NCBI RefSeq assembly: GCF_016801025.1
Contig: NZ_CP068983.1
Coordinates: 868,001 to 932,000, forward strand
Direction: 5' to 3'
Source of the DNA: Paradevosia shaoguanensis
Lineage (GTDB): Bacteria > Pseudomonadota > Alphaproteobacteria > Rhizobiales > Devosiaceae
DNA length: 64,000 bases
The number at the start of each line of letters is the position of its first letter. Position 1 is the first letter of the stretch. Made by a program: the position numbers and the translations under genes. Under the pieces are notes generated by a model, which made no database searches, had not been told where the DNA came from, and worked only from the letters and a program-made list of their open reading frames with translations. Positions 1 through 64,000 of the stretch are shown in pieces.

Positions 1-1547
1 GTGTTGATGTACATCTTGAAGCCATCGAGATCGTCCATGACCTTGCGGCCCTGCACGGTGGGCGCGCGCAGCAAGATGGCGAAGACGATGGTAATCAGGA
101 CAATCGAGGCCGCGGCGAACACCGCGGTATCGACCTGGAAGCCGGAGATGACGTCGGTGCCTGCGCCGATGAGGTTGAAGGCGGCAATGCCGATCCAGAT
201 CACGATCACGAAGCGGCTGAAGCCGCCGCCGTTCCAGAAGTTGGAGAAGATCGAGGTGAAAAGGCCAATGCCGATGCCGACGACGACCGCGATGATGAGC
301 CAGAGCGGATCGAGCACCTCGAAGAACACCATGGCGCCCAACAGCAGTACAGCCAGCAGGCCGCCGAGGAAGACGTAGCCGGTGTTGTTGCGAAAGTAGA
401 CCTGCCGGTTCTCGTTCTGGAGCGTGGAGATGAACTCGCTGCGCTTCTGATTGAGCTCGGGGCCGGTGGTGGTGTCAACGGTGATGTCGCCCTTGGACTT
501 GAGGTAGCCGAAGAGCATGGCCTCGCCGGGCGGGAGCGTTTCGGCAGGTTCGGCACCAGTCAGGGTGATGCGCAGCTTCTTGGTGGTCTGGTCGATCTTG
601 ACCAGGCCCTTGACGCCAAGATCGAAGATCGAGGCGGTAAAGGCGGTCCAGCCATCGCGCTTCCAGCCCATTTCGCTGATGTAGTGGGCGAGAGCGGGCG
701 AGTAGCCCTTGGGCGGGTGGAAGAGCGGAATGATCGTGCCCTTGGGGGGATCGCGGCCGACCAAGTCCCAGGCGAAGAAATTGTAGCCGAGGACCAGCAG
801 CACGGCGATGAGCGGCAGTATGGTATCGCGGTGATCGGAGAGCCAGTAGCCGATGCCGGTCAGTCCGCCGGGTGCTTCGAGCACGCCCTTCTGGAAGGCG
901 AGCGCGACGCTCATGCCTTCGCCGGCGTCGAGCCGGCGGTTGGCCTTGAACGTGGCGGTGTTGTCGCTCGTGCGCGTCACGGTGACTGCCCGCTCGTTCG
1001 AGCCAACGGGGCCGGTATAGCCGACAAGTTTGGAGATCACCGCTTCGGCGGGCAGCGTTACCCTGGCGGTGGCCGAGGCGATCGGGAAAGACCAGTAATT
1101 GCCGGTGACGTTCCAGTAGAGCTCGTCGTGATCCTCGAAAGTGCGCCCCATGCGAGTCATGGTGTAGCGGACTTCGTAGGTGTGCAGGCCCCGGTCGAGA
1201 TAGACGTCGGGATTGCCGATGCGGATGCGTTTGAAGTGGTTGTCGAGATCTTCGAGCGCGTAGTTTTCCGCGCGGCCGTCCCGAGTCACGGAAAGGACAT
1301 CGAGATTGGCGCGCAGCAGCGAACCGTTGGGGTTGGTGAGCGTCGTGGGAATGTCGCGGAAGATGCCGCGCGTGATGCTGAAGCCTTCGGCCTCTACGGT
1401 GATGCGTTCGGTGACGTCGACCGTGCCGTCACGGCTCAGCACGATATCGGCGTCAAACGAGCGAATACCCTCGGCCGCCGCGGCGGGCAGCACCAGGGCG
1501 ACCAGCAGCGCGAAAGCGGCCAGGAGCCGCGTGAGCAGGCCAAGCAT
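1..1547 (-). CDS. DUF2207 membrane protein (YciQ-like), 3' part outside window
   Basis: Translating the minus strand from ATG 1547 gives about 515 open codons that run off the window start, so the C-terminus is missing. It opens with a hydrophobic signal segment ending in PAAAA near residue 25. A beta-rich extracytoplasmic DUF2207 region follows (IRSFDADIVLSRDGTVDVTE), then a membrane helix near residues 239-259 and more helices between about 390 and 480. The last visible residues, LDGFKMYIN, match the DGF(K/R) stretch conserved in the YciQ family. The start lies 22 nt after the lemA stop on the same strand, so the two genes are probably cotranscribed. The function of DUF2207 proteins is not established; pairing with LemA is recurrent in bacteria. 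Confidence 0.85.
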   Translation of the reverse strand, partial: MLGLLTRLLAAFALLVALVLPAAAAEGIRSFDADIVLSRDGTVDVTERITVEAEGFSITRGIFRDIPTTLTNPNGSLLRANLDVLSVTRDGRAENYALEDLDNHFKRIRIGNPDVYLDRGLHTYEVRYTMTRMGRTFEDHDELYWNVTGNYWSFPIASATARVTLPAEAVISKLVGYTGPVGSNERAVTVTRTSDNTATFKANRRLDAGEGMSVALAFQKGVLEAPGGLTGIGYWLSDHRDTILPLIAVLLVLGYNFFAWDLVGRDPPKGTIIPLFHPPKGYSPALAHYISEMGWKRDGWTAFTASIFDLGVKGLVKIDQTTKKLRITLTGAEPAETLPPGEAMLFGYLKSKGDITVDTTTGPELNQKRSEFISTLQNENRQVYFRNNTGYVFLGGLLAVLLLGAMVFFEVLDPLWLIIAVVVGIGIGLFTSIFSNFWNGGGFSRFVIVIWIGIAAFNLIGAGTDVISGFQVDTAVFAAASIVLITIVFAILLRAPTVQGRKVMDDLDGFKMYIN

Positions 1548-1569
1548 GCGCGGTTTCCCTTGCGGCTGG

Positions 1570-2127
1570 TCAGAACTTGACGGTCGGGACGGCGCGGTCG
1601 GCAGCGTTCTCGAGCTCGAAATATTCCGCCTTGGTGAACTTGAACATGTTGGCGATGATCGCCGAGGGGAAGGATTCAACCGCCACGTTGAGATTGCGCA
1701 CGGCGCCGTTGTAGTAGCGGCGGGCTAGCTGGATTTCGTCTTCGACGCCCTGCAGCGCCTTCTGGAATTCGAGGAAAGTGGTGTTAGCCTTGAGGTCCGG
1801 ATAGGCCTCGGCGACGGCAAGAAGGCGCCCCAGGGCACCGGTCAGCGCGCCTTCGAGCTTGGCCCGTTCCTCCGGGGTGGCGTTGGAGCCGGCCTGTGCG
1901 GCGGCGCGGGCGCTGGTGACCGCTTCGAGCGTTTCGCGCTCGTGGGACATGTAGCCCTTCACCGTTTCGAGCAGATTGGGAATGAGATCGGCGCGGCGCT
2001 TGAGCTGCACGTCGATGCCCGACCAGCCTTCCTGCGTCAGTTGCCGGTTCCGCACCAGGTCGTTGTAGAGGTAGACGCCGTAGCCGAGGACGGCGACGAC
2101 GATGATGAGAATAATCCAGCCGGTCAT
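1570..2127 (-). CDS. lemA: LemA family protein
   Basis: A 185-residue protein with one N-terminal membrane helix (WIILIIVVAVLGYGVYLYND) and a long helical domain. It carries the LemA signature WSGIDVQLKRRADLIPNLLE near residue 35, and later FPSAIIANMFKFTKAEYF. I chose ATG 2127 over an upstream in-frame ATG (2172) because GGGGA stands just upstream and the protein then starts directly at the membrane helix, as LemA proteins do. The family is membrane-anchored with an unknown biochemical role. It is followed after 22 nt by the DUF2207 gene, probably in one transcript. Confidence 0.92.
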   Translation of the reverse strand: MTGWIILIIVVAVLGYGVYLYNDLVRNRQLTQEGWSGIDVQLKRRADLIPNLLETVKGYMSHERETLEAVTSARAAAQAGSNATPEERAKLEGALTGALGRLLAVAEAYPDLKANTTFLEFQKALQGVEDEIQLARRYYNGAVRNLNVAVESFPSAIIANMFKFTKAEYFELENAADRAVPTVKF

Positions 2128-2180
2128 GATTTTCCCCTGAACGCCAAGCGCAAGCCGAATGCACACTGGCATTGCGGTGC

Positions 2181-2247
2181 GAGGACTTCAACAGGGCAAT
2201 AGCTAAGCAAAGTGCTGCTTTTCTTAGCTATTGTCCTGCTCGTCCTC
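2181..2247 (-). promoter_or_regulatory. Long RNA hairpin over the stop codon of the arfA-like gene
   Basis: On the minus strand AGGACAATAGCTAAG (2237-2223) pairs with CTTAGCTATTGCCCT (2207-2193), 14 Watson-Crick pairs and one A-C mismatch. Inside it AAAG/CTTT closes a CAGCA loop; outside it GAGGAC (2247-2242) can pair with GTCCTC (2186-2181). The TAA stop of the arfA-like gene (2226-2224) lies in the 5' arm. There is no U-run after the stem, so it looks more like an RNase III-type processing hairpin than a classical terminator. Confidence 0.8.
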
Positions 2248-2424
2248 ACCAGCGGGAACGGAAAAGGGGAGCTGATGTTCCATCACGCTCCCCTTTGGAT
2301 GCTTCTGCTTGCGGCTGTAAGCCTTCGGGTTTTTCTCGACCTTGGGTCGAAACTGCCCTTCGGACAATGCCCGGGCGGCCAGGTTAGGTGGCGCGGATTG
2401 CTTGCGCGTGAGCTTTATCTTCAT
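2224..2424 (-). CDS. arfA: ArfA-like alternative ribosome-rescue factor
   Basis: A 66-residue basic protein. Residues 18-43 (ARALSEGQFRPKVEKN, then PKAYSRKQKH) line up with the conserved core of E. coli ArfA in the pattern AL-x-x-x-x-F-R-x-K/R-V-E-K-N-x-K-x-Y-x-R-K-x-K-H. ArfA recruits RF2 to ribosomes stalled on mRNAs without a stop codon. The tail after residue 45 is not conserved, as in ArfA, where it is dispensable. The stop codon and last four codons are buried in a strong hairpin, which recalls the E. coli arrangement where arfA mRNA is itself cut to a non-stop form under tmRNA control. It lies 58 nt after glyQ on the same strand. The assignment rests on this motif only; the protein is short, so a search is needed to exclude another small basic family. 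Confidence 0.7.
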   Translation of the reverse strand: MKIKLTRKQSAPPNLAARALSEGQFRPKVEKNPKAYSRKQKHPKGSVMEHQLPFSVPAGEDEQDNS

Positions 2425-2430
2425 CGGAAA

Positions 2431-2451
2431 TCTCCCGTTACGGACGGGAGA
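2431..2451 (-). promoter_or_regulatory. Hairpin holding the arfA-like ribosome binding site
   Basis: TCTCCCG (2431-2437) and CGGGAGA (2445-2451) form a perfect 7-bp stem between glyQ and the arfA-like gene. On the minus strand the 3' arm contains GGGAGA, which is the only good Shine-Dalgarno sequence for ATG 2424 (about 8 nt away). It could mask translation or act as a weak end to glyQ transcripts; the run after it is only TTT. Confidence 0.45.
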
Positions 2452-2482
2452 TAGATAGGCAGCCCGGCGCTAAAATTCTACC

Positions 2483-3409
<927 letters not shown>

Positions 3410-3467
3410 GGCGGCAAGGGTCCGGCAGGGGAAAGCGCGGCGAAACTAGTTGGCCGCATCCGGACGG

Positions 3468-3704
3468 TCAAGCGCGCGGACCGCGGTCGTCGCCTTTGTC
3501 GCCATTGGCGCGGAAAACGCCATCGCCATCGCGGCGCAGGGTGATGACATCGGGCTGCTCGCGCTCGCGCAGATCGCGCTTGTGCTGCTCGCGATCGATG
3601 TCGCGGAACTGCTGTTTCCAGTCGCGCCAGATCTTGCGGATGCCGAAATAGACGGCACCAGCGATCACCACATAAATCAGTACGCGCAGGATTACCGCCG
3701 TCAC
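3468..3704 (-). CDS. Small single-pass membrane protein, hypothetical
   Basis: A 78-residue protein starting at GTG 3704, whose first bases overlap the sppA-like stop in a GTGA arrangement that suggests translational coupling. One membrane helix near residues 4-21 (ILRVLIYVVIAGAVYFGI) is followed by a charged helix (WRDWKQQFRDIDREQHKRDL) and a polar tail. It lies between the S49 peptidase and glyQ, where rhizobial genomes often have a short hypothetical protein. I recognise no domain and propose no function. Confidence 0.75.
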   Translation of the reverse strand: MTAVILRVLIYVVIAGAVYFGIRKIWRDWKQQFRDIDREQHKRDLREREQPDVITLRRDGDGVFRANGDKGDDRGPRA

Positions 3705-4546
3705 AGCCCGAACCTCGACCAGAGCGCGCGATCTTCGACCGAAGCGATGACATCGCCGGTAATGCCCCCTGCCCCACCGGCGGAAATGCCGATGCGCGGC
3801 AGCGATAGCAGCGGCCGCTTGGGCTCGATGAGCTTGAGTTGGACGTCGGCGCCGTAGCGCGTGCGCAGGGTTTCGTGGAGATCGCCGATGGCGTCGATGA
3901 GGCCGAGTTCGAGGCCGCGCAAGGCGCTCCACCACTGGCCGGTAAAAATCTCATCGTCGGGCGCTGTCAGCTTGCCCTGACGGCGCGTTTTCACGTGATC
4001 GATGAAGACGTGATGGATATCGAGCGCGAAGTCGCTGAGGCGCTGCACGTCCTCGGCCTTTTCGGGCATGAAGGGATCGAGCGTCGACTTGCTCTTGCCA
4101 GCAGTATAGACGCGGCGCGTGATGCCGAGTTTTTCGATGGCCTCGACGAACCCGAAGCCGGCCGAGATGACGCCGATCGAGCCGACGATGGACGAGGGAT
4201 CGGCGATGATTTCGTCGCCGCCAACGGCAATGAAATAGCCGCCCGAGGCCGCTGCATCCTCGACGAAGACGATGACGTGCTTGCCGGTTTCGTCGGCGAG
4301 GTCACGGATGCGCTTGGAGATGAGGCGCGACTGTACGGGCGAGCCCCCGGGCGAATTGACGATGATGGCAATGGCGGGCGCCGCCTTCATGTCGAAAGCG
4401 CGCTTGAGGAGCGGACCGACGGCGGCGATGTTGAGCCGGCCGGGGCGAGTGTCGGCGGCTATGACGCCATTGAGGCGAACGACCGGAATGACGGTGCCGC
4501 CGCGTCCGAAAAGCTTGCCGATCCAGTTGCGAATTCGTCCTGCCAT
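3701..4546 (-). CDS. sppA: S49 family signal peptide peptidase SppA-like
   Basis: A 281-residue S49 peptidase, the short one-domain form found in alphaproteobacteria. The nucleophile is Ser101 in AAASGGYFIAVGGDEI, and the partner lysine is K151 or K153 in TAGKSKSTLDPF. SSIVGSIGVISAGFG is the family core between them. Members degrade cleaved signal peptides and other membrane-bound peptides in the cytoplasmic membrane. Start ATG 4546 is preceded by GGGGGAG at good spacing; an in-frame start at 4594 lacks one. It lies downstream of a methyltransferase gene (48 nt gap) and overlaps the small membrane protein gene. Confidence 0.92.
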   Translation of the reverse strand: MAGRIRNWIGKLFGRGGTVIPVVRLNGVIAADTRPGRLNIAAVGPLLKRAFDMKAAPAIAIIVNSPGGSPVQSRLISKRIRDLADETGKHVIVFVEDAAASGGYFIAVGGDEIIADPSSIVGSIGVISAGFGFVEAIEKLGITRRVYTAGKSKSTLDPFMPEKAEDVQRLSDFALDIHHVFIDHVKTRRQGKLTAPDDEIFTGQWWSALRGLELGLIDAIGDLHETLRTRYGADVQLKLIEPKRPLLSLPRIGISAGGAGGITGDVIASVEDRALWSRFGL

Positions 4547-4594
4547 TAGGCTCCCCCGACTTTCAGCCGGTGATGTAGGCGGCAAGCCTGCCAA

Positions 4595-5377
4595 TTACCA
4601 GTGCAGCCGTCCAGTGCCACGGAAGATCGCCTGGAATTCGGGCATGAACGCCTGCCCCACATCTTCGTGCAGCGGCCGCGTCGCCAGCATGCGGAACGGG
4701 GCCTTGGAGCCCTTGATGGCGCGGACGAGGATGCGCGAGCAATCCATGCCCCGGCGCGGGGAGAGAGGCAGGACCGTGAGCCCGCCGAAGCGGGCATCGA
4801 GCGCGGCCAGCAATTGCGGCAGCACCTGCGCCACGTGCACAAAGATGATCTCGCCGCCCGGCGCGGCGTGCATGGCGGCGGCACGGACCCAGAGTGCGAG
4901 CTCTGCGGCATCCATATGGCGCGCCGTGGCGCGACCGGCCTTGGGCGAGATTGTGCCGTTGCTGCCGAAATAGGGCGGGTTGGCGATGACGGAGGTATAG
5001 GCATCGGCCTCGACGCCGGCAGCGGCGCGTTCGCTGCCCTTGGCGGTGACATCGACGAGAAAGGCGCGGGCGCGATCGGCCAGGGCATTGTCGCGCAGGT
5101 TGATGTGCGTGATGCCCAGTGTTTCCTCGTCGATCTCGACGAGATCGGCCTTGAGCTGAGGCAGATCGGCCATGGCCACCATGCCGGCGACACCGACCCC
5201 GGCTCCCATATCGAGCAGGCGCGTGCTGGCGGGATTCACGGCGGCACCGAGAATCACGGAATCGACGCCTGCGCGAAAACCGTGGCCAGGTTGCGACACA
5301 ACCAGGCGGCCGCCCAAAAAGGCATCGCGCGTCAGCGTTTGGTGTTTTACAAAGTCGTTAGGCTGGTCTAGGGACAT
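4595..5377 (-). CDS. Class I SAM methyltransferase, TrmN6-like
   Basis: A 260-residue methyltransferase. Motif I is LLDMGAGVGVAGMVA near residue 52, the acidic ribose-binding residue is in ADLVEIDEET, and the catalytic motif is NPPYF, typical of N6-adenine/tRNA1(Val) A37 methyltransferases (TrmN6/YfiC). The N-terminal TRDAFLGGRLVVSQPGHGFR matches the alphaproteobacterial members. The likely reaction is SAM-dependent N6 methylation of an adenosine in tRNA; the exact substrate is inferred. I used ATG 5377; 24 further codons upstream are open but lack family similarity. It is divergent from the polyprenyl synthase gene, with 103 nt between the starts. Confidence 0.85.
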   Translation of the reverse strand: MSLDQPNDFVKHQTLTRDAFLGGRLVVSQPGHGFRAGVDSVILGAAVNPASTRLLDMGAGVGVAGMVAMADLPQLKADLVEIDEETLGITHINLRDNALADRARAFLVDVTAKGSERAAAGVEADAYTSVIANPPYFGSNGTISPKAGRATARHMDAAELALWVRAAAMHAAPGGEIIFVHVAQVLPQLLAALDARFGGLTVLPLSPRRGMDCSRILVRAIKGSKAPFRMLATRPLHEDVGQAFMPEFQAIFRGTGRLHW

Positions 5378-5480
5378 CGCACCCTTCGGGCAGGGGTTTT
5401 GCTTGGTTGCGGCCCAGCATATAACGCGCCTGCTCCGGCTCAACGACAATTGCCGGGCTCACGGCAAACGCGAGTAAACA

Positions 5481-6497
5481 ATGGCCTTGTCGGCGACAGC
5501 AGAAAACGAACTGGCCGGTCCCAATGCGATGGACCGCCTGCTGACCGCAACGCAAGCGGAAATGAGCAAGGTGAACGCGCTTATACTTGCGCGCGCCGAT
5601 TCGCACGTGGACATGGTGCCCGAACTCGCCCGCTATCTCATCGAAGCCGGGGGCAAGCGGCTGCGCCCGATGCTGACCGTGGCAGCCGCACTGCTCTTCG
5701 GGCGTTCGAACGGCGCCCATGTCAATTTCGCCGCCGCAGTCGAATTCATGCACAACGCGACGTTGCTCCATGACGATGTGGTCGACGAGAGCGACCTGCG
5801 CCGCGGCCGGCCGGCTGCGCGCATCATCTGGGGCAACCAGGCGAGCGTGCTGGTAGGCGACTTCCTGCTCGGCCAGGCCTTCATGATGATGGTCGAGACC
5901 AAGGACGTCGACGCGCTCGGCGTATTGGCCAAGGCTGCCGCCACGATGGCGGAAGGCGAGGTCTTCCAGCTCGCCAAGACGCGCGATCTTTCGACGACGC
6001 CCGCCGAATACGACCAGGTGATCCACGCCAAGACAGCAACGCTCTTCGAAGCGGCGGCCGAGGTGGGAGCAATGGTGGGCGGTGCGGATGCCTCCGGGCG
6101 CGAGGCGCTGCGGACCTATGGCGTCGAACTGGGCAACGCCTTCCAGCTGGTCGACGACGTGCTCGACTATCGTGGCGAGGCGGGGACGCTCGGCAAGAAT
6201 ACGGGCGATGATCTGCGCGAGGGCAAGATGACCCTGCCGATCATCCTGGCGCTGGCGGATTCCACGCCGGCCGAGCGCAGCCTCATCGAAAAGGCGCTCG
6301 GCGACGCCGAGGTCGCGGACGAGACGGTGGCCCGGGTCGTGGCGATCCTCGAGAAGTACGACACGCTCAACCGGACGGTCGAGAAGGCCCATGCCCATGC
6401 CCGCGCCGCGCGCGAGGCATTGCGGGTGCTGCCGGCCTCCGAGATGCGGACGCTGCTGGGCGATGTCGCCGAGTTCAGCGTGGCTCGGGCGTTCTAG
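5481..6497 (+). CDS. ispB: Long-chain polyprenyl diphosphate synthase
   Basis: A 338-residue all-trans prenyl transferase with the first aspartate-rich motif LLHDDVVDESDLRRGRPAAR and the second LVDDVLDYRG, plus GGKRLRPML and KTATLFEAAAEVGA. It condenses isopentenyl diphosphate onto farnesyl diphosphate to make the octaprenyl or decaprenyl tail of ubiquinone; alphaproteobacteria usually make decaprenyl, but chain length cannot be read from the sequence. It is a single gene, divergent from the methyltransferase and convergent with moaB (39 nt apart), with a short AGCCGG/CCGGCT stem between the stops. Confidence 0.93.
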   Translation: MALSATAENELAGPNAMDRLLTATQAEMSKVNALILARADSHVDMVPELARYLIEAGGKRLRPMLTVAAALLFGRSNGAHVNFAAAVEFMHNATLLHDDVVDESDLRRGRPAARIIWGNQASVLVGDFLLGQAFMMMVETKDVDALGVLAKAAATMAEGEVFQLAKTRDLSTTPAEYDQVIHAKTATLFEAAAEVGAMVGGADASGREALRTYGVELGNAFQLVDDVLDYRGEAGTLGKNTGDDLREGKMTLPIILALADSTPAERSLIEKALGDAEVADETVARVVAILEKYDTLNRTVEKAHAHARAAREALRVLPASEMRTLLGDVAEFSVARAF

Positions 6498-6536
6498 CCG
6501 GTTCCCTTCCCGGCCGGCTCAGCGATGCCGAAGCCC

Positions 6537-7097
6537 TTACTTTTCCACTTCGAGGCGCTGCAGGTGCTCCTGCAGGCGCGGCATGATTTCCACGAAGTTG
6601 CAAGGCTTGGTGCGGTAGTCGAACTGGTGCCGCAGGATGCCGGTCCAGGCGTCGCGGACGGCGCCCTTGGAGCCCGGGAGGCAGAAGACGAAGGTCTTGC
6701 CGATGAGGCCGGCGGTGGCGCGCGACTGGATGGTCGAGGTGCCGATGGTCTGGGCCGAAAGCTGGTGGAAGAGGACCGAGAAGCCGTCCATGCGCTTATC
6801 GAAAAGCGGCTCGATAGCCTCGGGCGTGACGTCGCGGCCGGTAAAGCCGGTGCCGCCGGTGGTGATGATCACATCGATATGCGTATCGGCGGCGATGCCC
6901 TGGACGCGGGCGCGCAACTGGTGAACCACGTCCGGCACCACGGTGCGATCGAACACGTGGTGACCATCGGCCTCGATCATCTCCCTGAGAAGGGCGCCGC
7001 TGGTATCGGTCTCGAGCGTTCGGGTATCCGAGACGGCAATGATGAAAAACGACAGCGGAACGAAGGGCTTTTTGTCGTCACGCTCGGACTTGAACAT
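6537..7097 (-). CDS. moaB: Molybdenum cofactor biosynthesis protein B
   Basis: A 186-residue MoaB/MogA-fold protein with the molybdopterin-binding motif TTGGTGFTGRDVTPEAIEPL and LPGSKGAVRDAWTGIL. Family members adenylylate molybdopterin before molybdenum insertion. Two ATG codons lie at 7100 and 7097 behind AGGAG; 7097 has the better spacing of 6 nt. An ORF extending to 7310 is an out-of-gene extension. It lies downstream of the DUF2798 gene and a perfect 9-bp stem-loop, so it may be transcribed alone. Confidence 0.92.
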   Translation of the reverse strand: MFKSERDDKKPFVPLSFFIIAVSDTRTLETDTSGALLREMIEADGHHVFDRTVVPDVVHQLRARVQGIAADTHIDVIITTGGTGFTGRDVTPEAIEPLFDKRMDGFSVLFHQLSAQTIGTSTIQSRATAGLIGKTFVFCLPGSKGAVRDAWTGILRHQFDYRTKPCNFVEIMPRLQEHLQRLEVEK

Positions 7098-7117
7098 CAT
7101 ACGCTCCTGGCAATGGA

Positions 7118-7138
7118 GGTGGCCCGAGACGGGCCACC
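7118..7138 (-). terminator. Stem-loop between DUF2798 gene and moaB
   Basis: GGTGGCCCG (7118-7126) and CGGGCCACC (7130-7138) form a perfect 9-bp stem with a 3-nt loop. On the minus strand it follows the DUF2798 stop by 9 nt but has no U-run, so it may be a weak or factor-assisted terminator, or a processing site upstream of moaB. Confidence 0.5.
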
Positions 7139-7146
7139 GGTAAAAA

Positions 7147-7383
7147 TCAGGTCTCGACGATCGCCACCACGATCCGCCGCACGAGCGGAAGGACCGCGAG
7201 CAGCGTGGGGAAAGCGACCACCCAGGACATCGCCCAGGCCTGCAGCCAGAAGGGAACCAGGTCGGACGACAACCCGAGCGAGCGAAGGGTTGCGATAAGC
7301 GATACGACAAATGTCATGATCAAGGAAAGCACCAGCGGTGTAACCACCGCGGCATAGCTTTTGGGCAAGCGCTGAAAGCGCAT
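7147..7383 (-). CDS. DUF2798 small membrane protein
   Basis: A 78-residue two-helix membrane protein (RLPKSYAAVVTPLVLSLIM, then SWVVAFPTLLAVLPLVRRIV) matching DUF2798, in which a Leu-Pro-x-x-Tyr start, a first helix, a STLR-like loop (here ATLRSLG) and a final LPLVRR are conserved. ATG 7383 has GGAGA about 8 nt upstream; ATG 7401 is an alternative adding six residues. The function is unknown. It lies downstream of an MFS gene on the same strand but 120 nt away, so cotranscription is uncertain. Confidence 0.8.
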   Translation of the reverse strand: MRFQRLPKSYAAVVTPLVLSLIMTFVVSLIATLRSLGLSSDLVPFWLQAWAMSWVVAFPTLLAVLPLVRRIVVAIVET

Positions 7384-7505
7384 AGGGAACGTCTCCGTCA
7401 TAAGGCCAGCAGGCACCAATCCCGCGGGCAAGTCCCGCTGGGCCAGGTTGGTGCGTTGGATGACGGTAACGCTTACGGCTCGTGAAGCGCCGCTCTCTTA
7501 GTCCG

Positions 7506-8777
7506 TCAGGCGGTCGCTGTCGAGGCCCGTTTCTCGCGTTCGGCCTCTTCGGGGTCCGAGCGCGGATCGAGCACCACGGTTTCGGGCGTCGCCTTGGTGG
7601 CCTCGATCGGGCGGAAGCGCATGCGGCCGCTGGCGTCGCGGACCGGGCGAATCTTCATGCGCAGGAACGCGACCACCGCCAGCGCGGCGTGGAAGGTGGC
7701 GGTGACGATGAAGAGGCCCACGGGGCCGAAACTGCTCATGATGACCGAGGCGACGGCCGGGCCGATGGCGAGGCCAGTGCCCAGGATCATCAGCATGCCG
7801 CTGGCGATCTTGGCGAAGCTGCCATCCTTGGCGAAGTCGTTCGCATGGGCGACGGCGATGGCATAGATCGGGTTGGCGGCAAAACCATAGATACCGAACA
7901 GCACATACATGATGATACCCGGCGACGGATTGATGATCACCATGAGGAGCCCGGCCACGGCCGCCACGATGCTCAGCCCGATCATGACCAGGCGCCGGTC
8001 GATACGATCGGAGAGGCGGCCGAACGGGATCTGGGCGGAGGCGCCGAGGATGGCGGTGATAGCGAAGAGGATGGAGATGCCGGCGGCATCGAGCCCCTGG
8101 GCATAGCCATAGACCGGAGCCAGCGTGCCGAAGGTGCCGTTGGCCATGCCTAGCGCGAAGGCGGCGATAACGGCGATGGGCGAGGTCTTGTAGAGCAGGA
8201 CCAGGTCGATCTTGGCGGAAGCCAGCGGACGTGGTTGCGGGGTCGAGGTCAGCGCGGTGGGCAGGACGGCAAGGGTGAAGCTGATGGCGCCCACGACGAA
8301 CGGCACGTAGCCGGTGACGCCGGTGACCGACATAGCGAGCTGGCCGAGGGTCGAGGCGGCCATGTTGAGGGTGGTGTAGATGGAAAAGATCGTGCCGCGA
8401 TTGCGATTGTCGGCCACTTCGTTGAGCCAGCTTTCAACGATCATCGCGGCGCCAGCGAAGCAGAAGCCGGAGAAGGCGCGCAGCACGATCCAGCCAATAT
8501 CGTTGATCCAGAGCAGGTTGAGAAGAATGGTCACCGTGCCGAAGACGGCCATGACCGAATAGGCCCGGATGTGACCGACGCGCTTGACGAGGAAAGGCAC
8601 CGTGATCGAGCCGGTGACGAAGCCGACCGACCAGCCGGTGCCGATCAAGCCCAGCGCAAGGAGGGAGAAGTGCTCCTCCGCGCCGCGAACGGAGAGCAGG
8701 AGCCCCTGCAAGCCCCCGCCAAACATGAGCAGGCAGGAGCCGATGAAGAGCGCATAGATCTTGATGACGGAAGTCAT
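7506..8777 (-). CDS. MFS transporter, YcaD-like
   Basis: A 423-residue protein with twelve predicted membrane helices. Its pattern FGGGLQGLLLSVRGAEEHFS, then GLIGTGWSVGFVTGS and FGRLSDRIDRRLVMIG (the MFS A-like loop between the halves), resembles the YcaD/UMF branch of the major facilitator superfamily. Substrates are unknown; drugs or metabolites are possible. I used ATG 8777 at the first helix; a longer in-frame start at 8855 adds 26 poorly hydrophobic residues. The C-terminal 50 residues are polar and cytoplasmic. No neighbour indicates a substrate. Confidence 0.88.
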   Translation of the reverse strand: MTSVIKIYALFIGSCLLMFGGGLQGLLLSVRGAEEHFSLLALGLIGTGWSVGFVTGSITVPFLVKRVGHIRAYSVMAVFGTVTILLNLLWINDIGWIVLRAFSGFCFAGAAMIVESWLNEVADNRNRGTIFSIYTTLNMAASTLGQLAMSVTGVTGYVPFVVGAISFTLAVLPTALTSTPQPRPLASAKIDLVLLYKTSPIAVIAAFALGMANGTFGTLAPVYGYAQGLDAAGISILFAITAILGASAQIPFGRLSDRIDRRLVMIGLSIVAAVAGLLMVIINPSPGIIMYVLFGIYGFAANPIYAIAVAHANDFAKDGSFAKIASGMLMILGTGLAIGPAVASVIMSSFGPVGLFIVTATFHAALAVVAFLRMKIRPVRDASGRMRFRPIEATKATPETVVLDPRSDPEEAEREKRASTATA

Positions 8778-8859
8778 TGAACCGCTTTGAAAAACCGAGC
8801 CGCGACAGAGATTCAGTTCAGGTATGGAAGAATAGTTCCATCCCTGGGTGAACACTCCG

Positions 8860-9699
8860 TCAAGATTGGGGCAGGTTTTCCATCGGAAGAATGTTTTCCG
8901 AGACGATCTTCTGCCGGATCGAAAGCATGTCGCGCCAGGCCTGGTGCTTCTGGAGCGGCTGGCGCAGCAGATAGGCCGGGTGGAGCGTGGCGATGGCCAT
9001 GGCGCTGTGGTTGCCCACGGTCAGTTCGCGCCAGTGCCCTCGCGATTTGAGGATGCCGGCCGTGGTCTGGAACACGGTCTGCATCGCCGGGCCGCCGAGC
9101 GTGACGATGATACGGGGCGCGACCAGTTCGACCTGCCTATGCAGGAAGGGCAGGCAGAGCGCGATTTCCTCAGGCGTCGGCGTGCGGTTGCCAGGCGGGC
9201 GCCAGGGCACGGTATTGGCGATATAGACCTTGGTGCGGTCGAGGCCGATGGCATTGAGCATACGATCGAGCAACTGGCCGGAGCGGCCGACGAAGGGCTT
9301 GCCCTGGCGATCCTCTTCGCTGCCGGGAGCCTCGCCGATCAGCATAATATCGGCCTCCGGATTGCCGTCGGCAAAGACGAGCTGGGTGGCGCGCAGCTTG
9401 AGGGCGCAGCCGTCATAGGAACCGAGGATGGATTGAAGCTCATCGAGCGTCCTGGCGCTGGCGGCCAGGGCGCGGGCCTCGGACGGATCGGCGTTGAGGC
9501 CTGCGGCCGTGGCGGGCGGCGGCAGGGGCACAGCAGTCTGCGTGGCTGCCGGCGGCGGGGCCGGACGCGGGCGCGCCATCTGGGAGGCGGCGAAGCGATC
9601 GACGGGGTCCTCGCCGACCGCCAGGTCGACGCCCACGGCCCGATACCACTCGAGGGCCGCGACCATTTCAGCGTCACTTAGCGGTCGATTTGCAGTCAT
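8860..9699 (-). CDS. Family 4-type uracil-DNA glycosylase
   Basis: A 279-residue protein with a Pro/Ala-rich linker (about residues 42-65) and then a family 4 UDG domain: motif GEAPGSEED, then GKPFVGRSGQLLDRML, NRTPTPEEIALC and the LHPAYLLRQP loop with His240. The enzyme removes uracil from DNA during base excision repair. Family 4 enzymes normally hold a 4Fe-4S cluster on four cysteines. Here only Cys98 and Cys182 remain: CALK replaces the usual CxxC, and Trp166 in VPWRPPGNR stands where Cys is usual. The cluster is therefore probably absent. It is divergent from the ETF-QO gene. Confidence 0.88.
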   Translation of the reverse strand: MTANRPLSDAEMVAALEWYRAVGVDLAVGEDPVDRFAASQMARPRPAPPPAATQTAVPLPPPATAAGLNADPSEARALAASARTLDELQSILGSYDGCALKLRATQLVFADGNPEADIMLIGEAPGSEEDRQGKPFVGRSGQLLDRMLNAIGLDRTKVYIANTVPWRPPGNRTPTPEEIALCLPFLHRQVELVAPRIIVTLGGPAMQTVFQTTAGILKSRGHWRELTVGNHSAMAIATLHPAYLLRQPLQKHQAWRDMLSIRQKIVSENILPMENLPQS

Positions 9700-9774
9700 G
9701 ATCTCTGTTATGTCACACGCCTTGCGGCGCGGCCAGCGCCGGCACCTTCACTGCACCTGGAATTGGACGACTCC

Positions 9775-11430
9775 ATGGCCTCAGCCGGCGACCGCGAAAG
9801 CCTTTCGACCGATGTGGTGATCGTGGGCGCAGGCCCATCCGGACTTGCGGCGGCGATCCGCCTCAAGCAGAGCCATCCCGATATCGCGGTGACGGTGGTG
9901 GAGAAGTCGGCCGATATCGGCGGACATATCCTTTCGGGCGCGGTGATGGATCCGAAGGGGCTCGATGCGCTGATCCCGGACTGGCGGGAAAAGGGCGCGC
10001 CGGTGGGACCCGACGTCAGCCAGGACCATTTTCACCTGCTCACGGCGACCGGCGACCTGCCGATTCCCGACCTCATCATTCCGCCGCTGATGAAGACCCC
10101 GAACGGGGTGATCGTCAGCTTGGGTGACCTCTGCCGCTGGCTGGGCGAACAGGCGACGGCGCTGGGTGTCGACATCTATCCGATGACGGCGGCTGTGGAC
10201 GTGGTGACGGGCGAGAAGGGCGAGGTGCTCGGCATCATCACCGGCGATCTCGGCATCGATCGCGAGGGCAAGCCCAAGGACAGCTTTGCGCGCGGCATCG
10301 CGCTCCTGGTCAAGTATACGCTGATCGCCGAGGGAGCGCGCGGATCGCTGGCCAAGAAGCTCATTCCGGCCTTTGCGCTCGATGCGGGGCGGAGCCCGCA
10401 GAAATACGGGCTCGGGATCAAGGAAGTCTGGGAGATCGCGGAAGACAGGCACCAGCCAGGGCGCGTCGACCATTATCTGGGCTTTCCGCTCGACAACAGC
10501 ACGCGGGGCGGCGGGTTCTGCTACCACGCACAGGATCGCAAGATCTATCTCGGGCTCGTGGTGCATCTCGACTACGACAACCCCACCCTCTCCCCGTTCG
10601 GCGAGTTCCAGCGGTTCAAGCAGCACAAGGCGATCGCGCCGCTGCTGGAGGGCGCCAAGCGGATCTCCTATGGCGCGCGGTCGCTGACTTCGGGCGGCTG
10701 GCAGTCAATCCCGAACCTCGCCTTTGCCGGCGGGGCACTGATCGGCTGCGCCGCAGGGTTCATGAACGCGCCGCGGCTCAAGGCCATCCACAATGCCATC
10801 GTCTCGGGCATGGCTGCGGGCGAAGCCGTGGGCGAGGCCATTGCGGCGGGACGGGCGAACGATACGCTCGAGGGCCTGCAGGAGAAGGTGCTGGCAACCG
10901 GCATCGAGGCCGAACTCAAACCGGTGCGCAACATGAAGCCGCTCTGGTCGCGTTTCGGGACGTTGACGGGGGGCCTGTTGCTGGCGGGGTTCGACATGTG
11001 GACCAACCAGCTCTTCAAGCTCTCACTGTTCGGCACACTGGCGCATAAGGGCGCCGACTTTGCAGGGCTCAAGCGCAAGGATGCGGTGACGGCCAAGCAA
11101 TATGAGCGGCCCGATGGCGTGACGACGTTCGACAGGTCGTCCTCGGTATTCCTTGCCAACTTGGCGCATGACGAGGACCAGCCGGTGCATCTGGTGCTGA
11201 GCGATCCCGAGGTGCCGATCCGCGATAACCTGCCGCGCTACGGCGAGCCGGCGCCGCTCTATTGCCCGGCCGACGTCTACGAGGTGGACGAGCAGGGTAA
11301 GGAGCCGGTGTTCCGCATCCATGCCGCCAATTGCGTGCATTGCAAGACTTGCGACATCAAGGACCCCGCCCAGAACATCACCTGGGTGCCCCCGGAAGGC
11401 GGGAGCGGGCCAAACTATAGCGGTATGTAG
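9775..11430 (+). CDS. etfD: Electron transfer flavoprotein-ubiquinone oxidoreductase
   Basis: A 551-residue protein starting at ATG 9775 (a TTG at 9763 is also in frame). It shows the FAD-binding Rossmann motif VVIVGAGPSGLAAAIRL, GGHILSGAVMDP, FAGGALIGCAAGFMNAPRLK and the C-terminal 4Fe-4S ligands YCPADVYEV and NCVHCKTCDIKDP. ETF-QO takes electrons from electron transfer flavoprotein (fatty and amino acid oxidation) and reduces membrane ubiquinone. Length is normal for the family. It is a single gene followed by a short terminator. Confidence 0.96.
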   Translation: MASAGDRESLSTDVVIVGAGPSGLAAAIRLKQSHPDIAVTVVEKSADIGGHILSGAVMDPKGLDALIPDWREKGAPVGPDVSQDHFHLLTATGDLPIPDLIIPPLMKTPNGVIVSLGDLCRWLGEQATALGVDIYPMTAAVDVVTGEKGEVLGIITGDLGIDREGKPKDSFARGIALLVKYTLIAEGARGSLAKKLIPAFALDAGRSPQKYGLGIKEVWEIAEDRHQPGRVDHYLGFPLDNSTRGGGFCYHAQDRKIYLGLVVHLDYDNPTLSPFGEFQRFKQHKAIAPLLEGAKRISYGARSLTSGGWQSIPNLAFAGGALIGCAAGFMNAPRLKAIHNAIVSGMAAGEAVGEAIAAGRANDTLEGLQEKVLATGIEAELKPVRNMKPLWSRFGTLTGGLLLAGFDMWTNQLFKLSLFGTLAHKGADFAGLKRKDAVTAKQYERPDGVTTFDRSSSVFLANLAHDEDQPVHLVLSDPEVPIRDNLPRYGEPAPLYCPADVYEVDEQGKEPVFRIHAANCVHCKTCDIKDPAQNITWVPPEGGSGPNYSGM

Positions 11431-11434
11431 GCGG

Positions 11435-11456
11435 GCGGGGATATTCTCCCCGCTTT
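11435..11456 (+). terminator. Rho-independent terminator after ETF-QO gene
   Basis: GCGGGGA (11435-11441), loop TATTC, TCCCCGC (11447-11453), then TTT. It stands 5 nt after the ETF-QO stop. The U-run is short. Confidence 0.65.
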
Positions 11457-11604
11457 CTCAAAGCGGTCTGGCATCGCGGAGCGCGGAATCCTCAAGCGAG
11501 CATCACAAGAGCGCCACCGCCACTTGCGGCGCAGTCTCAAAACGGCCAATCTTGCGCGCTTAATGGAACAGCCATTTCGCTGATTTGCGGGAGAACCCAA
11601 CTCT

Positions 11605-13302
11605 GTGACTTCCCTTGCGCGCATTTTCCATCGCTCGGCTCTCGTTGCCGTAGCCGTCATGGGCATGTCTTCCACCGCGCTCTCCCAGACGATCTTCACC
11701 AGCAGGCCGCTGAGCGCCACCGGCAGTTTCCTGGCCGGGCAGCAGGCCATGGTGGACCTGCGCACTGCTGACGCCGCCCGCTATTTTGGCCAGGCCGCGC
11801 AGGTGGATTGGGAAAACCCGACCGTCATCGAGCGCGCCTTCGTGGCCTATGCCGCCAACGGCCAGATCGGCGACGCCGCCAATGCGGCCCGACACCTCAT
11901 CGAACTCCAGCCCGACAACCAACTCGCCCGGCTCGTGATCGCCACCGAAGCGCTCAAGGAGCGCCGCTATGGCGCGGCCGCCGAGGCGCTGCAGAACCTG
12001 GGCTCCGACAATTTCGCCGGCATTACGGGGGACATCCTCCGGGCCTGGGCACTGGTCGGCGACAAGAAGACCGCCGAGGCCAACAAGCTGCTCGACGAAC
12101 TGAGCGGCCAGGGGCTGGGCGACTTCCTGATGTTCCATCGCGCGCTCATGGCCGAGGTCACGGGCGACAACACGAACGCCCTGGCCTATGCCAAGAAGGC
12201 CTACGAGAACGACCCCTATGTCGCCCGGGTCGCCGAGGCCTATGCCCGCATGCTGGGCAACGCCGGCAAGTTCGACGAAGCCATTGACGTCGTGGTCAAT
12301 TTCGAGGCGCAGGGCCTGAGCCATCCGCTGGTCGACCAGGTCAAGACGCAACTGGCCGAACACAAGCGGCCGGGCATGTTCGCGACCAATCCGCAGACCG
12401 GCGCGGCCGAGATGTATCATGGCATCGGCGTTGCGCTGGCGCGCGACGGCAGCCTCGACCTCGCCGTGGTCTTCCTGCGGCTGGGCATGTATCTCGAACC
12501 CAAGGCCGACGTGATCGGCCTGGTGCTGGGCCAGTTGCTCGATGGCGCCGGCCAGCACGACGCGGCCAACAAGCTCTACGAGGCGGTGCCGAACAATTCG
12601 CCGATGAAGGCGACGGCGGTCATCCGCGTGGCCTCGAACCTCGATGCGACGGGCAATCGCGGCGAAGCCATCAGGCGGCTCGGCAATATCGTGGCGACGG
12701 ATCCCAACGATATCGATGCGGTCTCCACGCTCGGCGACCTGCTGCGCTCGGACAAGCAGTATGTCGCGGCGGCCGATGCCTATTCGAAGGCGCTCGACCT
12801 CACCAAGGGCGATGCGCCGGCCGACTGGCGGTTCTATTATGTGCGCGGCATCGCCTATGAGCGCGCCAACGAGTGGAACAAGGCCGAGCCGGATTTCATC
12901 CGCGCGCTCGAACTCAACCCCGACCAGCCGCAGGTGCTCAACTATCTGGGCTATAGCTGGGTCGACAAGGGCATGAACCTCGACAAGGCCCTGGACATGA
13001 TCCAGAAGGCGGTCAAGGCGCAGCCCAACGACGGCTATATCGTGGATAGCCTCGGCTGGGCCTATTACCGGCTCAACAAGTACAACGACGCGGTGCGTTA
13101 TCTCGAACAGGCCGTGCAGTTGCGGCCGAACGATCCCGAGATCAACGACCATCTGGGCGACGCCTATTGGCGCGCCGGGCGCACGCTCGAAGCCAAGTTC
13201 CAGTGGAACATCGCGCTGAGCGTGGATACCGAAGGGAACGTCAAGGAGCGCGTGCTGCCCAAGCTGGCAAACGGGCTCGATCCGGTCGCTGCTACCCAGT
13301 AG
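11605..13302 (+). CDS. Exported tetratricopeptide repeat protein
   Basis: A 565-residue protein starting at GTG 11605 with a signal sequence (AVAVMGMSSTALSQ). It is built almost wholly of TPR units; clear ones include DWRFYYVRGIAYERANEWNK, QPQVLNYLGYSWVDKGMNLD, DGYIVDSLGWAYYRLNKYND and DPEINDHLGDAYWRAGR. This is the usual TPR protein found just upstream of ispE in Hyphomicrobiales. TPRs mediate protein contacts; a periplasmic scaffold or envelope role is likely but unproven. The stop is 5 nt before ispE, so the two genes are an operon. Confidence 0.9.
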   Translation: MTSLARIFHRSALVAVAVMGMSSTALSQTIFTSRPLSATGSFLAGQQAMVDLRTADAARYFGQAAQVDWENPTVIERAFVAYAANGQIGDAANAARHLIELQPDNQLARLVIATEALKERRYGAAAEALQNLGSDNFAGITGDILRAWALVGDKKTAEANKLLDELSGQGLGDFLMFHRALMAEVTGDNTNALAYAKKAYENDPYVARVAEAYARMLGNAGKFDEAIDVVVNFEAQGLSHPLVDQVKTQLAEHKRPGMFATNPQTGAAEMYHGIGVALARDGSLDLAVVFLRLGMYLEPKADVIGLVLGQLLDGAGQHDAANKLYEAVPNNSPMKATAVIRVASNLDATGNRGEAIRRLGNIVATDPNDIDAVSTLGDLLRSDKQYVAAADAYSKALDLTKGDAPADWRFYYVRGIAYERANEWNKAEPDFIRALELNPDQPQVLNYLGYSWVDKGMNLDKALDMIQKAVKAQPNDGYIVDSLGWAYYRLNKYNDAVRYLEQAVQLRPNDPEINDHLGDAYWRAGRTLEAKFQWNIALSVDTEGNVKERVLPKLANGLDPVAATQ

Positions 13303-13307
13303 CGGCC

Positions 13308-14186
13308 GTGACTGACATTTTCGTCGAAACGGCACCGGCCAAGATCAACCTCGCGCTGCATGTGACGGGGCGGCGAAGTGACGGCTATCACGAGCTCGAC
13401 AGCCTCGTGGTGTTCGCCGACGTCGCCGACGAGATCGAGGCCTCCCCTGCCCCGAACGACATTCTCAAGGTGACGGGGCCGTTCGGCACCGGACTGACCA
13501 GCGGCGAGGGCAACCTCGTGCTGCGCGCCGTGGCGGCGTTCCGCGCCAACTGGCCCGACCATGTGCCGACGCGCCTGGCTTTCGACCTCAAGAAGAACCT
13601 GCCGGTCGCGGCCGGTTTGGGTGGCGGTTCGGCAGACGCGGCTGCGGTGCTGCGGCTCATGGCGTCCCTGGGGCCGGCCTTGATCCCCGAGCACGAATTG
13701 ATGGCGGTGGCGGCGCAACTGGGTGCCGATGTGCCGATGTGCCTGCTCTCCCGCCCCTGCCGGGCACGGGGGATCGGCGAGAAAATCACGGCGCTGATGA
13801 GCTTTCCCAAGCTTCACGTGGTGCTGGTCAACCCGCTGGTGCCGGTGGTGACGGCGGATGTGTTCCGACGCCTTTCCATCCACCAGAACGAGGGATTGCC
13901 GGATCTTCCCGAGCCGCTGACGCGGCCTGCGCAATTGGGCATCTGGCTGGCGGAGACGCGCAACGACCTTGAGCCGCCAGCGGTAGCGCTGGTGCCTGTC
14001 ATCGGGCAATTGCACGATGCACTGGGCAAGGCGCCCGGATGCGTGCTGGCGCGGATGTCGGGATCGGGGGCGACGGTCTTCGGGCTTTTCGGCTCGGGCA
14101 CGCAGGCGCATCAGGCAGCGCATGACCTGCGCGAGCGCTGGCCGGGCTATTGGGTCGCTGCGGCACCGGTGATCGAGCCCGACTGA
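13308..14186 (+). CDS. ispE: 4-diphosphocytidyl-2-C-methyl-D-erythritol kinase
   Basis: A 292-residue GHMP kinase. It has the substrate motif APAKINLALHVTGRRSDGYHEL at the N-terminus, the ATP-binding glycine loop LPVAAGLGGGSADAAAVLRL and the third motif MSGSGATVFGLF. IspE phosphorylates CDP-methylerythritol in the non-mevalonate isoprenoid pathway. GTG 13308, 5 nt after the TPR gene stop, gives the normal family start; the ORF runs further upstream only inside the TPR gene. No strong Shine-Dalgarno is visible, which suggests translational coupling. Pathway link: the polyprenyl synthase at 5481 uses the products. Confidence 0.94.
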   Translation: MTDIFVETAPAKINLALHVTGRRSDGYHELDSLVVFADVADEIEASPAPNDILKVTGPFGTGLTSGEGNLVLRAVAAFRANWPDHVPTRLAFDLKKNLPVAAGLGGGSADAAAVLRLMASLGPALIPEHELMAVAAQLGADVPMCLLSRPCRARGIGEKITALMSFPKLHVVLVNPLVPVVTADVFRRLSIHQNEGLPDLPEPLTRPAQLGIWLAETRNDLEPPAVALVPVIGQLHDALGKAPGCVLARMSGSGATVFGLFGSGTQAHQAAHDLRERWPGYWVAAAPVIEPD

Positions 14187-14192
14187 AACGAC

Positions 14193-14216
14193 AAGGCCCA
14201 GATCGCTCCGGGCCTT
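14193..14216. terminator. Bidirectional stem-loop between ispE and hslO
   Basis: AAGGCCC (14193-14199) and GGGCCTT (14210-14216) form a 7-bp stem between the convergent stops of ispE and hslO. It has A-rich bases before and GGTT after, so it can serve either direction, though the U-tract is weak. Confidence 0.6.
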
Positions 14217-14223
14217 GGTTCAT

Positions 14224-15213
14224 TCAGTGTTCGGTCTCGAACTCGTGCGGCTTGAAGTGATAGGCCGTCGAGCAGAACTCGCAGACCACTTCGATCTCGC
14301 CGTCCACGGCCATGTCCTCACGCTCCTCGGCGGTGAAGCTGTCGCGCAGCATCGCCTCGATGCGTTCGGCCGAGCAGGTGCAGCGCTCCTCGAGATCGAG
14401 GGCGGGGAAGACCCGCACGCCGGTCTCGTGGAACAGACGGAACAGCATGCGCTCGGGCGAGAGTTCGGGATCGGCCAGTTCGGCATCGGTGAGGGTGCCG
14501 AGCAGCGCCTGGGCAGTGGCCCACTTGTCGTCGGCCGGAACCTCGTCATTATCGAAATTGCCATCGCCCGGCAGGTCGCGGACGATGCCCATGCCGTGCT
14601 CGGGCAGATACTGCACCAGCACGCCGCCGGCGCGCCATTTCGGACGGGCATAGCCCTTTTCCGAATATTCGGCGACGGCGAGGCGCACCATGGTCGGGAT
14701 CTGCTCGGACTGCTGGAAGTAGGTGTGCGCCACCTCTTCAAGCGACTGGCCTTCGAGCGCGACGATGCCCTGGTAACGCTCGGTGTGAGCGCCCTGGTCG
14801 ATGGTCATGGCCAGGTGGCCGTGACCGAGCAGTTCGCCGGGCCTGGTCTTGCCCAGTTCGGATGCCTTGACCAGCGCGTCGTGGTCGAAGCGGGCATAGC
14901 CGCGCAGGCCATCGGGCGCGTCGAGATCGACGACGATGAGGTTCACCGGCCCATCGGTCTGCGTCTGCAGGATGAAGCGGCCCTCGAACTTGAGGGAGGA
15001 GCCGACAAGGGCAGCCAGCACCACGGCTTCGCCGAGAAGGCGAGCTACGGGAGCCGGATATTTGTGCCGGTTGAGGATGGTATCGAGCGCCTCACCCAGC
15101 CGCACCGAGCGGCCACGGCAATCGAGCCCTTCCAGAGTGAACGGCACCACGACGTCATCACCGCTTTCGGGGCGGTCGAGGCCGAGCGTGGACAATAGAG
15201 TTTCAGCAGCCAT
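14224..15213 (-). CDS. hslO: Hsp33 redox-regulated chaperone
   Basis: A 329-residue Hsp33 with the redox zinc switch CTC in EERCTCSAER and CEFC in VVCEFCSTAYHF near the C-terminus, and LGEAVVLAALVGSSLKFEGR in the N-terminal domain. On oxidation the four cysteines lose zinc, the protein dimerises and holds unfolding proteins. ATG 15213 overlaps the argF stop in a TAATG arrangement, so hslO translation is coupled to argF. The argD-argF-hslO order is common in Hyphomicrobiales. Confidence 0.94.
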   Translation of the reverse strand: MAAETLLSTLGLDRPESGDDVVVPFTLEGLDCRGRSVRLGEALDTILNRHKYPAPVARLLGEAVVLAALVGSSLKFEGRFILQTQTDGPVNLIVVDLDAPDGLRGYARFDHDALVKASELGKTRPGELLGHGHLAMTIDQGAHTERYQGIVALEGQSLEEVAHTYFQQSEQIPTMVRLAVAEYSEKGYARPKWRAGGVLVQYLPEHGMGIVRDLPGDGNFDNDEVPADDKWATAQALLGTLTDAELADPELSPERMLFRLFHETGVRVFPALDLEERCTCSAERIEAMLRDSFTAEEREDMAVDGEIEVVCEFCSTAYHFKPHEFETEH

Positions 15214-16139
15214 TAAAGCTTTTCGATCCCGAACACCCAGCACAGGATCGCCTTTTGTGCGTGTAAGCGATTTTCGGCTTCATCAAAGACAACCGATTGA
15301 GGCCCATCAATGACCTCATCGGTAACTTCATCGCCGCGGTGAGCAGGCAGGCAGTGCATGAAAAGTGCATCCTTGCCGGCCTCGGCCATCAAGTTGGTGT
15401 TGACGCGGTAAGGTTTCAAGACGCGGCGGCGCTCGACCTCGTCGGTGTCGCCCATCGAAACCCAGGTGTCGGTAATGATGAGGTCGGCATCCTTGACCGC
15501 CTCATGCGGGTCGTCCATCAGGCGCACGGAGCTGCCGGCAGCACGGATGTCGGCCAGCATGCCCTGGTCCGGGCCATATTCCTCGGGCACGGCGATATCG
15601 AGCCTGGCGCCGAGCAGCCTGGCGGCATGGACCCAGGAGGCCATGACGTTGTTGCTGTCACCGACCCAGGCGATCTTGGCGCCCTGGATCGGGCCGCGAT
15701 GCTCCTCGAAGGTCATGACGTCGGCCATGACCTGGCAGGGGTGCGCGCGGCGGGTGAGACCGTTGATCACCGGCACCGAGGAGGCGCCGGCGAGTTCGAG
15801 CAGGTCATCATGCGAGAGAATGCGGATCATGATCGCATCGACATAGCGCGACATGACGCGCGCGGTGTCGGCAAGGGTTTCCTCGCGCGAGAGCTGCATT
15901 TCCTGGCCGGTCAGCATCAGGGTTTCGCCGCCGAGCTGGCGCATGCCGACATCGAAGGAGACGCGGGTGCGGGTCGACTGGCGCTCGAAGATCATGGCCA
16001 GGACCTTGTCCTTGAGCAGGAGCGGTCGTTCACCCGCCTTGAGCAGCGCCTTGAGCTCGCTGGCCAGCGCCAGCATGGTGCGGAGCTCTTCGGGGGTGAA
16101 GTCGAGGAGGTTCAGAAAATGCCTTGGGGTGCCGGTCAT
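15213..16139 (-). CDS. argF: Ornithine carbamoyltransferase
   Basis: A 308-residue OTCase with the carbamoyl phosphate motif [24 protein letters not shown], ornithine-side [11 protein letters not shown] and [15 protein letters not shown]. It converts ornithine and carbamoyl phosphate to citrulline in arginine synthesis. ATG 16139 matches the family start ([14 protein letters not shown]). It lies 50 nt after argD and its stop overlaps the hslO start by one base. Confidence 0.97.
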
Positions 16140-16189
16140 TTTATTGGTCCGGTTTCCTTTGTTGAGTGGCTTTGAGGGTGAACCGCCGA

Positions 16190-17389
16190 TCAATCGATCG
16201 GCGGCACGTTGCCCGGTTCACTATCAAGGGCGGCGAAGGCATCGGCGATCTTGCCGACAGCTTCCTTGACGTCATCTTCGGTGATGACGAGCGGGGGGAG
16301 CAGGCGCAGCACGTTGTCCCCGGCTGCAACCGCCAGCAGATGCTGGTCCTTGCGGAGGCGCTCGACGAAATCGCGGACCGGCGGGGTGATCTTGATGCCG
16401 GTGATGAGGCCCTTGCCGCGCAGCTCGACGACATATTGCGGGTATTTCTGCGCCAGCTGCTGGAGGTGCCAATGGAGCACCTGGCCAACCTGCTCGACAT
16501 GTTCGAGGAAGCCCGGCGCCTGGATGCGGTCGAGCACGGCATTGCCGATGGCACAGGCCAAGGGATTGCCGCCATAGGTCGAACCGTGGGTGCCGGGCAC
16601 CATGGACGCGGCGACCGGGCCCTTGGCGAGGCACGCGCCCAGCGGGAAGCCGCCGCCGATGCCCTTGGCCACGGCCATGATGTCCGGCTCGATGCCGGCC
16701 CATTCATAGGCGAAGAAGCGGCCGGTACGACCGTAGCCGCACTGGACCTCGTCGAAGATCAGCAGCATGTCGTGCTTGTCGCAGAGCGCGCGCAGGCCCT
16801 TGAGGAAATCGACGGACATGGCCGTGACGCCGCCCTCGCCCTGGACAGGCTCGAGCAGGATGGCGCAGGTCTTGTCGTCGATCAGGGCCTCGACGGCCTT
16901 GAGGTCGCCCGGGGCGAGATGCTTGAAGCCGGCGAGCGGTGGGCCGAAGCCTTCGATGTAGTGCTCGTTGCCGCCCGCGGCGATGGTGCCCAAGGTCCGG
17001 CCGTGGAACGAGCCGGTGAAGGCGATGATCTCGTACTTTTCCGTCTGGCCCTTGGCCCAGAAGTAGTGGCGGGCCGTCTTGATGGCGCATTCGACCGCTT
17101 CAGCACCTGAATTGGTGAAGAAGACGGAGTCGGCGAAAGTGGAATCCACCAGCCGCTGCCCCAGCCGTTCCTGCTCGGGAATGGAGAAGACGTTGGACGT
17201 GTGCCAGACCTTTTCGGCCGCAGCCTTGAGGGTCGAGACCAGGTGCGGATCGCCGTGCCCGAGCGCGTTGACGCCGATGCCGGAATGGAAATCGAGGTAT
17301 TCCTCACCATCCTGCGCGTACAGTCGCACGCCCTCGCCTCGCTCAAAGGCGAGACCGGACCGGGCGTAGGTGCCGTACAACGCAGACAT
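16190..17389 (-). CDS. argD: Acetylornithine aminotransferase
   Basis: A 399-residue class III PLP aminotransferase. It has [17 protein letters not shown] for phosphate binding, [16 protein letters not shown], and the Schiff-base lysine in [29 protein letters not shown] is also conserved. It converts N-acetylglutamate semialdehyde to N-acetylornithine. ATG 17389 has GGGG 8 nt upstream; an ORF extending to 17506 is unsupported. It is the first gene of argD-argF-hslO and is divergent from gcrA. Confidence 0.96.
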
Positions 17390-17762
17390 GAATGTTCCCC
17401 TATTCCTAAGTGTTGCTGGAAGGCCGCTCGCGGCCCAATAAAAACCAAAAACGCGCTGCATCAGGGCGGCGCGTTGCGCGTTCCAGATAGGCCCGAGAGC
17501 CCGCAAAAGTCAATGTTTTCCGGCCAAGGCGCTGATTTGACTCAGGCTTTGGTTCTCCACCGCTAAAGCGGGGTTTTCCCGGTGGAATTTGCTGGCGGAC
17601 TCTTGATCCGGATTCTTCGGGCCGTGTAGTATCCAGGGCGTTGGGACACGATATCTCGTGTGGCGGACCCACTCAACATACGACGCATAGCGTATTGGCT
17701 GTCAGTCTCGTTCTGGCAGCGCGATGAGAGATTCTGTCTGAATTCAAAGCGGCTAGGAGCTA
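17390..17762. promoter_or_regulatory. argD/gcrA divergent promoter region with four GANTC sites
   Basis: No gene is seen in this 373-nt gap. It holds four GANTC motifs, the CcrM methylation sequence: GACTC 17539-17543, GACTC 17598-17602, GATTC 17611-17615 and GATTC 17730-17734. In GC-rich DNA fewer than about one per 200 bp is expected by chance, so they are clustered. In Caulobacter, GcrA activates sigma70 promoters carrying methylated GANTC. No convincing -35/-10 pair is assigned. Confidence 0.6.
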
Positions 17763-18317
17763 ATGTCGATGGGCTGGACCGAAGAGCGGGTAGAACTGCT
17801 GAAAAAGCTCTGGATGGAAGGCTTGAGCGCCAGCCAGATTGCTGCCGAACTCGGCGATGGCGTTACCCGTAACGCCGTTATCGGCAAGGTACACCGTCTC
17901 AAGCTGTCGGCGCGTGCCAAGCCGGCAACCACTGCACCGCGTGCCCGCACCACGGCTCGCCCGGCCCCGCGCCGCGTCGCCAGCCCCAGCGTTGGCGTCA
18001 GCCATTCGGGTGGCATGGGTGGCGGCATGATCAAGCGGCAGACGGTAGTGCGCACCCAGGTGGTGGGCGCAACGGCGCTTGCCGTGACCGAGGAAATGGA
18101 AGTGGAAGCCTATGTGGCCCCCGCTGCCGAACTCTTCATCCCGGAATCCGAGCGTGTCGGCCTCCTGGGGCTCAACGAGCACACCTGCAAGTGGCCGATC
18201 GGCGACCCGCTGACCCCGGACTTCTATTTCTGCGGCCGGGAATCGGAAGAAGGCCACCCCTATTGCAATTTCCATTCGCGCCGGGCCTACCATCAGGTGG
18301 AAAAGCGCAAGCGCTGA
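17763..18317 (+). CDS. gcrA: GcrA cell-cycle regulator
   Basis: A 184-residue GcrA. The N-terminal DNA-binding part is WTEERVELLKKLWMEGLSAS then QIAAELGDGVTRNAVIGK, followed by a basic Ala/Pro/Arg linker and the C-terminal RNA polymerase/sigma70-interacting domain with HTCKWPIGDP, FYFCGRESEEGHPYCNFH. GcrA works with the CcrM methylase to time transcription of division and polarity genes. AGGAG (17755-17759) serves ATG 17763 (3-nt gap) or ATG 17769 (9-nt gap); the second is equally plausible and would remove two residues. A strong terminator follows. Confidence 0.96.
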   Translation: MSMGWTEERVELLKKLWMEGLSASQIAAELGDGVTRNAVIGKVHRLKLSARAKPATTAPRARTTARPAPRRVASPSVGVSHSGGMGGGMIKRQTVVRTQVVGATALAVTEEMEVEAYVAPAAELFIPESERVGLLGLNEHTCKWPIGDPLTPDFYFCGRESEEGHPYCNFHSRRAYHQVEKRKR

Positions 18318-18342
18318 GACGCCTGGATAAGACAATGACAAG

Positions 18343-18366
18343 GCGGCCGGTTTCCGGCCGCTTTTT
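18343..18366 (+). terminator. Rho-independent terminator of gcrA
   Basis: GCGGCCGG (18343-18350), loop TTT, CCGGCCGC (18354-18361), then TTTTT: a textbook intrinsic terminator 25 nt after the gcrA stop. Confidence 0.92.
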
Positions 18367-18787
18367 GTTTGGGCATGCCAAGGCGCCGGCACGGATTGCT
18401 CCGGTCGGGTTTGCTTGTGGTTCGTTGGCGGCTCGGGGCGAGGTTTGCCTCAAGTCTATGTTTGCTAGCGATGTATGCGAGGCATGGCCTCGCCCCTTGA
18501 GCGTTTGAGGTTTCGACAAGCCCGTTCACGCAAGTTGCCCGCGAGCGCACTCCGGGCCGGTCACGTCACACTTAGGCCGTAAGCCCAGGCGCCCCCGGAC
18601 TTCCCCCAACTCCCAGAACCTGGCGGCAGGGCGAGATGCAGGTGTCGACCTTGTCTGCATCCAGTCCTGCCGCCAGCCGCCGCGGCACTGCGTACTGTGC
18701 CTCGCCGTTGGCGGAGGGATGGGGAGAGTATGCGGGAGGGTGGTGGGGGCGGGGATAAGTTTTTTTGGCACACGATCGTTCTTTGCT

Positions 18788-18874
18788 CTTCCCCGGACTT
18801 GATCCCGGGCCTATTGCGCCGCTCCACTTGAGTGGAGGGGCCCCGGCTCTTCGGCCGGGGAAGTGCGGTGGTGG
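18788..18874. repeat. Family B palindromic repeat, copy 1
   Basis: The order is hairpin CCCGGA/CTTGA/TCCCGGG-like, then CTATTGCGCCG, then CTCCACTTGAGTGGAG, then CCCCGG/CTCTT/CGGCCGGGG, ending GGGGAAGTG. It contains GGGGCCCCGGCTCT (18837-18850), one base different from the 14-mer matched by the IS110 guide RNA. Other copies: 28018, 45425, 47013 and the interrupted one at 54931. Confidence 0.8.
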
Positions 18875-19006
18875 GGTGAGGGAGGTGGAAGGTGGGGAAG
18901 CTGCGGAGAGGAAGCCGGGAGGATAGGAGGTGGGAAATGGTGAGAGCGGAACGACGATCAGGCAAAGGTCGCGAAGCGAGCCGTATCGCGTGATCTCTCC
19001 AGCACG

Positions 19007-19205
19007 TCTCCCTCCCCCTTGCGGGGAGGGGATAGGGGTGGGGGGTGTTCGAACACGGAGCTTGGGCTCACCCCACCCTCGGTCCCTCCCCACAAGGGGG
19101 AGGGAGGCGATGGAGCCAGGAAAGCGGTGGTAATGCGAATGGATAGCTCCGCGCCTCTTGCTCACCCCCACCCCTGCCCCCTCCCCGCAAGGGGGAGGGA
19201 GACCT
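19007..19205. repeat. Family A GC-rich palindromes (three units)
   Basis: Three units of the CCCTCCCC-(C/A)TTG(C/T)GGGGAGGG palindrome with the flanking GGGGTGGGG motif occur at about 19007-19045, 19070-19107 and 19162-19202. The outer two units form inverted pairs. The sequence after the third, GAGACCTGCTGGCGCGATCG, recurs at 56976 within another family A copy, which shows that the units share longer flanks and are one dispersed element. Confidence 0.8.
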
Positions 19206-19259
19206 GCTGGCGCGATCGAGGGCGAGAGGCCGCCGGGAAGAAGGGTTACGCGGCCCCCC

Positions 19260-20117
19260 CTACCGCCCCGCGTGTTCTTTCAAGAACTCCTCGGCGCCCA
19301 GGACGATCTCGTCGTCAACCTTGCCGATCTGCTTGTCGTCCTTGCCCTGGAAGTCGAAGCCGCGGAGGACCTGGCGGATGACGCTGAGGCGGGCGCGGCG
19401 TTTGTCGTTGGCGCGGATGATGGTCCAGGGGGCGTAGTCGGTGTCGGTTTCCTCAAGCATGCGGTCGCGGGCCTTGGAATAGGCGTCCCAGCGCGGCAGG
19501 GCTTCCATGTCGATGGGCGAGAGCTTCCAGACTTTCAGCGGGTCGTGGCGGCGATCGTGGAACCGCTTGAGCTGCATTTCGCGGCCGATATCGAGCCAGA
19601 ACTTGTGGAGATGGATGCCGTCGGCGACCAGCATGCGCTCGAAGCGCGGCGCCTCGATAAGGAACTGAGCGGTCTGCTCGGGCGTGCAGAAGCCCATGAC
19701 CGGCTCGACGCCGGCGCGGTTGTACCAGGAGCGATCGAAAAGCACGGTTTCGCCGGCAGCCGGGAGCCAATCGACGTAGCGCTGGAAATACCATTGCGTG
19801 GCTTCGCGGTCGCTGGGCTTGGGCAGCGCGGCGATGATGTTGTAGCGGGGATTGAGATTGGCAAGGTAGGTCTTGATCGTACCGCCCTTGCCGGCCGCAT
19901 CGCGCCCCTCGAAGACCAGCATGATGCGGTCGCCGCCCTTGGCCAGGTGACTTTGCAGCAAGACCAGTTGCTTCTGGAGCGCGAGCAGTTCGTCCTCGTA
20001 GACGTCATCGTCGAGCTTGTCGGCATAGGGGTAACCGCCCGAGGTCATGGCGGCTTTCTTGATCGCCTTGGGGAGATCGGGATTCTCGATATCGAAACTG
20101 TCGTAAGGGTCTGACAC
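19260..20117 (-). CDS. ppk2: Polyphosphate kinase 2
   Basis: A 285-residue one-domain PPK2 with Walker A EGRDAAGKGG (near residues 71-79), Walker B/lid region LFDRSWYNRAGVEPVMGFC and KFWLDIGREMQLKRF. It transfers phosphate between polyphosphate and nucleotides, normally making GTP or ATP from polyP. The frame opens at GTG 20126, but that codon overlaps the AGGAG; GTG 20117 has AAAGGAG at 8 nt and gives the usual MSDPYDSFD start. It is divergent from phoR (85 nt), so polyP use and phosphate sensing share a promoter region. Confidence 0.93.
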   Translation of the reverse strand: MSDPYDSFDIENPDLPKAIKKAAMTSGGYPYADKLDDDVYEDELLALQKQLVLLQSHLAKGGDRIMLVFEGRDAAGKGGTIKTYLANLNPRYNIIAALPKPSDREATQWYFQRYVDWLPAAGETVLFDRSWYNRAGVEPVMGFCTPEQTAQFLIEAPRFERMLVADGIHLHKFWLDIGREMQLKRFHDRRHDPLKVWKLSPIDMEALPRWDAYSKARDRMLEETDTDYAPWTIIRANDKRRARLSVIRQVLRGFDFQGKDDKQIGKVDDEIVLGAEEFLKEHAGR

Positions 20118-20202
20118 TCTGGGCACTCCTTTGCTCGCGCCACCGTGCTATGAAGCCGGCTGGCGCGCAAGACGGCCCCTCCCCGACGACCAGGAATTCG
20201 GA

Positions 20203-21474
20203 ATGACCCAGGATACATCCGGCAAATCCCCAGACCCGATCCCCGGGTGGAAGGAGATGCTTTCGCGCCGCCGCGCGCTGCTGCTGGTGGTGGCCATTGT
20301 CCTGCTGGTCATAGCGCTGACGGGCGGGGCGACCTATTGGGCCATGGCGATCGCCTTCCTTGCCATTGCCGCGGCCGCCGCCTTCATTCCTTCGGCGCCG
20401 GCAATCGGGGGCGCAGAGCCGGTGGGCGTGGCGGATACGCAGCGGGACGCGCATATCATTGCCTTTGCCGATGCGCTGGGCGACCCCTGCCTGCTGCTCA
20501 ACCGGCGCGGCATCATCGTGCATCGCAACCCGGCTTCCGCACGTGAATTCCCCGGCGCGCGGCTGGGCGACCCGGTGGCATTTTCCTTCCGTACGCCGGC
20601 CGTGCTCACGGCGATCGACGCAGCGATGCAAACCGACGTGCCCCAGACGGTGGAACTGCACCTCACCGTGCCCAACGAGATCTGGTACAAGGTCGTCATT
20701 TCGCCGCTGCGCACCAACGGGCCGGGCTCGGACCCGAGCCTCATGATCGTGACGCTGCAGAACCTGACCGAGCAGAAGCGCGTGGAAGCCATGCGCTCGG
20801 ATTTCATCGCCAATGCCAGCCACGAGCTGCGCACGCCCCTCACCTCGCTCATCGGGTTCATCGATACGCTGCTGGGGCCAGCCTCCAAGGACCAGGCGGC
20901 GCGCGAGCGGTTCCTGGGCATCATGCGGGCGCAGGCGCAGCGCATGTCCAAGCTCATCGACGACCTGCTCTCGCTCTCGCGCATCGAGATGCGCCAGCAC
21001 GTGCTGCCGCGCGGGACCGTGGACCTGGGGCTGCTGCTCCAGGAGGTGAGCGAGGGACTGGAAAGCCTGTCGCAGGATGCGGGGGTGGAGGTGAACGTCA
21101 CGGTGCCGGAGGAAAAGGCAACGGTGACGGGAGAGCGCGACGAGCTCTACGAGGTGTTCGAGAACCTCCTCGAAAACGCCATCAGCTATGGCGGCGACGG
21201 CGGCAAGGTGGATATCGCGCTCGCGCCGGCGACGGGGCGACCCGGCTATGACTATCTCGTGACAGTGACCGACTACGGCCAGGGCGTGGAGGCCCAGCAC
21301 GTGCCGCGCCTGACAGAGCGGTTTTACCGTGCGGATTCAGAGGCCAAGAAGAAAAAGGGCACCGGGCTCGGCCTGGCGATCGTCAAGCACATCGTGCAGC
21401 GGCATCGCGGAATCCTCACCATCAGGAGCCAGAAGGGCGAGGGTACGCGCGTAGAAGTTCTGCTGCCGCGATAG
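20203..21474 (+). CDS. phoR: Phosphate regulon sensor histidine kinase PhoR
   Basis: A 423-residue membrane kinase. It has two adjacent helices at about residues 24-61, a PAS region (about 85-190), HisKA with the phosphorylated His207 in ASHELRTPLTSLIGF, and HATPase motifs ENLLENAISYG (N box), TDYGQGVEAQHVPRLTERFY and KKGTGLGLAIVKHIV (G box). It senses phosphate status through PstSCAB-PhoU and phosphorylates PhoB. ATG 20203 is chosen because the upstream open stretch is not hydrophobic or conserved. It lies directly before pstS, 300 nt away. Confidence 0.94.
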   Translation: MTQDTSGKSPDPIPGWKEMLSRRRALLLVVAIVLLVIALTGGATYWAMAIAFLAIAAAAAFIPSAPAIGGAEPVGVADTQRDAHIIAFADALGDPCLLLNRRGIIVHRNPASAREFPGARLGDPVAFSFRTPAVLTAIDAAMQTDVPQTVELHLTVPNEIWYKVVISPLRTNGPGSDPSLMIVTLQNLTEQKRVEAMRSDFIANASHELRTPLTSLIGFIDTLLGPASKDQAARERFLGIMRAQAQRMSKLIDDLLSLSRIEMRQHVLPRGTVDLGLLLQEVSEGLESLSQDAGVEVNVTVPEEKATVTGERDELYEVFENLLENAISYGGDGGKVDIALAPATGRPGYDYLVTVTDYGQGVEAQHVPRLTERFYRADSEAKKKKGTGLGLAIVKHIVQRHRGILTIRSQKGEGTRVEVLLPR

Positions 21475-21625
21475 GCCCCTGGCCCCGTTCGAGATCGTGG
21501 AATTGACTGGCCCCAGGCGAGGTCGATGGGGGAATCCCTTTGGCCGGGCAAATGGCGGCTTTGTCATTTTCCACCGGATTTCGGAATTGTCGCCAGAAAT
21601 TATCTCGGTATTTCAGTCGCTTAAA

Positions 21626-21654
21626 TTGTCACAGAACTGCAATTAAACTGACAT
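21626..21654 (+). promoter_or_regulatory. Pho box upstream of pstS
   Basis: Three 7-bp units at an 11-bp period: TTGTCAC (21626-21632), CTGCAAT (21637-21643), CTGACAT (21648-21654), separated by AGAA and TAAA. This matches the PhoB consensus of CTGTCAT direct repeats with A/T-rich 4-bp spacers. It is the only AT-rich block in the 302-nt gap before pstS. A -10 is not confidently placed. Confidence 0.8.
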
Positions 21655-21776
21655 AAAACCATAGCGACGGGCTCATAGGTTGCCCCCGTCAAACACGGGA
21701 CCCCGGTCTGAAAGAGCAGGTAACCGGCTCACCGCCCGGGTTTGGGGACCCAATGTTTCCTGAAAGGAAAAACCTC

Positions 21777-22802
21777 ATGAAGACCGCTCTTTATGCCGGC
21801 GTTGCTCTCGTGGCCCTGTCGGCCTTCGGCGCCACTTCCGCTTTCGCGCGTGACCAGATCCAGGTTGCCGGCTCGTCGACCGTTCTGCCCTATGCCAAGA
21901 TCGTTGCCGAGACCTTCGGCGAGACCTATCCGGACTTCAAGACCCCGGTCGTGGAATCGGGTGGTTCGGGCGCCGGCATCAAGCAGTTCTGCGAAGGCGT
22001 GGGCGAAGACAAGATCGACATCGCGAACGCTTCGCGCGCGATGAAGAAGGAAGAGCTCGAGACCTGCAAGACCAACGGCGTCGCCGACGTCGAGGAAGTC
22101 CAGATCGGTTACGACGGCATCGTGTTCGCCTCGGACATCAACGGCCCGGATTTCGCGATCCAGCCCGTCGACATCTACAAGGCCCTGGCTGCCAAGGTCG
22201 TGGTTGACGGCAAGCTCGTCGACAATCCCTTCACCAAGTGGAACGAAGTGAACCCGGCTTTCCCGGCATGGGATATCGCCGCCTACATCCCGGGCGAAAA
22301 GCACGGCACCCGTGAAGTCTTCGAAGAGAAGCTGATGACCGGTGGCTGCGACAAGGCTGCCCTGACCGCCGCCGGCGTTGCCGACGCCGATGTCGCCAAG
22401 ACCTGCATCGCCATCCGCAAGGACGGCAAGGCGGTCGATATCGATGGCGACTACACCGAGACCCTGGCCCGCATCGACTCCAACAAGACCGGCATCGGTG
22501 TCTTCGGCCTCGCCTTCTACGAAAACAACGCCGACAAGCTCAAGGTTGCTACCGTCGGTGGCGTGACCCCGTCGGTCGAGACCATCGCTTCGGGTGAGTA
22601 CCCGGTTTCCCGCCCGCTGTTCTTCTACGTCAAGAAGGCTCACCTGGGCGTCATCCCGGGCCTGAAGGAATATGTCGAGTTCTTCCTGTCGGACGAAATG
22701 ATCGGGCCGGATAGCCCGCTCGCCCAGTACGGCCTGGTCGCTGCCCCGGACGCAGAGCGTCAGGCCCAGCGCGACAAGTTCGCCGCCGGCACCACCATGT
22801 AA
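21777..22802 (+). CDS. pstS: Phosphate ABC transporter substrate-binding protein PstS
   Basis: A 341-residue periplasmic protein with a signal peptide (VALVALSAFGATSAFA) and the phosphate-binding motif GSSTVLPYAK, then VVESGGSGAGIKQFCEGVG and IDIANASRAMKK. It binds inorganic phosphate and delivers it to PstCA. ATG 21777 has AAAGGA upstream. The gene carries more T- and C-ending high-expression codons than its neighbours. It is the first gene of pstSCAB-phoUB behind a Pho box, and is followed by a perfect stem-loop that may set the excess of PstS over the membrane parts. Confidence 0.97.
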   Translation: MKTALYAGVALVALSAFGATSAFARDQIQVAGSSTVLPYAKIVAETFGETYPDFKTPVVESGGSGAGIKQFCEGVGEDKIDIANASRAMKKEELETCKTNGVADVEEVQIGYDGIVFASDINGPDFAIQPVDIYKALAAKVVVDGKLVDNPFTKWNEVNPAFPAWDIAAYIPGEKHGTREVFEEKLMTGGCDKAALTAAGVADADVAKTCIAIRKDGKAVDIDGDYTETLARIDSNKTGIGVFGLAFYENNADKLKVATVGGVTPSVETIASGEYPVSRPLFFYVKKAHLGVIPGLKEYVEFFLSDEMIGPDSPLAQYGLVAAPDAERQAQRDKFAAGTTM

Positions 22803-22810
22803 TTTTCGGC

Positions 22811-22834
22811 AAGGCGCGGCGAAAGCCGCGCCTT
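22811..22834 (+). promoter_or_regulatory. pstS-pstC intercistronic stem-loop
   Basis: AAGGCGCGGC (22811-22820), GAAA tetraloop, GCCGCGCCTT (22825-22834): a perfect 10-bp stem 8 nt after the pstS stop without a U-run. Such stems protect the upstream mRNA from 3' exonucleases or attenuate transcription, either of which would give more PstS than PstC. Confidence 0.75.
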
Positions 22835-22883
22835 CCTCCTCCAACCACAAGCGCCCGCAAGGCGCGCACAACAGGGAACAAAG

Positions 22884-24341
22884 ATGTCGGCAACCCTGGT
22901 TCTTGCCATCATCGTCGCGATCGGCGTGGTCGCATTCGTGATCGGACGCCAACGGGCCGTGGCCCAGCGCGATGGAGCGGCCAAGTCGCATTCGCTTCCC
23001 AGCTATCACGGATGGTGGGCTTTCCTCCTGGCCACCGTTCCGGCCATCCTTTTCCTCCTGGTCTGGGCCCTCGGCTCGAACCTTTATGCCGACAACCTCA
23101 TCGGCTCGCAGCTCCCGGCCAATATCAGCACCGGTGAGCGCAGCCTTGCCCTGGGCATGATCGATCGCACGGCACAGGCGCTCGGCGCCCTCGAAATCCA
23201 TAATGTCGATGCGCTGCCCAAGACCTATGCCGAGCTCATCCCCCAAGCCTCCCAGGTAGGCGTACTTCTCGCCAGCCAGGGCCAGGACTACATGCTGCCG
23301 ATCGCGCTGAGCGTGAACGAGACGGCCCTGTTCCTAGGGCGCCTCGGTGGCGGCATCGCCATCATCCTCGCGCTGGCCGGCGCCGCAATCGGGCTCTCCA
23401 TGGTCCAGCCGCGCGCCCGGGCCCGCAACAATGTGGAGCGTATCATGCTCTGGGCGCTCTTCGGGGCCTCGGGCATCGCCATCGCCACCACGATTGGCAT
23501 CGTGCTCTCGATGCTTTCGGAAACCATGACCTTCTTCTCGGAGGTCAATCCGATGAACTTCTTCTTCGGCACCGTCTGGGACCCGCGCTTCGCCGCGGCC
23601 GGTTCGGGCGGCAGCGAAGGTCAGTTCGGCCTCATCCCGCTGCTGGCCGGTACGCTCTATATCGCGCTCGTCTCGATGCTGGTCGCCGTGCCGGTTGGCC
23701 TGATGTCGGCCATCTACATGGGCGAATACGCCTCCCCGCAGGTGCGCTCGATCGTCAAGCCCGTGCTCGAACTCCTCGCCGGCATCCCGACCATCGTCTA
23801 CGGCATCTTTGCCGCCGTGACGCTGGGGCCGTTCCTGCGTGACCTTTCGGCGGCCCTCGCCGGCGGCACCGGCTTCATCCAGGCGCAGAGCGTCTTCACC
23901 GCCGGTTTCGTGATGGGCGTGATGCTCATCCCGCTGGTGTCCTCGCTCTCGGACGACGTCATCACCGCCGTGCCCCGCGCCATGCGCGACGGCTCGCTGG
24001 GCCTGGGCGCCACGCGGTCGGAAACCATCAAGCGCGTGATCCTGCCGGCAGCGCTGCCAGGCATCGTGGGCGCGCTGCTGCTCACCGCCTCGCGCGCCAT
24101 CGGCGAGACCATGATCGTGGTGCTGGCCGCCGGCGTGGCCGCGCGCCTCACCATCAACCCCTTCGAGGCGATGACCACCATCACGGTCAAAATCGTCAAC
24201 CAGCTCACGGGCGACCTCGAGTTCAACTCGCCCCAGACGCTGGTGGCCTTCGCCCTCGGCCTCACCCTCTTCGTCATCACGCTGGGCATGAACGTCTTTG
24301 CCCTCTGGATCGTCCGCCGCTATCGGGAGCAGTACGAATGA
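22884..24341 (+). CDS. pstC: Phosphate ABC transporter permease PstC
   Basis: A 485-residue permease, longer than E. coli PstC because of an alphaproteobacterial N-terminal region: a first helix (TLVLAIIVAIGVVAFVIG), a second around residue 45 and a periplasmic segment to about residue 150. The conserved permease part has the EAA-type loop AMRDGSLGLGATRSETIKRV and LAGIPTIVYGIFAAVTLGPF. It forms the phosphate channel with PstA. Start ATG 22884 follows CAGGGAACAAAG. The stop overlaps the pstA start as ATGA. Confidence 0.95.
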   Translation: MSATLVLAIIVAIGVVAFVIGRQRAVAQRDGAAKSHSLPSYHGWWAFLLATVPAILFLLVWALGSNLYADNLIGSQLPANISTGERSLALGMIDRTAQALGALEIHNVDALPKTYAELIPQASQVGVLLASQGQDYMLPIALSVNETALFLGRLGGGIAIILALAGAAIGLSMVQPRARARNNVERIMLWALFGASGIAIATTIGIVLSMLSETMTFFSEVNPMNFFFGTVWDPRFAAAGSGGSEGQFGLIPLLAGTLYIALVSMLVAVPVGLMSAIYMGEYASPQVRSIVKPVLELLAGIPTIVYGIFAAVTLGPFLRDLSAALAGGTGFIQAQSVFTAGFVMGVMLIPLVSSLSDDVITAVPRAMRDGSLGLGATRSETIKRVILPAALPGIVGALLLTASRAIGETMIVVLAAGVAARLTINPFEAMTTITVKIVNQLTGDLEFNSPQTLVAFALGLTLFVITLGMNVFALWIVRRYREQYE

Positions 24342-25657
24342 GCCAAGCTGTCATGGACTCGCAGGCTTCCGCCACTGCCGCTCCGGCCCGCCGCGATATC
24401 GGTCTCAAGCGCCGCTATGCCGCCGAACAGCGCTTCCGCGCCATGGGCATCGCCGCGATCGCCTTCGGCGTCATCTTCCTCGTGATCCTGCTCGGCTCGA
24501 TCATCTCGAAGGGCTATACGGCGTTCGTGCAGACCTCGATCACCATCCCTGTGACGTTCGCGGCCGATATCATCGACAAGGACAACAAGCGCGACACCGA
24601 CCCCAAGGTGCTGGTGACCGCCAATTACCCGGTCGTCGCCCGTAACTCGCTGGCGGCCGCGCTCGGCGTCGATACGTCCGATGCCAAGGCGATGAAGCAG
24701 GTTTCCGGCATGGTTTCGGACTCGGTGCGCGGCCAGCTGCGCGCCATGGTCACGGCCGATCCCTCGATCGTGGGCACCACGCAGAACGTGGCGCTTCTCG
24801 CCGCCGCCGACATCGACAGCGCCAACAAGGGCCAGATCGACCTCAACGTGCCCGAGGCCAAGCGCAAGGTTTCCGACCAGCAGGTCGCCTGGCTCGAAGA
24901 GCTGCGCCAGCATGGCCAGATATCGACGCCGTTCAACTGGGGTCTGTTCACCTACGGTGCCTCCAGCCGTCCGGAAGCTTCGGGGCTGGGAGTGGCCATG
25001 GTCGGCTCCGCCTACATGATGCTGATCGTGCTCATCGTCGCCCTGCCCATCGGCGTGGCCGCCTCGATCTATCTCGAAGAATTCGCCCCCAAGAACCGGG
25101 TGACGGATATCATCGAGATCAACATCAACAACCTGGCGGCCGTGCCCTCGATCGTCTTCGGCCTGCTTGGCCTCGCCGTCTTCATCAACTTCGCGGGCCT
25201 GCCGCGCTCGGCTCCGATCGTGGGCGGCCTCGTGCTCTCGCTGATGACGCTGCCGACGATCATCATCGCGACCCGCGCCGCCCTGCGCTCGGTGCCACCC
25301 TCGATCCGCTCGGCCGCCCTTGGCCTGGGCGCATCGCGCATGCAGATGGTCTTCCACCACGTGCTACCGCTGGCCATGCCGGGCGTGCTCACGGGCACGA
25401 TCATAGGCCTGGCGCGCGCTCTGGGCGAGACGGCTCCGCTCCTTCTCATCGGCATGGTGGCGTTCGTGGCCGACTATCCGGCTACCCCGCTGCAGCCGGC
25501 GACGGCCCTGCCCGTGCAGATTTACATGTGGTCCAACGAAGCCGAACGCGCCTTCGTGGAACGCACCTCCGGCGGTATCATCGTGCTGCTGGTCTTCCTT
25601 GCGGTGATGAACCTCACCGCCATCATCCTTCGCAAACGCTTCGAGCGCCGCTGGTAG
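24338..25657 (+). CDS. pstA: Phosphate ABC transporter permease PstA
   Basis: A 439-residue permease with an N-terminal DUF3333-type region (helix near residues 38-60, then a periplasmic domain to about 210) and the permease core with AAVPSIVFGLLGLAVFI and the EAA loop AALGLGASRMQMVFHHVLPL. It pairs with PstC. The start overlaps the pstC stop by 4 nt, so translation is coupled; pstB follows after 9 nt. Confidence 0.95.
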   Translation: MSQAVMDSQASATAAPARRDIGLKRRYAAEQRFRAMGIAAIAFGVIFLVILLGSIISKGYTAFVQTSITIPVTFAADIIDKDNKRDTDPKVLVTANYPVVARNSLAAALGVDTSDAKAMKQVSGMVSDSVRGQLRAMVTADPSIVGTTQNVALLAAADIDSANKGQIDLNVPEAKRKVSDQQVAWLEELRQHGQISTPFNWGLFTYGASSRPEASGLGVAMVGSAYMMLIVLIVALPIGVAASIYLEEFAPKNRVTDIIEININNLAAVPSIVFGLLGLAVFINFAGLPRSAPIVGGLVLSLMTLPTIIIATRAALRSVPPSIRSAALGLGASRMQMVFHHVLPLAMPGVLTGTIIGLARALGETAPLLLIGMVAFVADYPATPLQPATALPVQIYMWSNEAERAFVERTSGGIIVLLVFLAVMNLTAIILRKRFERRW

Positions 25658-25666
25658 GACCGACAA

Positions 25667-26473
25667 ATGAGTGAAGCAATGACCCTCGAAACCGCCCCGG
25701 CGCCCGTAAGCACCGTGCCCGTCAAGATCCGCGGCGACAAAGTCTCGGTGTTCTACGGCGAGAAGCAGGCCCTGTTCGACGTCGATCTCGACATCGAGCG
25801 CAACCGGGTGACGTCGCTGATCGGCCCGTCGGGCTGTGGCAAGTCCACGTTCCTGCGCTGCCTCAACCGCATGAACGACACGATCGACTCCTGCCGCGTG
25901 ACCGGCAAGATTATGCTCGACAACGACGACATCTACGACCGCAATATCGACGTGGTCGAGCTGCGCGCCCGCGTCGGCATGGTGTTCCAGAAGCCCAATC
26001 CGTTCCCGAAGTCGATCTACGAGAACGTGGCCTACGGCCCGCGCATCCACGGCCTGGCTCATTCCAAGACCGAGATGGATGAGATCGTGGTCTCCTCGCT
26101 CCGCCGCGCCGGCCTCTTCGAAGAGGTCAAGGATCGCCTCGATGCGCCCGGCACCGGGCTTTCAGGTGGCCAGCAGCAGCGCCTGTGCATTGCGCGCGCC
26201 ATCGCGACCAAGCCGGAAGTGCTACTGATGGACGAGCCCTGCTCGGCCCTCGACCCGATCGCTACCGCCATCATCGAAGAGCTGATCGACGAACTGCGCG
26301 AAAACTTCACCATCGTCATCGTGACCCACTCGATGCAACAGGCTGCCCGCGTGTCGCAGAAGACCGCGTTCTTCCACCTGGGCAAGCTCATCGAGGAAGG
26401 CGTGACCGAAGAAATCTTCACCAACCCTGTCAACAAGAAGACCCAGGACTACATTACTGGCCGTATCGGCTAA
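25667..26473 (+). CDS. pstB: Phosphate ABC transporter ATP-binding protein PstB
   Basis: A 268-residue ATPase with Walker [20 protein letters not shown] (PstB-typical RMND), Q-loop VFQKPNPFP, signature [14 protein letters not shown], Walker [14 protein letters not shown] and switch His in [12 protein letters not shown]. It powers phosphate uptake and, with PhoU, signals to PhoR. TAGGA stands 7 nt before ATG 25667. Confidence 0.97.
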
Positions 26474-26483
26474 GGAGCCCTAG

Positions 26484-27194
26484 ATGCCTACCCTCCAGAG
26501 CGAACACATCGTCTCCTCCTACGAGGATGAGCTGACGCAGCTGGCCCGGTCGATTTCCGAAATGGGCGGCGAAGTGGAAGCGGCGGTCCAGAATGCGACC
26601 ACCGCCCTGCTCAAGCTCGACCACAACCTCGCCCGCCAGACCGTGGCCGCCGACAAGCGCATCGACGAGATGCAGCGCAAGATCGACGAAACCGCGGTTT
26701 CGATGATCGCCCGCCGCCAGCCGATGGCGACGGACCTGCGCGCCATCATCACCTCGATCCACGTCGCCAACGACCTCGAACGCGTCGGCGACATGGCCAA
26801 GCAGGTGTCGCGCCGCGCCCTCCAGATCGAAGGCCTGGCCCTTGCGCCCAAGTTCTACAACGGGCTCAAGCACATGACCGACCTGATCCTGGCCCAGCTC
26901 CAGGCGGCACTCGACGCCTATTCGACGCGCAATGGCGCGGCGGCGATCGCGGTGTGCAACCGCGACGACGAGATCGACGCGCTCTACACCTCGATCTTCC
27001 GCGAGCTGCTGACCTACATGATGGAAGACCCGCGCAATATCACGCAGTGCACCCATCTTCTCTTCTGCGCCAAGAACCTCGAGCGGGTGGGCGACCACGC
27101 CACCAATATCGCGGAAGCCGCCTTCTACCTCGATACCGGCCGCTATCTTTCGAGCGATGTCGAGGACCTGCACCGGACCCAGGTCCGCGAGTAA
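26484..27194 (+). CDS. phoU: Phosphate signalling protein PhoU
   Basis: A 236-residue protein of two three-helix PhoU repeats. Each carries the metal-binding E/DxxxD motif: NDLERVGDMAKQ (about residue 94) and KNLERVGDHATNIAE (about residue 196). PhoU links PstB activity to PhoR and keeps the Pho regulon off when phosphate is plentiful. AAGGAG lies 7 nt before ATG 26484; it is 10 nt after pstB. Confidence 0.96.
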   Translation: MPTLQSEHIVSSYEDELTQLARSISEMGGEVEAAVQNATTALLKLDHNLARQTVAADKRIDEMQRKIDETAVSMIARRQPMATDLRAIITSIHVANDLERVGDMAKQVSRRALQIEGLALAPKFYNGLKHMTDLILAQLQAALDAYSTRNGAAAIAVCNRDDEIDALYTSIFRELLTYMMEDPRNITQCTHLLFCAKNLERVGDHATNIAEAAFYLDTGRYLSSDVEDLHRTQVRE

Positions 27195-27236
27195 TTTCGC
27201 GGACCGCCAGCCTTTCCCCAAACCGGAACCGCTGCA

Positions 27237-27941
27237 ATGCCTGCAACGATCATGATCGTCGAAGACGAGGCCGATCTGGCGCTGATGATGCGCTACAACC
27301 TCGAGGCCGAAGGTTTTACCGTGCTCTCCTCGGCGAGCGGCGACGAAGCCGCCGACCAAATGCGCGAGAAGATCCCCGACCTGATCCTCCTCGACTGGAT
27401 GCTGCCCGGCCTTTCGGGCATTGAACTCTGCCGCCGCTGGCGCGCACGGGAAGAAACGGCGCGCGTGCCGATCATCATGATCACCGCGCGCGGCGAGGAA
27501 GAAGAACGCGTGCGCGGCCTTGCGACGGGCGCGGATGATTACGTGGTCAAGCCGTTCTCGATCCCTGAGCTCCTGGCCCGCATCAACGCCCTGCTGCGCC
27601 GCTCGAACCCGCAACTGGTGACGACGGTGCTCAAGGCCGGCGACCTCGAACTCGACCGTACCAGCCACCGCGTCCGCCGCTCCGGCCGCGAGGTGCATCT
27701 GGGGCCGACGGAATACCGTCTGCTCGAATACCTCATGCGCCATCCGGGCCGGGTCTATTCGCGCGAACAATTGCTCGATGGCGTCTGGGGCAATGACGTG
27801 TACGTGGACGAACGCACGGTGGACGTGCATGTCGGCCGCTTGCGCAAGGCCATCAACCGCGGCAAGAGCGCCGACCCGATCCGCACGGTTCGCGGGGCGG
27901 GTTACTCGTTCGACGAGCAGTTTGCCGCGGCGACGAATTGA
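27237..27941 (+). CDS. phoB: Phosphate regulon response regulator PhoB
   Basis: A 234-residue OmpR/PhoB regulator. The receiver domain has the acidic pair in MIVEDEADL, phospho-acceptor Asp in LILLDWMLPGLSG and the Lys in DDYVVKPFS. The winged-helix domain has LGPTEYRLLEYLMRHPGRVY, VYVDERTVDVHVGRLRKAI and GAGYSFDE. It binds the Pho box upstream of pstS. It lies 42 nt after phoU, completing phoR-pstSCAB-phoU-phoB. Confidence 0.97.
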   Translation: MPATIMIVEDEADLALMMRYNLEAEGFTVLSSASGDEAADQMREKIPDLILLDWMLPGLSGIELCRRWRAREETARVPIIMITARGEEEERVRGLATGADDYVVKPFSIPELLARINALLRRSNPQLVTTVLKAGDLELDRTSHRVRRSGREVHLGPTEYRLLEYLMRHPGRVYSREQLLDGVWGNDVYVDERTVDVHVGRLRKAINRGKSADPIRTVRGAGYSFDEQFAAATN

Positions 27942-28017
27942 GAGTGGCTTATGGTGGGGGTGGAACGCGTGGCACGCGCGCCATCCCCTCCCTCCTAACC
28001 TAACCTCAACCACAGAA

Positions 28018-28110
28018 CTTCCCGGGCGAAGACCCGGGGCCTATTGCACCGCTCCACTCGAGTGGAGGTCTCCGTGGGCCCCGGCTCTGCGGCCGGGGAA
28101 GTGCGGTGGG
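28018..28110. repeat. Family B palindromic repeat, copy 2
   Basis: It runs from CCCGGGCGAAGACCCGGGG through CTATTGCACCG and CTCCACTCGAGTGGAG to CCCCGGCTCTGCGGCCGGGG. It contains an exact copy of TGGGCCCCGGCTCT at 28075-28088 (+). The rest of the 365-nt gap between phoB and the rpiR gene is unassigned, apart from the family C repeat. Confidence 0.85.
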
Positions 28111-28159
28111 TGGGGTGAGAGCTGGGCAGTAAAACTTGGGCAAGATCGTGCCGTAACGT

Positions 28160-28271
28160 CCTTCTCCCCTTGAGGGAGAAGGTGGCGCGTAGCGACGGAT
28201 GAGGGGTCCGCGATGCTGGCCAAAACCCCTCACCCACCCTTCGGGCACCCTCTCCCTCAAGGTGAGAGGGG
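28160..28271. repeat. Family C palindromic repeat, copy 1
   Basis: CCTTCTCCCCTTGAGGGAGA on the left and CCCTCTCCCTCAAGG on the right flank GGATGAGGGGTC and ACCCCTCACCC, so the whole 112 nt folds into nested hairpins. The second copy is at 62192-62312, with the same order and spacing (GATGCTGGC in the centre). Confidence 0.85.
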
Positions 28272-28306
28272 AATCCGGTGCATTGAGCACGCGATGAGCT
28301 GAACCC

Positions 28307-29143
28307 TTATCCGCGCTCCACCGACCCCATGCGCTTCTCCGCCGTCGTCCACGCCAGTTCCGTGCACCGCGCGATGAGCGCCTCCGTCAGCGCAAAGACC
28401 GCCGTGTTCGCATCCCAGGTCCGATCCACCGCAATACGGCACGGCAGCACCACCTTCGCATAACGCGAGACAGGCGAAATCCATTCGTCGGTTACCAGCA
28501 CGATAGAGACGCGGCGGGCCGAGAGGGTTGCCGCCAGGGCCAGCAGATCGGCGTCGTAGCGGCGGATGTCGAAGATGACCATGGTGTCGTCCGGGCGGAT
28601 GTCGAGCAACTGGTCGGCGCGGGCGGCGGGGCGGCCGTCGAGGCGGCGGATGCCGGGACGGACGAGGCGCAGGTGAGCCTCCATGTAGCCGGCCATGGCA
28701 TCGGTGAAGCGGCCGCCGGCGATGTGGCAATTGCGCTTGATATCGGCAAGGCGGGCGCTCGCGGCCTCGAATTCGGAGGTCGGGATGCGCGAGACGGTGG
28801 TCTGCATGTTGGTCGCGAGCTGGGCGAAGTAATCCCCCAGGAAATTGCCGATGGCCGTTTCGTGCCGGACGGCGGCCAGGCTGCGCTGGAGCGGGGACTT
28901 GGCGCGCTGCTCAAGTTCCTCGCGCAGGCAACGCTGGAAATCGGGGTAGGATTTGAAGCCGAGTTGAGCGATGAAGCGCAGGATGGTGGCCGCGCTCGCG
29001 CCGCTCTGCTGGGCAAATTCGGCTACGGGGGCGAGGCCAATCGTGGGGTAATTGGCAAGGAGCCCGCGCGCGGCGCGCTTTTCCGCTGCGGTCAGCCGGT
29101 AATTGATCTCGTGGATGCGGGCTTCGACGCTGGGACTATCCAT
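28307..29143 (-). CDS. MurR/RpiR family transcriptional regulator
   Basis: A 278-residue regulator. The N-terminal HTH_6 domain (LTAAEKRAARGLLANYPTIG, then FAQQSGASAATILRFIAQLGF) is followed by an SIS domain (about residues 120-265; CHIAGGRFTDAMAGY, ISPVSRYAKVVLPC), which in this family senses phosphosugars or related effectors. It is divergent from the hydrolase/permease operon, and a TGAAA-N6-TTTCA palindrome lies in the 100-nt gap, so it is probably the local regulator. The usual sugar-phosphate pocket residues cannot be judged by eye. Confidence 0.9.
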   Translation of the reverse strand: MDSPSVEARIHEINYRLTAAEKRAARGLLANYPTIGLAPVAEFAQQSGASAATILRFIAQLGFKSYPDFQRCLREELEQRAKSPLQRSLAAVRHETAIGNFLGDYFAQLATNMQTTVSRIPTSEFEAASARLADIKRNCHIAGGRFTDAMAGYMEAHLRLVRPGIRRLDGRPAARADQLLDIRPDDTMVIFDIRRYDADLLALAATLSARRVSIVLVTDEWISPVSRYAKVVLPCRIAVDRTWDANTAVFALTEALIARCTELAWTTAEKRMGSVERG

Positions 29144-29160
29144 TTCCCCTCCCCCAACAC

Positions 29161-29185
29161 TGAAACGAGAATTTCATTATTGACA
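29161..29185. promoter_or_regulatory. Candidate RpiR operator and -35 element
   Basis: TGAAACGAGAATTTCA (29161-29176) is a TGAAA-N6-TTTCA palindrome. Four bases later stands TTGACA (29180-29185), a perfect sigma70 -35 on the plus strand; no good -10 is visible at 17 nt (ACAACT). It lies between the divergent rpiR-type gene and the hydrolase gene. Confidence 0.5.
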
Positions 29186-29245
29186 GATATCGGCAAGATG
29201 GAACAACTGTTACAGACGTTAACCGAACGTGAAACGCGTGTCGCC

Positions 29246-30061
29246 ATGGACGACGGGTCGAGGCTTCAGCCGGTTCAGGTCAACAATGCCGAAGGGCGCT
29301 CGCCTTTCGTCCTCGTCTGCGATCACGCTTCAAACCGCATTCCGCCCGAATATGGCGACCTGGGCCTGACGCCCAGCGAGCGCGTGAGCCATGTCGCCTG
29401 GGACCCGGGCGCGCTGGGCGTGGCGCTGGGGCTGAGCGAGCGGCTCGATGCGCCGCTGGTCTATTCGACGGTCAGCAGGCTTATCATCGATGCCAACCGC
29501 GACCATGATCGGCCGGACCTCATTCCCGCTCTCAGCGAACGGACGGTCATTCCGGGCAATGCACATGTCGAACCGCTGGAGCGGGCGCACCGCATCGTGG
29601 CGTTCCACAATCCCTTCCACGAAGCGATCACGGCGCTCCTCGACCGGCGTGCGGCGGAAGGGCGCGAGACCATTCTCGTGACGGTGCATTCCTTCACGCC
29701 GGTCTATATGGACGTGCCGCGCCCCTGGCCGATCGGGCTGATCCACGGGGTCGACCCCACCTATACGGCGGCCCTGCGCGTGGCACTGCTCATGGAAGAC
29801 GGCGGGCTCAATGTCGGCTGGAACGAGCCCTATGCGGCGCTAAACGGGGTGACCTATACGCTCGAGCACCATGGCGACGGACGCGGGCTCGCCTCGACCA
29901 TGATCGAAATCCGGAACGACGAAATTCTCGAACCATCGGGCGTGGACCTGTGGTCCGCCCGGCTGGCCCGGTGCCTCATTGCCGCAAGAGGGACTATGGC
30001 GGCGGCGCCGGTACTTCCACCATCGCACCAGGGGCAACCATCAGGAGGGACAAATGGCTGA
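29246..30061 (+). CDS. N-formylglutamate amidohydrolase family protein
   Basis: A 271-residue protein with the FGase motifs SPFVLVCDHASNRIPPEYGD, HVAWDPGALGVALGLSERLD, ANRDHDRPD and TVHSFTPVYM. The classical enzyme cleaves N-formylglutamate in histidine degradation, but no other hut gene is here. In this context a gamma-glutamyl amide or related amide is a plausible substrate. ATG 29246 fits family starts; an in-frame ATG at 29198 adds 16 residues and lies too close to the TTGACA. The gene end overlaps the permease start by 8 nt. Confidence 0.88.
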   Translation: MDDGSRLQPVQVNNAEGRSPFVLVCDHASNRIPPEYGDLGLTPSERVSHVAWDPGALGVALGLSERLDAPLVYSTVSRLIIDANRDHDRPDLIPALSERTVIPGNAHVEPLERAHRIVAFHNPFHEAITALLDRRAAEGRETILVTVHSFTPVYMDVPRPWPIGLIHGVDPTYTAALRVALLMEDGGLNVGWNEPYAALNGVTYTLEHHGDGRGLASTMIEIRNDEILEPSGVDLWSARLARCLIAARGTMAAAPVLPPSHQGQPSGGTNG

Positions 30062-31568
30062 AACACCCCTAGTCGGTCGCGGAGGCGTGAAATACGCCTC
30101 TCGCGACAAGTCGTATTTCGAAAAGCGCGGTCTGCAGCGTTACGCGGGGATCTGGTCGCTGTGGGCGCTGGGCGTCGGCGCCGTGATCTCGGGCCACTTC
30201 TCGGGCTGGAACTTCGGCTTCGCCACCGGCGGCTGGGGCGGCATGCTCGTGGCCGGCATCATCATCGCCATCATGTATCTGGGGCTGACCTTCTCGATCG
30301 CCGAGATGAGCCCGGCCTTGCCCCATACGGGCGCGGCCTATTCGTTCGCGCGCACGTCGATGGGCCCGTGGGGCGGCTTCATCACCGGCCTTTTCGAGAA
30401 CGTCGAATACGTGCTGACGCCGGCGGTGATCTGTACCTTTATCTCGGCCTATTTCGGCTCGATAACGGGGTTGGATACAGCGCTCTACCCGGTGCTCTGG
30501 GTGGTGTTCTATGCGATCTTCCTCGGCCTCAATATCTTCGGGGTGGCGCTCAGCTACAAGGTGACGCTGGCGGTCACGCTGATCTCGCTGGCGGGCCTGG
30601 CCTTCTTCTACATCAACGCCTTCGGGCATATCGACTTCTCCCGCTGGGCGCTCAACATCGCGCCGGATGGCTCCGAGCTGCCGGAAGGCGGTGGCTCGTG
30701 GTTCCCGATGGGCTTTGGCGGCGTGCTGGCCACCCTGCCCTTCGCGGTCTGGCTGTTCCTGGCCATCGAGCAGGTGCCGCTGGCCGCCGAGGAATCGGTC
30801 GACCCCAAGCGCGACATGCCGCGCGGCATCATGTTGGGCTTTGCCACGCTGGCGCTTTCGGCCTTCCTCGTGGTGCTGCTCAACCCCTCGATCGCAGGGG
30901 TGGGCTCGTTCGCACTCGGCTCCTCGCTCGAGCCGGCGCTTGACGGCATCCGCGCCATGTTCCCGGATGTGGGCTGGGCTCCGGCGGCCTTCGGCGTAGT
31001 GGCCCTGATCGGGCTCGTCGCCTCGTTCCACACCATCCTCTATGCGCAGGGCCGGCAGGTCTATTCGCTCAGCCGCGCCGGCTATTTTCCGTCGGCGCTC
31101 TCGGTGACCCATGCCAGGCACAAGACGCCGCACCTCGCCATGATCTCGGGCGCCGCCCTGGGGCTCGGCGTGATGCTGGTGATCTGGTTCGCCAATGGCG
31201 GCGGCGGGTCGGGCGAGACGCAGCTGGGTGACGACATCATCGGCTCGGTGCTGCTCAACATGGCCGTGTTCGGCGCAATGCTCAGCTACATCATGCAGGC
31301 GATCAGCTTCATCCTGCTGCGGCGGAACCTGCCCAACATCAACCGGCCGTTCCGGAGCCCCGTGGGCGTTCCGGGCGCAGTGCTCACCATCATCATCGCG
31401 CTGGTGACGCTGTTCTACCAGGTCCAGGACCCCAACTTCTTCAGGGGCGTGATCTGGGTCATCGTCTGGTGCGTGGTGGGTGTCCTCTATTTCGCGGCTG
31501 TCGGCCGCAACCGGCTGATCCTGTCGCCGGAAGAGGAATTCGCCCTCGAGCATCGCAACAAGGCCTGA
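30054..31568 (+). CDS. APC amino acid/ethanolamine permease
   Basis: A 504-residue APC-superfamily transporter with twelve or more helices. The motifs FEKRGLQRYAGIWSLWALGV, VISGHFSGWNFGFATGGWGG and AEMSPALPHTGAAYSFARTS closely resemble the ethanolamine permease (EAT) branch. It likely brings in ethanolamine or a similar amino alcohol or amine. ATG 30054 has AGGAGG 6 nt upstream and overlaps the hydrolase gene by 8 nt, so the two are cotranslated. GC-rich hairpins (about 31573-31619) separate it from the next gene. Confidence 0.88.
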   Translation: MAETPLVGRGGVKYASRDKSYFEKRGLQRYAGIWSLWALGVGAVISGHFSGWNFGFATGGWGGMLVAGIIIAIMYLGLTFSIAEMSPALPHTGAAYSFARTSMGPWGGFITGLFENVEYVLTPAVICTFISAYFGSITGLDTALYPVLWVVFYAIFLGLNIFGVALSYKVTLAVTLISLAGLAFFYINAFGHIDFSRWALNIAPDGSELPEGGGSWFPMGFGGVLATLPFAVWLFLAIEQVPLAAEESVDPKRDMPRGIMLGFATLALSAFLVVLLNPSIAGVGSFALGSSLEPALDGIRAMFPDVGWAPAAFGVVALIGLVASFHTILYAQGRQVYSLSRAGYFPSALSVTHARHKTPHLAMISGAALGLGVMLVIWFANGGGGSGETQLGDDIIGSVLLNMAVFGAMLSYIMQAISFILLRRNLPNINRPFRSPVGVPGAVLTIIIALVTLFYQVQDPNFFRGVIWVIVWCVVGVLYFAAVGRNRLILSPEEEFALEHRNKA

Positions 31569-31572
31569 AGCC

Positions 31573-31619
31573 TTCCTCCCCTCGGGAGGGTCGCGGGAGA
31601 GGGGTTTCCCGCGGCCCTC
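31573..31619 (+). promoter_or_regulatory. Intercistronic hairpins after the permease gene
   Basis: CCTCCC/CTC/GGGAGG and CGCGGGA/TCCCGCG stems stand between the permease and the ligase gene, without a U-run. They may stabilise or attenuate the transcript. Confidence 0.45.
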
Positions 31620-31656
31620 CATTCCAAGGCAATGACAAGAAAAGGGAGCCAATGCC

Positions 31657-33021
31657 ATGGCCGGAGCCTATTCGCTCGACGCGCTGAAATCGGACGTTTC
31701 CAAGGGCCTGATCGACACGGTGCTCGTCGCCTTCCCAGACATGCAGGGGCGGCTGATCGGCAAGCGCTTCCAGGCGCAGTTCTTCCTCGATGGCGCGATC
31801 GACGAGACGCATGGCTGCGACTACCTGCTCGCAAACGACATCGACATGGAGCCGGTGCCCGGCTACCAGGCGGCCAATTGGGCAAAGGGCTATGGCGATT
31901 TCGTCATGAAGCCGGATGTCTCGACGCTGATGAAGGCGGCGTGGCTGGACGGCACGGCGATCATCCTGGCCGACCTTGTCGACCACCACCACCACCAGCC
32001 CATTCCGCACTCGCCGCGCGCCATCCTCAAGGGACAGCTGGCCCGGCTCGAGAAGATGGGCTTCACCGCCAATTTCGCCTCCGAGCTCGAATTCTACCTG
32101 TTCGACGAGACCTTCCGCGGGGCGTACGAGAAGGGGTACCGGAACCTCACCACCGCCGGCTATTACATCGAGGACTACCACATCTTCCAGACCACCAAGG
32201 AAGAGGGCGTGATGCGGCTGGTGCGCAACCAGCTGCAGGCCTCGGGCATCCCGGTCGAGAATTCCAAGGGCGAATGGGGCCCGGGCCAGGAAGAGATCAA
32301 CGTCCGCTATGCCGAGGCGCTGACCATGGCCGACCGGCACGTGGTGCTCAAGAACGCCATCAAGGAGATTGCCCACGGACAAGGCAAGGCCGTGACCTTC
32401 ATGTCCAAGTGGGACTATTCGCTGGCCGGCTCTTCCAGCCACATTCACATGTCGCTGGCGCGAAACGGCAAGCCGGCTTTCCTCGACGAGAAGGCCGAAT
32501 TTGGCATGAGCCCGCTCATGAAGCATTTCGTGGCCGGACAGCTCGCCCATGCCCAGGAGATCACCTATTTCCTGGCGCCCTACATCAACTCCTACAAGCG
32601 CTTCCAGGTCGGCACCTTCGCTCCCACCAAGGCGATCTGGAGCCGCGACAACCGCACGGCCGGCTTTCGCCTCTGCGGCGAGGACACCAAGGGCATTCGC
32701 ATCGAGTGCCGGATCGGGGGTGCGGACCTCAACCCCTATCTCGCTTTCGCGGCCCTGCTGGCTGCGGGCATCGACGGCATCGAAAAGGAACTGGCGCTCG
32801 AGCCCGCCTATTCGGGCGACGCCTATGACGGCAAGCGCCTGCGCGAAGTCCCCAAAACCCTGCGCGATGCCACCGAATCCCTGCGCAAATCGAAGATGCT
32901 CAAGGAGGCGTTCGGCGAGGACGTCATCGCCCATTACGTGCACACGGCCGAATGGGAGCAGTTCGAGTATGATCGCCGGGTGACCGATTGGGAGTTGAAG
33001 CGCGGGTTCGAGCGCACCTAG
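31657..33021 (+). CDS. Glutamine synthetase family ligase (gamma-glutamyl amide synthetase-like)
   Basis: A 454-residue GS-fold ligase. It has Glu ligands in ASELEFYLFDE and WGPGQEEINVRYAEAL, the ATP loop TFMSKWDYSLAGSSSHIHMS, KRFQVGTFAPTKAIWSRDNR and IECRIGGADLNPYLAFAALL. It lacks the GlnA adenylylation-site context and resembles the ligases that join glutamate to amines (PuuA, GlnA3/GlnA4, IpuC). With an ethanolamine-type permease and alcohol and aldehyde dehydrogenases next to it, gamma-glutamylation of an amino alcohol is the best guess. ATG 31657 (GGGAG 10 nt away) or ATG 31651 (4 nt) may start it. Confidence 0.85.
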   Translation: MAGAYSLDALKSDVSKGLIDTVLVAFPDMQGRLIGKRFQAQFFLDGAIDETHGCDYLLANDIDMEPVPGYQAANWAKGYGDFVMKPDVSTLMKAAWLDGTAIILADLVDHHHHQPIPHSPRAILKGQLARLEKMGFTANFASELEFYLFDETFRGAYEKGYRNLTTAGYYIEDYHIFQTTKEEGVMRLVRNQLQASGIPVENSKGEWGPGQEEINVRYAEALTMADRHVVLKNAIKEIAHGQGKAVTFMSKWDYSLAGSSSHIHMSLARNGKPAFLDEKAEFGMSPLMKHFVAGQLAHAQEITYFLAPYINSYKRFQVGTFAPTKAIWSRDNRTAGFRLCGEDTKGIRIECRIGGADLNPYLAFAALLAAGIDGIEKELALEPAYSGDAYDGKRLREVPKTLRDATESLRKSKMLKEAFGEDVIAHYVHTAEWEQFEYDRRVTDWELKRGFERT

Positions 33022-33058
33022 GCAGCGCGGCAGGCGCAGCTACACTCAAGCCAAAGAC

Positions 33059-33081
33059 GGGCGCGCGGCTGCGCGCCCTTT
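33059..33081 (+). terminator. Stem-loop between ligase and aldehyde dehydrogenase genes
   Basis: GGGCGCGC (33059-33066), loop GGCT, GCGCGCCC (33071-33078), then TTT. It is a strong stem with a short U-run, possibly a partial terminator inside the operon. Confidence 0.55.
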
Positions 33082-33104
33082 CGTGACAAGCAGGGGACTT
33101 TTCC

Positions 33105-34487
33105 ATGACCGATACGGTCAAGATCATCTCGCCCATCGATGGCTCCGTCTATGCAGAGCGACCGGTGGCGAGCGCGGCGGAGATCGAGGCGGCAGTCGTG
33201 CGCGCCAGGGCCGGCAAGAATGCCTGGGGCGAGGTGACCATCGCCGAGCGGGCCAAGGTCATGACGCATTTTGTCGATGCGCTGGTGGGCATGAACGACG
33301 AGATCGTGCCCGAGCTCGCCTGGCAGATGGGCCGACCCATCCGGTTCGGGGGAGAAAAGCGCGGGGTCGAGGAGCGGTCGCGCTACATGATCTCGATTGC
33401 CGAGGAGGCTTTGGCTCCCTCGATCAAGGGCGGCAAGGAGGGGTTCACCCGCACCATCACCCGCGAGCCGCTGGGGCTGGTAATGGTGATCGCGCCCTGG
33501 AACTACCCCTATCTCACCGCCGTCAATTCCATCGTGCCGGGCCTGATGGCGGGCAATGCGATCCTGCTCAAGCACGCCAGCCAGACGCTGCTGGTCGGCG
33601 AGCGCTTCGCCGAGGCGGCGCGGCGCGCCGGGCTGCCCGAGGGGCTTTTCCAGAACCTCGTCATGAGCCATGGCGACACCGAAAAGCTGATCGGTTCGGG
33701 CGCCATCGACCACATCAACTTCACCGGGTCGGTCGAGGGTGGACGGCGGATCGAGAGGGCGGCGGCCGGGACGTTCGCCACGCTTGGGCTCGAGCTGGGC
33801 GGCAAGGACCCGGCCTATGTGCGCGAGGATGCGGACCTGGCCCACTCGGTCGAAAACCTTGTGGATGGCTCGTTCTTCAATTCCGGGCAGAGCTGTTGCG
33901 GGGTCGAGCGCATCTATGTGCATGAGGGCGTCTATGACGCCTTCGTCGAGGGCTTCATAGACAATGCGCGCGGCTGGACGCTGGGCAATCCGCTTGAGGA
34001 AAGCACCATTGTCGGGCCGATGGCGCGGCCGCAATTCGCCGATGCCGTACGCGGCCAGAAGGAAGAGGCCCTGCGCAAGGGCGCCACGGCGCATCTGGGC
34101 ACGCGGCACGCGCTGGACAAGGCCGGCTCGCCCTATCTCGCGCCCGAAGTGCTGACCAACGTCAACCACCAGATGGCGGTGATGCGCGAGGAGAGCTTCG
34201 GGCCGATCGTGGGCATCATGAAGGTCAAGGACGACGCCGAGGCCATTACGCTGATGAACGACAGCCCCTACGGGCTCACCGCCTCAATCTGGACGCGCGA
34301 CATCGACGCGGCGGCGCGGATCGGCGCTAAAGTGGAGACCGGCACGGTCTTCGCCAATCGCTGCGACTATCTCGACCCTGCCCTGGTCTGGACCGGCGTC
34401 AAGGACACCGGCAAGGGCGGCGCGCTTTCCGAGATCGGCTATGCCAATCTCACCCAACCCAAATCCTTCCATCTGCGGCACATCTGA
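33105..34487 (+). CDS. Aldehyde dehydrogenase
   Basis: A 460-residue NAD(P)-dependent aldehyde dehydrogenase with GLVMVIAPWNYPYLTAVNSI, the general-base Glu in TLGLELGGKDPAYV and the nucleophile in FNSGQSCCGVERIYVHEGVY (the SCC pair is typical of this branch). Lacking other clues it is generic. In this operon it could oxidise the aldehyde made by the next gene, for instance a gamma-glutamylated amino aldehyde. It is 10 nt before the iron alcohol dehydrogenase gene. GGGGA precedes ATG 33105. Confidence 0.92.
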   Translation: MTDTVKIISPIDGSVYAERPVASAAEIEAAVVRARAGKNAWGEVTIAERAKVMTHFVDALVGMNDEIVPELAWQMGRPIRFGGEKRGVEERSRYMISIAEEALAPSIKGGKEGFTRTITREPLGLVMVIAPWNYPYLTAVNSIVPGLMAGNAILLKHASQTLLVGERFAEAARRAGLPEGLFQNLVMSHGDTEKLIGSGAIDHINFTGSVEGGRRIERAAAGTFATLGLELGGKDPAYVREDADLAHSVENLVDGSFFNSGQSCCGVERIYVHEGVYDAFVEGFIDNARGWTLGNPLEESTIVGPMARPQFADAVRGQKEEALRKGATAHLGTRHALDKAGSPYLAPEVLTNVNHQMAVMREESFGPIVGIMKVKDDAEAITLMNDSPYGLTASIWTRDIDAAARIGAKVETGTVFANRCDYLDPALVWTGVKDTGKGGALSEIGYANLTQPKSFHLRHI

Positions 34488-34497
34488 GAGACTTTCG

Positions 34498-35655
34498 ATG
34501 ACGACCAAAGCCAATTGGAACTACCCGACTTCCGTGCGTTTCGGCGCTGGCCGCATCGCAGAGCTGCCGGAGGCCCTCAAGGCCGCAGGGATCAGCAAGC
34601 CGCTGCTGGTGACAGATGCGGGCCTCGCCAACCTGCCGGTGACGGCGCGCGTGGTGCAGATCCTCAAGGATGCCGGCATCCCGGTGGAAGTGTTCTCGGA
34701 CGTCAAGCCCAACCCGATCGCGGCCAACGTCAATGCCGGCATCGAAGTGCTGCGCAAGGGCCGCCATGACGGCGTCATCGCCTTCGGCGGCGGCTCGGGG
34801 CTCGATACGGGCAAGGTCATCGCCTTCATGGCCGGGCAGACACGGCCGGTCTGGGATTTCGAGGATATCGGGGACTGGTGGACACGCGCCGACCCCAAGG
34901 GGATCTTTCCCATCGTGGCAGTGCCGACCACGGCAGGCACTGGCTCGGAAGTGGGCCGCGCCGGCGTCATCACCGACGAGCGGACGCACACCAAGAAGGT
35001 GATCTTCCATCCGCTGATGATGCCGAAAATCGTCATCGCCGATCCGGAGCTGACAGTGGGCATGCCCGCCTTCATCACGGTGGGCACCGGGTTCGACGCA
35101 CTGGCGCATTGCCTCGAAGCCTATTGCGCGCCCGGCTACCATCCGCTGGCGGACGGCATTGCCGTGGAAGGCATCCGGCTGGTGCTCGAGAACCTGCCCA
35201 AGGTGGCGGCCAACCCCAATGACATCGAGGCGCGTGGGCATATGATGAGCGCGGCGGCCATGGGCGCGGCGGCGTTCCAGAAGGGGCTGGGCGCCATCCA
35301 CGCGCTGTCGCACCCGGTTGGAGCGCTGTTCGACACACATCACGGCATGACCAATGCCGTGTTCATGCCCTATGTGCTGATTGCCAATCGCGAAGCCATC
35401 GAGGCGCGGATCGCTCGGCTGGCGGCCTATTGCGGGCTGCCGCCGAGCTTTGAGGCCTTCCTCAACGCCGTTCTGGCGCTGCGGCAACGCCTCGACGTGC
35501 CGCATGCGCTCAAGGATTTCGGCGTGACCTCGGACAAGCGCGACGTCATCGGCGACATGGCGATCGTCGACCCGACGGCGGGCGGCAATCCGGTGACGCT
35601 GACGCGGGAGCTGGCCCTGGCGATGTTCGACAAGGCCTATGAGGGGCGGCTTTAG
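34498..35655 (+). CDS. Iron-containing alcohol dehydrogenase
   Basis: A 385-residue type III alcohol dehydrogenase. It has the nucleotide-binding FGGGSGLDTGK and the metal ligands Asp and His in GTGFDALAHCLEAY, plus two His in GAIHALSHPVGALFDTHHG. It oxidises a primary alcohol with NAD(P). The gene follows the aldehyde dehydrogenase after 10 nt. ATG 34498 is used; the open frame upstream of it lies inside the previous gene. The pair alcohol-aldehyde-acid supports a route in which the hydroxyl end of an amino alcohol is oxidised. Confidence 0.93.
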   Translation: MTTKANWNYPTSVRFGAGRIAELPEALKAAGISKPLLVTDAGLANLPVTARVVQILKDAGIPVEVFSDVKPNPIAANVNAGIEVLRKGRHDGVIAFGGGSGLDTGKVIAFMAGQTRPVWDFEDIGDWWTRADPKGIFPIVAVPTTAGTGSEVGRAGVITDERTHTKKVIFHPLMMPKIVIADPELTVGMPAFITVGTGFDALAHCLEAYCAPGYHPLADGIAVEGIRLVLENLPKVAANPNDIEARGHMMSAAAMGAAAFQKGLGAIHALSHPVGALFDTHHGMTNAVFMPYVLIANREAIEARIARLAAYCGLPPSFEAFLNAVLALRQRLDVPHALKDFGVTSDKRDVIGDMAIVDPTAGGNPVTLTRELALAMFDKAYEGRL

Positions 35656-35735
35656 GAGGAGCGGCAGCTCCTCCCCAGTTGCCCCTCCGGCCCATCCCCG
35701 GCATAAGTCTCACCATCAGTTAGGGGAGCGAATCC

Positions 35736-36644
35736 GTGGCCAAACGCTTTGTCAGCATCGGCGAATGCATGCTCGAAATGTCGGGCGGCGAAGGCGGGCA
35801 ATACAAGTTCGGGTTTGCGGGAGATACGCTCAACACGGCCTGGTACGCCAATGCCCTGCTCGGCAATGACTGGTCGGTCGACTATGTCACGGCTTTGGGC
35901 GACGACCTTTATTCCGGGCAGATGCGCGAGTTCATGGGCCAGGCCGGCATCGGCACCGGGCACATCCAGACAATCCCGAGCAAGCGGCCCGGGCTCTATC
36001 TCATCCACCAGGCGCATGGGGACCGGCACTTCACCTATTGGCGCGACACATCGGCGGCCAAGCTGATGATGGAGGACCGCGAGAAGGTCGAGACGGCGCT
36101 GATGGGGGCCGATTTCATCTATTTCTCCGGCATAAGCGTCGCGATCCTGGCGCCGCGCATGCGGGGGCGGTTGCTCAAGGCCATCGTCAAGGCGCGCGAT
36201 GCGGGTGCACGCGTGGCGTTCGACCCCAATCTGCGGCCGGCGCTGTGGAGCGGGCCGCGCGCCATGCAGGCCTGCATCATGGCGGCGGCGACCGTCGCCG
36301 ATATCGTGCTGCCGACCCATTCGGACGAGGCCCCGCTTTTCGGGGACAAGGACGCCGAGGCGACGGCGCAGCGTTATCTGGACGCTGGCGTGGCCGAGGT
36401 CGTGGTCAAGGATGGGGCCAAGGCCGCGCTTGGCGCGACACAGGGGCTGCGCGAAACCGTGTCGCCACAGCCGGGCGCCAAGGTGGTGGACGCCACGGGC
36501 GCCGGGGATTCCTTCAATGGCGGCTACCTTTCGGCGCGGCTCAATGGAGCCGATGTGGCAGAGGCCATGGCGCGGGCGCATCAGGTGGCGGGCGTCGTCA
36601 TCGGCCACAAGGGCGCGCTGGTCGATCCGGCGCTGTTGCCCTAG
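35736..36644 (+). CDS. kdgK: 2-keto-3-deoxygluconate kinase (PfkB family)
   Basis: A 302-residue PfkB kinase with FVSIGECMLEMSG, FGFAGDTLNTAWYANALLG, GIGTGHIQTIP and the catalytic-Asp motif VDATGAGDSFNGGYLSARL. The pattern RPGLYLIHQAHGDRHFTYWR is that of rhizobial KdgK, which phosphorylates 2-keto-3-deoxygluconate for the Entner-Doudoroff route. GTG 35736 has GGGGAG 7 nt upstream. It lies 80 nt after the alcohol dehydrogenase and may be a separate unit; its chemistry does not fit the amino-alcohol genes before it. A known-type rhizobial palindrome follows. Confidence 0.9.
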   Translation: MAKRFVSIGECMLEMSGGEGGQYKFGFAGDTLNTAWYANALLGNDWSVDYVTALGDDLYSGQMREFMGQAGIGTGHIQTIPSKRPGLYLIHQAHGDRHFTYWRDTSAAKLMMEDREKVETALMGADFIYFSGISVAILAPRMRGRLLKAIVKARDAGARVAFDPNLRPALWSGPRAMQACIMAAATVADIVLPTHSDEAPLFGDKDAEATAQRYLDAGVAEVVVKDGAKAALGATQGLRETVSPQPGAKVVDATGAGDSFNGGYLSARLNGADVAEAMARAHQVAGVVIGHKGALVDPALLP

Positions 36645-36698
36645 AGCCGTTCACCGTTTCGTTGAAACGCCGAACGAACTCTAACTCTTTTATTGGTC

Positions 36699-36743
36699 GC
36701 GTTTTCGAACCGGAAAAGTGGTGGCCACTTTTCCTGAAAACGC
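36699..36743. repeat. Rhizobial palindrome between convergent genes
   Basis: GCGTTTTC (36699-36706) pairs with GAAAACGC (36736-36743), and inside it GGAAAAGTGG (36712-36721) pairs perfectly with CCACTTTTCC (36725-36734). The 45-nt sequence resembles an extragenic palindrome common in Hyphomicrobiales. It sits between kdgK and the ATC-hydrolase-like gene and could end both transcripts. Confidence 0.75.
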
Positions 36744-36769
36744 TCTAGGCGAACGCCGATAGAGGCGTA

Positions 36770-37228
36770 TCAGGCGCCTTTGACGTGGTAGCAGAAGTTG
36801 CACTCGCCATCGCCCGCCATGCAGGTCTTGGTGCGTTCAAGCTTGAGGCCGAGCTCGTCGGCCATGGCGAAGTCGCTGTCGCAGATGAGGAGCGTGCCAA
36901 GGTCGCGGGCACCGATCTGCTCCATGAACTCGGCATAGTCGCAATGGCTGACGCTGTTGCGCAGCAGCGTGTCGGTCTTCTCAACGGTCTCGAATTCGTA
37001 GCGGATGCCTTCGCCAAACCCGGCAAATTCCGCATCGAGGGTCGGGATATCAAGGAGGCTCCCGCGGGCGGCGACGGCCTTGCGGTTGGCGGCGTCGAGA
37101 GCTTCGCGCACGAGCTGGTGGGCGCGCTCCTTGCCCAGTTCACGCTCCATGGCGCGCACGATCGGGATCTGGGCCTGCACGGCCTGGGTGATGCGCTCGA
37201 AGGGGGTGAGCTTTTGCTCGCCGGGCAT
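36770..37228 (-). CDS. L-2-amino-thiazoline-4-carboxylic acid hydrolase-like protein
   Basis: A 152-residue protein whose C-terminal half carries the ATC_hydrolase pattern: NSVSHCDYAEFMEQIGARDL, LLICDSDFAMADELG and the Cys-rich end TKTCMAGDGECNFCYH. The family is named for a Pseudomonas enzyme that hydrolyses 2-aminothiazoline-4-carboxylate to cysteine, but most members are uncharacterised. ATG 37228 has GGAG upstream. An ORF reading back to 37870 overlaps the divergent acetyltransferase gene and is a shadow. No neighbour explains its role. Confidence 0.78.
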   Translation of the reverse strand: MPGEQKLTPFERITQAVQAQIPIVRAMERELGKERAHQLVREALDAANRKAVAARGSLLDIPTLDAEFAGFGEGIRYEFETVEKTDTLLRNSVSHCDYAEFMEQIGARDLGTLLICDSDFAMADELGLKLERTKTCMAGDGECNFCYHVKGA

Positions 37229-37318
37229 TAGGGTCTCCAAGTCGATAGGCACCGCGGTCCAAGCCATGGGCAGGACAGCGGATTTTCCCAAGCTAAACAC
37301 AGGACGCGTGCGTTGAAC

Positions 37319-37861
37319 ATGCCCAACCCGCCCTCGCGGCAGCCGATCGCGACCGAACGCCTGGTGCTCCGCCCGAGCGTGGCCGGGGACACGGAACGGG
37401 CTTTTGCCATCCGCTCGGACTGGGAGGTGGCGCGCATGCTCAGCCGGGCGACCTTTCCGCCGGAACGGGCGGCTATGGCGGCGTGGTTCGGGGAGCATGA
37501 GCGGGAATGGCGGGACGGCCGGGCCTATCGCTTCGCGGTGGAGCGCGACGGGCGTGTGATCGGGATCGTCGACATAGACGGGGTCGCCGATGGCGAGGGG
37601 GAGCTCGGCTATTGGTTCGAGCGGGCGAGCTGGGGACAGGGGTTCGCGTTCGAGGCGGGAAGCGCGGTGGTGCGGTTCGGGTTTGATGTGGCCGGGCTGC
37701 GGCGGATCAGGGCCGGACACGCTGTGGATAATGAGGCGTCGGGGCGGGTGCTGGAGAAGCTGGGATTTTCGGTGGTGGAGACGGTGTGGCGGGAGTCGGT
37801 TTCGCGCGGGGAGAGTGTGGAGGTTCGGCGGTTGGCGCTGGAGCGGGAGACGCTTCGGTAG
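37319..37861 (+). CDS. GNAT family N-acetyltransferase
   Basis: A 180-residue RimJ/RimL-type acetyltransferase: ATERLVLRPSVAGDTERAFA at the N-terminus, GELGYWFERASWGQGFAFEA as the acetyl-CoA motif A, and NEASGRVLEKLGFSVVETVW at the end. The substrate is unknown. ATG 37319 is used (a TTG lies at 37313). The second half is unusually rich in GGG/CGG, more G-skewed than the neighbours. Confidence 0.86.
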   Translation: MPNPPSRQPIATERLVLRPSVAGDTERAFAIRSDWEVARMLSRATFPPERAAMAAWFGEHEREWRDGRAYRFAVERDGRVIGIVDIDGVADGEGELGYWFERASWGQGFAFEAGSAVVRFGFDVAGLRRIRAGHAVDNEASGRVLEKLGFSVVETVWRESVSRGESVEVRRLALERETLR

Positions 37862-37872
37862 CGTAAGCACGA

Positions 37873-38127
37873 CACTTCACCCGGGTCTTCGCCTGGGGAA
37901 GTGCGGGGGAGGGTGGAGTGAGGGGGCCGGGTTTTGAGTTCGCGGCTCCCCCTCCCGGCCTCCCCCGCAAGGGGGAGGTGCTGATCGTGGTTGTGGGTCT
38001 ATCAGCGTTCAAGCAACTGGATCGAAACACCTCCCCCCCTTGCGGGGGAGGCCGGGAGGGGGGTAGGCCACAGGCGCAGGGCTTGTTGCCGACCTCCCCT
38101 CGGTTCCTCCCGCAAGGGGGAGGGAAG
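37873..38127. repeat. Family B fragment, family A-prime inverted pair and an extra half unit
   Basis: 37873-37910 has one hairpin of family B (CCCGGGTCTTCGCCTGGGG). 37946-38063 is a family A-prime element: CCTCCCGGCCTCCCCCGCAA then GGGGGAGGTG, a 60-nt centre with GCAACTGGATCGAAACACCT, and the same palindrome inverted. 38091-38127 is another half unit (CCTCCCGCAAGGGGGAGGGA). The 275-nt gap holds no gene. Confidence 0.8.
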
Positions 38128-38136
38128 CGTTTCTGG

Positions 38137-40140
38137 TCAGGCTTCCAGCCACTTCACCTGTTCGGGGGTGAGGTTGATGTCGAGCGCCTTGAGGCTGTCG
38201 TCGAGTTCGCCCAGGGTGCGCGGGCCGATCAGGGGCACGACCGGGAACGGCTGGTGAAGGACATAGGCGAGGGCCACGTGGATGGGGCTCTTGCCGAGTT
38301 TTCCGGCCAGCTCGATGGCGCGGTCGCGGCGGCAGAAGTTCTTGTCCGAGTACCAGACGCGGACCAGCTCGGCGTTGTCACGCTTGTCGCGGCCGGCGCG
38401 GTCGGTGAAGAAGCCGCGGCCCTGGCTGGACCAGGCGAAGTTCGGCACCTGGCGGGACAGGAACCATTCCTTCCACGCATCGTCCGAGGACGAGATGCAC
38501 CCATCCCAGATGACGTCCTGCATTTCGGCGAGGGCGAAGTTGTTCGAGAGCGCGCCCGGCTTCTGCTTGCCGTTCTTTTCGGCATAGGCGACAGCCTCGT
38601 CGAACCGCTCGCGCGTCCAGTTGGAGCCGCCGAAGATGCCGCGGATGCGGCCCTTCTTCACTTCGGCATCCATGGCGTCGACGAATTCGCCCACCGGGAC
38701 ATCCAGGTTGTCGCGGTGCATGAAGTAGACGTCGACATAGTCGGTCTGGAGGCGATCGAGCGTCTGCGTCAGCTGCTTGCCGATGACGTCCGGATAGCAG
38801 AGCGGGGAATGCGCGCCCTTGCCGATGACGACGGATTGCTCACGCACGCCGCGATTGGTCAGCCATTCGCCGAGCAGCTTTTCGGTATAGCCCGAGCCAT
38901 AGACCCAGCCGGTATCGAAGAGATTGCCGCCCGCCTCGTAGAAGGCATCGAGCAGGATGGCGCCCGAGGAGAAGGTGCGGAAGTCCTCAAAGCCGAGGGC
39001 GACGACCGAGAGATCCTTGCCGAGGCCGGCGAGCTTGCGCTTGGGCACCTTGGTGCCGCCGGACTTGAGCGGGCGGCCCGAGAGGGTGAGTTTGCGGTTG
39101 GCGGCCTTTTCGACGCTGAATTCGATGCCGGCATCGGCGCGCCACTTGTCGAGGACGCGCAGGTTGCCGAGCGTATCGGCCCAGCTCATGCCGGGGGAGT
39201 CGAATTGCTGCTTGCCGGCGAAGATGGCCTCGGCAGCAGCATCGGCCTCGAAGGAATAGAGGTGGCGCTGCTTGCCGGTGGTGATGGTCTCGGTCTTGCC
39301 GCCCTTGATTATGTCGATGCGCCCTTCCCCGCCAGCGCGGTCGCCATTGGCGAACCAGAAGTCGGGGACTTCGATACGGCCCTCGCTGCCGATGATGCGC
39401 AGGACGTTGTCGAGGTTGGCCATGACGGCGCAGCTCACCTCGGCAATGAGGCCGGTTTCGAACTGCAGGAGCGCCGAGGCCCAGTTGTCGGTGCCTTCGG
39501 CATTAAGGTTCGCCATGCCCGATACCTTGACGGGATCGAGGAAGGGCTTGCCGACAGTGGCTCCGGCGATGAAGCGGGCCATGGAGACCGGATAGCCGCC
39601 GACATCGAGGATGCCGCCGCCGGCGAGGGCGCTGGCGAAGAGGCGGTGATCCGGAATGAAGCCGGGCATCTGGAAGCCGAAGCTGGCCTTGATGGAACGG
39701 ACTTCGCCGATGGCGCCGGAGGCGACCAGATCGTAGATCTTTTTCGTCTGCGGATGCAGGCGGTACATGAAGGCTTCGCCCGCGAAGGTGCCGGCCTTGC
39801 GATGGGCATGGAAGACCGCATCGGCCTCGAAAGCCGTGAGCGCAAAAGGTTTTTCGACGAGGACGTGCTTGCCGGCCTCGGCGGCCTTGATGGCCCATTC
39901 GGCATGGCCGACATGGGGCGTGGCGATATAGACGGCGTCGACGTTCGGGTCCTTCAGGATGGCGTCATAGCCATCCAGGATCCGGGCCTCCGGGAAATCC
40001 TGGGCAAGGCTGGCCTTGCCGGGATTGCGGGTGGCGATGGCTTCGAGCTTGCCGAGGCGGGAGTCCAGTACGCCACGACGAAAGTCCTTGGCGATGGCAC
40101 CCGGCCCGATGATGCCCCAGCGCAGGGTTTGGGAAGTCAC
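38137..40140 (-). CDS. Fusion of Gfo/Idh/MocA oxidoreductase and aldo/keto reductase
   Basis: One 667-residue frame with two enzymes. Residues 1-340 are a Gfo/Idh/MocA dehydrogenase: WGIIGPGAIAKDF for NAD(P) and the VLVEKPFAL motif with Lys97. After a short linker (about 340-368), residues 369-667 are an aldo/keto reductase with Asp409, Tyr414 (or Tyr418), Lys441 in VVIGKGAHS and His475 in YFMHRDNLD. Each half normally reduces or oxidises sugar-type hydroxyl/carbonyl groups with NAD(P). It is the last gene of the ABC operon (46 nt after the ATPase), so it probably acts on the imported sugar or glycoside. Confidence 0.9.
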   Translation of the reverse strand: MTSQTLRWGIIGPGAIAKDFRRGVLDSRLGKLEAIATRNPGKASLAQDFPEARILDGYDAILKDPNVDAVYIATPHVGHAEWAIKAAEAGKHVLVEKPFALTAFEADAVFHAHRKAGTFAGEAFMYRLHPQTKKIYDLVASGAIGEVRSIKASFGFQMPGFIPDHRLFASALAGGGILDVGGYPVSMARFIAGATVGKPFLDPVKVSGMANLNAEGTDNWASALLQFETGLIAEVSCAVMANLDNVLRIIGSEGRIEVPDFWFANGDRAGGEGRIDIIKGGKTETITTGKQRHLYSFEADAAAEAIFAGKQQFDSPGMSWADTLGNLRVLDKWRADAGIEFSVEKAANRKLTLSGRPLKSGGTKVPKRKLAGLGKDLSVVALGFEDFRTFSSGAILLDAFYEAGGNLFDTGWVYGSGYTEKLLGEWLTNRGVREQSVVIGKGAHSPLCYPDVIGKQLTQTLDRLQTDYVDVYFMHRDNLDVPVGEFVDAMDAEVKKGRIRGIFGGSNWTRERFDEAVAYAEKNGKQKPGALSNNFALAEMQDVIWDGCISSSDDAWKEWFLSRQVPNFAWSSQGRGFFTDRAGRDKRDNAELVRVWYSDKNFCRRDRAIELAGKLGKSPIHVALAYVLHQPFPVVPLIGPRTLGELDDSLKALDINLTPEQVKWLEA

Positions 40141-40185
40141 TTGGTATTCCTCTTCAATCGATAAAATTTGAAAGCTTTTCGGGGA

Positions 40186-41271
<1,086 letters not shown>

Positions 41272-41282
41272 AAGCGTATCCC

Positions 41283-42095
41283 TTATTTGACCGCACCGAG
41301 CATCCCCTGCACGAATTGCCGCTGCAAAACGAAGAAGATGACGAGGGTTGGAAGTGTTGCCATCACGGTGGCCAGGAGGATCACCCCGAAATCGGGCGCG
41401 TAGGCTGCGGTGAGCGCGGAGATGACCAGGGTGATGGTCTTGTTCTCGGGCGTCTGCAGCACGATCAGCGGCCAGAGGTAATTGTTCCAGGCATTCATGA
41501 AGACGATGATGGTCGCCGCCGCATAGGTGGAGCGCATGGTGGGCAGATAGACGAAGAGGAAAATCTGCCATTCCTTGAGCCCGTCGACGCGGGCCGCGTC
41601 GCGCAGCTCGCCGGGGAAAGCCTTCGTCGCCTGACGGAAGTAGAAGATGATGAAGATCGAGGCGATGGTCGGCAGGATGACCGCGGTGAAGGTGTTGGTG
41701 AGCGAGGCTCGCGAGATCATCACGAACAGCGGCACCATGAGCGCGGCGAAGGGGATGGAGAGCAGCAGCAGGAGCAGCTGAAACACCCTTTCTCGGATCC
41801 GCGAGCGGAAGATCTCAAAGCCGTAACCGGCGATCGAGGAGACGGCCAGCGTCAGAATGGTCGAGATGATGGCAATGAAGAACGAGTTGCCGAAGATGCG
41901 CACCAGATCGACCTGGGCCGCCAGGCTCTGGAAGTTGGCGACAAGGTTACTGCCCGGGGACAATTGTCCGGTGGTGATGTCGATGGACTTGTTGGTGGCG
42001 CCCACCGCCATCCAGTAGAACGGGAAGACGGAGAGGAACGCGGCGACGGAGAGGAAGAGATAGATCCCACCGCGCCGTATCAGGGCGAAGTTCAT
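41283..42095 (-). CDS. Sugar ABC transporter permease (MalG type)
   Basis: A 270-residue permease with six helices and the EAA loop DAARVDGLKEWQIFLFVYLP. N-terminal YLFLSVAAFLSVFPFYWMAV is typical of MalG-like CUT1 permeases. ATG 42095 overlaps the stop of the other permease (ATGA), so they are translationally coupled. It forms the membrane channel with the MalF-type protein. Confidence 0.94.
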   Translation of the reverse strand: MNFALIRRGGIYLFLSVAAFLSVFPFYWMAVGATNKSIDITTGQLSPGSNLVANFQSLAAQVDLVRIFGNSFFIAIISTILTLAVSSIAGYGFEIFRSRIRERVFQLLLLLLSIPFAALMVPLFVMISRASLTNTFTAVILPTIASIFIIFYFRQATKAFPGELRDAARVDGLKEWQIFLFVYLPTMRSTYAAATIIVFMNAWNNYLWPLIVLQTPENKTITLVISALTAAYAPDFGVILLATVMATLPTLVIFFVLQRQFVQGMLGAVK

Positions 42096-42982
42096 GACGG
42101 CCTCCTGCGGTCGCGGGCGATCATGAACTGGATGAAGCTGAGCACCGCCACGATGAGGACGATGACCCACGAGACCGTCGCCGAATAGCCGAAGCTGGGC
42201 ATCATGCGGAAGGTCAGGTTGTAGATGTAGAGCGACAGGGTCAGCGTGGCGTTGGCCGGGTTGCCCTGGGTGATGTTGTTGACTTCATCGAAGAGCTGCA
42301 GCGTGCCGATGGTCGAGAGGATCGTGGTGAAGAGGATCACGGGCTTGAGCATCGGGATGGTGATGCTGGTGAAGCGGGCCCAGGCCGGAACGCCGTCGAT
42401 GCGGGCGGCCTCGTAGATCGACTTGTCCACGTTCTGGAGGGCGGCGAGGTAGAAGATCATGTTGTAGCCGGTCCAGCGCCAGGTGATGGCGACGATGATC
42501 ACGACCTTGGCCCAGAAGGGATCGCTCAACCACGGAATGGGTGCGCCGATGATATGGAGCGTCAGCAGGGCCTGGTTGATGATGCCATCGTTCGAGAACA
42601 TCGACTTGAACAGCGACGAATAGGCGATAAGCGAGGTGACGCAGGGCAGGAACAGCAGCGTCCTGAACAGGCCCCTGAACCTGAGCGTCGAATCGTTGAG
42701 CGCCACCGCGAAGAGCAGCGCCAGGACGATCATGATCGGCACCTGGATGATGAAGAAGATGAACGTGTTGGTCAGCGCCTGGACGAACAATCCGTCATTG
42801 GCGAGCCGCTGGATATTGGCCAGCCCCCCGAACGAGAAATTGGCGCCACGGCCGACCTGGAAGCTCATCCAGAGCGACCAGATGATGGGATAGATCATGA
42901 AGATGCCGAGGAGGACCAGAGCCGGCATGACGAATGCCCAGCCATTGATCTGCTCGCTACGGTCCAAACGTGTCTGCGCCAT
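42092..42982 (-). CDS. Sugar ABC transporter permease (MalF type)
   Basis: A 296-residue permease with FVMPALVLLGIFMIYPIIWS at the first helix and the EAA loop EAARIDGVPAWARFTSITIP. It is the MalF partner of the CUT1 system. It follows the binding-protein gene by 101 nt and overlaps the next permease gene by 4 nt. Confidence 0.94.
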   Translation of the reverse strand: MAQTRLDRSEQINGWAFVMPALVLLGIFMIYPIIWSLWMSFQVGRGANFSFGGLANIQRLANDGLFVQALTNTFIFFIIQVPIMIVLALLFAVALNDSTLRFRGLFRTLLFLPCVTSLIAYSSLFKSMFSNDGIINQALLTLHIIGAPIPWLSDPFWAKVVIIVAITWRWTGYNMIFYLAALQNVDKSIYEAARIDGVPAWARFTSITIPMLKPVILFTTILSTIGTLQLFDEVNNITQGNPANATLTLSLYIYNLTFRMMPSFGYSATVSWVIVLIVAVLSFIQFMIARDRRRPS

Positions 42983-43083
42983 GCCCCCTCCGATTCATGG
43001 ACGACAGCACCGCCGGATGGCCAGGGCCAGCCGGGAGGCGCCGGAACGAGGCGGGCCGGAGCCCGCCCCTTCTGGGTTCGGAA

Positions 43084-44355
43084 TTACTGCATCTGCTGGC
43101 GCAGCTGCGCGTCGATAGCCTTGAGGGCGTCATCGATGTTGCCGCCCGAGGCGATGCCGGGCATCTGCGCCCGCACGGCGAGGCGCGCTTCGGGCGTGAA
43201 GGTGCCGAAATCGACGGCGGGAACCTTGGCCAGCCAATCGGAGAAGTTCTGCCAGACAGGTTCACCGTTGAAGAACTCGTCGCTGGCCTTGAAGGCGGCG
43301 CCTTCGCGCGCGGCGAGGAGCGAACCCACGGCGCCCTGGTTGATCAGGATGCCCTGGTAGAAATCGACGTCCTCGGCCCAGACGGTCTTGAGGAAGTCGG
43401 AGGCTTCGGCGGCATTCTTGGAGGAAGCGAGCACATACCAGCTCGAACCGCCATTATTGGTGAAGTGGGTTGCCCCATCGACGCCATCGAGAGCCGGCAT
43501 CGGCGCCACGCGCCACTTGCCCTTCTGCTCAGGCACGGACTTGATCGTGCCCGTGATCCAGACGCCCTGCGGAACCATGGCGATTTCGCCGGAGGTGAAG
43601 GCGCCGGTATAGTCGGTCCAGTTCGAGATCGGCTTGACGAGGCCGGCCTTGTTGAGCTCCTGGAAGGTCGTGAGCGCCTGCTTGAGGGCCGGGTTCTCAA
43701 GGATATTCGGCTCGGTGCCGTTCTTGAGGTACCACTGGCCGGCGGACTGCATCATCATGATGATGATGCCATCGTCGTTGAAGTCGACGTCGATGAGCTG
43801 GTGGCCGGTCTTGGCGAGCACGTCCTTGCCGATTTCGATCAGCTTGTTCCAGGTGATGTCCTGGAGGTCTTCGGGCTTGTAGCCGGCCTGCTCGAGGTAG
43901 TCCGAACGATAAAAGAGGCCCGCGACGCCGGAGTCGAAGGGCAGCGAGTAGGACTTGCCGTCAAGGGTCGCGGCGGCAACCTTGTACTGCGCGAACTTGC
44001 TCATATCGATGGAATCGGACAGCGGCACGAAGGCGCCGGGGAACGATTGGAGGAAGCGCTGGATGTTGTCGTCCTGGACCAGCACGATGTCGGGCAGACC
44101 ATCGGTCACGCCCGCGAGGAGCTGGGTCTGGAGCTTCTGGTTGATCTCGTCCTGCGAGATGTTGTTGATATTGAAGGTGGTTTCCGGATGCGTCTTGGTA
44201 TAGCGCTCGCCGGCATCCTTCATGGCCGGGATGTTGAAGTTGGGGTCCCAGCACCAGACCGTGAGTTCGGCGGCCGAAGCGGCGCTGATCGACAGCAGGC
44301 TGACGCCGAGCGCAAGACCAAGCATCTTCCGCCACCGCGAATGCGTGCGTTCCAT
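43084..44355 (-). CDS. Sugar ABC transporter substrate-binding protein
   Basis: A 423-residue periplasmic binding protein (SBP_bac_1) with signal peptide LGLALGVSLLSISAASAA and the conserved segments TVWCWDPNFNIPAMKDAGER, LPDIVLVQDDNIQRF, LPFDSGVAGLFYRSDYLEQA and GEIAMVPQGVWITGTI. It binds an unidentified sugar. GGAGGA lies a few bases before ATG 44355. An ORF reading back to 44826 overlaps the divergent regulator gene and is not used. It is the first gene of the operon ending in the oxidoreductase fusion. Confidence 0.94.
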   Translation of the reverse strand: MERTHSRWRKMLGLALGVSLLSISAASAAELTVWCWDPNFNIPAMKDAGERYTKTHPETTFNINNISQDEINQKLQTQLLAGVTDGLPDIVLVQDDNIQRFLQSFPGAFVPLSDSIDMSKFAQYKVAAATLDGKSYSLPFDSGVAGLFYRSDYLEQAGYKPEDLQDITWNKLIEIGKDVLAKTGHQLIDVDFNDDGIIIMMMQSAGQWYLKNGTEPNILENPALKQALTTFQELNKAGLVKPISNWTDYTGAFTSGEIAMVPQGVWITGTIKSVPEQKGKWRVAPMPALDGVDGATHFTNNGGSSWYVLASSKNAAEASDFLKTVWAEDVDFYQGILINQGAVGSLLAAREGAAFKASDEFFNGEPVWQNFSDWLAKVPAVDFGTFTPEARLAVRAQMPGIASGGNIDDALKAIDAQLRQQMQ

Positions 44356-44439
44356 AGTGTTCCTCCCTTTTCTTTGCTCGTTGAGCATGGGTAGACTATC
44401 GTGTCCCAACGGTGTGTCCGCGCAAAAGGGAATGTCGAG

Positions 44440-45348
44440 TTGCCGGAAAGTAAGGTGCGCCCGATCTACCAGCCCGGGGCCAGTAGCGTTGAAGGGCTGC
44501 CGACCAGTTTCCAGATGTTCCACAACACCCCGCTGGTGATGGTGAAGCCGCATTGGCACGCACAGGTGGAAGTCAATTTCATCGTCCGCGGCGAGGTGCA
44601 TTACCGCATGCACACCCACGAAATGACGTTGCAGGCCGGGCAGATGTGCCTGTTCTGGGGCGGACTGCCGCATCAGATGGACGATCGTTCGGAGGATGCC
44701 ATCTATGCCGGCGCCCACCTGCCGCTGATCCACTTCTTCCGCCTGCGCCTGCCCGAGCACGTGCCCCAGCAATTGATGCAGGGCACGACGCTGTTCACCC
44801 AGGCGACGGATGCGTCGGACGATCACAATTTTGCGCGATGGAACGCCTATGCGCGATCAGGCGATGGCGTGAAGGCCCAGCACGCGGTCAACGAACTCCT
44901 GCTACGGCTCGAACGCGTGCGTTTCGAGCCGTTTTCGCTGCTGGGGGGCAGTTCGGAGAGCGTGGAGGGTGCGCCGAGCGAAGCGTTCGACGTGCAGTCC
45001 TCGCGCACCGTGGGCAAGATGTGCGATTTCATCGCCCAGAATTTCCTCAACGACATCGACTCGATCGACATCGCCACGGCGGCGGACCTGCATCCGAAAT
45101 ATGCGATGAGCATCTTCAAGCGCTCGACGGGGATGACGCTCAACGAATATGTCAGCCTGCTCCGGCTCTCCTACGCGCAGGCCCTGCTGCTGCGCGAGGA
45201 CGCGAACGTGCTGCACATCGCGATGGAGAGCGGCTTCGGCTCGCTCAGCGCGTTCAATAAATCCTTCCGGAAGATCGCAGGCATGTCGCCGTCCGATTTC
45301 CGCCGGGACGCCGGCGCGTTTCCGGAGCAAAGGCAGGGGTGGAGCTGA
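44440..45348 (+). CDS. AraC family regulator with cupin domain
   Basis: The N-terminal cupin part (HNTPLVMVKPHWHAQVEVNF, HEMTLQAGQMCLFWGGLPHQ) probably binds the inducing sugar. The C-terminal two-helix-turn-helix AraC domain has LHPKYAMSIFKRSTGMTLNE and IAMESGFGSLSAFNKSFRKI. It is divergent from the ABC operon and is its probable regulator. I prefer TTG 44440 because AAAGGGA precedes it and 302 residues then fit; the same frame opens at GTG 44401, which would leave only 45 nt for two promoters. Confidence 0.87.
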   Translation: MPESKVRPIYQPGASSVEGLPTSFQMFHNTPLVMVKPHWHAQVEVNFIVRGEVHYRMHTHEMTLQAGQMCLFWGGLPHQMDDRSEDAIYAGAHLPLIHFFRLRLPEHVPQQLMQGTTLFTQATDASDDHNFARWNAYARSGDGVKAQHAVNELLLRLERVRFEPFSLLGGSSESVEGAPSEAFDVQSSRTVGKMCDFIAQNFLNDIDSIDIATAADLHPKYAMSIFKRSTGMTLNEYVSLLRLSYAQALLLREDANVLHIAMESGFGSLSAFNKSFRKIAGMSPSDFRRDAGAFPEQRQGWS

Positions 45349-45424
45349 GGGAGCGCGTGTTGGACGGCACACCACCTTTGCACTCTTCTTCTTCTCCTCC
45401 TTCCCCTCACCCTCCCCACAACTG

Positions 45425-45513
45425 CACTTCCCCGGCCGCAGAGCCGGGGCCCACGGGTCGCTCCACTCGGGTGGAGTGGTGCAATAGGCCCCGGGTCTTC
45501 GCCCGGGGAAGTC
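45425..45513. repeat. Family B palindromic repeat, copy 4
   Basis: It is in inverse orientation to copy 2: CCCCGGCCGCAGAGCCGGGG, CTCCACTCGGGTGGAG, TGCAATAGG, CCCGGGTCTTCGCCCGGGG. It contains the exact 14-mer TGGGCCCCGGCTCT on the minus strand (45440-45453). The rest of this 352-nt gap is otherwise unassigned, apart from the inverted repeat at pncB. Confidence 0.85.
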
Positions 45514-45674
45514 CCGTGGGTTTGGCGAGTAATGAGGGTAGTGACGCGGGATGGGCAGAGGACGTGGATGGTATCGACGATGCGGAATAATGTAGCGGAC
45601 CCGGAATGGTGCAGAGCACTCGGAACCACCGCAAACCACGCCGCCCTAGCTTTTCCCCGCCCAGCCCCTTAATT

Positions 45675-45700
45675 AATGCGTCGCAGCTTTGGGACGCATT
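45675..45700. promoter_or_regulatory. Perfect inverted repeat touching the pncB start codon
   Basis: AATGCGTC (45675-45682), spacer GCAGCTTTGG, GACGCATT (45693-45700); ATG follows at once. The arms are 8 bp and perfect. The GGGA Shine-Dalgarno candidate (45691-45694) is partly inside the right arm, so it could be a protein operator or an RNA hairpin that limits translation. Confidence 0.6.
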
Positions 45701-47005
45701 ATGACCAGAACCGATATCGCCAGGCGGGTTTACAACCACACCTGGAAGCTGGACCCGATCATCCGGTCGCTACTGGATACGGATTTCTATAAGCTCCTGA
45801 TGCTGCAGATGATCTGGGGGCTCTACCCCCATGTCAACGCCACGTTCTCGCTGATCAACCGCACGACCTCGGTGCGGCTCGCCGACGAGATCGACGAAGG
45901 CGAATTGCGGGCGCAGCTCGACCATGCGCGCACGCTGCGCTTCTCCAAGAAAGAGATGATCTGGCTGGCCGGCAATACCTTTGCCGGGCGCAAGCAGATT
46001 TTCGAGCCGGAATTCCTGGCCTGGCTGGAGAACTTCCAGCTGCCCGAATACGAGCTGCACAAGCGCGACGGGCAGTATGAGCTGACCTTTGCCGGCCGCT
46101 GGGTCGAGACCACGATGTGGGAAATCCCGGCGCTCGCCATCATCAACGAATTGCGCTCGCGCGCGGCCATGAAGCAGTTCGGGCCGTTCGCGCTCGACGT
46201 GCTCTACGCGCGGGCCAAGGCCAAGATGTGGGCCAAGACCGAGCGGTTGAAGCAATTCCCGGACCTCAAGATTTCCGATTTCGGCACGCGCAGACGGCAT
46301 TCGTTCCTCTGGCAACGCTGGTGCGTGGAAGCCCTTAAGGAAGGGATCGGGGAGAGCTTTACCGGCACCTCGAACGTGCTGCTGGCCATGGATACGGACC
46401 TCGAGGCGCTTGGCACCAATGCCCATGAGCTGCCGATGGTGCTTGGAGCCCTGGCGACGAGCGACGAGGCCCTTCGCGCCGCGCCCTACGAGGTGCTGCA
46501 GGACTGGCGCAGCTATTACGGCGGGAACCTGCTGATCGTCCTCCCGGATGCCTTCGGCACGGCGGCGTTCCTGCGCGACGCGCCCGATTGGGTCGCGGAC
46601 TGGACGGGGTTCCGGCCCGACAGCGCCCCGGCTATCGAGGGCGGCGAAAAGATCATTTCGTGGTGGAAGGCCAAGGGGAAGGACCCGCGCGAAAAGCTGC
46701 TGATCTTCTCGGATGGGCTCGACGTCGACATGATCATCGAGGCGTACGAGCATTTCGAGGGCCGCGTGCGGATGAGCTTTGGCTGGGGCACGAACCTCAC
46801 CAATGATTTCGAGGGTTGCGCGCCGGTGCCGACCAATGGGCTCAAGGCAATTTCGCTGGTGTGCAAGGTGACCTCGGCCAATGGGCGACCGGCGGTCAAA
46901 CTCTCGGACAATCCCGAGAAGGCGACCGGGGATCGTCGCGAGATCGAGCGGTACCTGCGGGTGTTCGGCGAAGAAGACCGCGTGGCGCATGCGGTGAAGG
47001 TTTAG
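45701..47005 (+). CDS. pncB: Nicotinate phosphoribosyltransferase
   Basis: A 434-residue NAPRTase with [39 protein letters not shown], the autophosphorylated His in [13 protein letters not shown], and ISFGWGTNL-like [15 protein letters not shown] for phosphoribosyl binding. It makes nicotinate mononucleotide from nicotinate and PRPP with ATP hydrolysis in NAD salvage. ATG 45701 follows a perfect inverted repeat directly. It is a single gene. Confidence 0.96.
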
Positions 47006-47012
47006 GGACGCG

Positions 47013-47086
47013 GCACTTCCCCAGTTTCCCCACCACGGAACTTCTGGGCCCCGGCTCTGCGGCCGGGGAAGTCCGGTGGTGGGGTG
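47013..47086. repeat. Family B palindromic repeat, copy 5 (partial)
   Basis: Only the outer part is kept: CACTTCCCC, then TGGGCCCCGGCTCTGCGGCC ending GGGGAAGT. It has the exact 14-mer TGGGCCCCGGCTCT at 47045-47058 (+). The CTCCACTCGAGTGGAG central hairpin is missing. Confidence 0.8.
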
Positions 47087-47114
47087 AGATAGAACGCCAG
47101 CGCCGCGCTTGCCT

Positions 47115-48392
47115 TTACGCCTCCGTCAACCGCTCCACCGGCTTCCCTGCCTTTTTTAACGACATGCGCAGCAGCGGCGCCGTCATCACGGTGGTGCATA
47201 CCGCCATCACTACCAGCATGGTGAAAACCTTTGGCGGGATGATGCCCAGGCTGAGGCCCAGGTTCAGCACGATCAGTTCCATGAGCGCCCGCGTATTCAT
47301 CAGCACGCCAAGCGTCGAGGCATTGGCCGGATTTACGCCCGCTGCTCGCGCGGCCAGCGTTACCGGCACGATCTTGGCCAGCACCGCTACCGCGACGATC
47401 AAGAGGCACCAGGCCCAGTCGGTGAGCGTCGTCAGGCCGAGGACGTTGGTGCGCAGGCCCGTATAGGTGAAGAAGATCGGCAGGAAGAAGACCAGTACGA
47501 ACTGGCCGATCTGCCGCCGCCAGGCCTGGGCGAATTCCTCGTGCCTATGGAAGAGCAGGCCGAGGAGAAAGCCGCCGAAGATGGTGAAGACTCCAAGCCG
47601 CTCAGTGGCAATGCCGGCGAGGAAAATGCCGGCCAGCACGATGGCGAGGAGGTTGGAGGAAATCTCGCCGTCCTTGATCGGCCAGCGCTTGAGCAGCCAA
47701 TCTGCGATCGGGCGGCCGAGGAAGAAGAGGACGAGCATGAGCACGATCAGACCGCCTACCTGCAGCGCGGTATGCGTCGGTGAAAAGCTCGAAGCGGCGT
47801 AAGCGGCGACGCCCGCCAGCAGTACCCAGCCCGTGACATCGTTGATGGCTGCGGCCGAGATGGCGACGACGCCGATCTCATCGCGCGTGAGGCCGTATTC
47901 GCGCAGGATGCGGCCCATGGTGGGAAGCGCCGTGATGCAGAGCGCCACGCCGATGAAAAGCGAAAAGGCCAGCCGGTCGATTTCTGGCGCCAGCACCGGG
48001 GCGATGAACCACCCGAGAACGGCGCCCGCAAGCGTCGGCACGATGATGCTGGCAGCCGCCACATAACCGACAGCGCGGCTGTTATGGCTGCGACGCAGGT
48101 GACGGAAGTCGAAATCGCAGCCGAGCTGGAACATGAGGAAGATGAGCCCGATCTGGCTCAGCACCAGCATGGGCGTGGCAGCGACGGGATCGAAGATGGC
48201 GGCCGAAAGATCAGGCCAGAAATGGCCGAGCAGCGACGGCCCCAGCAGCAGCCCGGCAACGATCTCGCCCACCGCCCGCGGCTGGCCGAGGAGGCGCGCA
48301 AGATTGCCCGCCAGGCGCGCCGCCGCCACGATTACGATGAGCTGGAGGAGCGTGGCGACGACGAGCAGCTCGGTTTGCTGGACGTTCTGCAA
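47115..48392 (-). CDS. CPA2 family cation/proton antiporter
   Basis: A 425-residue Na+/H+ or K+/H+ exchanger of the Kef/CPA2 type with about twelve helices. It has LLGQPRAVGEIVAGLLLGPS, the ion-site region AISAAAINDVTGWVLLAG with the Asn-Asp pair, and VLMNTRALMELIVLNLGLSL. It lacks the C-terminal RCK/TrkA-N domain of KefB/KefC. The gene starts 3 nt after the YARHG-domain protein stop, so the two are an operon. Confidence 0.92.
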   Translation of the reverse strand: MQNVQQTELLVVATLLQLIVIVAAARLAGNLARLLGQPRAVGEIVAGLLLGPSLLGHFWPDLSAAIFDPVAATPMLVLSQIGLIFLMFQLGCDFDFRHLRRSHNSRAVGYVAAASIIVPTLAGAVLGWFIAPVLAPEIDRLAFSLFIGVALCITALPTMGRILREYGLTRDEIGVVAISAAAINDVTGWVLLAGVAAYAASSFSPTHTALQVGGLIVLMLVLFFLGRPIADWLLKRWPIKDGEISSNLLAIVLAGIFLAGIATERLGVFTIFGGFLLGLLFHRHEEFAQAWRRQIGQFVLVFFLPIFFTYTGLRTNVLGLTTLTDWAWCLLIVAVAVLAKIVPVTLAARAAGVNPANASTLGVLMNTRALMELIVLNLGLSLGIIPPKVFTMLVVMAVCTTVMTAPLLRMSLKKAGKPVERLTEA

Positions 48393-48395
48393 GGT

Positions 48396-48722
48396 TTACT
48401 GGCAGCCCTTGGCCTTTTCGACCGACTGGATGGTGGCGATGTTCTGGCGCTCGATGGCGTTGAGCTTCACGCCCGCCTGATCATCGACATAGCAGCCCTT
48501 GTTGCCGAAATAGCTGATGGCGCGCTGGGTTTTGAAGCAATAGCCGTTCTGGTGGTAGATCGAATTGCGCAGATCCCAGAGGACCTGGCACGAAAACTGG
48601 CGCAGATCGATCTTGCGGAAGGTGTCGCTGTCATCGCAACCGATCTGCTCATAGCAATTGGCCATGGCCGGACCAGCCGCGAGAACCATCGCCAGGGCGA
48701 CGGCTAAAGTCCTGATATGCAT
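48396..48722 (-). CDS. Secreted YARHG-domain protein
   Basis: A 108-residue protein with a signal peptide (LAVALAMVLAAGPAMA) and a YARHG-type domain: LWDLRNSIYHQNGYCFKTQR, ISYFGNKGCYVDD, then LNAIERQNI. Six cysteines suggest disulfides in the periplasm. YARHG domains are thought to act at the cell envelope, but no activity is known. ATG 48722 has GGGAGGGA upstream; the longer frame to 48809 has none. It is directly followed by the antiporter gene. Confidence 0.82.
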   Translation of the reverse strand: MHIRTLAVALAMVLAAGPAMANCYEQIGCDDSDTFRKIDLRQFSCQVLWDLRNSIYHQNGYCFKTQRAISYFGNKGCYVDDQAGVKLNAIERQNIATIQSVEKAKGCQ

Positions 48723-48906
48723 TGGAAGTCCCTCCCTTGCCCCCACTCTAGTGAGCACGAAATCGCTGGCGCGGAAAGCGGCAACACGCCGGTGCGGTTT
48801 ATCGAACAATGCCTTCGGTTTGGCTTACATGGTCGAACGGCATGGTTGGGACTATATCTTGGGGCAATGATACGGCGCTCCCCGAGGAGGCCGGAAGGAG
48901 ACAAAG

Positions 48907-49824
48907 ATGATTGATGCAAGCGTGCAGACCGCAGTCCGCTCCGCGCCGATCCTGCCCCTCACCACCAAGCTGGGCCCGGTGCACATCGCGGTGACCGACC
49001 GCAACCGAGCCCTCGCCATCTGGCAGGACGTGGTGGGGCTCGACATCGTCAGCGAGCATGAGAACGTCCTCGAACTGGGCGTGGGCAACACGGTGCTGAT
49101 CGTGCTCGAAACAGGCGCGAACCGCCCCGTCGTACCGCGGACGATCGGCCTCTACCACGTGGCCGTTCACGTGCCGACCCGTGCCGACCTGGCGCAGATG
49201 GCCGTGCGCGCCCTTCAGCGCGGCGTGCGGATTTCGCCGACCGACCACCTGGTTTCGGAAGCCATCTATCTCTGGGATCTAGACGGCAACGGCATCGAGA
49301 TCACGTTCGAGACCCCTTGGCGCGGCCATCTGGGCGACCCGGAAACCGGGCACTATGCCATCACGGTCGACGGCAAGCCGCATTCGGGACGCGACCCGAT
49401 CGATCTCGACGGGCTCCTGGCCGAACTCGGCGAAAAGCCGGTACTGGCGACCCGTATGCCGGCCGGTACGCGGATCGGGCACGTGCATGTGCATGTGAAC
49501 GACCTCGAAAAGGCGATGGTCTTCTATCGCGACGTGATCGGCTTTGCCGGGTTCCTGCTCATCCATTCGTTCGGAATGGGCGATGTCGGGCTCGACTACA
49601 TGCCCCACACGCTGGCCTTCAACATCTGGTCCGGCCCCAATGCCGTGCTGCCCCCGGCGGGCGCGGCGGGGCTGCGGTGGTTCACCATCGTGGTGCCGGA
49701 TGCCCAGACGCTGGCCGGCGTCCGCTCGCGTCTCGAAGGCGCCGGCGCACCGGTGAGCGAGATCGCTGGCGGCATCGAAACGCAGGACCCGTTCGGAAAC
49801 CGGCTGCAGGTGCTGGTGGGGTAA
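48907..49824 (+). CDS. VOC family ring-cleavage dioxygenase-like protein
   Basis: A 305-residue protein of two glyoxalase/bleomycin-resistance/dioxygenase (VOC) modules: about residues 22-150 (LGPVHIAVTDRNRALAIWQD) and 190-303 (IGHVHVHVNDLEKAMVFYRD). It resembles CatE/YfiE-type catechol 2,3-dioxygenase-like proteins; possible metal ligands are the His in PVHIAV or HVHVHV, His in HSFG and Glu in GIEITFE. The substrate is unknown. AAGGAG precedes ATG 48907. It is a single gene. Confidence 0.85.
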   Translation: MIDASVQTAVRSAPILPLTTKLGPVHIAVTDRNRALAIWQDVVGLDIVSEHENVLELGVGNTVLIVLETGANRPVVPRTIGLYHVAVHVPTRADLAQMAVRALQRGVRISPTDHLVSEAIYLWDLDGNGIEITFETPWRGHLGDPETGHYAITVDGKPHSGRDPIDLDGLLAELGEKPVLATRMPAGTRIGHVHVHVNDLEKAMVFYRDVIGFAGFLLIHSFGMGDVGLDYMPHTLAFNIWSGPNAVLPPAGAAGLRWFTIVVPDAQTLAGVRSRLEGAGAPVSEIAGGIETQDPFGNRLQVLVG

Positions 49825-49844
49825 GGACGCAAGGGGGTGTGGCT

Positions 49845-49963
49845 CACCCCCTCCCAACCTCCCCCGCAAGGGGGGAGGTGCTATCCGTGGTTGTCGAATG
49901 CTTCGTGCGTAAGCAACTGGATCGAAACACCTCCCCCCTTGCGGGGGAGGTCGGGAGGGGGGA
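49845..49963. repeat. Family A-prime inverted-pair repeat
   Basis: CCCCCTCCCAACCTCCCCCG then CAAGGGGGGAGGTG, a centre with CGTGGTTGTC and AAGCAACTGGATCGAAACAC, then CTCCCCCCTTGCGGGGGAGG and TCGGGAGGGGGG. It has the same order and near-identical centre as 37946-38063, showing a conserved 120-nt element. Confidence 0.85.
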
Positions 49964-50010
49964 CGCACCGCTCCCGATTTCGGCTATGATCCTTCCAAAA
50001 GGGAGTCGTC

Positions 50011-51009
50011 ATGCGAGCCGTTTCCTGTCTCGCGCCGGGTGAACTGGCGTTGATCGATATTGCGCCGCCGGAGCTGGAACCGGGCTGGGTGCGCGCGCGC
50101 GTCGCCCATATTGGCATCTGCGGCACGGACTACCACATCCTCGAAGGCACCCATCCCTTCCTCGAATATCCCCGCATCATGGGCCACGAGCTCTCGGGCA
50201 CCGTGCTCGATGCCAATGGCGGCGACTTTGCCGTCGGCGATCCGGTGGTCATCAATCCCTACCTCCCCTGCTACCACTGTCCCGCCTGCCGCGAGGGCAA
50301 GACCAATTGCTGCGAGTCGCTCAAGGTCATCGGCGTCCATAGCGATGGCGGCATGACCGAGGAAATCGTCATGCCGGCCGCCAACCTCTACCCCGCGACG
50401 GGACTGAGCCTGCGCGATGCGGCCATGGTGGAATTCCTCGCCATCGGCGCCCACGCCGTGCGACGGGCGGAGATCAAGCCGGGCAATCGCGTGCTGGTCG
50501 TAGGCGGCGGGCCGATCGGGCTGGGCGTCGCGTTCTTCGCCTGGATCGCGGGTGGTGAAGTGGCGCTGCTCGATACCGCGCCGGACAAGCTCGAGTCCGC
50601 ACGGCACTTCGGTTTCATGCCGGTGGGGCTGGATGATCTCGAAAGCCCGGGCTTCCTTGCCACCAGGGGTTCGGGGTTCGATGCGGTGTTCGACGCCACC
50701 GGCTCGATCCGGGCGATGAACGCCTCGATCGCGCACACCCGCAACGGCGGCTCCTACACGCTGGTCGGGGTGATCAAGGGCGATCTCGTCTGGTCGGACC
50801 CGGACGTGCATCGCAAGGAGCTCACCATCCGTGCCTCGCGCAACGCGACGCGGGAAGACTTCGACCATGTGATGGATTCGATCCGCAAGGGTCTGGTGCC
50901 AACGGACCGGCTGGCCACCCATGCCACCACCCTCGACAACGTTGCCCGCGACATGCCGGTCTGGATGCATGAACGCCGCGGGCTCATCAAGGCGATCATT
51001 ACAGTATGA
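50011..51009 (+). CDS. Zinc-dependent alcohol dehydrogenase family protein
   Basis: A 332-residue MDR enzyme. The catalytic zinc site is in HIGICGTDYHILEG and IMGHELSGTV, the structural zinc cysteines in PCYHCPACREGKTNCCES, and the NAD motif in VLVVGGGPIGLGVAFFAW. It resembles L-idonate/galactonate-type sugar alcohol dehydrogenases; the substrate is not certain. The stop overlaps the next gene as ATGA. Confidence 0.9.
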   Translation: MRAVSCLAPGELALIDIAPPELEPGWVRARVAHIGICGTDYHILEGTHPFLEYPRIMGHELSGTVLDANGGDFAVGDPVVINPYLPCYHCPACREGKTNCCESLKVIGVHSDGGMTEEIVMPAANLYPATGLSLRDAAMVEFLAIGAHAVRRAEIKPGNRVLVVGGGPIGLGVAFFAWIAGGEVALLDTAPDKLESARHFGFMPVGLDDLESPGFLATRGSGFDAVFDATGSIRAMNASIAHTRNGGSYTLVGVIKGDLVWSDPDVHRKELTIRASRNATREDFDHVMDSIRKGLVPTDRLATHATTLDNVARDMPVWMHERRGLIKAIITV

Positions 51010-51557
51010 CCATGCTCACAGCCCAAGACGTGATCCAGTTCTGGTTTCATGAATGCACCTATGAAGACTGGTTCGGCGGCAAGGCCGAATTCGATGCCCG
51101 CCTCAAGGAGCGCTTCCACGAGACTTTCGGGCACGTGGCCAAGGGCGAGGCCTGGACCTGGCGCGTAACGCCCGATGGACGGCTTGCCGAGGTGATCGTG
51201 CTCGACCAGTTCTCCCGCCAGTTCCATCGCGGCGAGGCACAGGCTTTCGCGCAGGACGGCATGGCACTGGTGCTGGCCCAGGAAGCGGTAGCCGGCGGCC
51301 ATGACATGCAGGTGCCGCTCGAATGGCGGACGTTCTTCTACATGCCCTACATGCACTCGGAATCGCTCGCCGTGCACGAGGCGGCCAGGCCGCTGTTCGA
51401 GGGGCTGGGGAAAGAGGATACGCTCAAGTATGAGCTGGACCACGCGGAGATCGTGCGCCGGTTCGGCCGGTTCCCCAAGCGGAACGCGGCGCTCGGACGG
51501 GTGAGTACGCCGGAGGAAGCGGCGTATATCGCTGAGATCGGGGATCGGATGTTTTAG
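51006..51557 (+). CDS. DUF924 family protein
   Basis: A 183-residue protein of DUF924, an alpha-helical TPR-like family: DVIQFWFHE at the start, then VIVLDQFSRQFHRGEAQAFA and FFYMPYMHSESLAVHE, followed by FGRFPKRNAALGR. All typical landmarks are present. The function is unknown. It overlaps the zinc dehydrogenase gene by 4 nt. Confidence 0.92.
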   Translation: MTMLTAQDVIQFWFHECTYEDWFGGKAEFDARLKERFHETFGHVAKGEAWTWRVTPDGRLAEVIVLDQFSRQFHRGEAQAFAQDGMALVLAQEAVAGGHDMQVPLEWRTFFYMPYMHSESLAVHEAARPLFEGLGKEDTLKYELDHAEIVRRFGRFPKRNAALGRVSTPEEAAYIAEIGDRMF

Positions 51558-51579
51558 GGGGCCCTCCCCTCGGGCTAAC

Positions 51580-52587
51580 CTACCTGCCCCACTTCTCCCA
51601 CCAAGTCGGCGACACATCCCCTGCCGCCGGCGTCGCCAGGTAAATCGCGCGCGCCATTGCTCGCGCCAAGCATACCGCCGCCGCGTGCCCGAGGTGGATC
51701 GTGTTGAGGATCGGGTCTTCCAGCGGCACATCGCAAGTCGAGACCGCGAAGACCAGGTCCCCGTCGACCGGCGTGTGGCTCGGGCTCGCGCCGCGGGCGA
51801 TGCCGTCCTGGGCGGCGACGGCGAGGCGCTTGGTCTGGGCCTTGGTCAGCACGGCATCGGTGGCGACGATGGCGATGGTAGTGTTGGCGATGGGGTTCAT
51901 CAGCGCATCGCGCTTTGAGCGGGCGGTCTGGGCAAAGCTGAGCGCTCCCGTATAGGGGCCGAGATTGCCGAATTCGCCATCGATCTCGTAAGGCGCAGCC
52001 CAGAAATTGGGATTATCGCCCATGGTGACCGAGCCTGTAGGATTTGCCGCAACCAGCGCGCCGATGGTGTGGCCGCTGGGGAGCACGATGGAGGCGGAGC
52101 CCAGGCCGCCCTTGAGATTGGCCGTGAGGGCACCCGTGCCGGCACCGGTAGTGCCGAGGGCGAAGTCTTCGCCGGCGCTGGCAAGCGCCCTCGCGCCCAG
52201 GGCGCGATAGGGGTTTTCGGCCCAGCTCTTGTCGCCGCCGTTGAGGAGATCGAAGATGATGGCGCCGGGCACGATGGGCACGGTGGCGCTTTCGACGCGG
52301 AAGCCGCGACCGCGCTTACGCAGTTCATCCATGACCCCGGCAGCAGCATCGAGGCCGAAGGCCGAACCGCCCGAGAGAACAAGGGCGTCGACGCCTTCGA
52401 CCAGCTTGTCGGGAGCGAGAAGCTCGGTCTCGCGCGAACCGGGCGAGCCGCCCATGACGTCGACCGAGGCGATAAAGGGCTTGTCGCCGACAAGGACGGT
52501 GGTGCCGGATTTGACTGTGTGGTCCTCGGCATTGCCCACATAGAGGCCTTTGACGTCGGTGATGAGATTGCGCGGACCCTGGCGCAT
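51580..52587 (-). CDS. P1 family (S58) peptidase, DmpA-like
   Basis: A 335-residue protein of the P1/S58 Ntn-hydrolase family. It has NLITDVKGLYVGNAEDH, GGSPGSRETELLAPDKLVEG, LSGGSAFGLDAAAGVMDELR and NPTGSVTMGD. Members are aminopeptidases or beta-peptidases that self-cleave before a nucleophilic Ser or Thr; here the expected residue lies in a segment such as IANTTIAIVATDA. The substrate is unknown. It is convergent with the DUF924 gene. Confidence 0.87.
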   Translation of the reverse strand: MRQGPRNLITDVKGLYVGNAEDHTVKSGTTVLVGDKPFIASVDVMGGSPGSRETELLAPDKLVEGVDALVLSGGSAFGLDAAAGVMDELRKRGRGFRVESATVPIVPGAIIFDLLNGGDKSWAENPYRALGARALASAGEDFALGTTGAGTGALTANLKGGLGSASIVLPSGHTIGALVAANPTGSVTMGDNPNFWAAPYEIDGEFGNLGPYTGALSFAQTARSKRDALMNPIANTTIAIVATDAVLTKAQTKRLAVAAQDGIARGASPSHTPVDGDLVFAVSTCDVPLEDPILNTIHLGHAAAVCLARAMARAIYLATPAAGDVSPTWWEKWGR

Positions 52588-52615
52588 GGCGTCCCCCCTT
52601 CGGTAGTTTTCTTAT

Positions 52616-53971
52616 TCAGGCGTAGCGGCGGGCGGCGGCTTGGGCGGCCTCCTCCGGCTTGCCGAGTTTCTCGTAGACCATTGCGAGCGCGCGGTTAAGC
52701 GGCACGCCATCGGGGTCCCAGGTGCGGCGCATTTCGAGCAACTGCCGGGCGATGGCCCAGTTGCCGGCCTTCAGATGCGCATCGAGCAGGATCTGCCCGA
52801 AAAGATCGCGCTGCGCATGGCTGCCGCCGATTTGGGCGATGCGCGGATTAGCGACCGAGAGGTATCTGACCGCCTCCCCGTAATTGCCGCGCGCATGGGC
52901 GAGGACACCCCGGCAACCGGGCAGTACCACGTCGTGCCAGACGAGGCGATCGAAAGCGTCGGCGCTGCGGGCCTTTTCTTCCACCGCCTGCATGAGCAGG
53001 TCGGCTTCGACCCGCTCGGCGCGGGCGAGGCCATAGAGATACTGAATGGTTAGGAAGGGCTGGATAGTGTCGCGGGCGCGGCTGCGCATGTGGTTGGCCA
53101 CGTCTTCCCAGCGATTGCCGACATTCATGCCGGCGATCTCCATGCGGGCGAGGAGCGAGACGGCGCCAACCTGATCCTGCGAATAGTCCTTTTCCTGGCC
53201 CCAGACGTGCAGGTCGTAGGCATCGAAGACGGACTGCTCGTCGCCCAACGAGATGTGGAACAGTGCCTTGTGCCACCAATTATGGGTGTACATGAAGGAG
53301 TTGAGATCTACCCAGGTTCTCGAAGCGTCGCCCATGAACTGAACGCCTTCGCGCACGCGCCCCTGCGAGAGCATGACATGGGCCAGGGCATGCTGGGCCC
53401 AGGGTTCCTTTTCCTTGAGGGAGAGTGCCTTGCGGGCGGCGGTCTCGGCCTTTTCGATCTCGTGCATCTGCTCGTAGCCGAAGGCCAGCATGCCGTGGAC
53501 ATGCGGATTCTCCGGGCTGGAGGCTTCGATCTTGCGGGCAATGCGCAGCATCGAGGCGGCATCGCCCCGGTTGAAGCTGAAATACTGGTGGAGTTTAGCC
53601 GAGGCGAGATCGGTGGGGAATTCATCCACGATCTGCTCGCCGATAGCCTGAACGCCGGGGATGTCGCCGGCGATCCAGCGTTCGAGCTGGGCCAGCATCA
53701 TGATTTCGCGGCGGTTGGCTCCGCCGGCGCTCTGTTGGGCGCGGGCGAGATAGAGCGCGGCCTGGTCTTCGGCGCCCGCGGCCTCGAGGAACATCCAGGA
53801 GAAGCCGGCATAGATCTGCGCGATGGTCGAATCCGGGTCGGCATCGGCAGCGCCCAGGACATTGGCCGCCTTCTTCTCGTAAGCCAGGAAGCCCGAGACG
53901 AAATCATCGATACCGGAAAGCGCCGCATCGCTGGCGGCGCTGATGGAATTGCCGAGGGCGTCCTGCGCCAT
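52616..53971 (-). CDS. TTC38-like tetratricopeptide repeat protein
   Basis: A 451-residue protein with degenerate TPRs resembling eukaryotic TTC38. Landmarks are KLHQYFSFNRGDAASMLRIA, HGMLAFGYEQMHEIEKAETA, WAQHALAHVMLSQGRVREGV and THNWWHKALFHISLGDEQSV. It has no signal peptide, so it is cytoplasmic. The H-x-W-W-H-x-A pattern is a family mark, but no activity is established. The gene is 28 nt upstream of the S58 peptidase on the same strand, so probably cotranscribed. Confidence 0.85.
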   Translation of the reverse strand: MAQDALGNSISAASDAALSGIDDFVSGFLAYEKKAANVLGAADADPDSTIAQIYAGFSWMFLEAAGAEDQAALYLARAQQSAGGANRREIMMLAQLERWIAGDIPGVQAIGEQIVDEFPTDLASAKLHQYFSFNRGDAASMLRIARKIEASSPENPHVHGMLAFGYEQMHEIEKAETAARKALSLKEKEPWAQHALAHVMLSQGRVREGVQFMGDASRTWVDLNSFMYTHNWWHKALFHISLGDEQSVFDAYDLHVWGQEKDYSQDQVGAVSLLARMEIAGMNVGNRWEDVANHMRSRARDTIQPFLTIQYLYGLARAERVEADLLMQAVEEKARSADAFDRLVWHDVVLPGCRGVLAHARGNYGEAVRYLSVANPRIAQIGGSHAQRDLFGQILLDAHLKAGNWAIARQLLEMRRTWDPDGVPLNRALAMVYEKLGKPEEAAQAAARRYA

Positions 53972-54059
53972 GATGGTTTAACCTATTGGTCAGGCTCCAA
54001 AATTGCAAAGTCCGGGAGGCTTGTCTAGATTCCCGAGCCTTCACAATCGGGAATGCACA

Positions 54060-54845
54060 ATGCCGCAATTTACGAGCCGGGGCGCCGTAGTTCACTACGA
54101 GATCGCGGGCAGTGGCCCGCCGGTGCTGATGCTGGCCGGAACGGCCAGCGACGGCGCCAGTTGGGCCCCGCTCACCGAACGGCTCCAGGACCGGTTCACC
54201 CTCATCCTCCCCGATAATCGCGGCTCGGGCCGGACGCAATCGGAAGGCGAGATCGGCGTGGCCGACATGATCGCGGATCATGCCGCGCTCATCGACCATC
54301 TCGGCTACGAACAGGTGGCCGTGGTCGGCCACTCGCTGGGTGGCTATCTGGGCTTGGCGCTGGCCGCTCAACATCCCCAAAAGGTGTCGCGGCTGATCAC
54401 GATGGCCAATAGCGACCGGTTCGGCGCCAAGGAAGTTGCCCTGTTTCGCGACATGGCTACTCTCTACGGCCAGATCGCGCCGCAACTCTGGTTCGCGCTG
54501 CTCTATCAATGGCTGTTTGCCGATGGCTTTTTCGCCAGCCCGGCCAATGTCGCGGCCGCGGCGGAGGCATCGACGAACTATCCCTACCGGCAAAGCCCCG
54601 AAGATTTCGCCCGGCAGGTGCGCGCACTCGAAACGGCCGGTCCGCTGGATGTGAGCCGCATGCGGTGCCCAACGCTAGCGATCGCCGCCGGTCTCGACCT
54701 CCTGGTGCCGCCCTCGCGGGTGCTCGCGGCCCATGTGGGGATCGGGCAGTTGACCACCGTGGTGGTCGAAGGCGCGGGCCATTCGGTGCACTGGGAGCAA
54801 CCGGCGCGCGTGGCTGGGGTGGTGCGGGAGTTTCTTGAGGGGTGA
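54060..54845 (+). CDS. Alpha/beta hydrolase
   Basis: A 262-residue alpha/beta-hydrolase. The nucleophile elbow is VVGHSLGGYLGLALA, the acid is Asp in AAGLDLLVPPS and the His is in GAGHSVHWEQP; the oxyanion region is LMLAGTASDGASW. The substrate is unknown; 3-oxoadipate enol-lactonase-like proteins look similar. ATG 54060 is used rather than the open extension to 54003. It is divergent from the TPR gene. Confidence 0.9.
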   Translation: MPQFTSRGAVVHYEIAGSGPPVLMLAGTASDGASWAPLTERLQDRFTLILPDNRGSGRTQSEGEIGVADMIADHAALIDHLGYEQVAVVGHSLGGYLGLALAAQHPQKVSRLITMANSDRFGAKEVALFRDMATLYGQIAPQLWFALLYQWLFADGFFASPANVAAAAEASTNYPYRQSPEDFARQVRALETAGPLDVSRMRCPTLAIAAGLDLLVPPSRVLAAHVGIGQLTTVVVEGAGHSVHWEQPARVAGVVREFLEG

Positions 54846-54930
54846 TCTGGGAGGCGCACCCAGCAAACGCCACTACCACCAACTCCACTCAAGCCTCCAC
54901 CGCCCACCACACAACCTGCCCCACCCCGAT

Positions 54931-54996
54931 CTTCCCCGGGCGAAGACCCGGGGCCTATTGCACCGCGCCACTCGAGTGGCGCAATCCGTGGGCCCC
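54931..54996. repeat. Family B repeat, left part, cut by the IS110 element
   Basis: CCCCGGGCGAAGACCCGGGG, CTATTGCACCG, GCCACTCGAGTGGC and finally TGGGCCCC (54989-54996), where the IS begins. The other part (CCGGATCAAGTCCGGGAAGT, 56096 onward) stands on the far side. Joining the two gives a complete family B copy with the third hairpin CCCGGA/TCAAG/TCCGGG. Confidence 0.85.
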
Positions 54997-55025
54997 TGTG
55001 TAATTGTGCTGTGCCATATTGGGTA

Positions 55026-55151
55026 CGGGCGGGAGACCGTTGGGCCCCAGGTTTAAAGACCGAGAGCCGGCACGGGTCCCCGCCCGCTTTGACAAACACC
55101 TGAACAGTTGCACGAGGCCGCTTGAGACGGACCTCGGATCACAGGGACAGG
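55026..55151 (+). ncRNA. Predicted IS110 bridge RNA
   Basis: First module: CGGGCGGG (55026-55033) plus GACCGT pairs with ACGGGTC plus CCCGCCCG (55072-55086), about 14 bp. An internal loop then has TGGGCCCC (55041-55048) on the 5' side and AGAGCCGG (55063-55070) on the 3' side, with GGTT-TAAA-GACC on top. Second module: CCTG/CAGG (55099-55102/55148-55151), loop with ACAGTTGC (55104-55111) and CACAGG (55140-55145), and top hairpin CGAGGCCG/CGG-A-CCTCG. The first loop matches the target repeat, the second the element's own ends. This is the layout of IS621-type bridge RNAs. Confidence 0.8.
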
Positions 55152-55154
55152 CCC

Positions 55155-56085
55155 ATGACCCTATCACCGACCTGGATTGGAATCGACGTTTCGAAAGCCT
55201 GGCTGGATATCGCCTCTTCCGGCGGGGAGGGCGTGCAGCGGATCGCCAACACGATGGACGCCATCGCCGCATTCGCCGCCACGCTGGAGCGGGAGGGCAC
55301 TCGTGGTGCTGGAGGCGAGCGGGGTTTACGACAGGAGCTTGCGCGCCGGACTGGCGCTGGCCGGGATCGGCCATGTCCGGGTCAATCCGCTGCGGGCCCG
55401 TGACTTTGCGCGGGCCAGCGGCCAGCTCGCCAAGACCGATGCGCTCGATGCGGCCATGCTTGCCGAAATGGGCCGGGCCCTGCGCCTCGTGGCCGACCCG
55501 CTGCCCGAGGCCGGACGCGAGCGGCTCGGCCTGCTCAGCCGCCGCCGCGACCAGTTGGTGGCCATGCGCACCCAGGAAAAGCAGCGCCGGATCGAGATGA
55601 CCGATCCCTTCATCGGCGCCGACCTGGACCGGCACCTGGCCGGCCTCAACCAGGCCATCGCCGCCATCGAGGTCGAAATCCAGAACCAGATCGGCAGCGA
55701 TGCCGCCCTGGCACAGGACCAGGCCCTGATCCGCTCGGTGCCCGGCATCGGCCCGGTCACCGCCTCTGTCCTGGCCGCCCTGATGCCCGAACTGGGCCGG
55801 CGCTCGGGCAAGCAGATCGCCACCCTGGCCGGGTTGGCCCCGCTCAACAACGATAGCGGCCTACGGCGCGGACAGCGCTCCATCCGCGGTGGCCGCCGCC
55901 GCGTCCGCCAGGCCCTCTACATGGCCGCCGTCGCATCCTTGCGAACACAATCGCCTCTCAACGCCTTCTACCACCGCCTGCGCCAGGCCGGAAAACCACC
56001 CAAGCCTGCCCTCGTCGCCCTCGCCAGAAAGCTCCTCGTCACCATCAACGCCATGATGAAAACCCGAACACGCTTCGCAACCTGA
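55155..56085 (+). pseudogene. IS110-family transposase (recombinase), frameshifted
   Basis: ATG 55155 opens MTLSPTWIGIDVSKAWLDIA with the first RuvC-like Asp. The frame is lost near 55295-55297 (GAGGGCACTCG); the next frame goes on with ALVVLEASGVYDRSLRAGLA (catalytic Glu), KTDALDAAMLAEMG (Asp pair) and the C-terminal domain VPGIGPVTASVLAAL, then LAPLNNDSGLRRGQRS, ending at 56085. One extra G in the GGG run at 55295-55297 would explain it. So all DEDD residues are present but in two frames. It is either an inactive copy, an assembly error or, less likely, a recoded gene. Confidence 0.85.
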
Positions 56086-56176
56086 ATTACAGTTGCCGGA
56101 TCAAGTCCGGGAAGTGCAGTGGGGATGGAGAGTATGGAGAGTATGGGGTCTCCTCGGGGAAGCCGTGGCCCACGCC

Positions 56177-56917
56177 CTAAATGCAGCGGCCCCCGTCCAC
56201 CTCCATCGCCACGCCGGTGACCATGCTGGCCTCATCCGAGCAGAGGAAGCAGGCGGCATTGCCCATGTCTTCCGGCGTCGAAAACCTTCCGATGGGGATC
56301 GAGGCCAAAAACTTCGCTCTCATCTCGGGGGTATCCTCGCCCATGAAGGTCTTGAGGAGCGGGGTATCGCCGGCCACCGGGTTGATGGCGTTGACGCGCA
56401 CGCCCAGTGGGGCGAGTTCGATGGCCATGGATTTGGTGGCGGTGACCATCCAGCCCTTGGACGCATTGTACCAGGAGAGGCGCGGGCGCGGGCTGACCGC
56501 CGCCGTCGAGGCGACGTTGAGGATGGCGCCCTTCTTGTTGGCCTTCATGTGGGGGACGAGGGCCTTCGCCGTGAGGTAGACCGACTTGATGTTGACCGCG
56601 ACGACGCGGTCGAAATCGGCCTCGGATATGTCCTCCATGGCGGCGGGCAGATGGCTGACGCCGGCATTGTTGACGAGGATGTCGAGGGTGCCGAAAGCTT
56701 TGAGGGCGGCTTCGGCGAGGGCGTTGACGCTCTCTGCCTTGGAGACGTCGACCTGATGCGAAAGCGCGCCGAGTTCGGCGGCCATGGCGTGGGCGGCATC
56801 GCCGTTGATATCGGCGATGATGACGCGGGCGCCTTCGGCGACGAACTTCTTGACGATCCCCGCGCCGAAGCCGGAGGCGCCGCCGGTGACGATGGCGGTT
56901 TTGTTGGCAAGTCTCAT
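56177..56917 (-). CDS. Short-chain dehydrogenase/reductase
   Basis: A 246-residue classical SDR: cofactor motif VTGGASGFGAGIV, NNAGVS, Ser in LNVASTAAVS and the Tyr-x-x-x-Lys motif in LSWYNASKG. The end VTGVAMEVDGGRCI is typical. It oxidises an alcohol or reduces a ketone with NAD(P); substrate unknown. ATG 56917 replaces an upstream in-frame ATG at 56956, which lies inside a repeat. It is downstream of the aldehyde dehydrogenase and ABC genes on the same strand but separated by repeats. Confidence 0.93.
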   Translation of the reverse strand: MRLANKTAIVTGGASGFGAGIVKKFVAEGARVIIADINGDAAHAMAAELGALSHQVDVSKAESVNALAEAALKAFGTLDILVNNAGVSHLPAAMEDISEADFDRVVAVNIKSVYLTAKALVPHMKANKKGAILNVASTAAVSPRPRLSWYNASKGWMVTATKSMAIELAPLGVRVNAINPVAGDTPLLKTFMGEDTPEMRAKFLASIPIGRFSTPEDMGNAACFLCSDEASMVTGVAMEVDGGRCI

Positions 56918-56946
56918 GATGGTCAAAATCCTCGTGGTGTTGCTGG

Positions 56947-57056
56947 CTCCCCCCACCCTGTCCCTCCCCGCAAGGGGGGAGGAGACCTGCTGGCTAGATC
57001 GTGCCCCAACGTCTCCCTCCCCCTTGCGGGGAGGGGACAGGGGTGGGGGTGCCCAA
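56947..57056. repeat. Family A inverted-pair repeat
   Basis: CCCCCCACCCTGTCCCTCCCC then GCAAGGGGGGAGGAGACCTG, a centre with GATCGTGCCCCAACG, then TCTCCCTCCCCCTTGCGGGG and AGGGGTGGGGG. It fills the 140-nt gap between SDR and aldehyde dehydrogenase genes. Confidence 0.85.
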
Positions 57057-57057
57057 A

Positions 57058-58515
57058 TTATCCGTGATAGGCGGCAACCGTCTTCAGCACCGAGAACCCA
57101 TAGAGCGCCTCAAAACCCTTTTCGCGCCCATGCCCTGACTTCCCGATGCCGCCGAACGGCAGTTCCACGCCACCGCCGGCGCCGTAATTGTTCAAAAACA
57201 CCTGCCCGGTCTTGATGGCCTTGGCCAAGCGCATTTGCCTCGCCCCATCACGCGTCCACACCCCCGCGACGAGGCCGTAATCGGTGCCGTTGGCGATGGC
57301 GATGGCGTCTTCCTCGGTGTCGAACGGGATCACCACCTGCACAGGCCCAAAGATTTCATCCTGGGCGAGGCGGTTGGAGGGATCGATGCCCGCCACCAGC
57401 GTCGGCGCGAGGTAGTGGCCGCCCGCCGGAACGCCATCCACGATCTGGCCCCGCGCCGCGATGCGACCGCTGCCGAGATTGGAGAGGAAGCCGGAGACGA
57501 TTTCCTTCTGCCGTGCCGAGACGAGCGGGCCGACATCGAGATCGGACGCAGCGGGGCCAACTTTCAGCGCTGCATAGCGCTCTGACATGCGGGCGAGCAC
57601 CTCATCGTGGATGGAGCGCTGCACGAGGATGCGCGAGGAGGCCGAGCAGGTCTGGCCGGCGTTCTGGATGCCGGCATTGACGAGGAACGGTAGCGCGCGG
57701 TCGAGATCGGCATCCTCGAAAATCAGTTGGGGCGACTTGCCGCCCAGTTCGAGGGTAACGGGCACGACGTTCTTCGCCGCCGCTTCCTGGATGAGAATGC
57801 CCACGCCGACCGAGCCGGTAAAGGAGATGTGGTTGACGCCCGGATGGGACGAGAGCGCGGCGCCGGCCTCTTCGCCCAGCCCCGGCACGACGTTGAGCGC
57901 ACCCTTGGGCAGGCCGGCTTCCTCGGCGATGGCGGCGAAGGCGATGGCGGTGAGGCAGGCTTCTTCTGCCGGCTTGAGCACCGCCGCATTGCCCATGGCC
58001 AATGCCCCGCCGACCGAGCGGCCGATGATCTGCATCGGGTAGTTCCACGGCACGATATGGGCGGTGACGCCATGCGGTTCGCGCAGCGTATAGACCGTGT
58101 AGCCGTCGAGATAGGGAATGGTCTCGCCATGCACCTTATCGGCAGCGCCGCCGTAAAACTCCATGTAGCGGGCCAGCGCGATGGCGTCGGCGCGGGCCTG
58201 CTTGAGCGGCTTGCCGACATCGAGGGCTTCCAGCCGCGCCAGATCATCGACGCGCTCCAGCACCTTCTGGCCGATGCGGGTGAGGATGCGACCGCGCTCC
58301 AACGCGCTCATGCGACCCCACTCACCATCGAGGGCGGCATGGGCGGCGGCGACGGCGCGGTCGACGTCATAGGCTTCGCCACGCGCGATGGCGCCGATGG
58401 TTTCGCCGGTGGACGGGTTCTCGATCGGGAGGGTCTGCTGGCCGTTCGGCTTGACCCATTCGCCACCGATGAAGCAGCGGGTGGGGTCGAACCAGAGGTT
58501 GAGGTCGGTGGTCAT
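57058..58515 (-). CDS. Aldehyde dehydrogenase, NAD-dependent
   Basis: A 485-residue aldehyde dehydrogenase with VTAHIVPWNYPMQIIGRSVG, the general base in VTLELGGKSPQLIFED and catalytic Cys in NAGQTCSASSRILV, ending FGGIGKSGHGREKGFEALYG. This is the betaine-aldehyde/gamma-aminobutyraldehyde-like branch; substrate unknown. ATG 58515 begins MTTDLNLWFDPTRC. Family A repeats lie on both sides. Confidence 0.93.
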   Translation of the reverse strand: MTTDLNLWFDPTRCFIGGEWVKPNGQQTLPIENPSTGETIGAIARGEAYDVDRAVAAAHAALDGEWGRMSALERGRILTRIGQKVLERVDDLARLEALDVGKPLKQARADAIALARYMEFYGGAADKVHGETIPYLDGYTVYTLREPHGVTAHIVPWNYPMQIIGRSVGGALAMGNAAVLKPAEEACLTAIAFAAIAEEAGLPKGALNVVPGLGEEAGAALSSHPGVNHISFTGSVGVGILIQEAAAKNVVPVTLELGGKSPQLIFEDADLDRALPFLVNAGIQNAGQTCSASSRILVQRSIHDEVLARMSERYAALKVGPAASDLDVGPLVSARQKEIVSGFLSNLGSGRIAARGQIVDGVPAGGHYLAPTLVAGIDPSNRLAQDEIFGPVQVVIPFDTEEDAIAIANGTDYGLVAGVWTRDGARQMRLAKAIKTGQVFLNNYGAGGGVELPFGGIGKSGHGREKGFEALYGFSVLKTVAAYHG

Positions 58516-58544
58516 GGGTTTTGCCTGGGTCGTTGTGTTCTTGG

Positions 58545-58648
58545 CCTACCCCCACCCCGGCCCTCCCCACAAGGGGGAGGGAGGTTTTGGGGCGGGATCG
58601 AGCCATCAGGTCTCCCTCCCCCTTGTGGGGAGGGAACAAGGGTGGGGG
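58545..58648. repeat. Family A inverted-pair repeat
   Basis: CCCCCACCCCGGCCCTCCCC then ACAAGGGGGAGGGAGG, a centre with GGGATCGAGCCATC, and CTCCCTCCCCCTTGTGGGGA then GGGTGGGGG. It fills the 148-nt gap. Confidence 0.85.
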
Positions 58649-58663
58649 TGAACCCACCGGAAA

Positions 58664-60277
58664 CTAGCCTCCCGTCCTTCCGGCCAAAGCCGTCTCCAGA
58701 TTCGGCGTCGCGGCGAGCAGTTCGCGCGTATAGGCGTGCTGCGGATTGCGGAAAACCTCCTCGGTCGGACCCGATTCCACGATCTGTCCCGACTTCATCA
58801 CCAGCACCCGGTCGGTGATGGCGCGCACCACGTGTAGGTCGTGCGAGATGAAAAGGTACGAAAGCTTCAGCCGGTCCGAGAGTTCTGCCAGGAGATCGAG
58901 GATCTGCGCCCGGATCGAAACGTCGAGCGCCGACACCGCCTCATCGAGAATGATCAGCGCCGGATTGATGATCAGCGCCCGCGCGATGGCGATGCGCTGG
59001 CGCTGACCGCCCGAAAACTCGTGGATGTACTTCTCCGCGTCGGTCGCCTTGAGCCCCACATGCTCCAGCGCCTCGGCAATGCGCCTGTCACGCTCGGCAC
59101 CCGAAGGCGCTTCGTTGCCAAGAAGATGGAAGGGTTCGGAGACGAGGCGATCGACGCGGTGGCGCGGGTTGAAGGAGCCATAGGGGTCCTGGAACACCAC
59201 CTGCATCTTGCGTCGCGCCGCAAAGGATGCACCCGTGGTGATGGCCTCGCCATCGAGCCGGATGGCGCCCGATTGCGTCGGCTCCAGCGCCATGATGGCG
59301 CGGGCCAGCGTGGACTTGCCGCAGCCGCTCTCCCCCACAAGCCCGACATTCTCGCCGCGATTGACGACGAGGCTCACGTCGTTGACGGCGCGAAAAGCCT
59401 TTGGCGGCCCGAAGAGCGAGGCGCGCGGCAGCTTGTATTCGCGCACCACATTCTCGATGGCGAGCACCGGAACATCCGAGGCCCCGACGGCCGGAGGCGG
59501 CAGGCGCTTGGGGGTGTGGCTGGAGGCGGCAAAGAGCGCGCGCGTATAGGGGTGGGCGGTCTTGCGGAAGACTTCGAGCGTCGGGCCGGCCTCGACCACT
59601 TCGCCCAGCTTCATGATGGCGATCCTGTCGGCGAGATCGGCGACCACGGCGAGGTCGTGGGTGATGAAGATCATGCCCATGCCGTCTTCATCGACGAGGC
59701 GCTTCAGGAGCTTCAAAATCTGCGCCTGCGTCGTCACGTCGAGCGCCGTGGTCGGCTCGTCGGCAATGAGGAGGCGCGGGCGCAGGGCAATGGCCATGGC
59801 AATGACGACGCGCTGGCGCTGGCCGCCGGACAGCTCGTGCGGGTAGCGGTCGAGCGGGAAGCGGGCTTCGGGGAGTTCGACGCGGTTGAGGGTTTCGCGG
59901 GCGACTTTCAGCGCTTCGGCGCGGCCGACGCGGCGGTGCACCATCACGGTTTCGGCGACCTGGTCGCCGATGGTCCTGGTGGGGTTGAGCGCGGTCATGG
60001 GTTCCTGAAACACCATGCCCACATCCTTGCCGCGAATGCCGCACATCTCGGCTTCGGGCTTGTTCAGCAGCTCGACGCCATCGAGCGTGATGGAGCCGGA
60101 GGCGCGGGCGCTCGACGGCAGGAGCTGCATGATCGAGAGCGCGGTCATGGATTTACCCGAGCCGCTTTCCCCGATGACGCCGAGGATTTCGCCCTTGTCG
60201 ACCGAGAGATCGACATCCTTGAGGATTTCGAAGCTGCCGATGGCGAGCGAGAGTTTTCTGGCGACGAGCAGGGTCAT
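58664..60277 (-). CDS. Peptide/nickel-type ABC transporter, fused double ATPase
   Basis: A 537-residue protein joining two ATPases (DppD-DppF or GsiA type). Domain 1: [52 protein letters not shown]. Domain 2 from about residue 270: [52 protein letters not shown]. It drives import of peptides, opines or similar solutes. The start overlaps the stop of the DppC-type gene by 4 nt. Confidence 0.95.
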
Positions 60278-61155
60278 GCGCGGCTCCTGCGGGTCTGGGG
60301 GTCGAGGATGTCGCGCAGGCCATCGCCCATGAGGTTGACGCCGAGGACTGTGAGCACGATGGCGAGGCCCGGCGCCAGCGCCACATGCGGCGCGAGCCCG
60401 ATCATGGTCTGCGCATCCGACAGCATCTTGCCCCAGCTCGGGGTCGGCGGCTGCGCACCGAGGCCGACATAGGCCAGGCTCGCTTCGGCCAGGATGCCGA
60501 GCGAGAACTGGATGGTGGCCTGCACCACCAGCGTATTGAGGATGTTGGGCAGGATATGCTCGGCCGAAATCCGCACCGCGCCTTTGCCCGACACCCGCGC
60601 CGCCATGACGAACTCGCGCTGCCAGAGGCTCAGGGCCGCGCCGCGCGAGAGGCGCGCGAAGACCGGAATGTTGAAGATGCCGATGGCGATGATGGCATTG
60701 ACCGCGCCGGGACCGAACACCGCCGTGATGAGAATGGCGATGAGCAGCGCGGGGAAGGCGAAGACGAGGTCGTTGGCGCGCATGATGACTTCATCGAGCA
60801 GGCTCCCACGCTTGGCGGCAGCGGCGAGGCCCAGCGGCGTGCCGATGGCCGCGCCGATGCCAACGGCGACGAGGGCCACGGCGATCGAGGTGCGCGCGCC
60901 GACCATGATCATGGAGAGCACGTCGCGCCCGAAATGATCTGTGCCTAGCCAATGCGCCCAGGACGGACCCTTGAGCTTGTTGGGGATGTCCTGGAGCGTG
61001 GCGTCATAGGGCGTCCACACGAAGGACACGATGGCGGCCAGCACGAAGACCAGCGTGATGATGGTGCCGACGACGAAATTGCGCGAGCGCAGCGCGCTCC
61101 AGATGAGGCTGTCGCGGCGGCTCGCCGGAGCGGCGGGAAGCGTGGCGTCGGTCAT
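60274..61155 (-). CDS. ABC transporter permease (DppC type)
   Basis: A 293-residue permease with N-terminal helix, the OppC-type LKGPSWAHWLGTDHFGRDVL and the EAA loop FVMAARVSGKGAVRISAEHI. It forms the channel with the DppB-type protein. It overlaps the genes on both sides by 4 nt (ATGA), so the three are tightly coupled. Confidence 0.95.
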   Translation of the reverse strand: MTDATLPAAPASRRDSLIWSALRSRNFVVGTIITLVFVLAAIVSFVWTPYDATLQDIPNKLKGPSWAHWLGTDHFGRDVLSMIMVGARTSIAVALVAVGIGAAIGTPLGLAAAAKRGSLLDEVIMRANDLVFAFPALLIAILITAVFGPGAVNAIIAIGIFNIPVFARLSRGAALSLWQREFVMAARVSGKGAVRISAEHILPNILNTLVVQATIQFSLGILAEASLAYVGLGAQPPTPSWGKMLSDAQTMIGLAPHVALAPGLAIVLTVLGVNLMGDGLRDILDPQTRRSRA

Positions 61156-62099
61156 GCTTGCCTCCGCAGGCGCGGATCGACCAGCGCATAGGTCATGTCG
61201 ACGATGAAGGTGACGAGGATCACCGCGAAGACCAGCAGCATCACCACCGATTTGACCACGATGAGATCGCGCTGGGTAATGCCCTGGAAGACCAGCCGCC
61301 CGAGGCCGGGCAGGAAGAAGACGTTTTCGATGATGATGGCCCCGGCGAGCAGGAACGAGAATTGCAGCCCGATAATGGTGAGCACCGGGATGAGCGCATT
61401 GCGCAGGGCATGGCGCCAGAGGGTCTGGCGGCGGGTCAGGCCCTTGGCGCGGGCGGAGCGGATATAGTCCTCGTTGAGGGTATCGAGGAGCGACGACCGC
61501 ATGACGCGGGCGAGGATCGATGCCTGCGGCAGCGCCAGCGCGATGGCCGGCAGCGTCAGCGCCTTGAGGCCGACGAAGAACCCCGCATCCCAGCCCGGAA
61601 AGCCGCCGGCGGAGAACCAGCGCAGCGTGATCGAGAAGGCCAGCACCAGCAGCATGGCGAACCAGAAATTGGGGATGGCGACGCCGAGCTGGGTGGCGCC
61701 CATGATGGTGACGTCGGTGGCCGAATTGCGCCGCGCGGCGGCCAGAATGCCGACCGGGAAGGCGATGAGGGTCGAGAGCGTCAGGGCATAGATGGCGAGC
61801 GGCAGCGACACCCAGAGGCGCGCGCCGATAAGTTCGGCCACTGGGACTTTATAGGTGTAGCTGGTGCCGAATTCGCCATGCAGCAGGCCGGCGGCCCAGG
61901 TGAAATAGCGCTGCAGCGCCGGCGCGTTGAGGCCAAGCTGTTCACGCAGCGCCTCGACGGCATCAGGTGATGTGTTCATGCCCAGCATGAACTGGGCGGG
62001 ATCGCCGGGGACCACCTCGAGGACGAGGAAGATCACGATCGAGGCGGCTATGAGCGAAAGCGCCAGCGAAACCAGGCGTGAAAGGAAGAAGCGGAGCAT
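61152..62099 (-). CDS. ABC transporter permease (DppB type)
   Basis: A 315-residue permease: FFLSRLVSLALSLIAASIVI, EVVPGDPAQFMLGMNTSPDA, the EAA loop YIRSARAKGLTRRQTLWRHA and LAGAIIIENVFFLPGLGRLV. It is the DppB partner. Upstream lies a 500-nt repeat block and then the binding-protein gene. Confidence 0.95.
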   Translation of the reverse strand: MLRFFLSRLVSLALSLIAASIVIFLVLEVVPGDPAQFMLGMNTSPDAVEALREQLGLNAPALQRYFTWAAGLLHGEFGTSYTYKVPVAELIGARLWVSLPLAIYALTLSTLIAFPVGILAAARRNSATDVTIMGATQLGVAIPNFWFAMLLVLAFSITLRWFSAGGFPGWDAGFFVGLKALTLPAIALALPQASILARVMRSSLLDTLNEDYIRSARAKGLTRRQTLWRHALRNALIPVLTIIGLQFSFLLAGAIIIENVFFLPGLGRLVFQGITQRDLIVVKSVVMLLVFAVILVTFIVDMTYALVDPRLRRQA

Positions 62100-62601
62100 T
62101 CAATGGATTCCGTGGCGCGGGAGGCCGCGCGGGCGCGGAGCGGTGGGCAGTCGCGTTATCCGGGGATGGGCTAGATCGAGCTCCCACCACCCCTTCTCCC
62201 CTTGAGGGAGAAGGTGGCGCGTCAGCGCCGGATGAGGGGTCGGCGATGCTGGCACAAACCCCTCGCCCGCCCTGCGGGCACCCTCTCCCTCAAGGGGAGA
62301 GGGGGAGCTTTTGGCTGAGATCGTACCCCATCGCACCTCCCCCCTTGCGGGGGAGGACGGGAGGGGGGTGAGCCGAAGGCGCGAGGCTGGGGCAACCCCC
62401 ACCCCTATCCCCTCCCCACAAGGGGGAGGGAGACGCTTTTGCAGGATCGTGCCCCACGTCCTCCCTCCCCCTTGTGGGGAGGGATCGAGGGTGGGGGTGA
62501 GCCCAAAACGCCGTGCGGGGAATGCCCCCCTTCGGGCCTCCCCCGCAAGGGGGGAGGTGAAGAGCGGATGTGCTGCGGCGTTCGAGCTCAAACCCACCGG
62601 T
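62100..62601. repeat. Block of four palindromic repeats between ABC genes
   Basis: No gene is present. 62192-62312 is family C (second copy). 62333-62366 is half of family A-prime (CCTCCCCCCTTGCGGGGGAG). 62395-62500 is a family A inverted pair. 62525-62561 is another A-prime half (CCTCCCCCGCAAGGGGGGAG). Together they cover most of the gap. Confidence 0.85.
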
Positions 62602-64000
62602 TTACTCGTCCCAGTAAACGGCGGTCAGATCCGTGGCCTGCGTCGGAGCATTCTCCCACATCCCATGGATCTTGGCGTTCTGCACGCCGGCCTTGGCCAG
62701 CTCGAACAGGTAGACGTTGACGTAATCCTGAGCGATCTGGGTCTGCGCGGCTTTCCAGAGTTCGGAACGCTTGGCCGGGTCGGTGGTGTTGTCGAGGTCC
62801 GCCATGATCTTCTTGAAGGCGTCCGACTTGTAGCCGAAATAATAATCGTCGCGGCCGTAGATGTTGATGTCGAGCGGCTCGGTGTGGGAGATGATGGTCA
62901 GGTCGAAGTTCTTGTTGGTGAAGACTTCGGACAGCCACTGCGCCCATTCGAGGTTGGTCGTCTCGGTCTTGATGCCGACGGCGGCGAGCTGCTGGGCAAT
63001 GATTTCGCCGCCCTTGCGGGCATAGCCTTCAACCGGCGGCAGCTTGAGCGAGAGCGTCAGATCCTTGACGCCGGCTTCAGCAAGCAGGGCCTTGGACTTT
63101 TCCGGGTCGTAGTTGGAGAGCGCGGTCAGGTCCACGTAATCCGGGTTGTGCGGCGCGAAATGCGTGCCGATCGGCGTGCCGTAGCCGAACATGGCGCCAT
63201 CGATCACGGCCTGGCGGTCCACCGCATGGGCGATGGCTTCGCGAACCTTGACGTTGTCCAGCGGCGGCTTGGCATTGTTCATGGCGAGGATGGTCTCGCC
63301 TTCGGTCGAGCCGACGACGACGGTGAAGCGCGGATCGCTCTTGAACTGCTCCAGCGTTTCGGGCGCCGGGAAGTTCGGGAAGGCGTCGACGTCTTCGGCC
63401 ATCACGGCGGCGAAGGCGGCGGTCGGGTCGGCGATGAACTTGAAGGTCGCCTTGTCGAGCTTGACCGGGGTGCCCCAATAATCCGGGTTCTTGACCAGGT
63501 CGATATGGTCGCCCTGCACCCAGTTGTCGAACTTGAAGGGGCCGGTGCCTACTGGCTTGGTGGCGTTGTCGGCAGCGCTTTCGGGCGCCACGATCACGGC
63601 GTCGCCCCAGGCCATGTTGAAGAGGAAATTGCCGTTGGGCTTGGAGAGGGTGACCTTGACGGTCGCCGGGTCCACCGCATCGACCGAAGCGATATCGGCG
63701 AAGAGCGCCTTCTGGGCGTTGGTCGAGCCTTCGGCGCGGGCGCGGTCGAGCGAGAACTTCACGTCCTCGGCGTCGAACGTGGTGCCGTCATGGAACTTGA
63801 CGCCTTCGGCGAGGTGGAACGTATAGGTAAGGCCGTCCTCGGAAATGTCCCAGGACTTGGCGAGCGCCGGGACGATCGAACCATCGGGCGCAAAGCGGGT
63901 GAGGCCTTCGAAGACGTTGGCATAGACCACTTCGTCGATGGCGGCGGCGGCGCCGGCGGTCGGGTCCAGATTTGGCGGTTCGAGCACGAGGCCGACCTTG
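62602..64000 (-). CDS. ABC transporter substrate-binding protein (SBP_bac_5), 5' end outside window
   Basis: At least 466 residues of a peptide/nickel-type binding protein; the N-terminus with its signal peptide lies beyond the window end. Landmarks are VLEPPNLDPTAGAAAAIDEV, YANVFEGLTRFAPDGSIVPA, LAKSWDISEDGLTYTFHLAE and VKFHDGTTFDAEDVKFSLDR (the SBP_bac_5 signature), and MNNAKPPLDNVKVREAIAHA. It belongs with the DppBC/DF-type genes downstream on the same strand, although a 500-nt repeat block separates them. Confidence 0.94.
   Translation of the reverse strand, partial: KVGLVLEPPNLDPTAGAAAAIDEVVYANVFEGLTRFAPDGSIVPALAKSWDISEDGLTYTFHLAEGVKFHDGTTFDAEDVKFSLDRARAEGSTNAQKALFADIASVDAVDPATVKVTLSKPNGNFLFNMAWGDAVIVAPESAADNATKPVGTGPFKFDNWVQGDHIDLVKNPDYWGTPVKLDKATFKFIADPTAAFAAVMAEDVDAFPNFPAPETLEQFKSDPRFTVVVGSTEGETILAMNNAKPPLDNVKVREAIAHAVDRQAVIDGAMFGYGTPIGTHFAPHNPDYVDLTALSNYDPEKSKALLAEAGVKDLTLSLKLPPVEGYARKGGEIIAQQLAAVGIKTETTNLEWAQWLSEVFTNKNFDLTIISHTEPLDINIYGRDDYYFGYKSDAFKKIMADLDNTTDPAKRSELWKAAQTQIAQDYVNVYLFELAKAGVQNAKIHGMWENAPTQATDLTAVYWDE

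Follow-up and report, generated by a model that had tools for sequence, protein, structure and literature searches.

The window, a 64,000-nt stretch of the Paradevosia shaoguanensis genome, includes a small minus-strand gene that lies between glyQ and lemA and encodes an ArfA-like protein (Table 1). Its transcript is predicted to form two strong hairpins. One is located inside the reading frame, directly after the ArfA-like core, and has the appearance of an intrinsic terminator. The other begins with codon 60 (position 2247) and has the stop codon in its 5' arm. The start codon of lemA, the next gene downstream, is near position 2126.

Table 1. Genes and putative control elements at the ArfA-like locus (positions in the window)
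Feature	Position	Strand	Remarks
glyQ	2483..3409	minus	upstream gene; TIGR00388 2.2e-145; adjoins 17 homologous loci
Candidate -10 element CTATCT	2453..2458	minus	34 nt upstream of the ArfA-like start codon
Leader hairpin CTCCCGT/ACGGGAG, 7 bp	2432..2450	minus	spans the Shine-Dalgarno sequence; z -3.96 in this genome
ArfA-like ORF, 66 codons (66 aa)	2424..2224	minus	ATG start; TAA 2226-2224; DUF7230 family; core at about residues 13-45
In-ORF hairpin resembling an intrinsic terminator	stem 2296-2263, U-tract 2265-2262	minus	codons 43-55; predicted 3' end of a non-stop mRNA
Stop-codon hairpin	2181..2247	minus	5' arm holds codons 60-66 and TAA; possibly a second device of RNase III type
lemA	1570..2128	minus	next downstream gene; Pfam LemA 4.4e-60; neighbour at 22 homologous loci

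The ArfA-like gene probably has its own promoter, because a -10-like box stands at the matching place in relatives and is joined in several of them by a CTTnAA-like -35 element. Of the 14 relatives that share the subtype of this gene, 11 have a CTATAT or CTATCT box at -31 to -39, and the CTTnAA-like element, where present, is separated from it by a 17-nt spacer. The candidate -10 element in the window was not flagged by a generic sigma-70 scan. The Shine-Dalgarno sequence GGGAG (2436-2432), 7 nt ahead of the ATG, is a good match. Similar leader hairpins covering this sequence were seen in L016, L022 and L026, and not in all relatives.

The first-pass annotation had recognized an ArfA core motif in the protein. 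Profile matches to ArfA support that assignment, but the protein scores only 14.3 bits with the Pfam ArfA model (PF03889), under the cut-off of 25.5. It does pass the cut-off of Pfam DUF7230 (PF23876; 28.9 bits, cut-off 27, E 1.3e-6), and alpha- and gammaproteobacterial relatives pass it too. DUF7230 is a family without functional assignment, and we found no mention of it in the literature searched. Single-sequence searches of the PDB, and a search with Pfam ArfA over the protein's own genome, did not find ArfA; the single-sequence PDB matches to Tsi3-type immunity proteins were rejected as chance. When a profile of 21 relatives was compared with 177,635 distinct PDB sequences, the top six matches were E. 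coli ArfA chains (E 9.4e-5 to 1.8e-4), with the next match at 0.06, and alignment with hhalign against 12 bona fide ArfA proteins gave a probability of 91.7% (E 7.8e-7). Four alphaproteobacterial relatives recovered by the same profile of 21 relatives (L092, L105, L109 and L111) score 26.7-28.5 bits with the Pfam ArfA model, over its cut-off, and carry a KGKGSY-like motif, and thus bridge the DUF7230-type and ArfA families. An in-ORF terminator is present in L092, L109 and L111, and not in L105. Genome contigs were scanned with the narrower alignment A3, the broad one (A1) being too divergent for this purpose; the scan identified seven named loci, including ones in Maritalea porphyrae and Devosia sp.

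At the residue level, the conserved N14, L20, F25, Y36 and R38 fit the ArfA pattern save for a three-residue deletion in GKGS. The KGKGSY-x-RK motif itself is not found, the protein having NPKAYSRK at this place, three residues shorter and with the Y and R retained. In an ungapped alignment the equivalent of E. coli Ala18 is Arg or Lys, and the A18T variant of E. coli ArfA is inactive (PMC5378476). Due to the shorter GKGS and the Arg/Lys at the Ala18 position, we call the protein an ArfA homologue without filing it under PF03889. It is very probably a relative of ArfA, with a homology that is clear only with profiles, and judging from these similarities it probably works like ArfA.

The terminator-like hairpin inside the reading frame has the layout AAAGGGGAGC-GTGATGGAACATCA-GCTCCCC-TTTT (2296-2262), with a folding energy of -22.4 kcal/mol and a z-score of -4.9. 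It encodes the KG...LPF stretch that directly follows the core, and an RNA stopping here would end near codon 54, with the core included and the stop codon excluded. The U-tract is short, four T residues in the DNA followed by CC, and termination may therefore be partial. This site was not reported by a generic consensus terminator scan, and a strict ungapped scanner missed it because the hairpin has a bulge. The strict scanner was replaced by a folding-based scan, which found in-ORF terminators in every one of the 14 Devosiaceae relatives sharing this subtype, in none of the 16 relatives of an acidic-tail subtype, and at 12 of the 29 loci of Alphaproteobacteria outside this family, against a background of 325 hits per 351,280 nt, or some 0.08 for each 90-nt region; the subtypes were defined after the sequences had been inspected, making the contrast between them descriptive, while the excess over background is little affected. 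The stem sequences vary by lineage and the place just after the core is kept, with compensated stem changes in some groups (L014, L016 and L017; L023 and L025). Strong structure over the gene end, taken as a z-score of -2 or lower, is found at 12 of the 14 loci of this subtype, as opposed to 3 of the 16 acidic-tail loci; in the bona fide ArfA genes that served as the control the count is similar, 12 of 13.

The acidic-tail subtype occurs in the Devosiaceae genera g11 and g8 (L003-L007, L009-L013, L015, L018, L020, L027, L028 and L030). Its members have the protein core without an in-ORF terminator, are mostly in ArfB-bearing genomes, and at several loci follow a different upstream gene. Because this subtype keeps the core and lacks the terminator, non-stop control is not universal among these genes, and its members are possibly ArfA-like proteins freed from such control.

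To our knowledge, those proteobacteria that have been studied cannot do without a back-up when trans-translation fails, and ArfB is the only such back-up known in Alphaproteobacteria, with about 15% of the surveyed genomes apparently lacking it. According to reviews, ArfA is confined to beta- and gammaproteobacteria. A survey of 15,259 genomes, 2,376 of them from Alphaproteobacteria, reported arfB for 2,022 of the latter and arfA for none (PMC11633108). That survey used nucleotide profiles (PMC11633108), which would probably miss such a divergent 60-codon gene. The host genome studied here, assembled as one contig and 100% complete, has an alpha-tmRNA gene (tag ANDNHKAPVALAA) as well as genes for RF2 and RF1. 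ArfB is absent from it, with only RF1 and RF2 matching the ArfB model at 33 bits (cut-off 100), and is also absent from the genome of a congener. In the family Devosiaceae, 22 of 121 genomes lack ArfB. The ArfA-like gene is found in 13 of these 22 versus 18 of the 99 ArfB-bearing genomes (odds ratio 6.5, Fisher p 2e-4, each genome being counted singly and phylogeny ignored), and the association holds when only genomes at least 90% complete are used (p 7e-4). For these counts, G065 and G074 were assigned to the ArfB-lacking set by elimination, and a single match in G004 (24 bits) was excluded as too weak. In the remaining nine of the 22 ArfB-lacking genomes, neither ArfB nor the ArfA-like gene was detected. 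Seven genomes with neither gene detected are at least 90% complete (G003, G009, G018, G024, G026, G030 and G036), and five of the seven belong to one genus with 2 Mb genomes. These genomes may carry a different back-up factor, or an ArfA that has diverged even further.

The protein could instead be a small, basic member of DUF7230 with an unrelated function (another ribosome- or RNA-binding peptide, for instance), whose gene ends in a terminator without encoding a rescue factor. The lack of an assigned function or literature mention for DUF7230 and the failure of single-sequence searches to find ArfA are in keeping with this. We consider it unlikely, however, in view of the profile matches to ArfA, the bridging sequences over the Pfam ArfA cut-off, the recurrence of in-ORF terminators, and the over-representation of the gene in ArfB-lacking genomes.

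The second hairpin was the focus of the first-pass annotation, which had placed the TAA in a 5' arm starting at codon 60, at exactly 2181-2247 (z about -7 in our analysis), and had described added inner (AAAG/CTTT) and outer (GAGGAC/GTCCTC) stems. All of this is confirmed by folding. The RNA from 2247 to 2181 has a minimum free energy of -40.2 kcal/mol with z-scores of -5.6 to -7.1, and none of 200 shuffled controls folds as well. The stem was also said to have 15 bp, but mismatches interrupt it; the long middle stem, which includes CAATAGCTAAG with the TAA inside, has one A/C mismatch. Neither strand has a U-tract after this hairpin, which therefore is no intrinsic terminator in its own right, and no Rfam family matches it at gathering score. 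An origin from a dispersed palindromic repeat was ruled out since the sequence has a single copy in the genome. Comparison within the host genus rests on two genomes, this one and that of the congener, where the same structure is more perfect (-45.4 kcal/mol, z -7.6) and the duplex is perfect across more than 20 bp. The covariation that had been proposed as a check is seen in their alignment: two stem positions are altered on both sides, one of these compensated pairs involving the second base of the stop codon (TAA here, TGA in the congener), which is matched by a T-to-C change on the other side, and two further positions mismatched in the window are paired in the congener. With two sequences, this is good but thin evidence that the stop-codon duplex itself is under selection. 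The first-pass annotation had named a conserved protein without a conserved hairpin as grounds against its reading. This is what is seen for the stop-codon hairpin outside the genus (2/2 genomes examined within it), with the hairpin absent from sister genera, but it does not apply to the predicted non-stop architecture as such, which is retained in relatives. At a gammaproteobacterial DUF7230 match (L047), a TAG stop lies within a strong hairpin (z -6.2) that resembles this one in another class.

The stop-codon hairpin had been taken as the main non-stop device. If it acted through RNase III as in E. coli, with the upstream hairpin of minor importance, this would account for the long, highly stable duplex shared by the two genomes of the genus and for the compensated pairs that include the stop codon, and E. 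coli arfA is known to be cut by RNase III (PMC4245945). Nevertheless, we find this improbable: the hairpin is limited to the host genus, sister genera retain the in-ORF terminator alone, and an RNA ended at 2262 excludes the stop-codon hairpin altogether. The conserved device is the in-ORF terminator upstream, which the first-pass annotation had overlooked, and the stop-codon hairpin is at most a second layer of control. The hairpin might also be a leader structure of lemA that does not serve the ArfA-like gene, given its location between the two genes, some 55 nt ahead of the lemA start codon; other Devosiaceae have lemA in the same place without the hairpin, and there is little chance that this explanation is correct.

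Among known systems, the closest likeness is to ArfA (YhdL, PF03889), also a small basic protein with an N...L...F core and a Y-x-R(K) basic end, encoded in genomes with tmRNA and RF2, with a hairpin in the reading frame just past the core that is predicted here, too, to yield a non-stop mRNA. Besides the shortened GKGS, the sub-threshold Pfam score and the Arg/Lys at the Ala18 position, the system differs in the two successive hairpins of the host genus and in its occurrence in Alphaproteobacteria, from which ArfA was reported absent (PMC11633108). BrfA (YqkK) of Bacillus subtilis has a terminator inside its coding region, a non-stop mRNA, repression by trans-translation and RF2 as its partner (PMC6881298). 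This logic was experimentally tested for BrfA, whereas here it is read from sequence and folding, and we set BrfA apart because its sequence and contacts have been described as different from those of ArfA. ArfB (YaeJ), the usual factor in Alphaproteobacteria, would occupy the same back-up niche, but has its own GGQ domain and no non-stop control, and is absent from the host genome. Convergence is a further alternative: the factor could have evolved independently and come to resemble ArfA in sequence and in non-stop control, as has been argued for BrfA, which shows that a terminator within the reading frame can appear in a factor described as different from ArfA (PMC6881298). This would agree with the variation of hairpin sequences between lineages but is very unlikely given the N-x5-L-x4-F spacing and Y-x-R end that fit ArfA and the full KGKGSY-like motif of the alphaproteobacterial intermediates.

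We consider it likely that the product of this gene is a divergent rescue factor of the ArfA type that recruits RF2 and is expressed from non-stop mRNA. Counting against this are the Pfam ArfA score under the cut-off, the missing GKGS, the residue at the Ala18 position, the short U-tract at a site that the generic scan left unreported, the acidic-tail subtype without terminator, and the nine ArfB-lacking genomes with neither gene detected. In the proposed mechanism, transcription would start at the gene's own promoter and meet the in-ORF terminator, and because this sits inside the coding region, most mRNAs would end with the functional core encoded and the stop codon missing. Ribosomes at the non-stop end would normally be rescued by tmRNA and the tagged peptide directed to proteolysis. 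With tmRNA overloaded or absent, the ArfA-like peptide would be released and could serve as a back-up rescue factor. The short U-tract may let some transcription through, and the read-through RNA would contain the second hairpin, whose long duplex includes the paired stop codon and would be a suitable substrate for RNase III. Cutting of this duplex, probably by that enzyme, would once more produce a non-stop mRNA. As for the E. coli arfA circuit that had been suggested at this locus, the ArfA-type protein, the non-stop design and the tmRNA-bearing alphaproteobacterial host hold up, with the wrong main device having been named. As to its origin, independent emergence or very ancient conservation had been suggested. 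The protein looks ArfA-homologous, while no sequence is common to the hairpins of different lineages; this pattern fits an old homology with the hairpins turned over.

More broadly, and with confidence leaning only slightly in its favor, DUF7230-type proteins may be the missing alphaproteobacterial ArfA-type factors, replacing ArfB in several lineages, with the mRNA of the host genus made non-stop twice, by the terminator and by the stop-codon hairpin. This would provide a concrete back-up candidate for some of the Alphaproteobacteria that lack ArfB, add an ArfA-type variant to a class where ArfA was reported absent, and give a likely function to an uncharacterized Pfam family. It also suggests that self-regulating non-stop control persists across ArfA relatives although their hairpins share no sequence.
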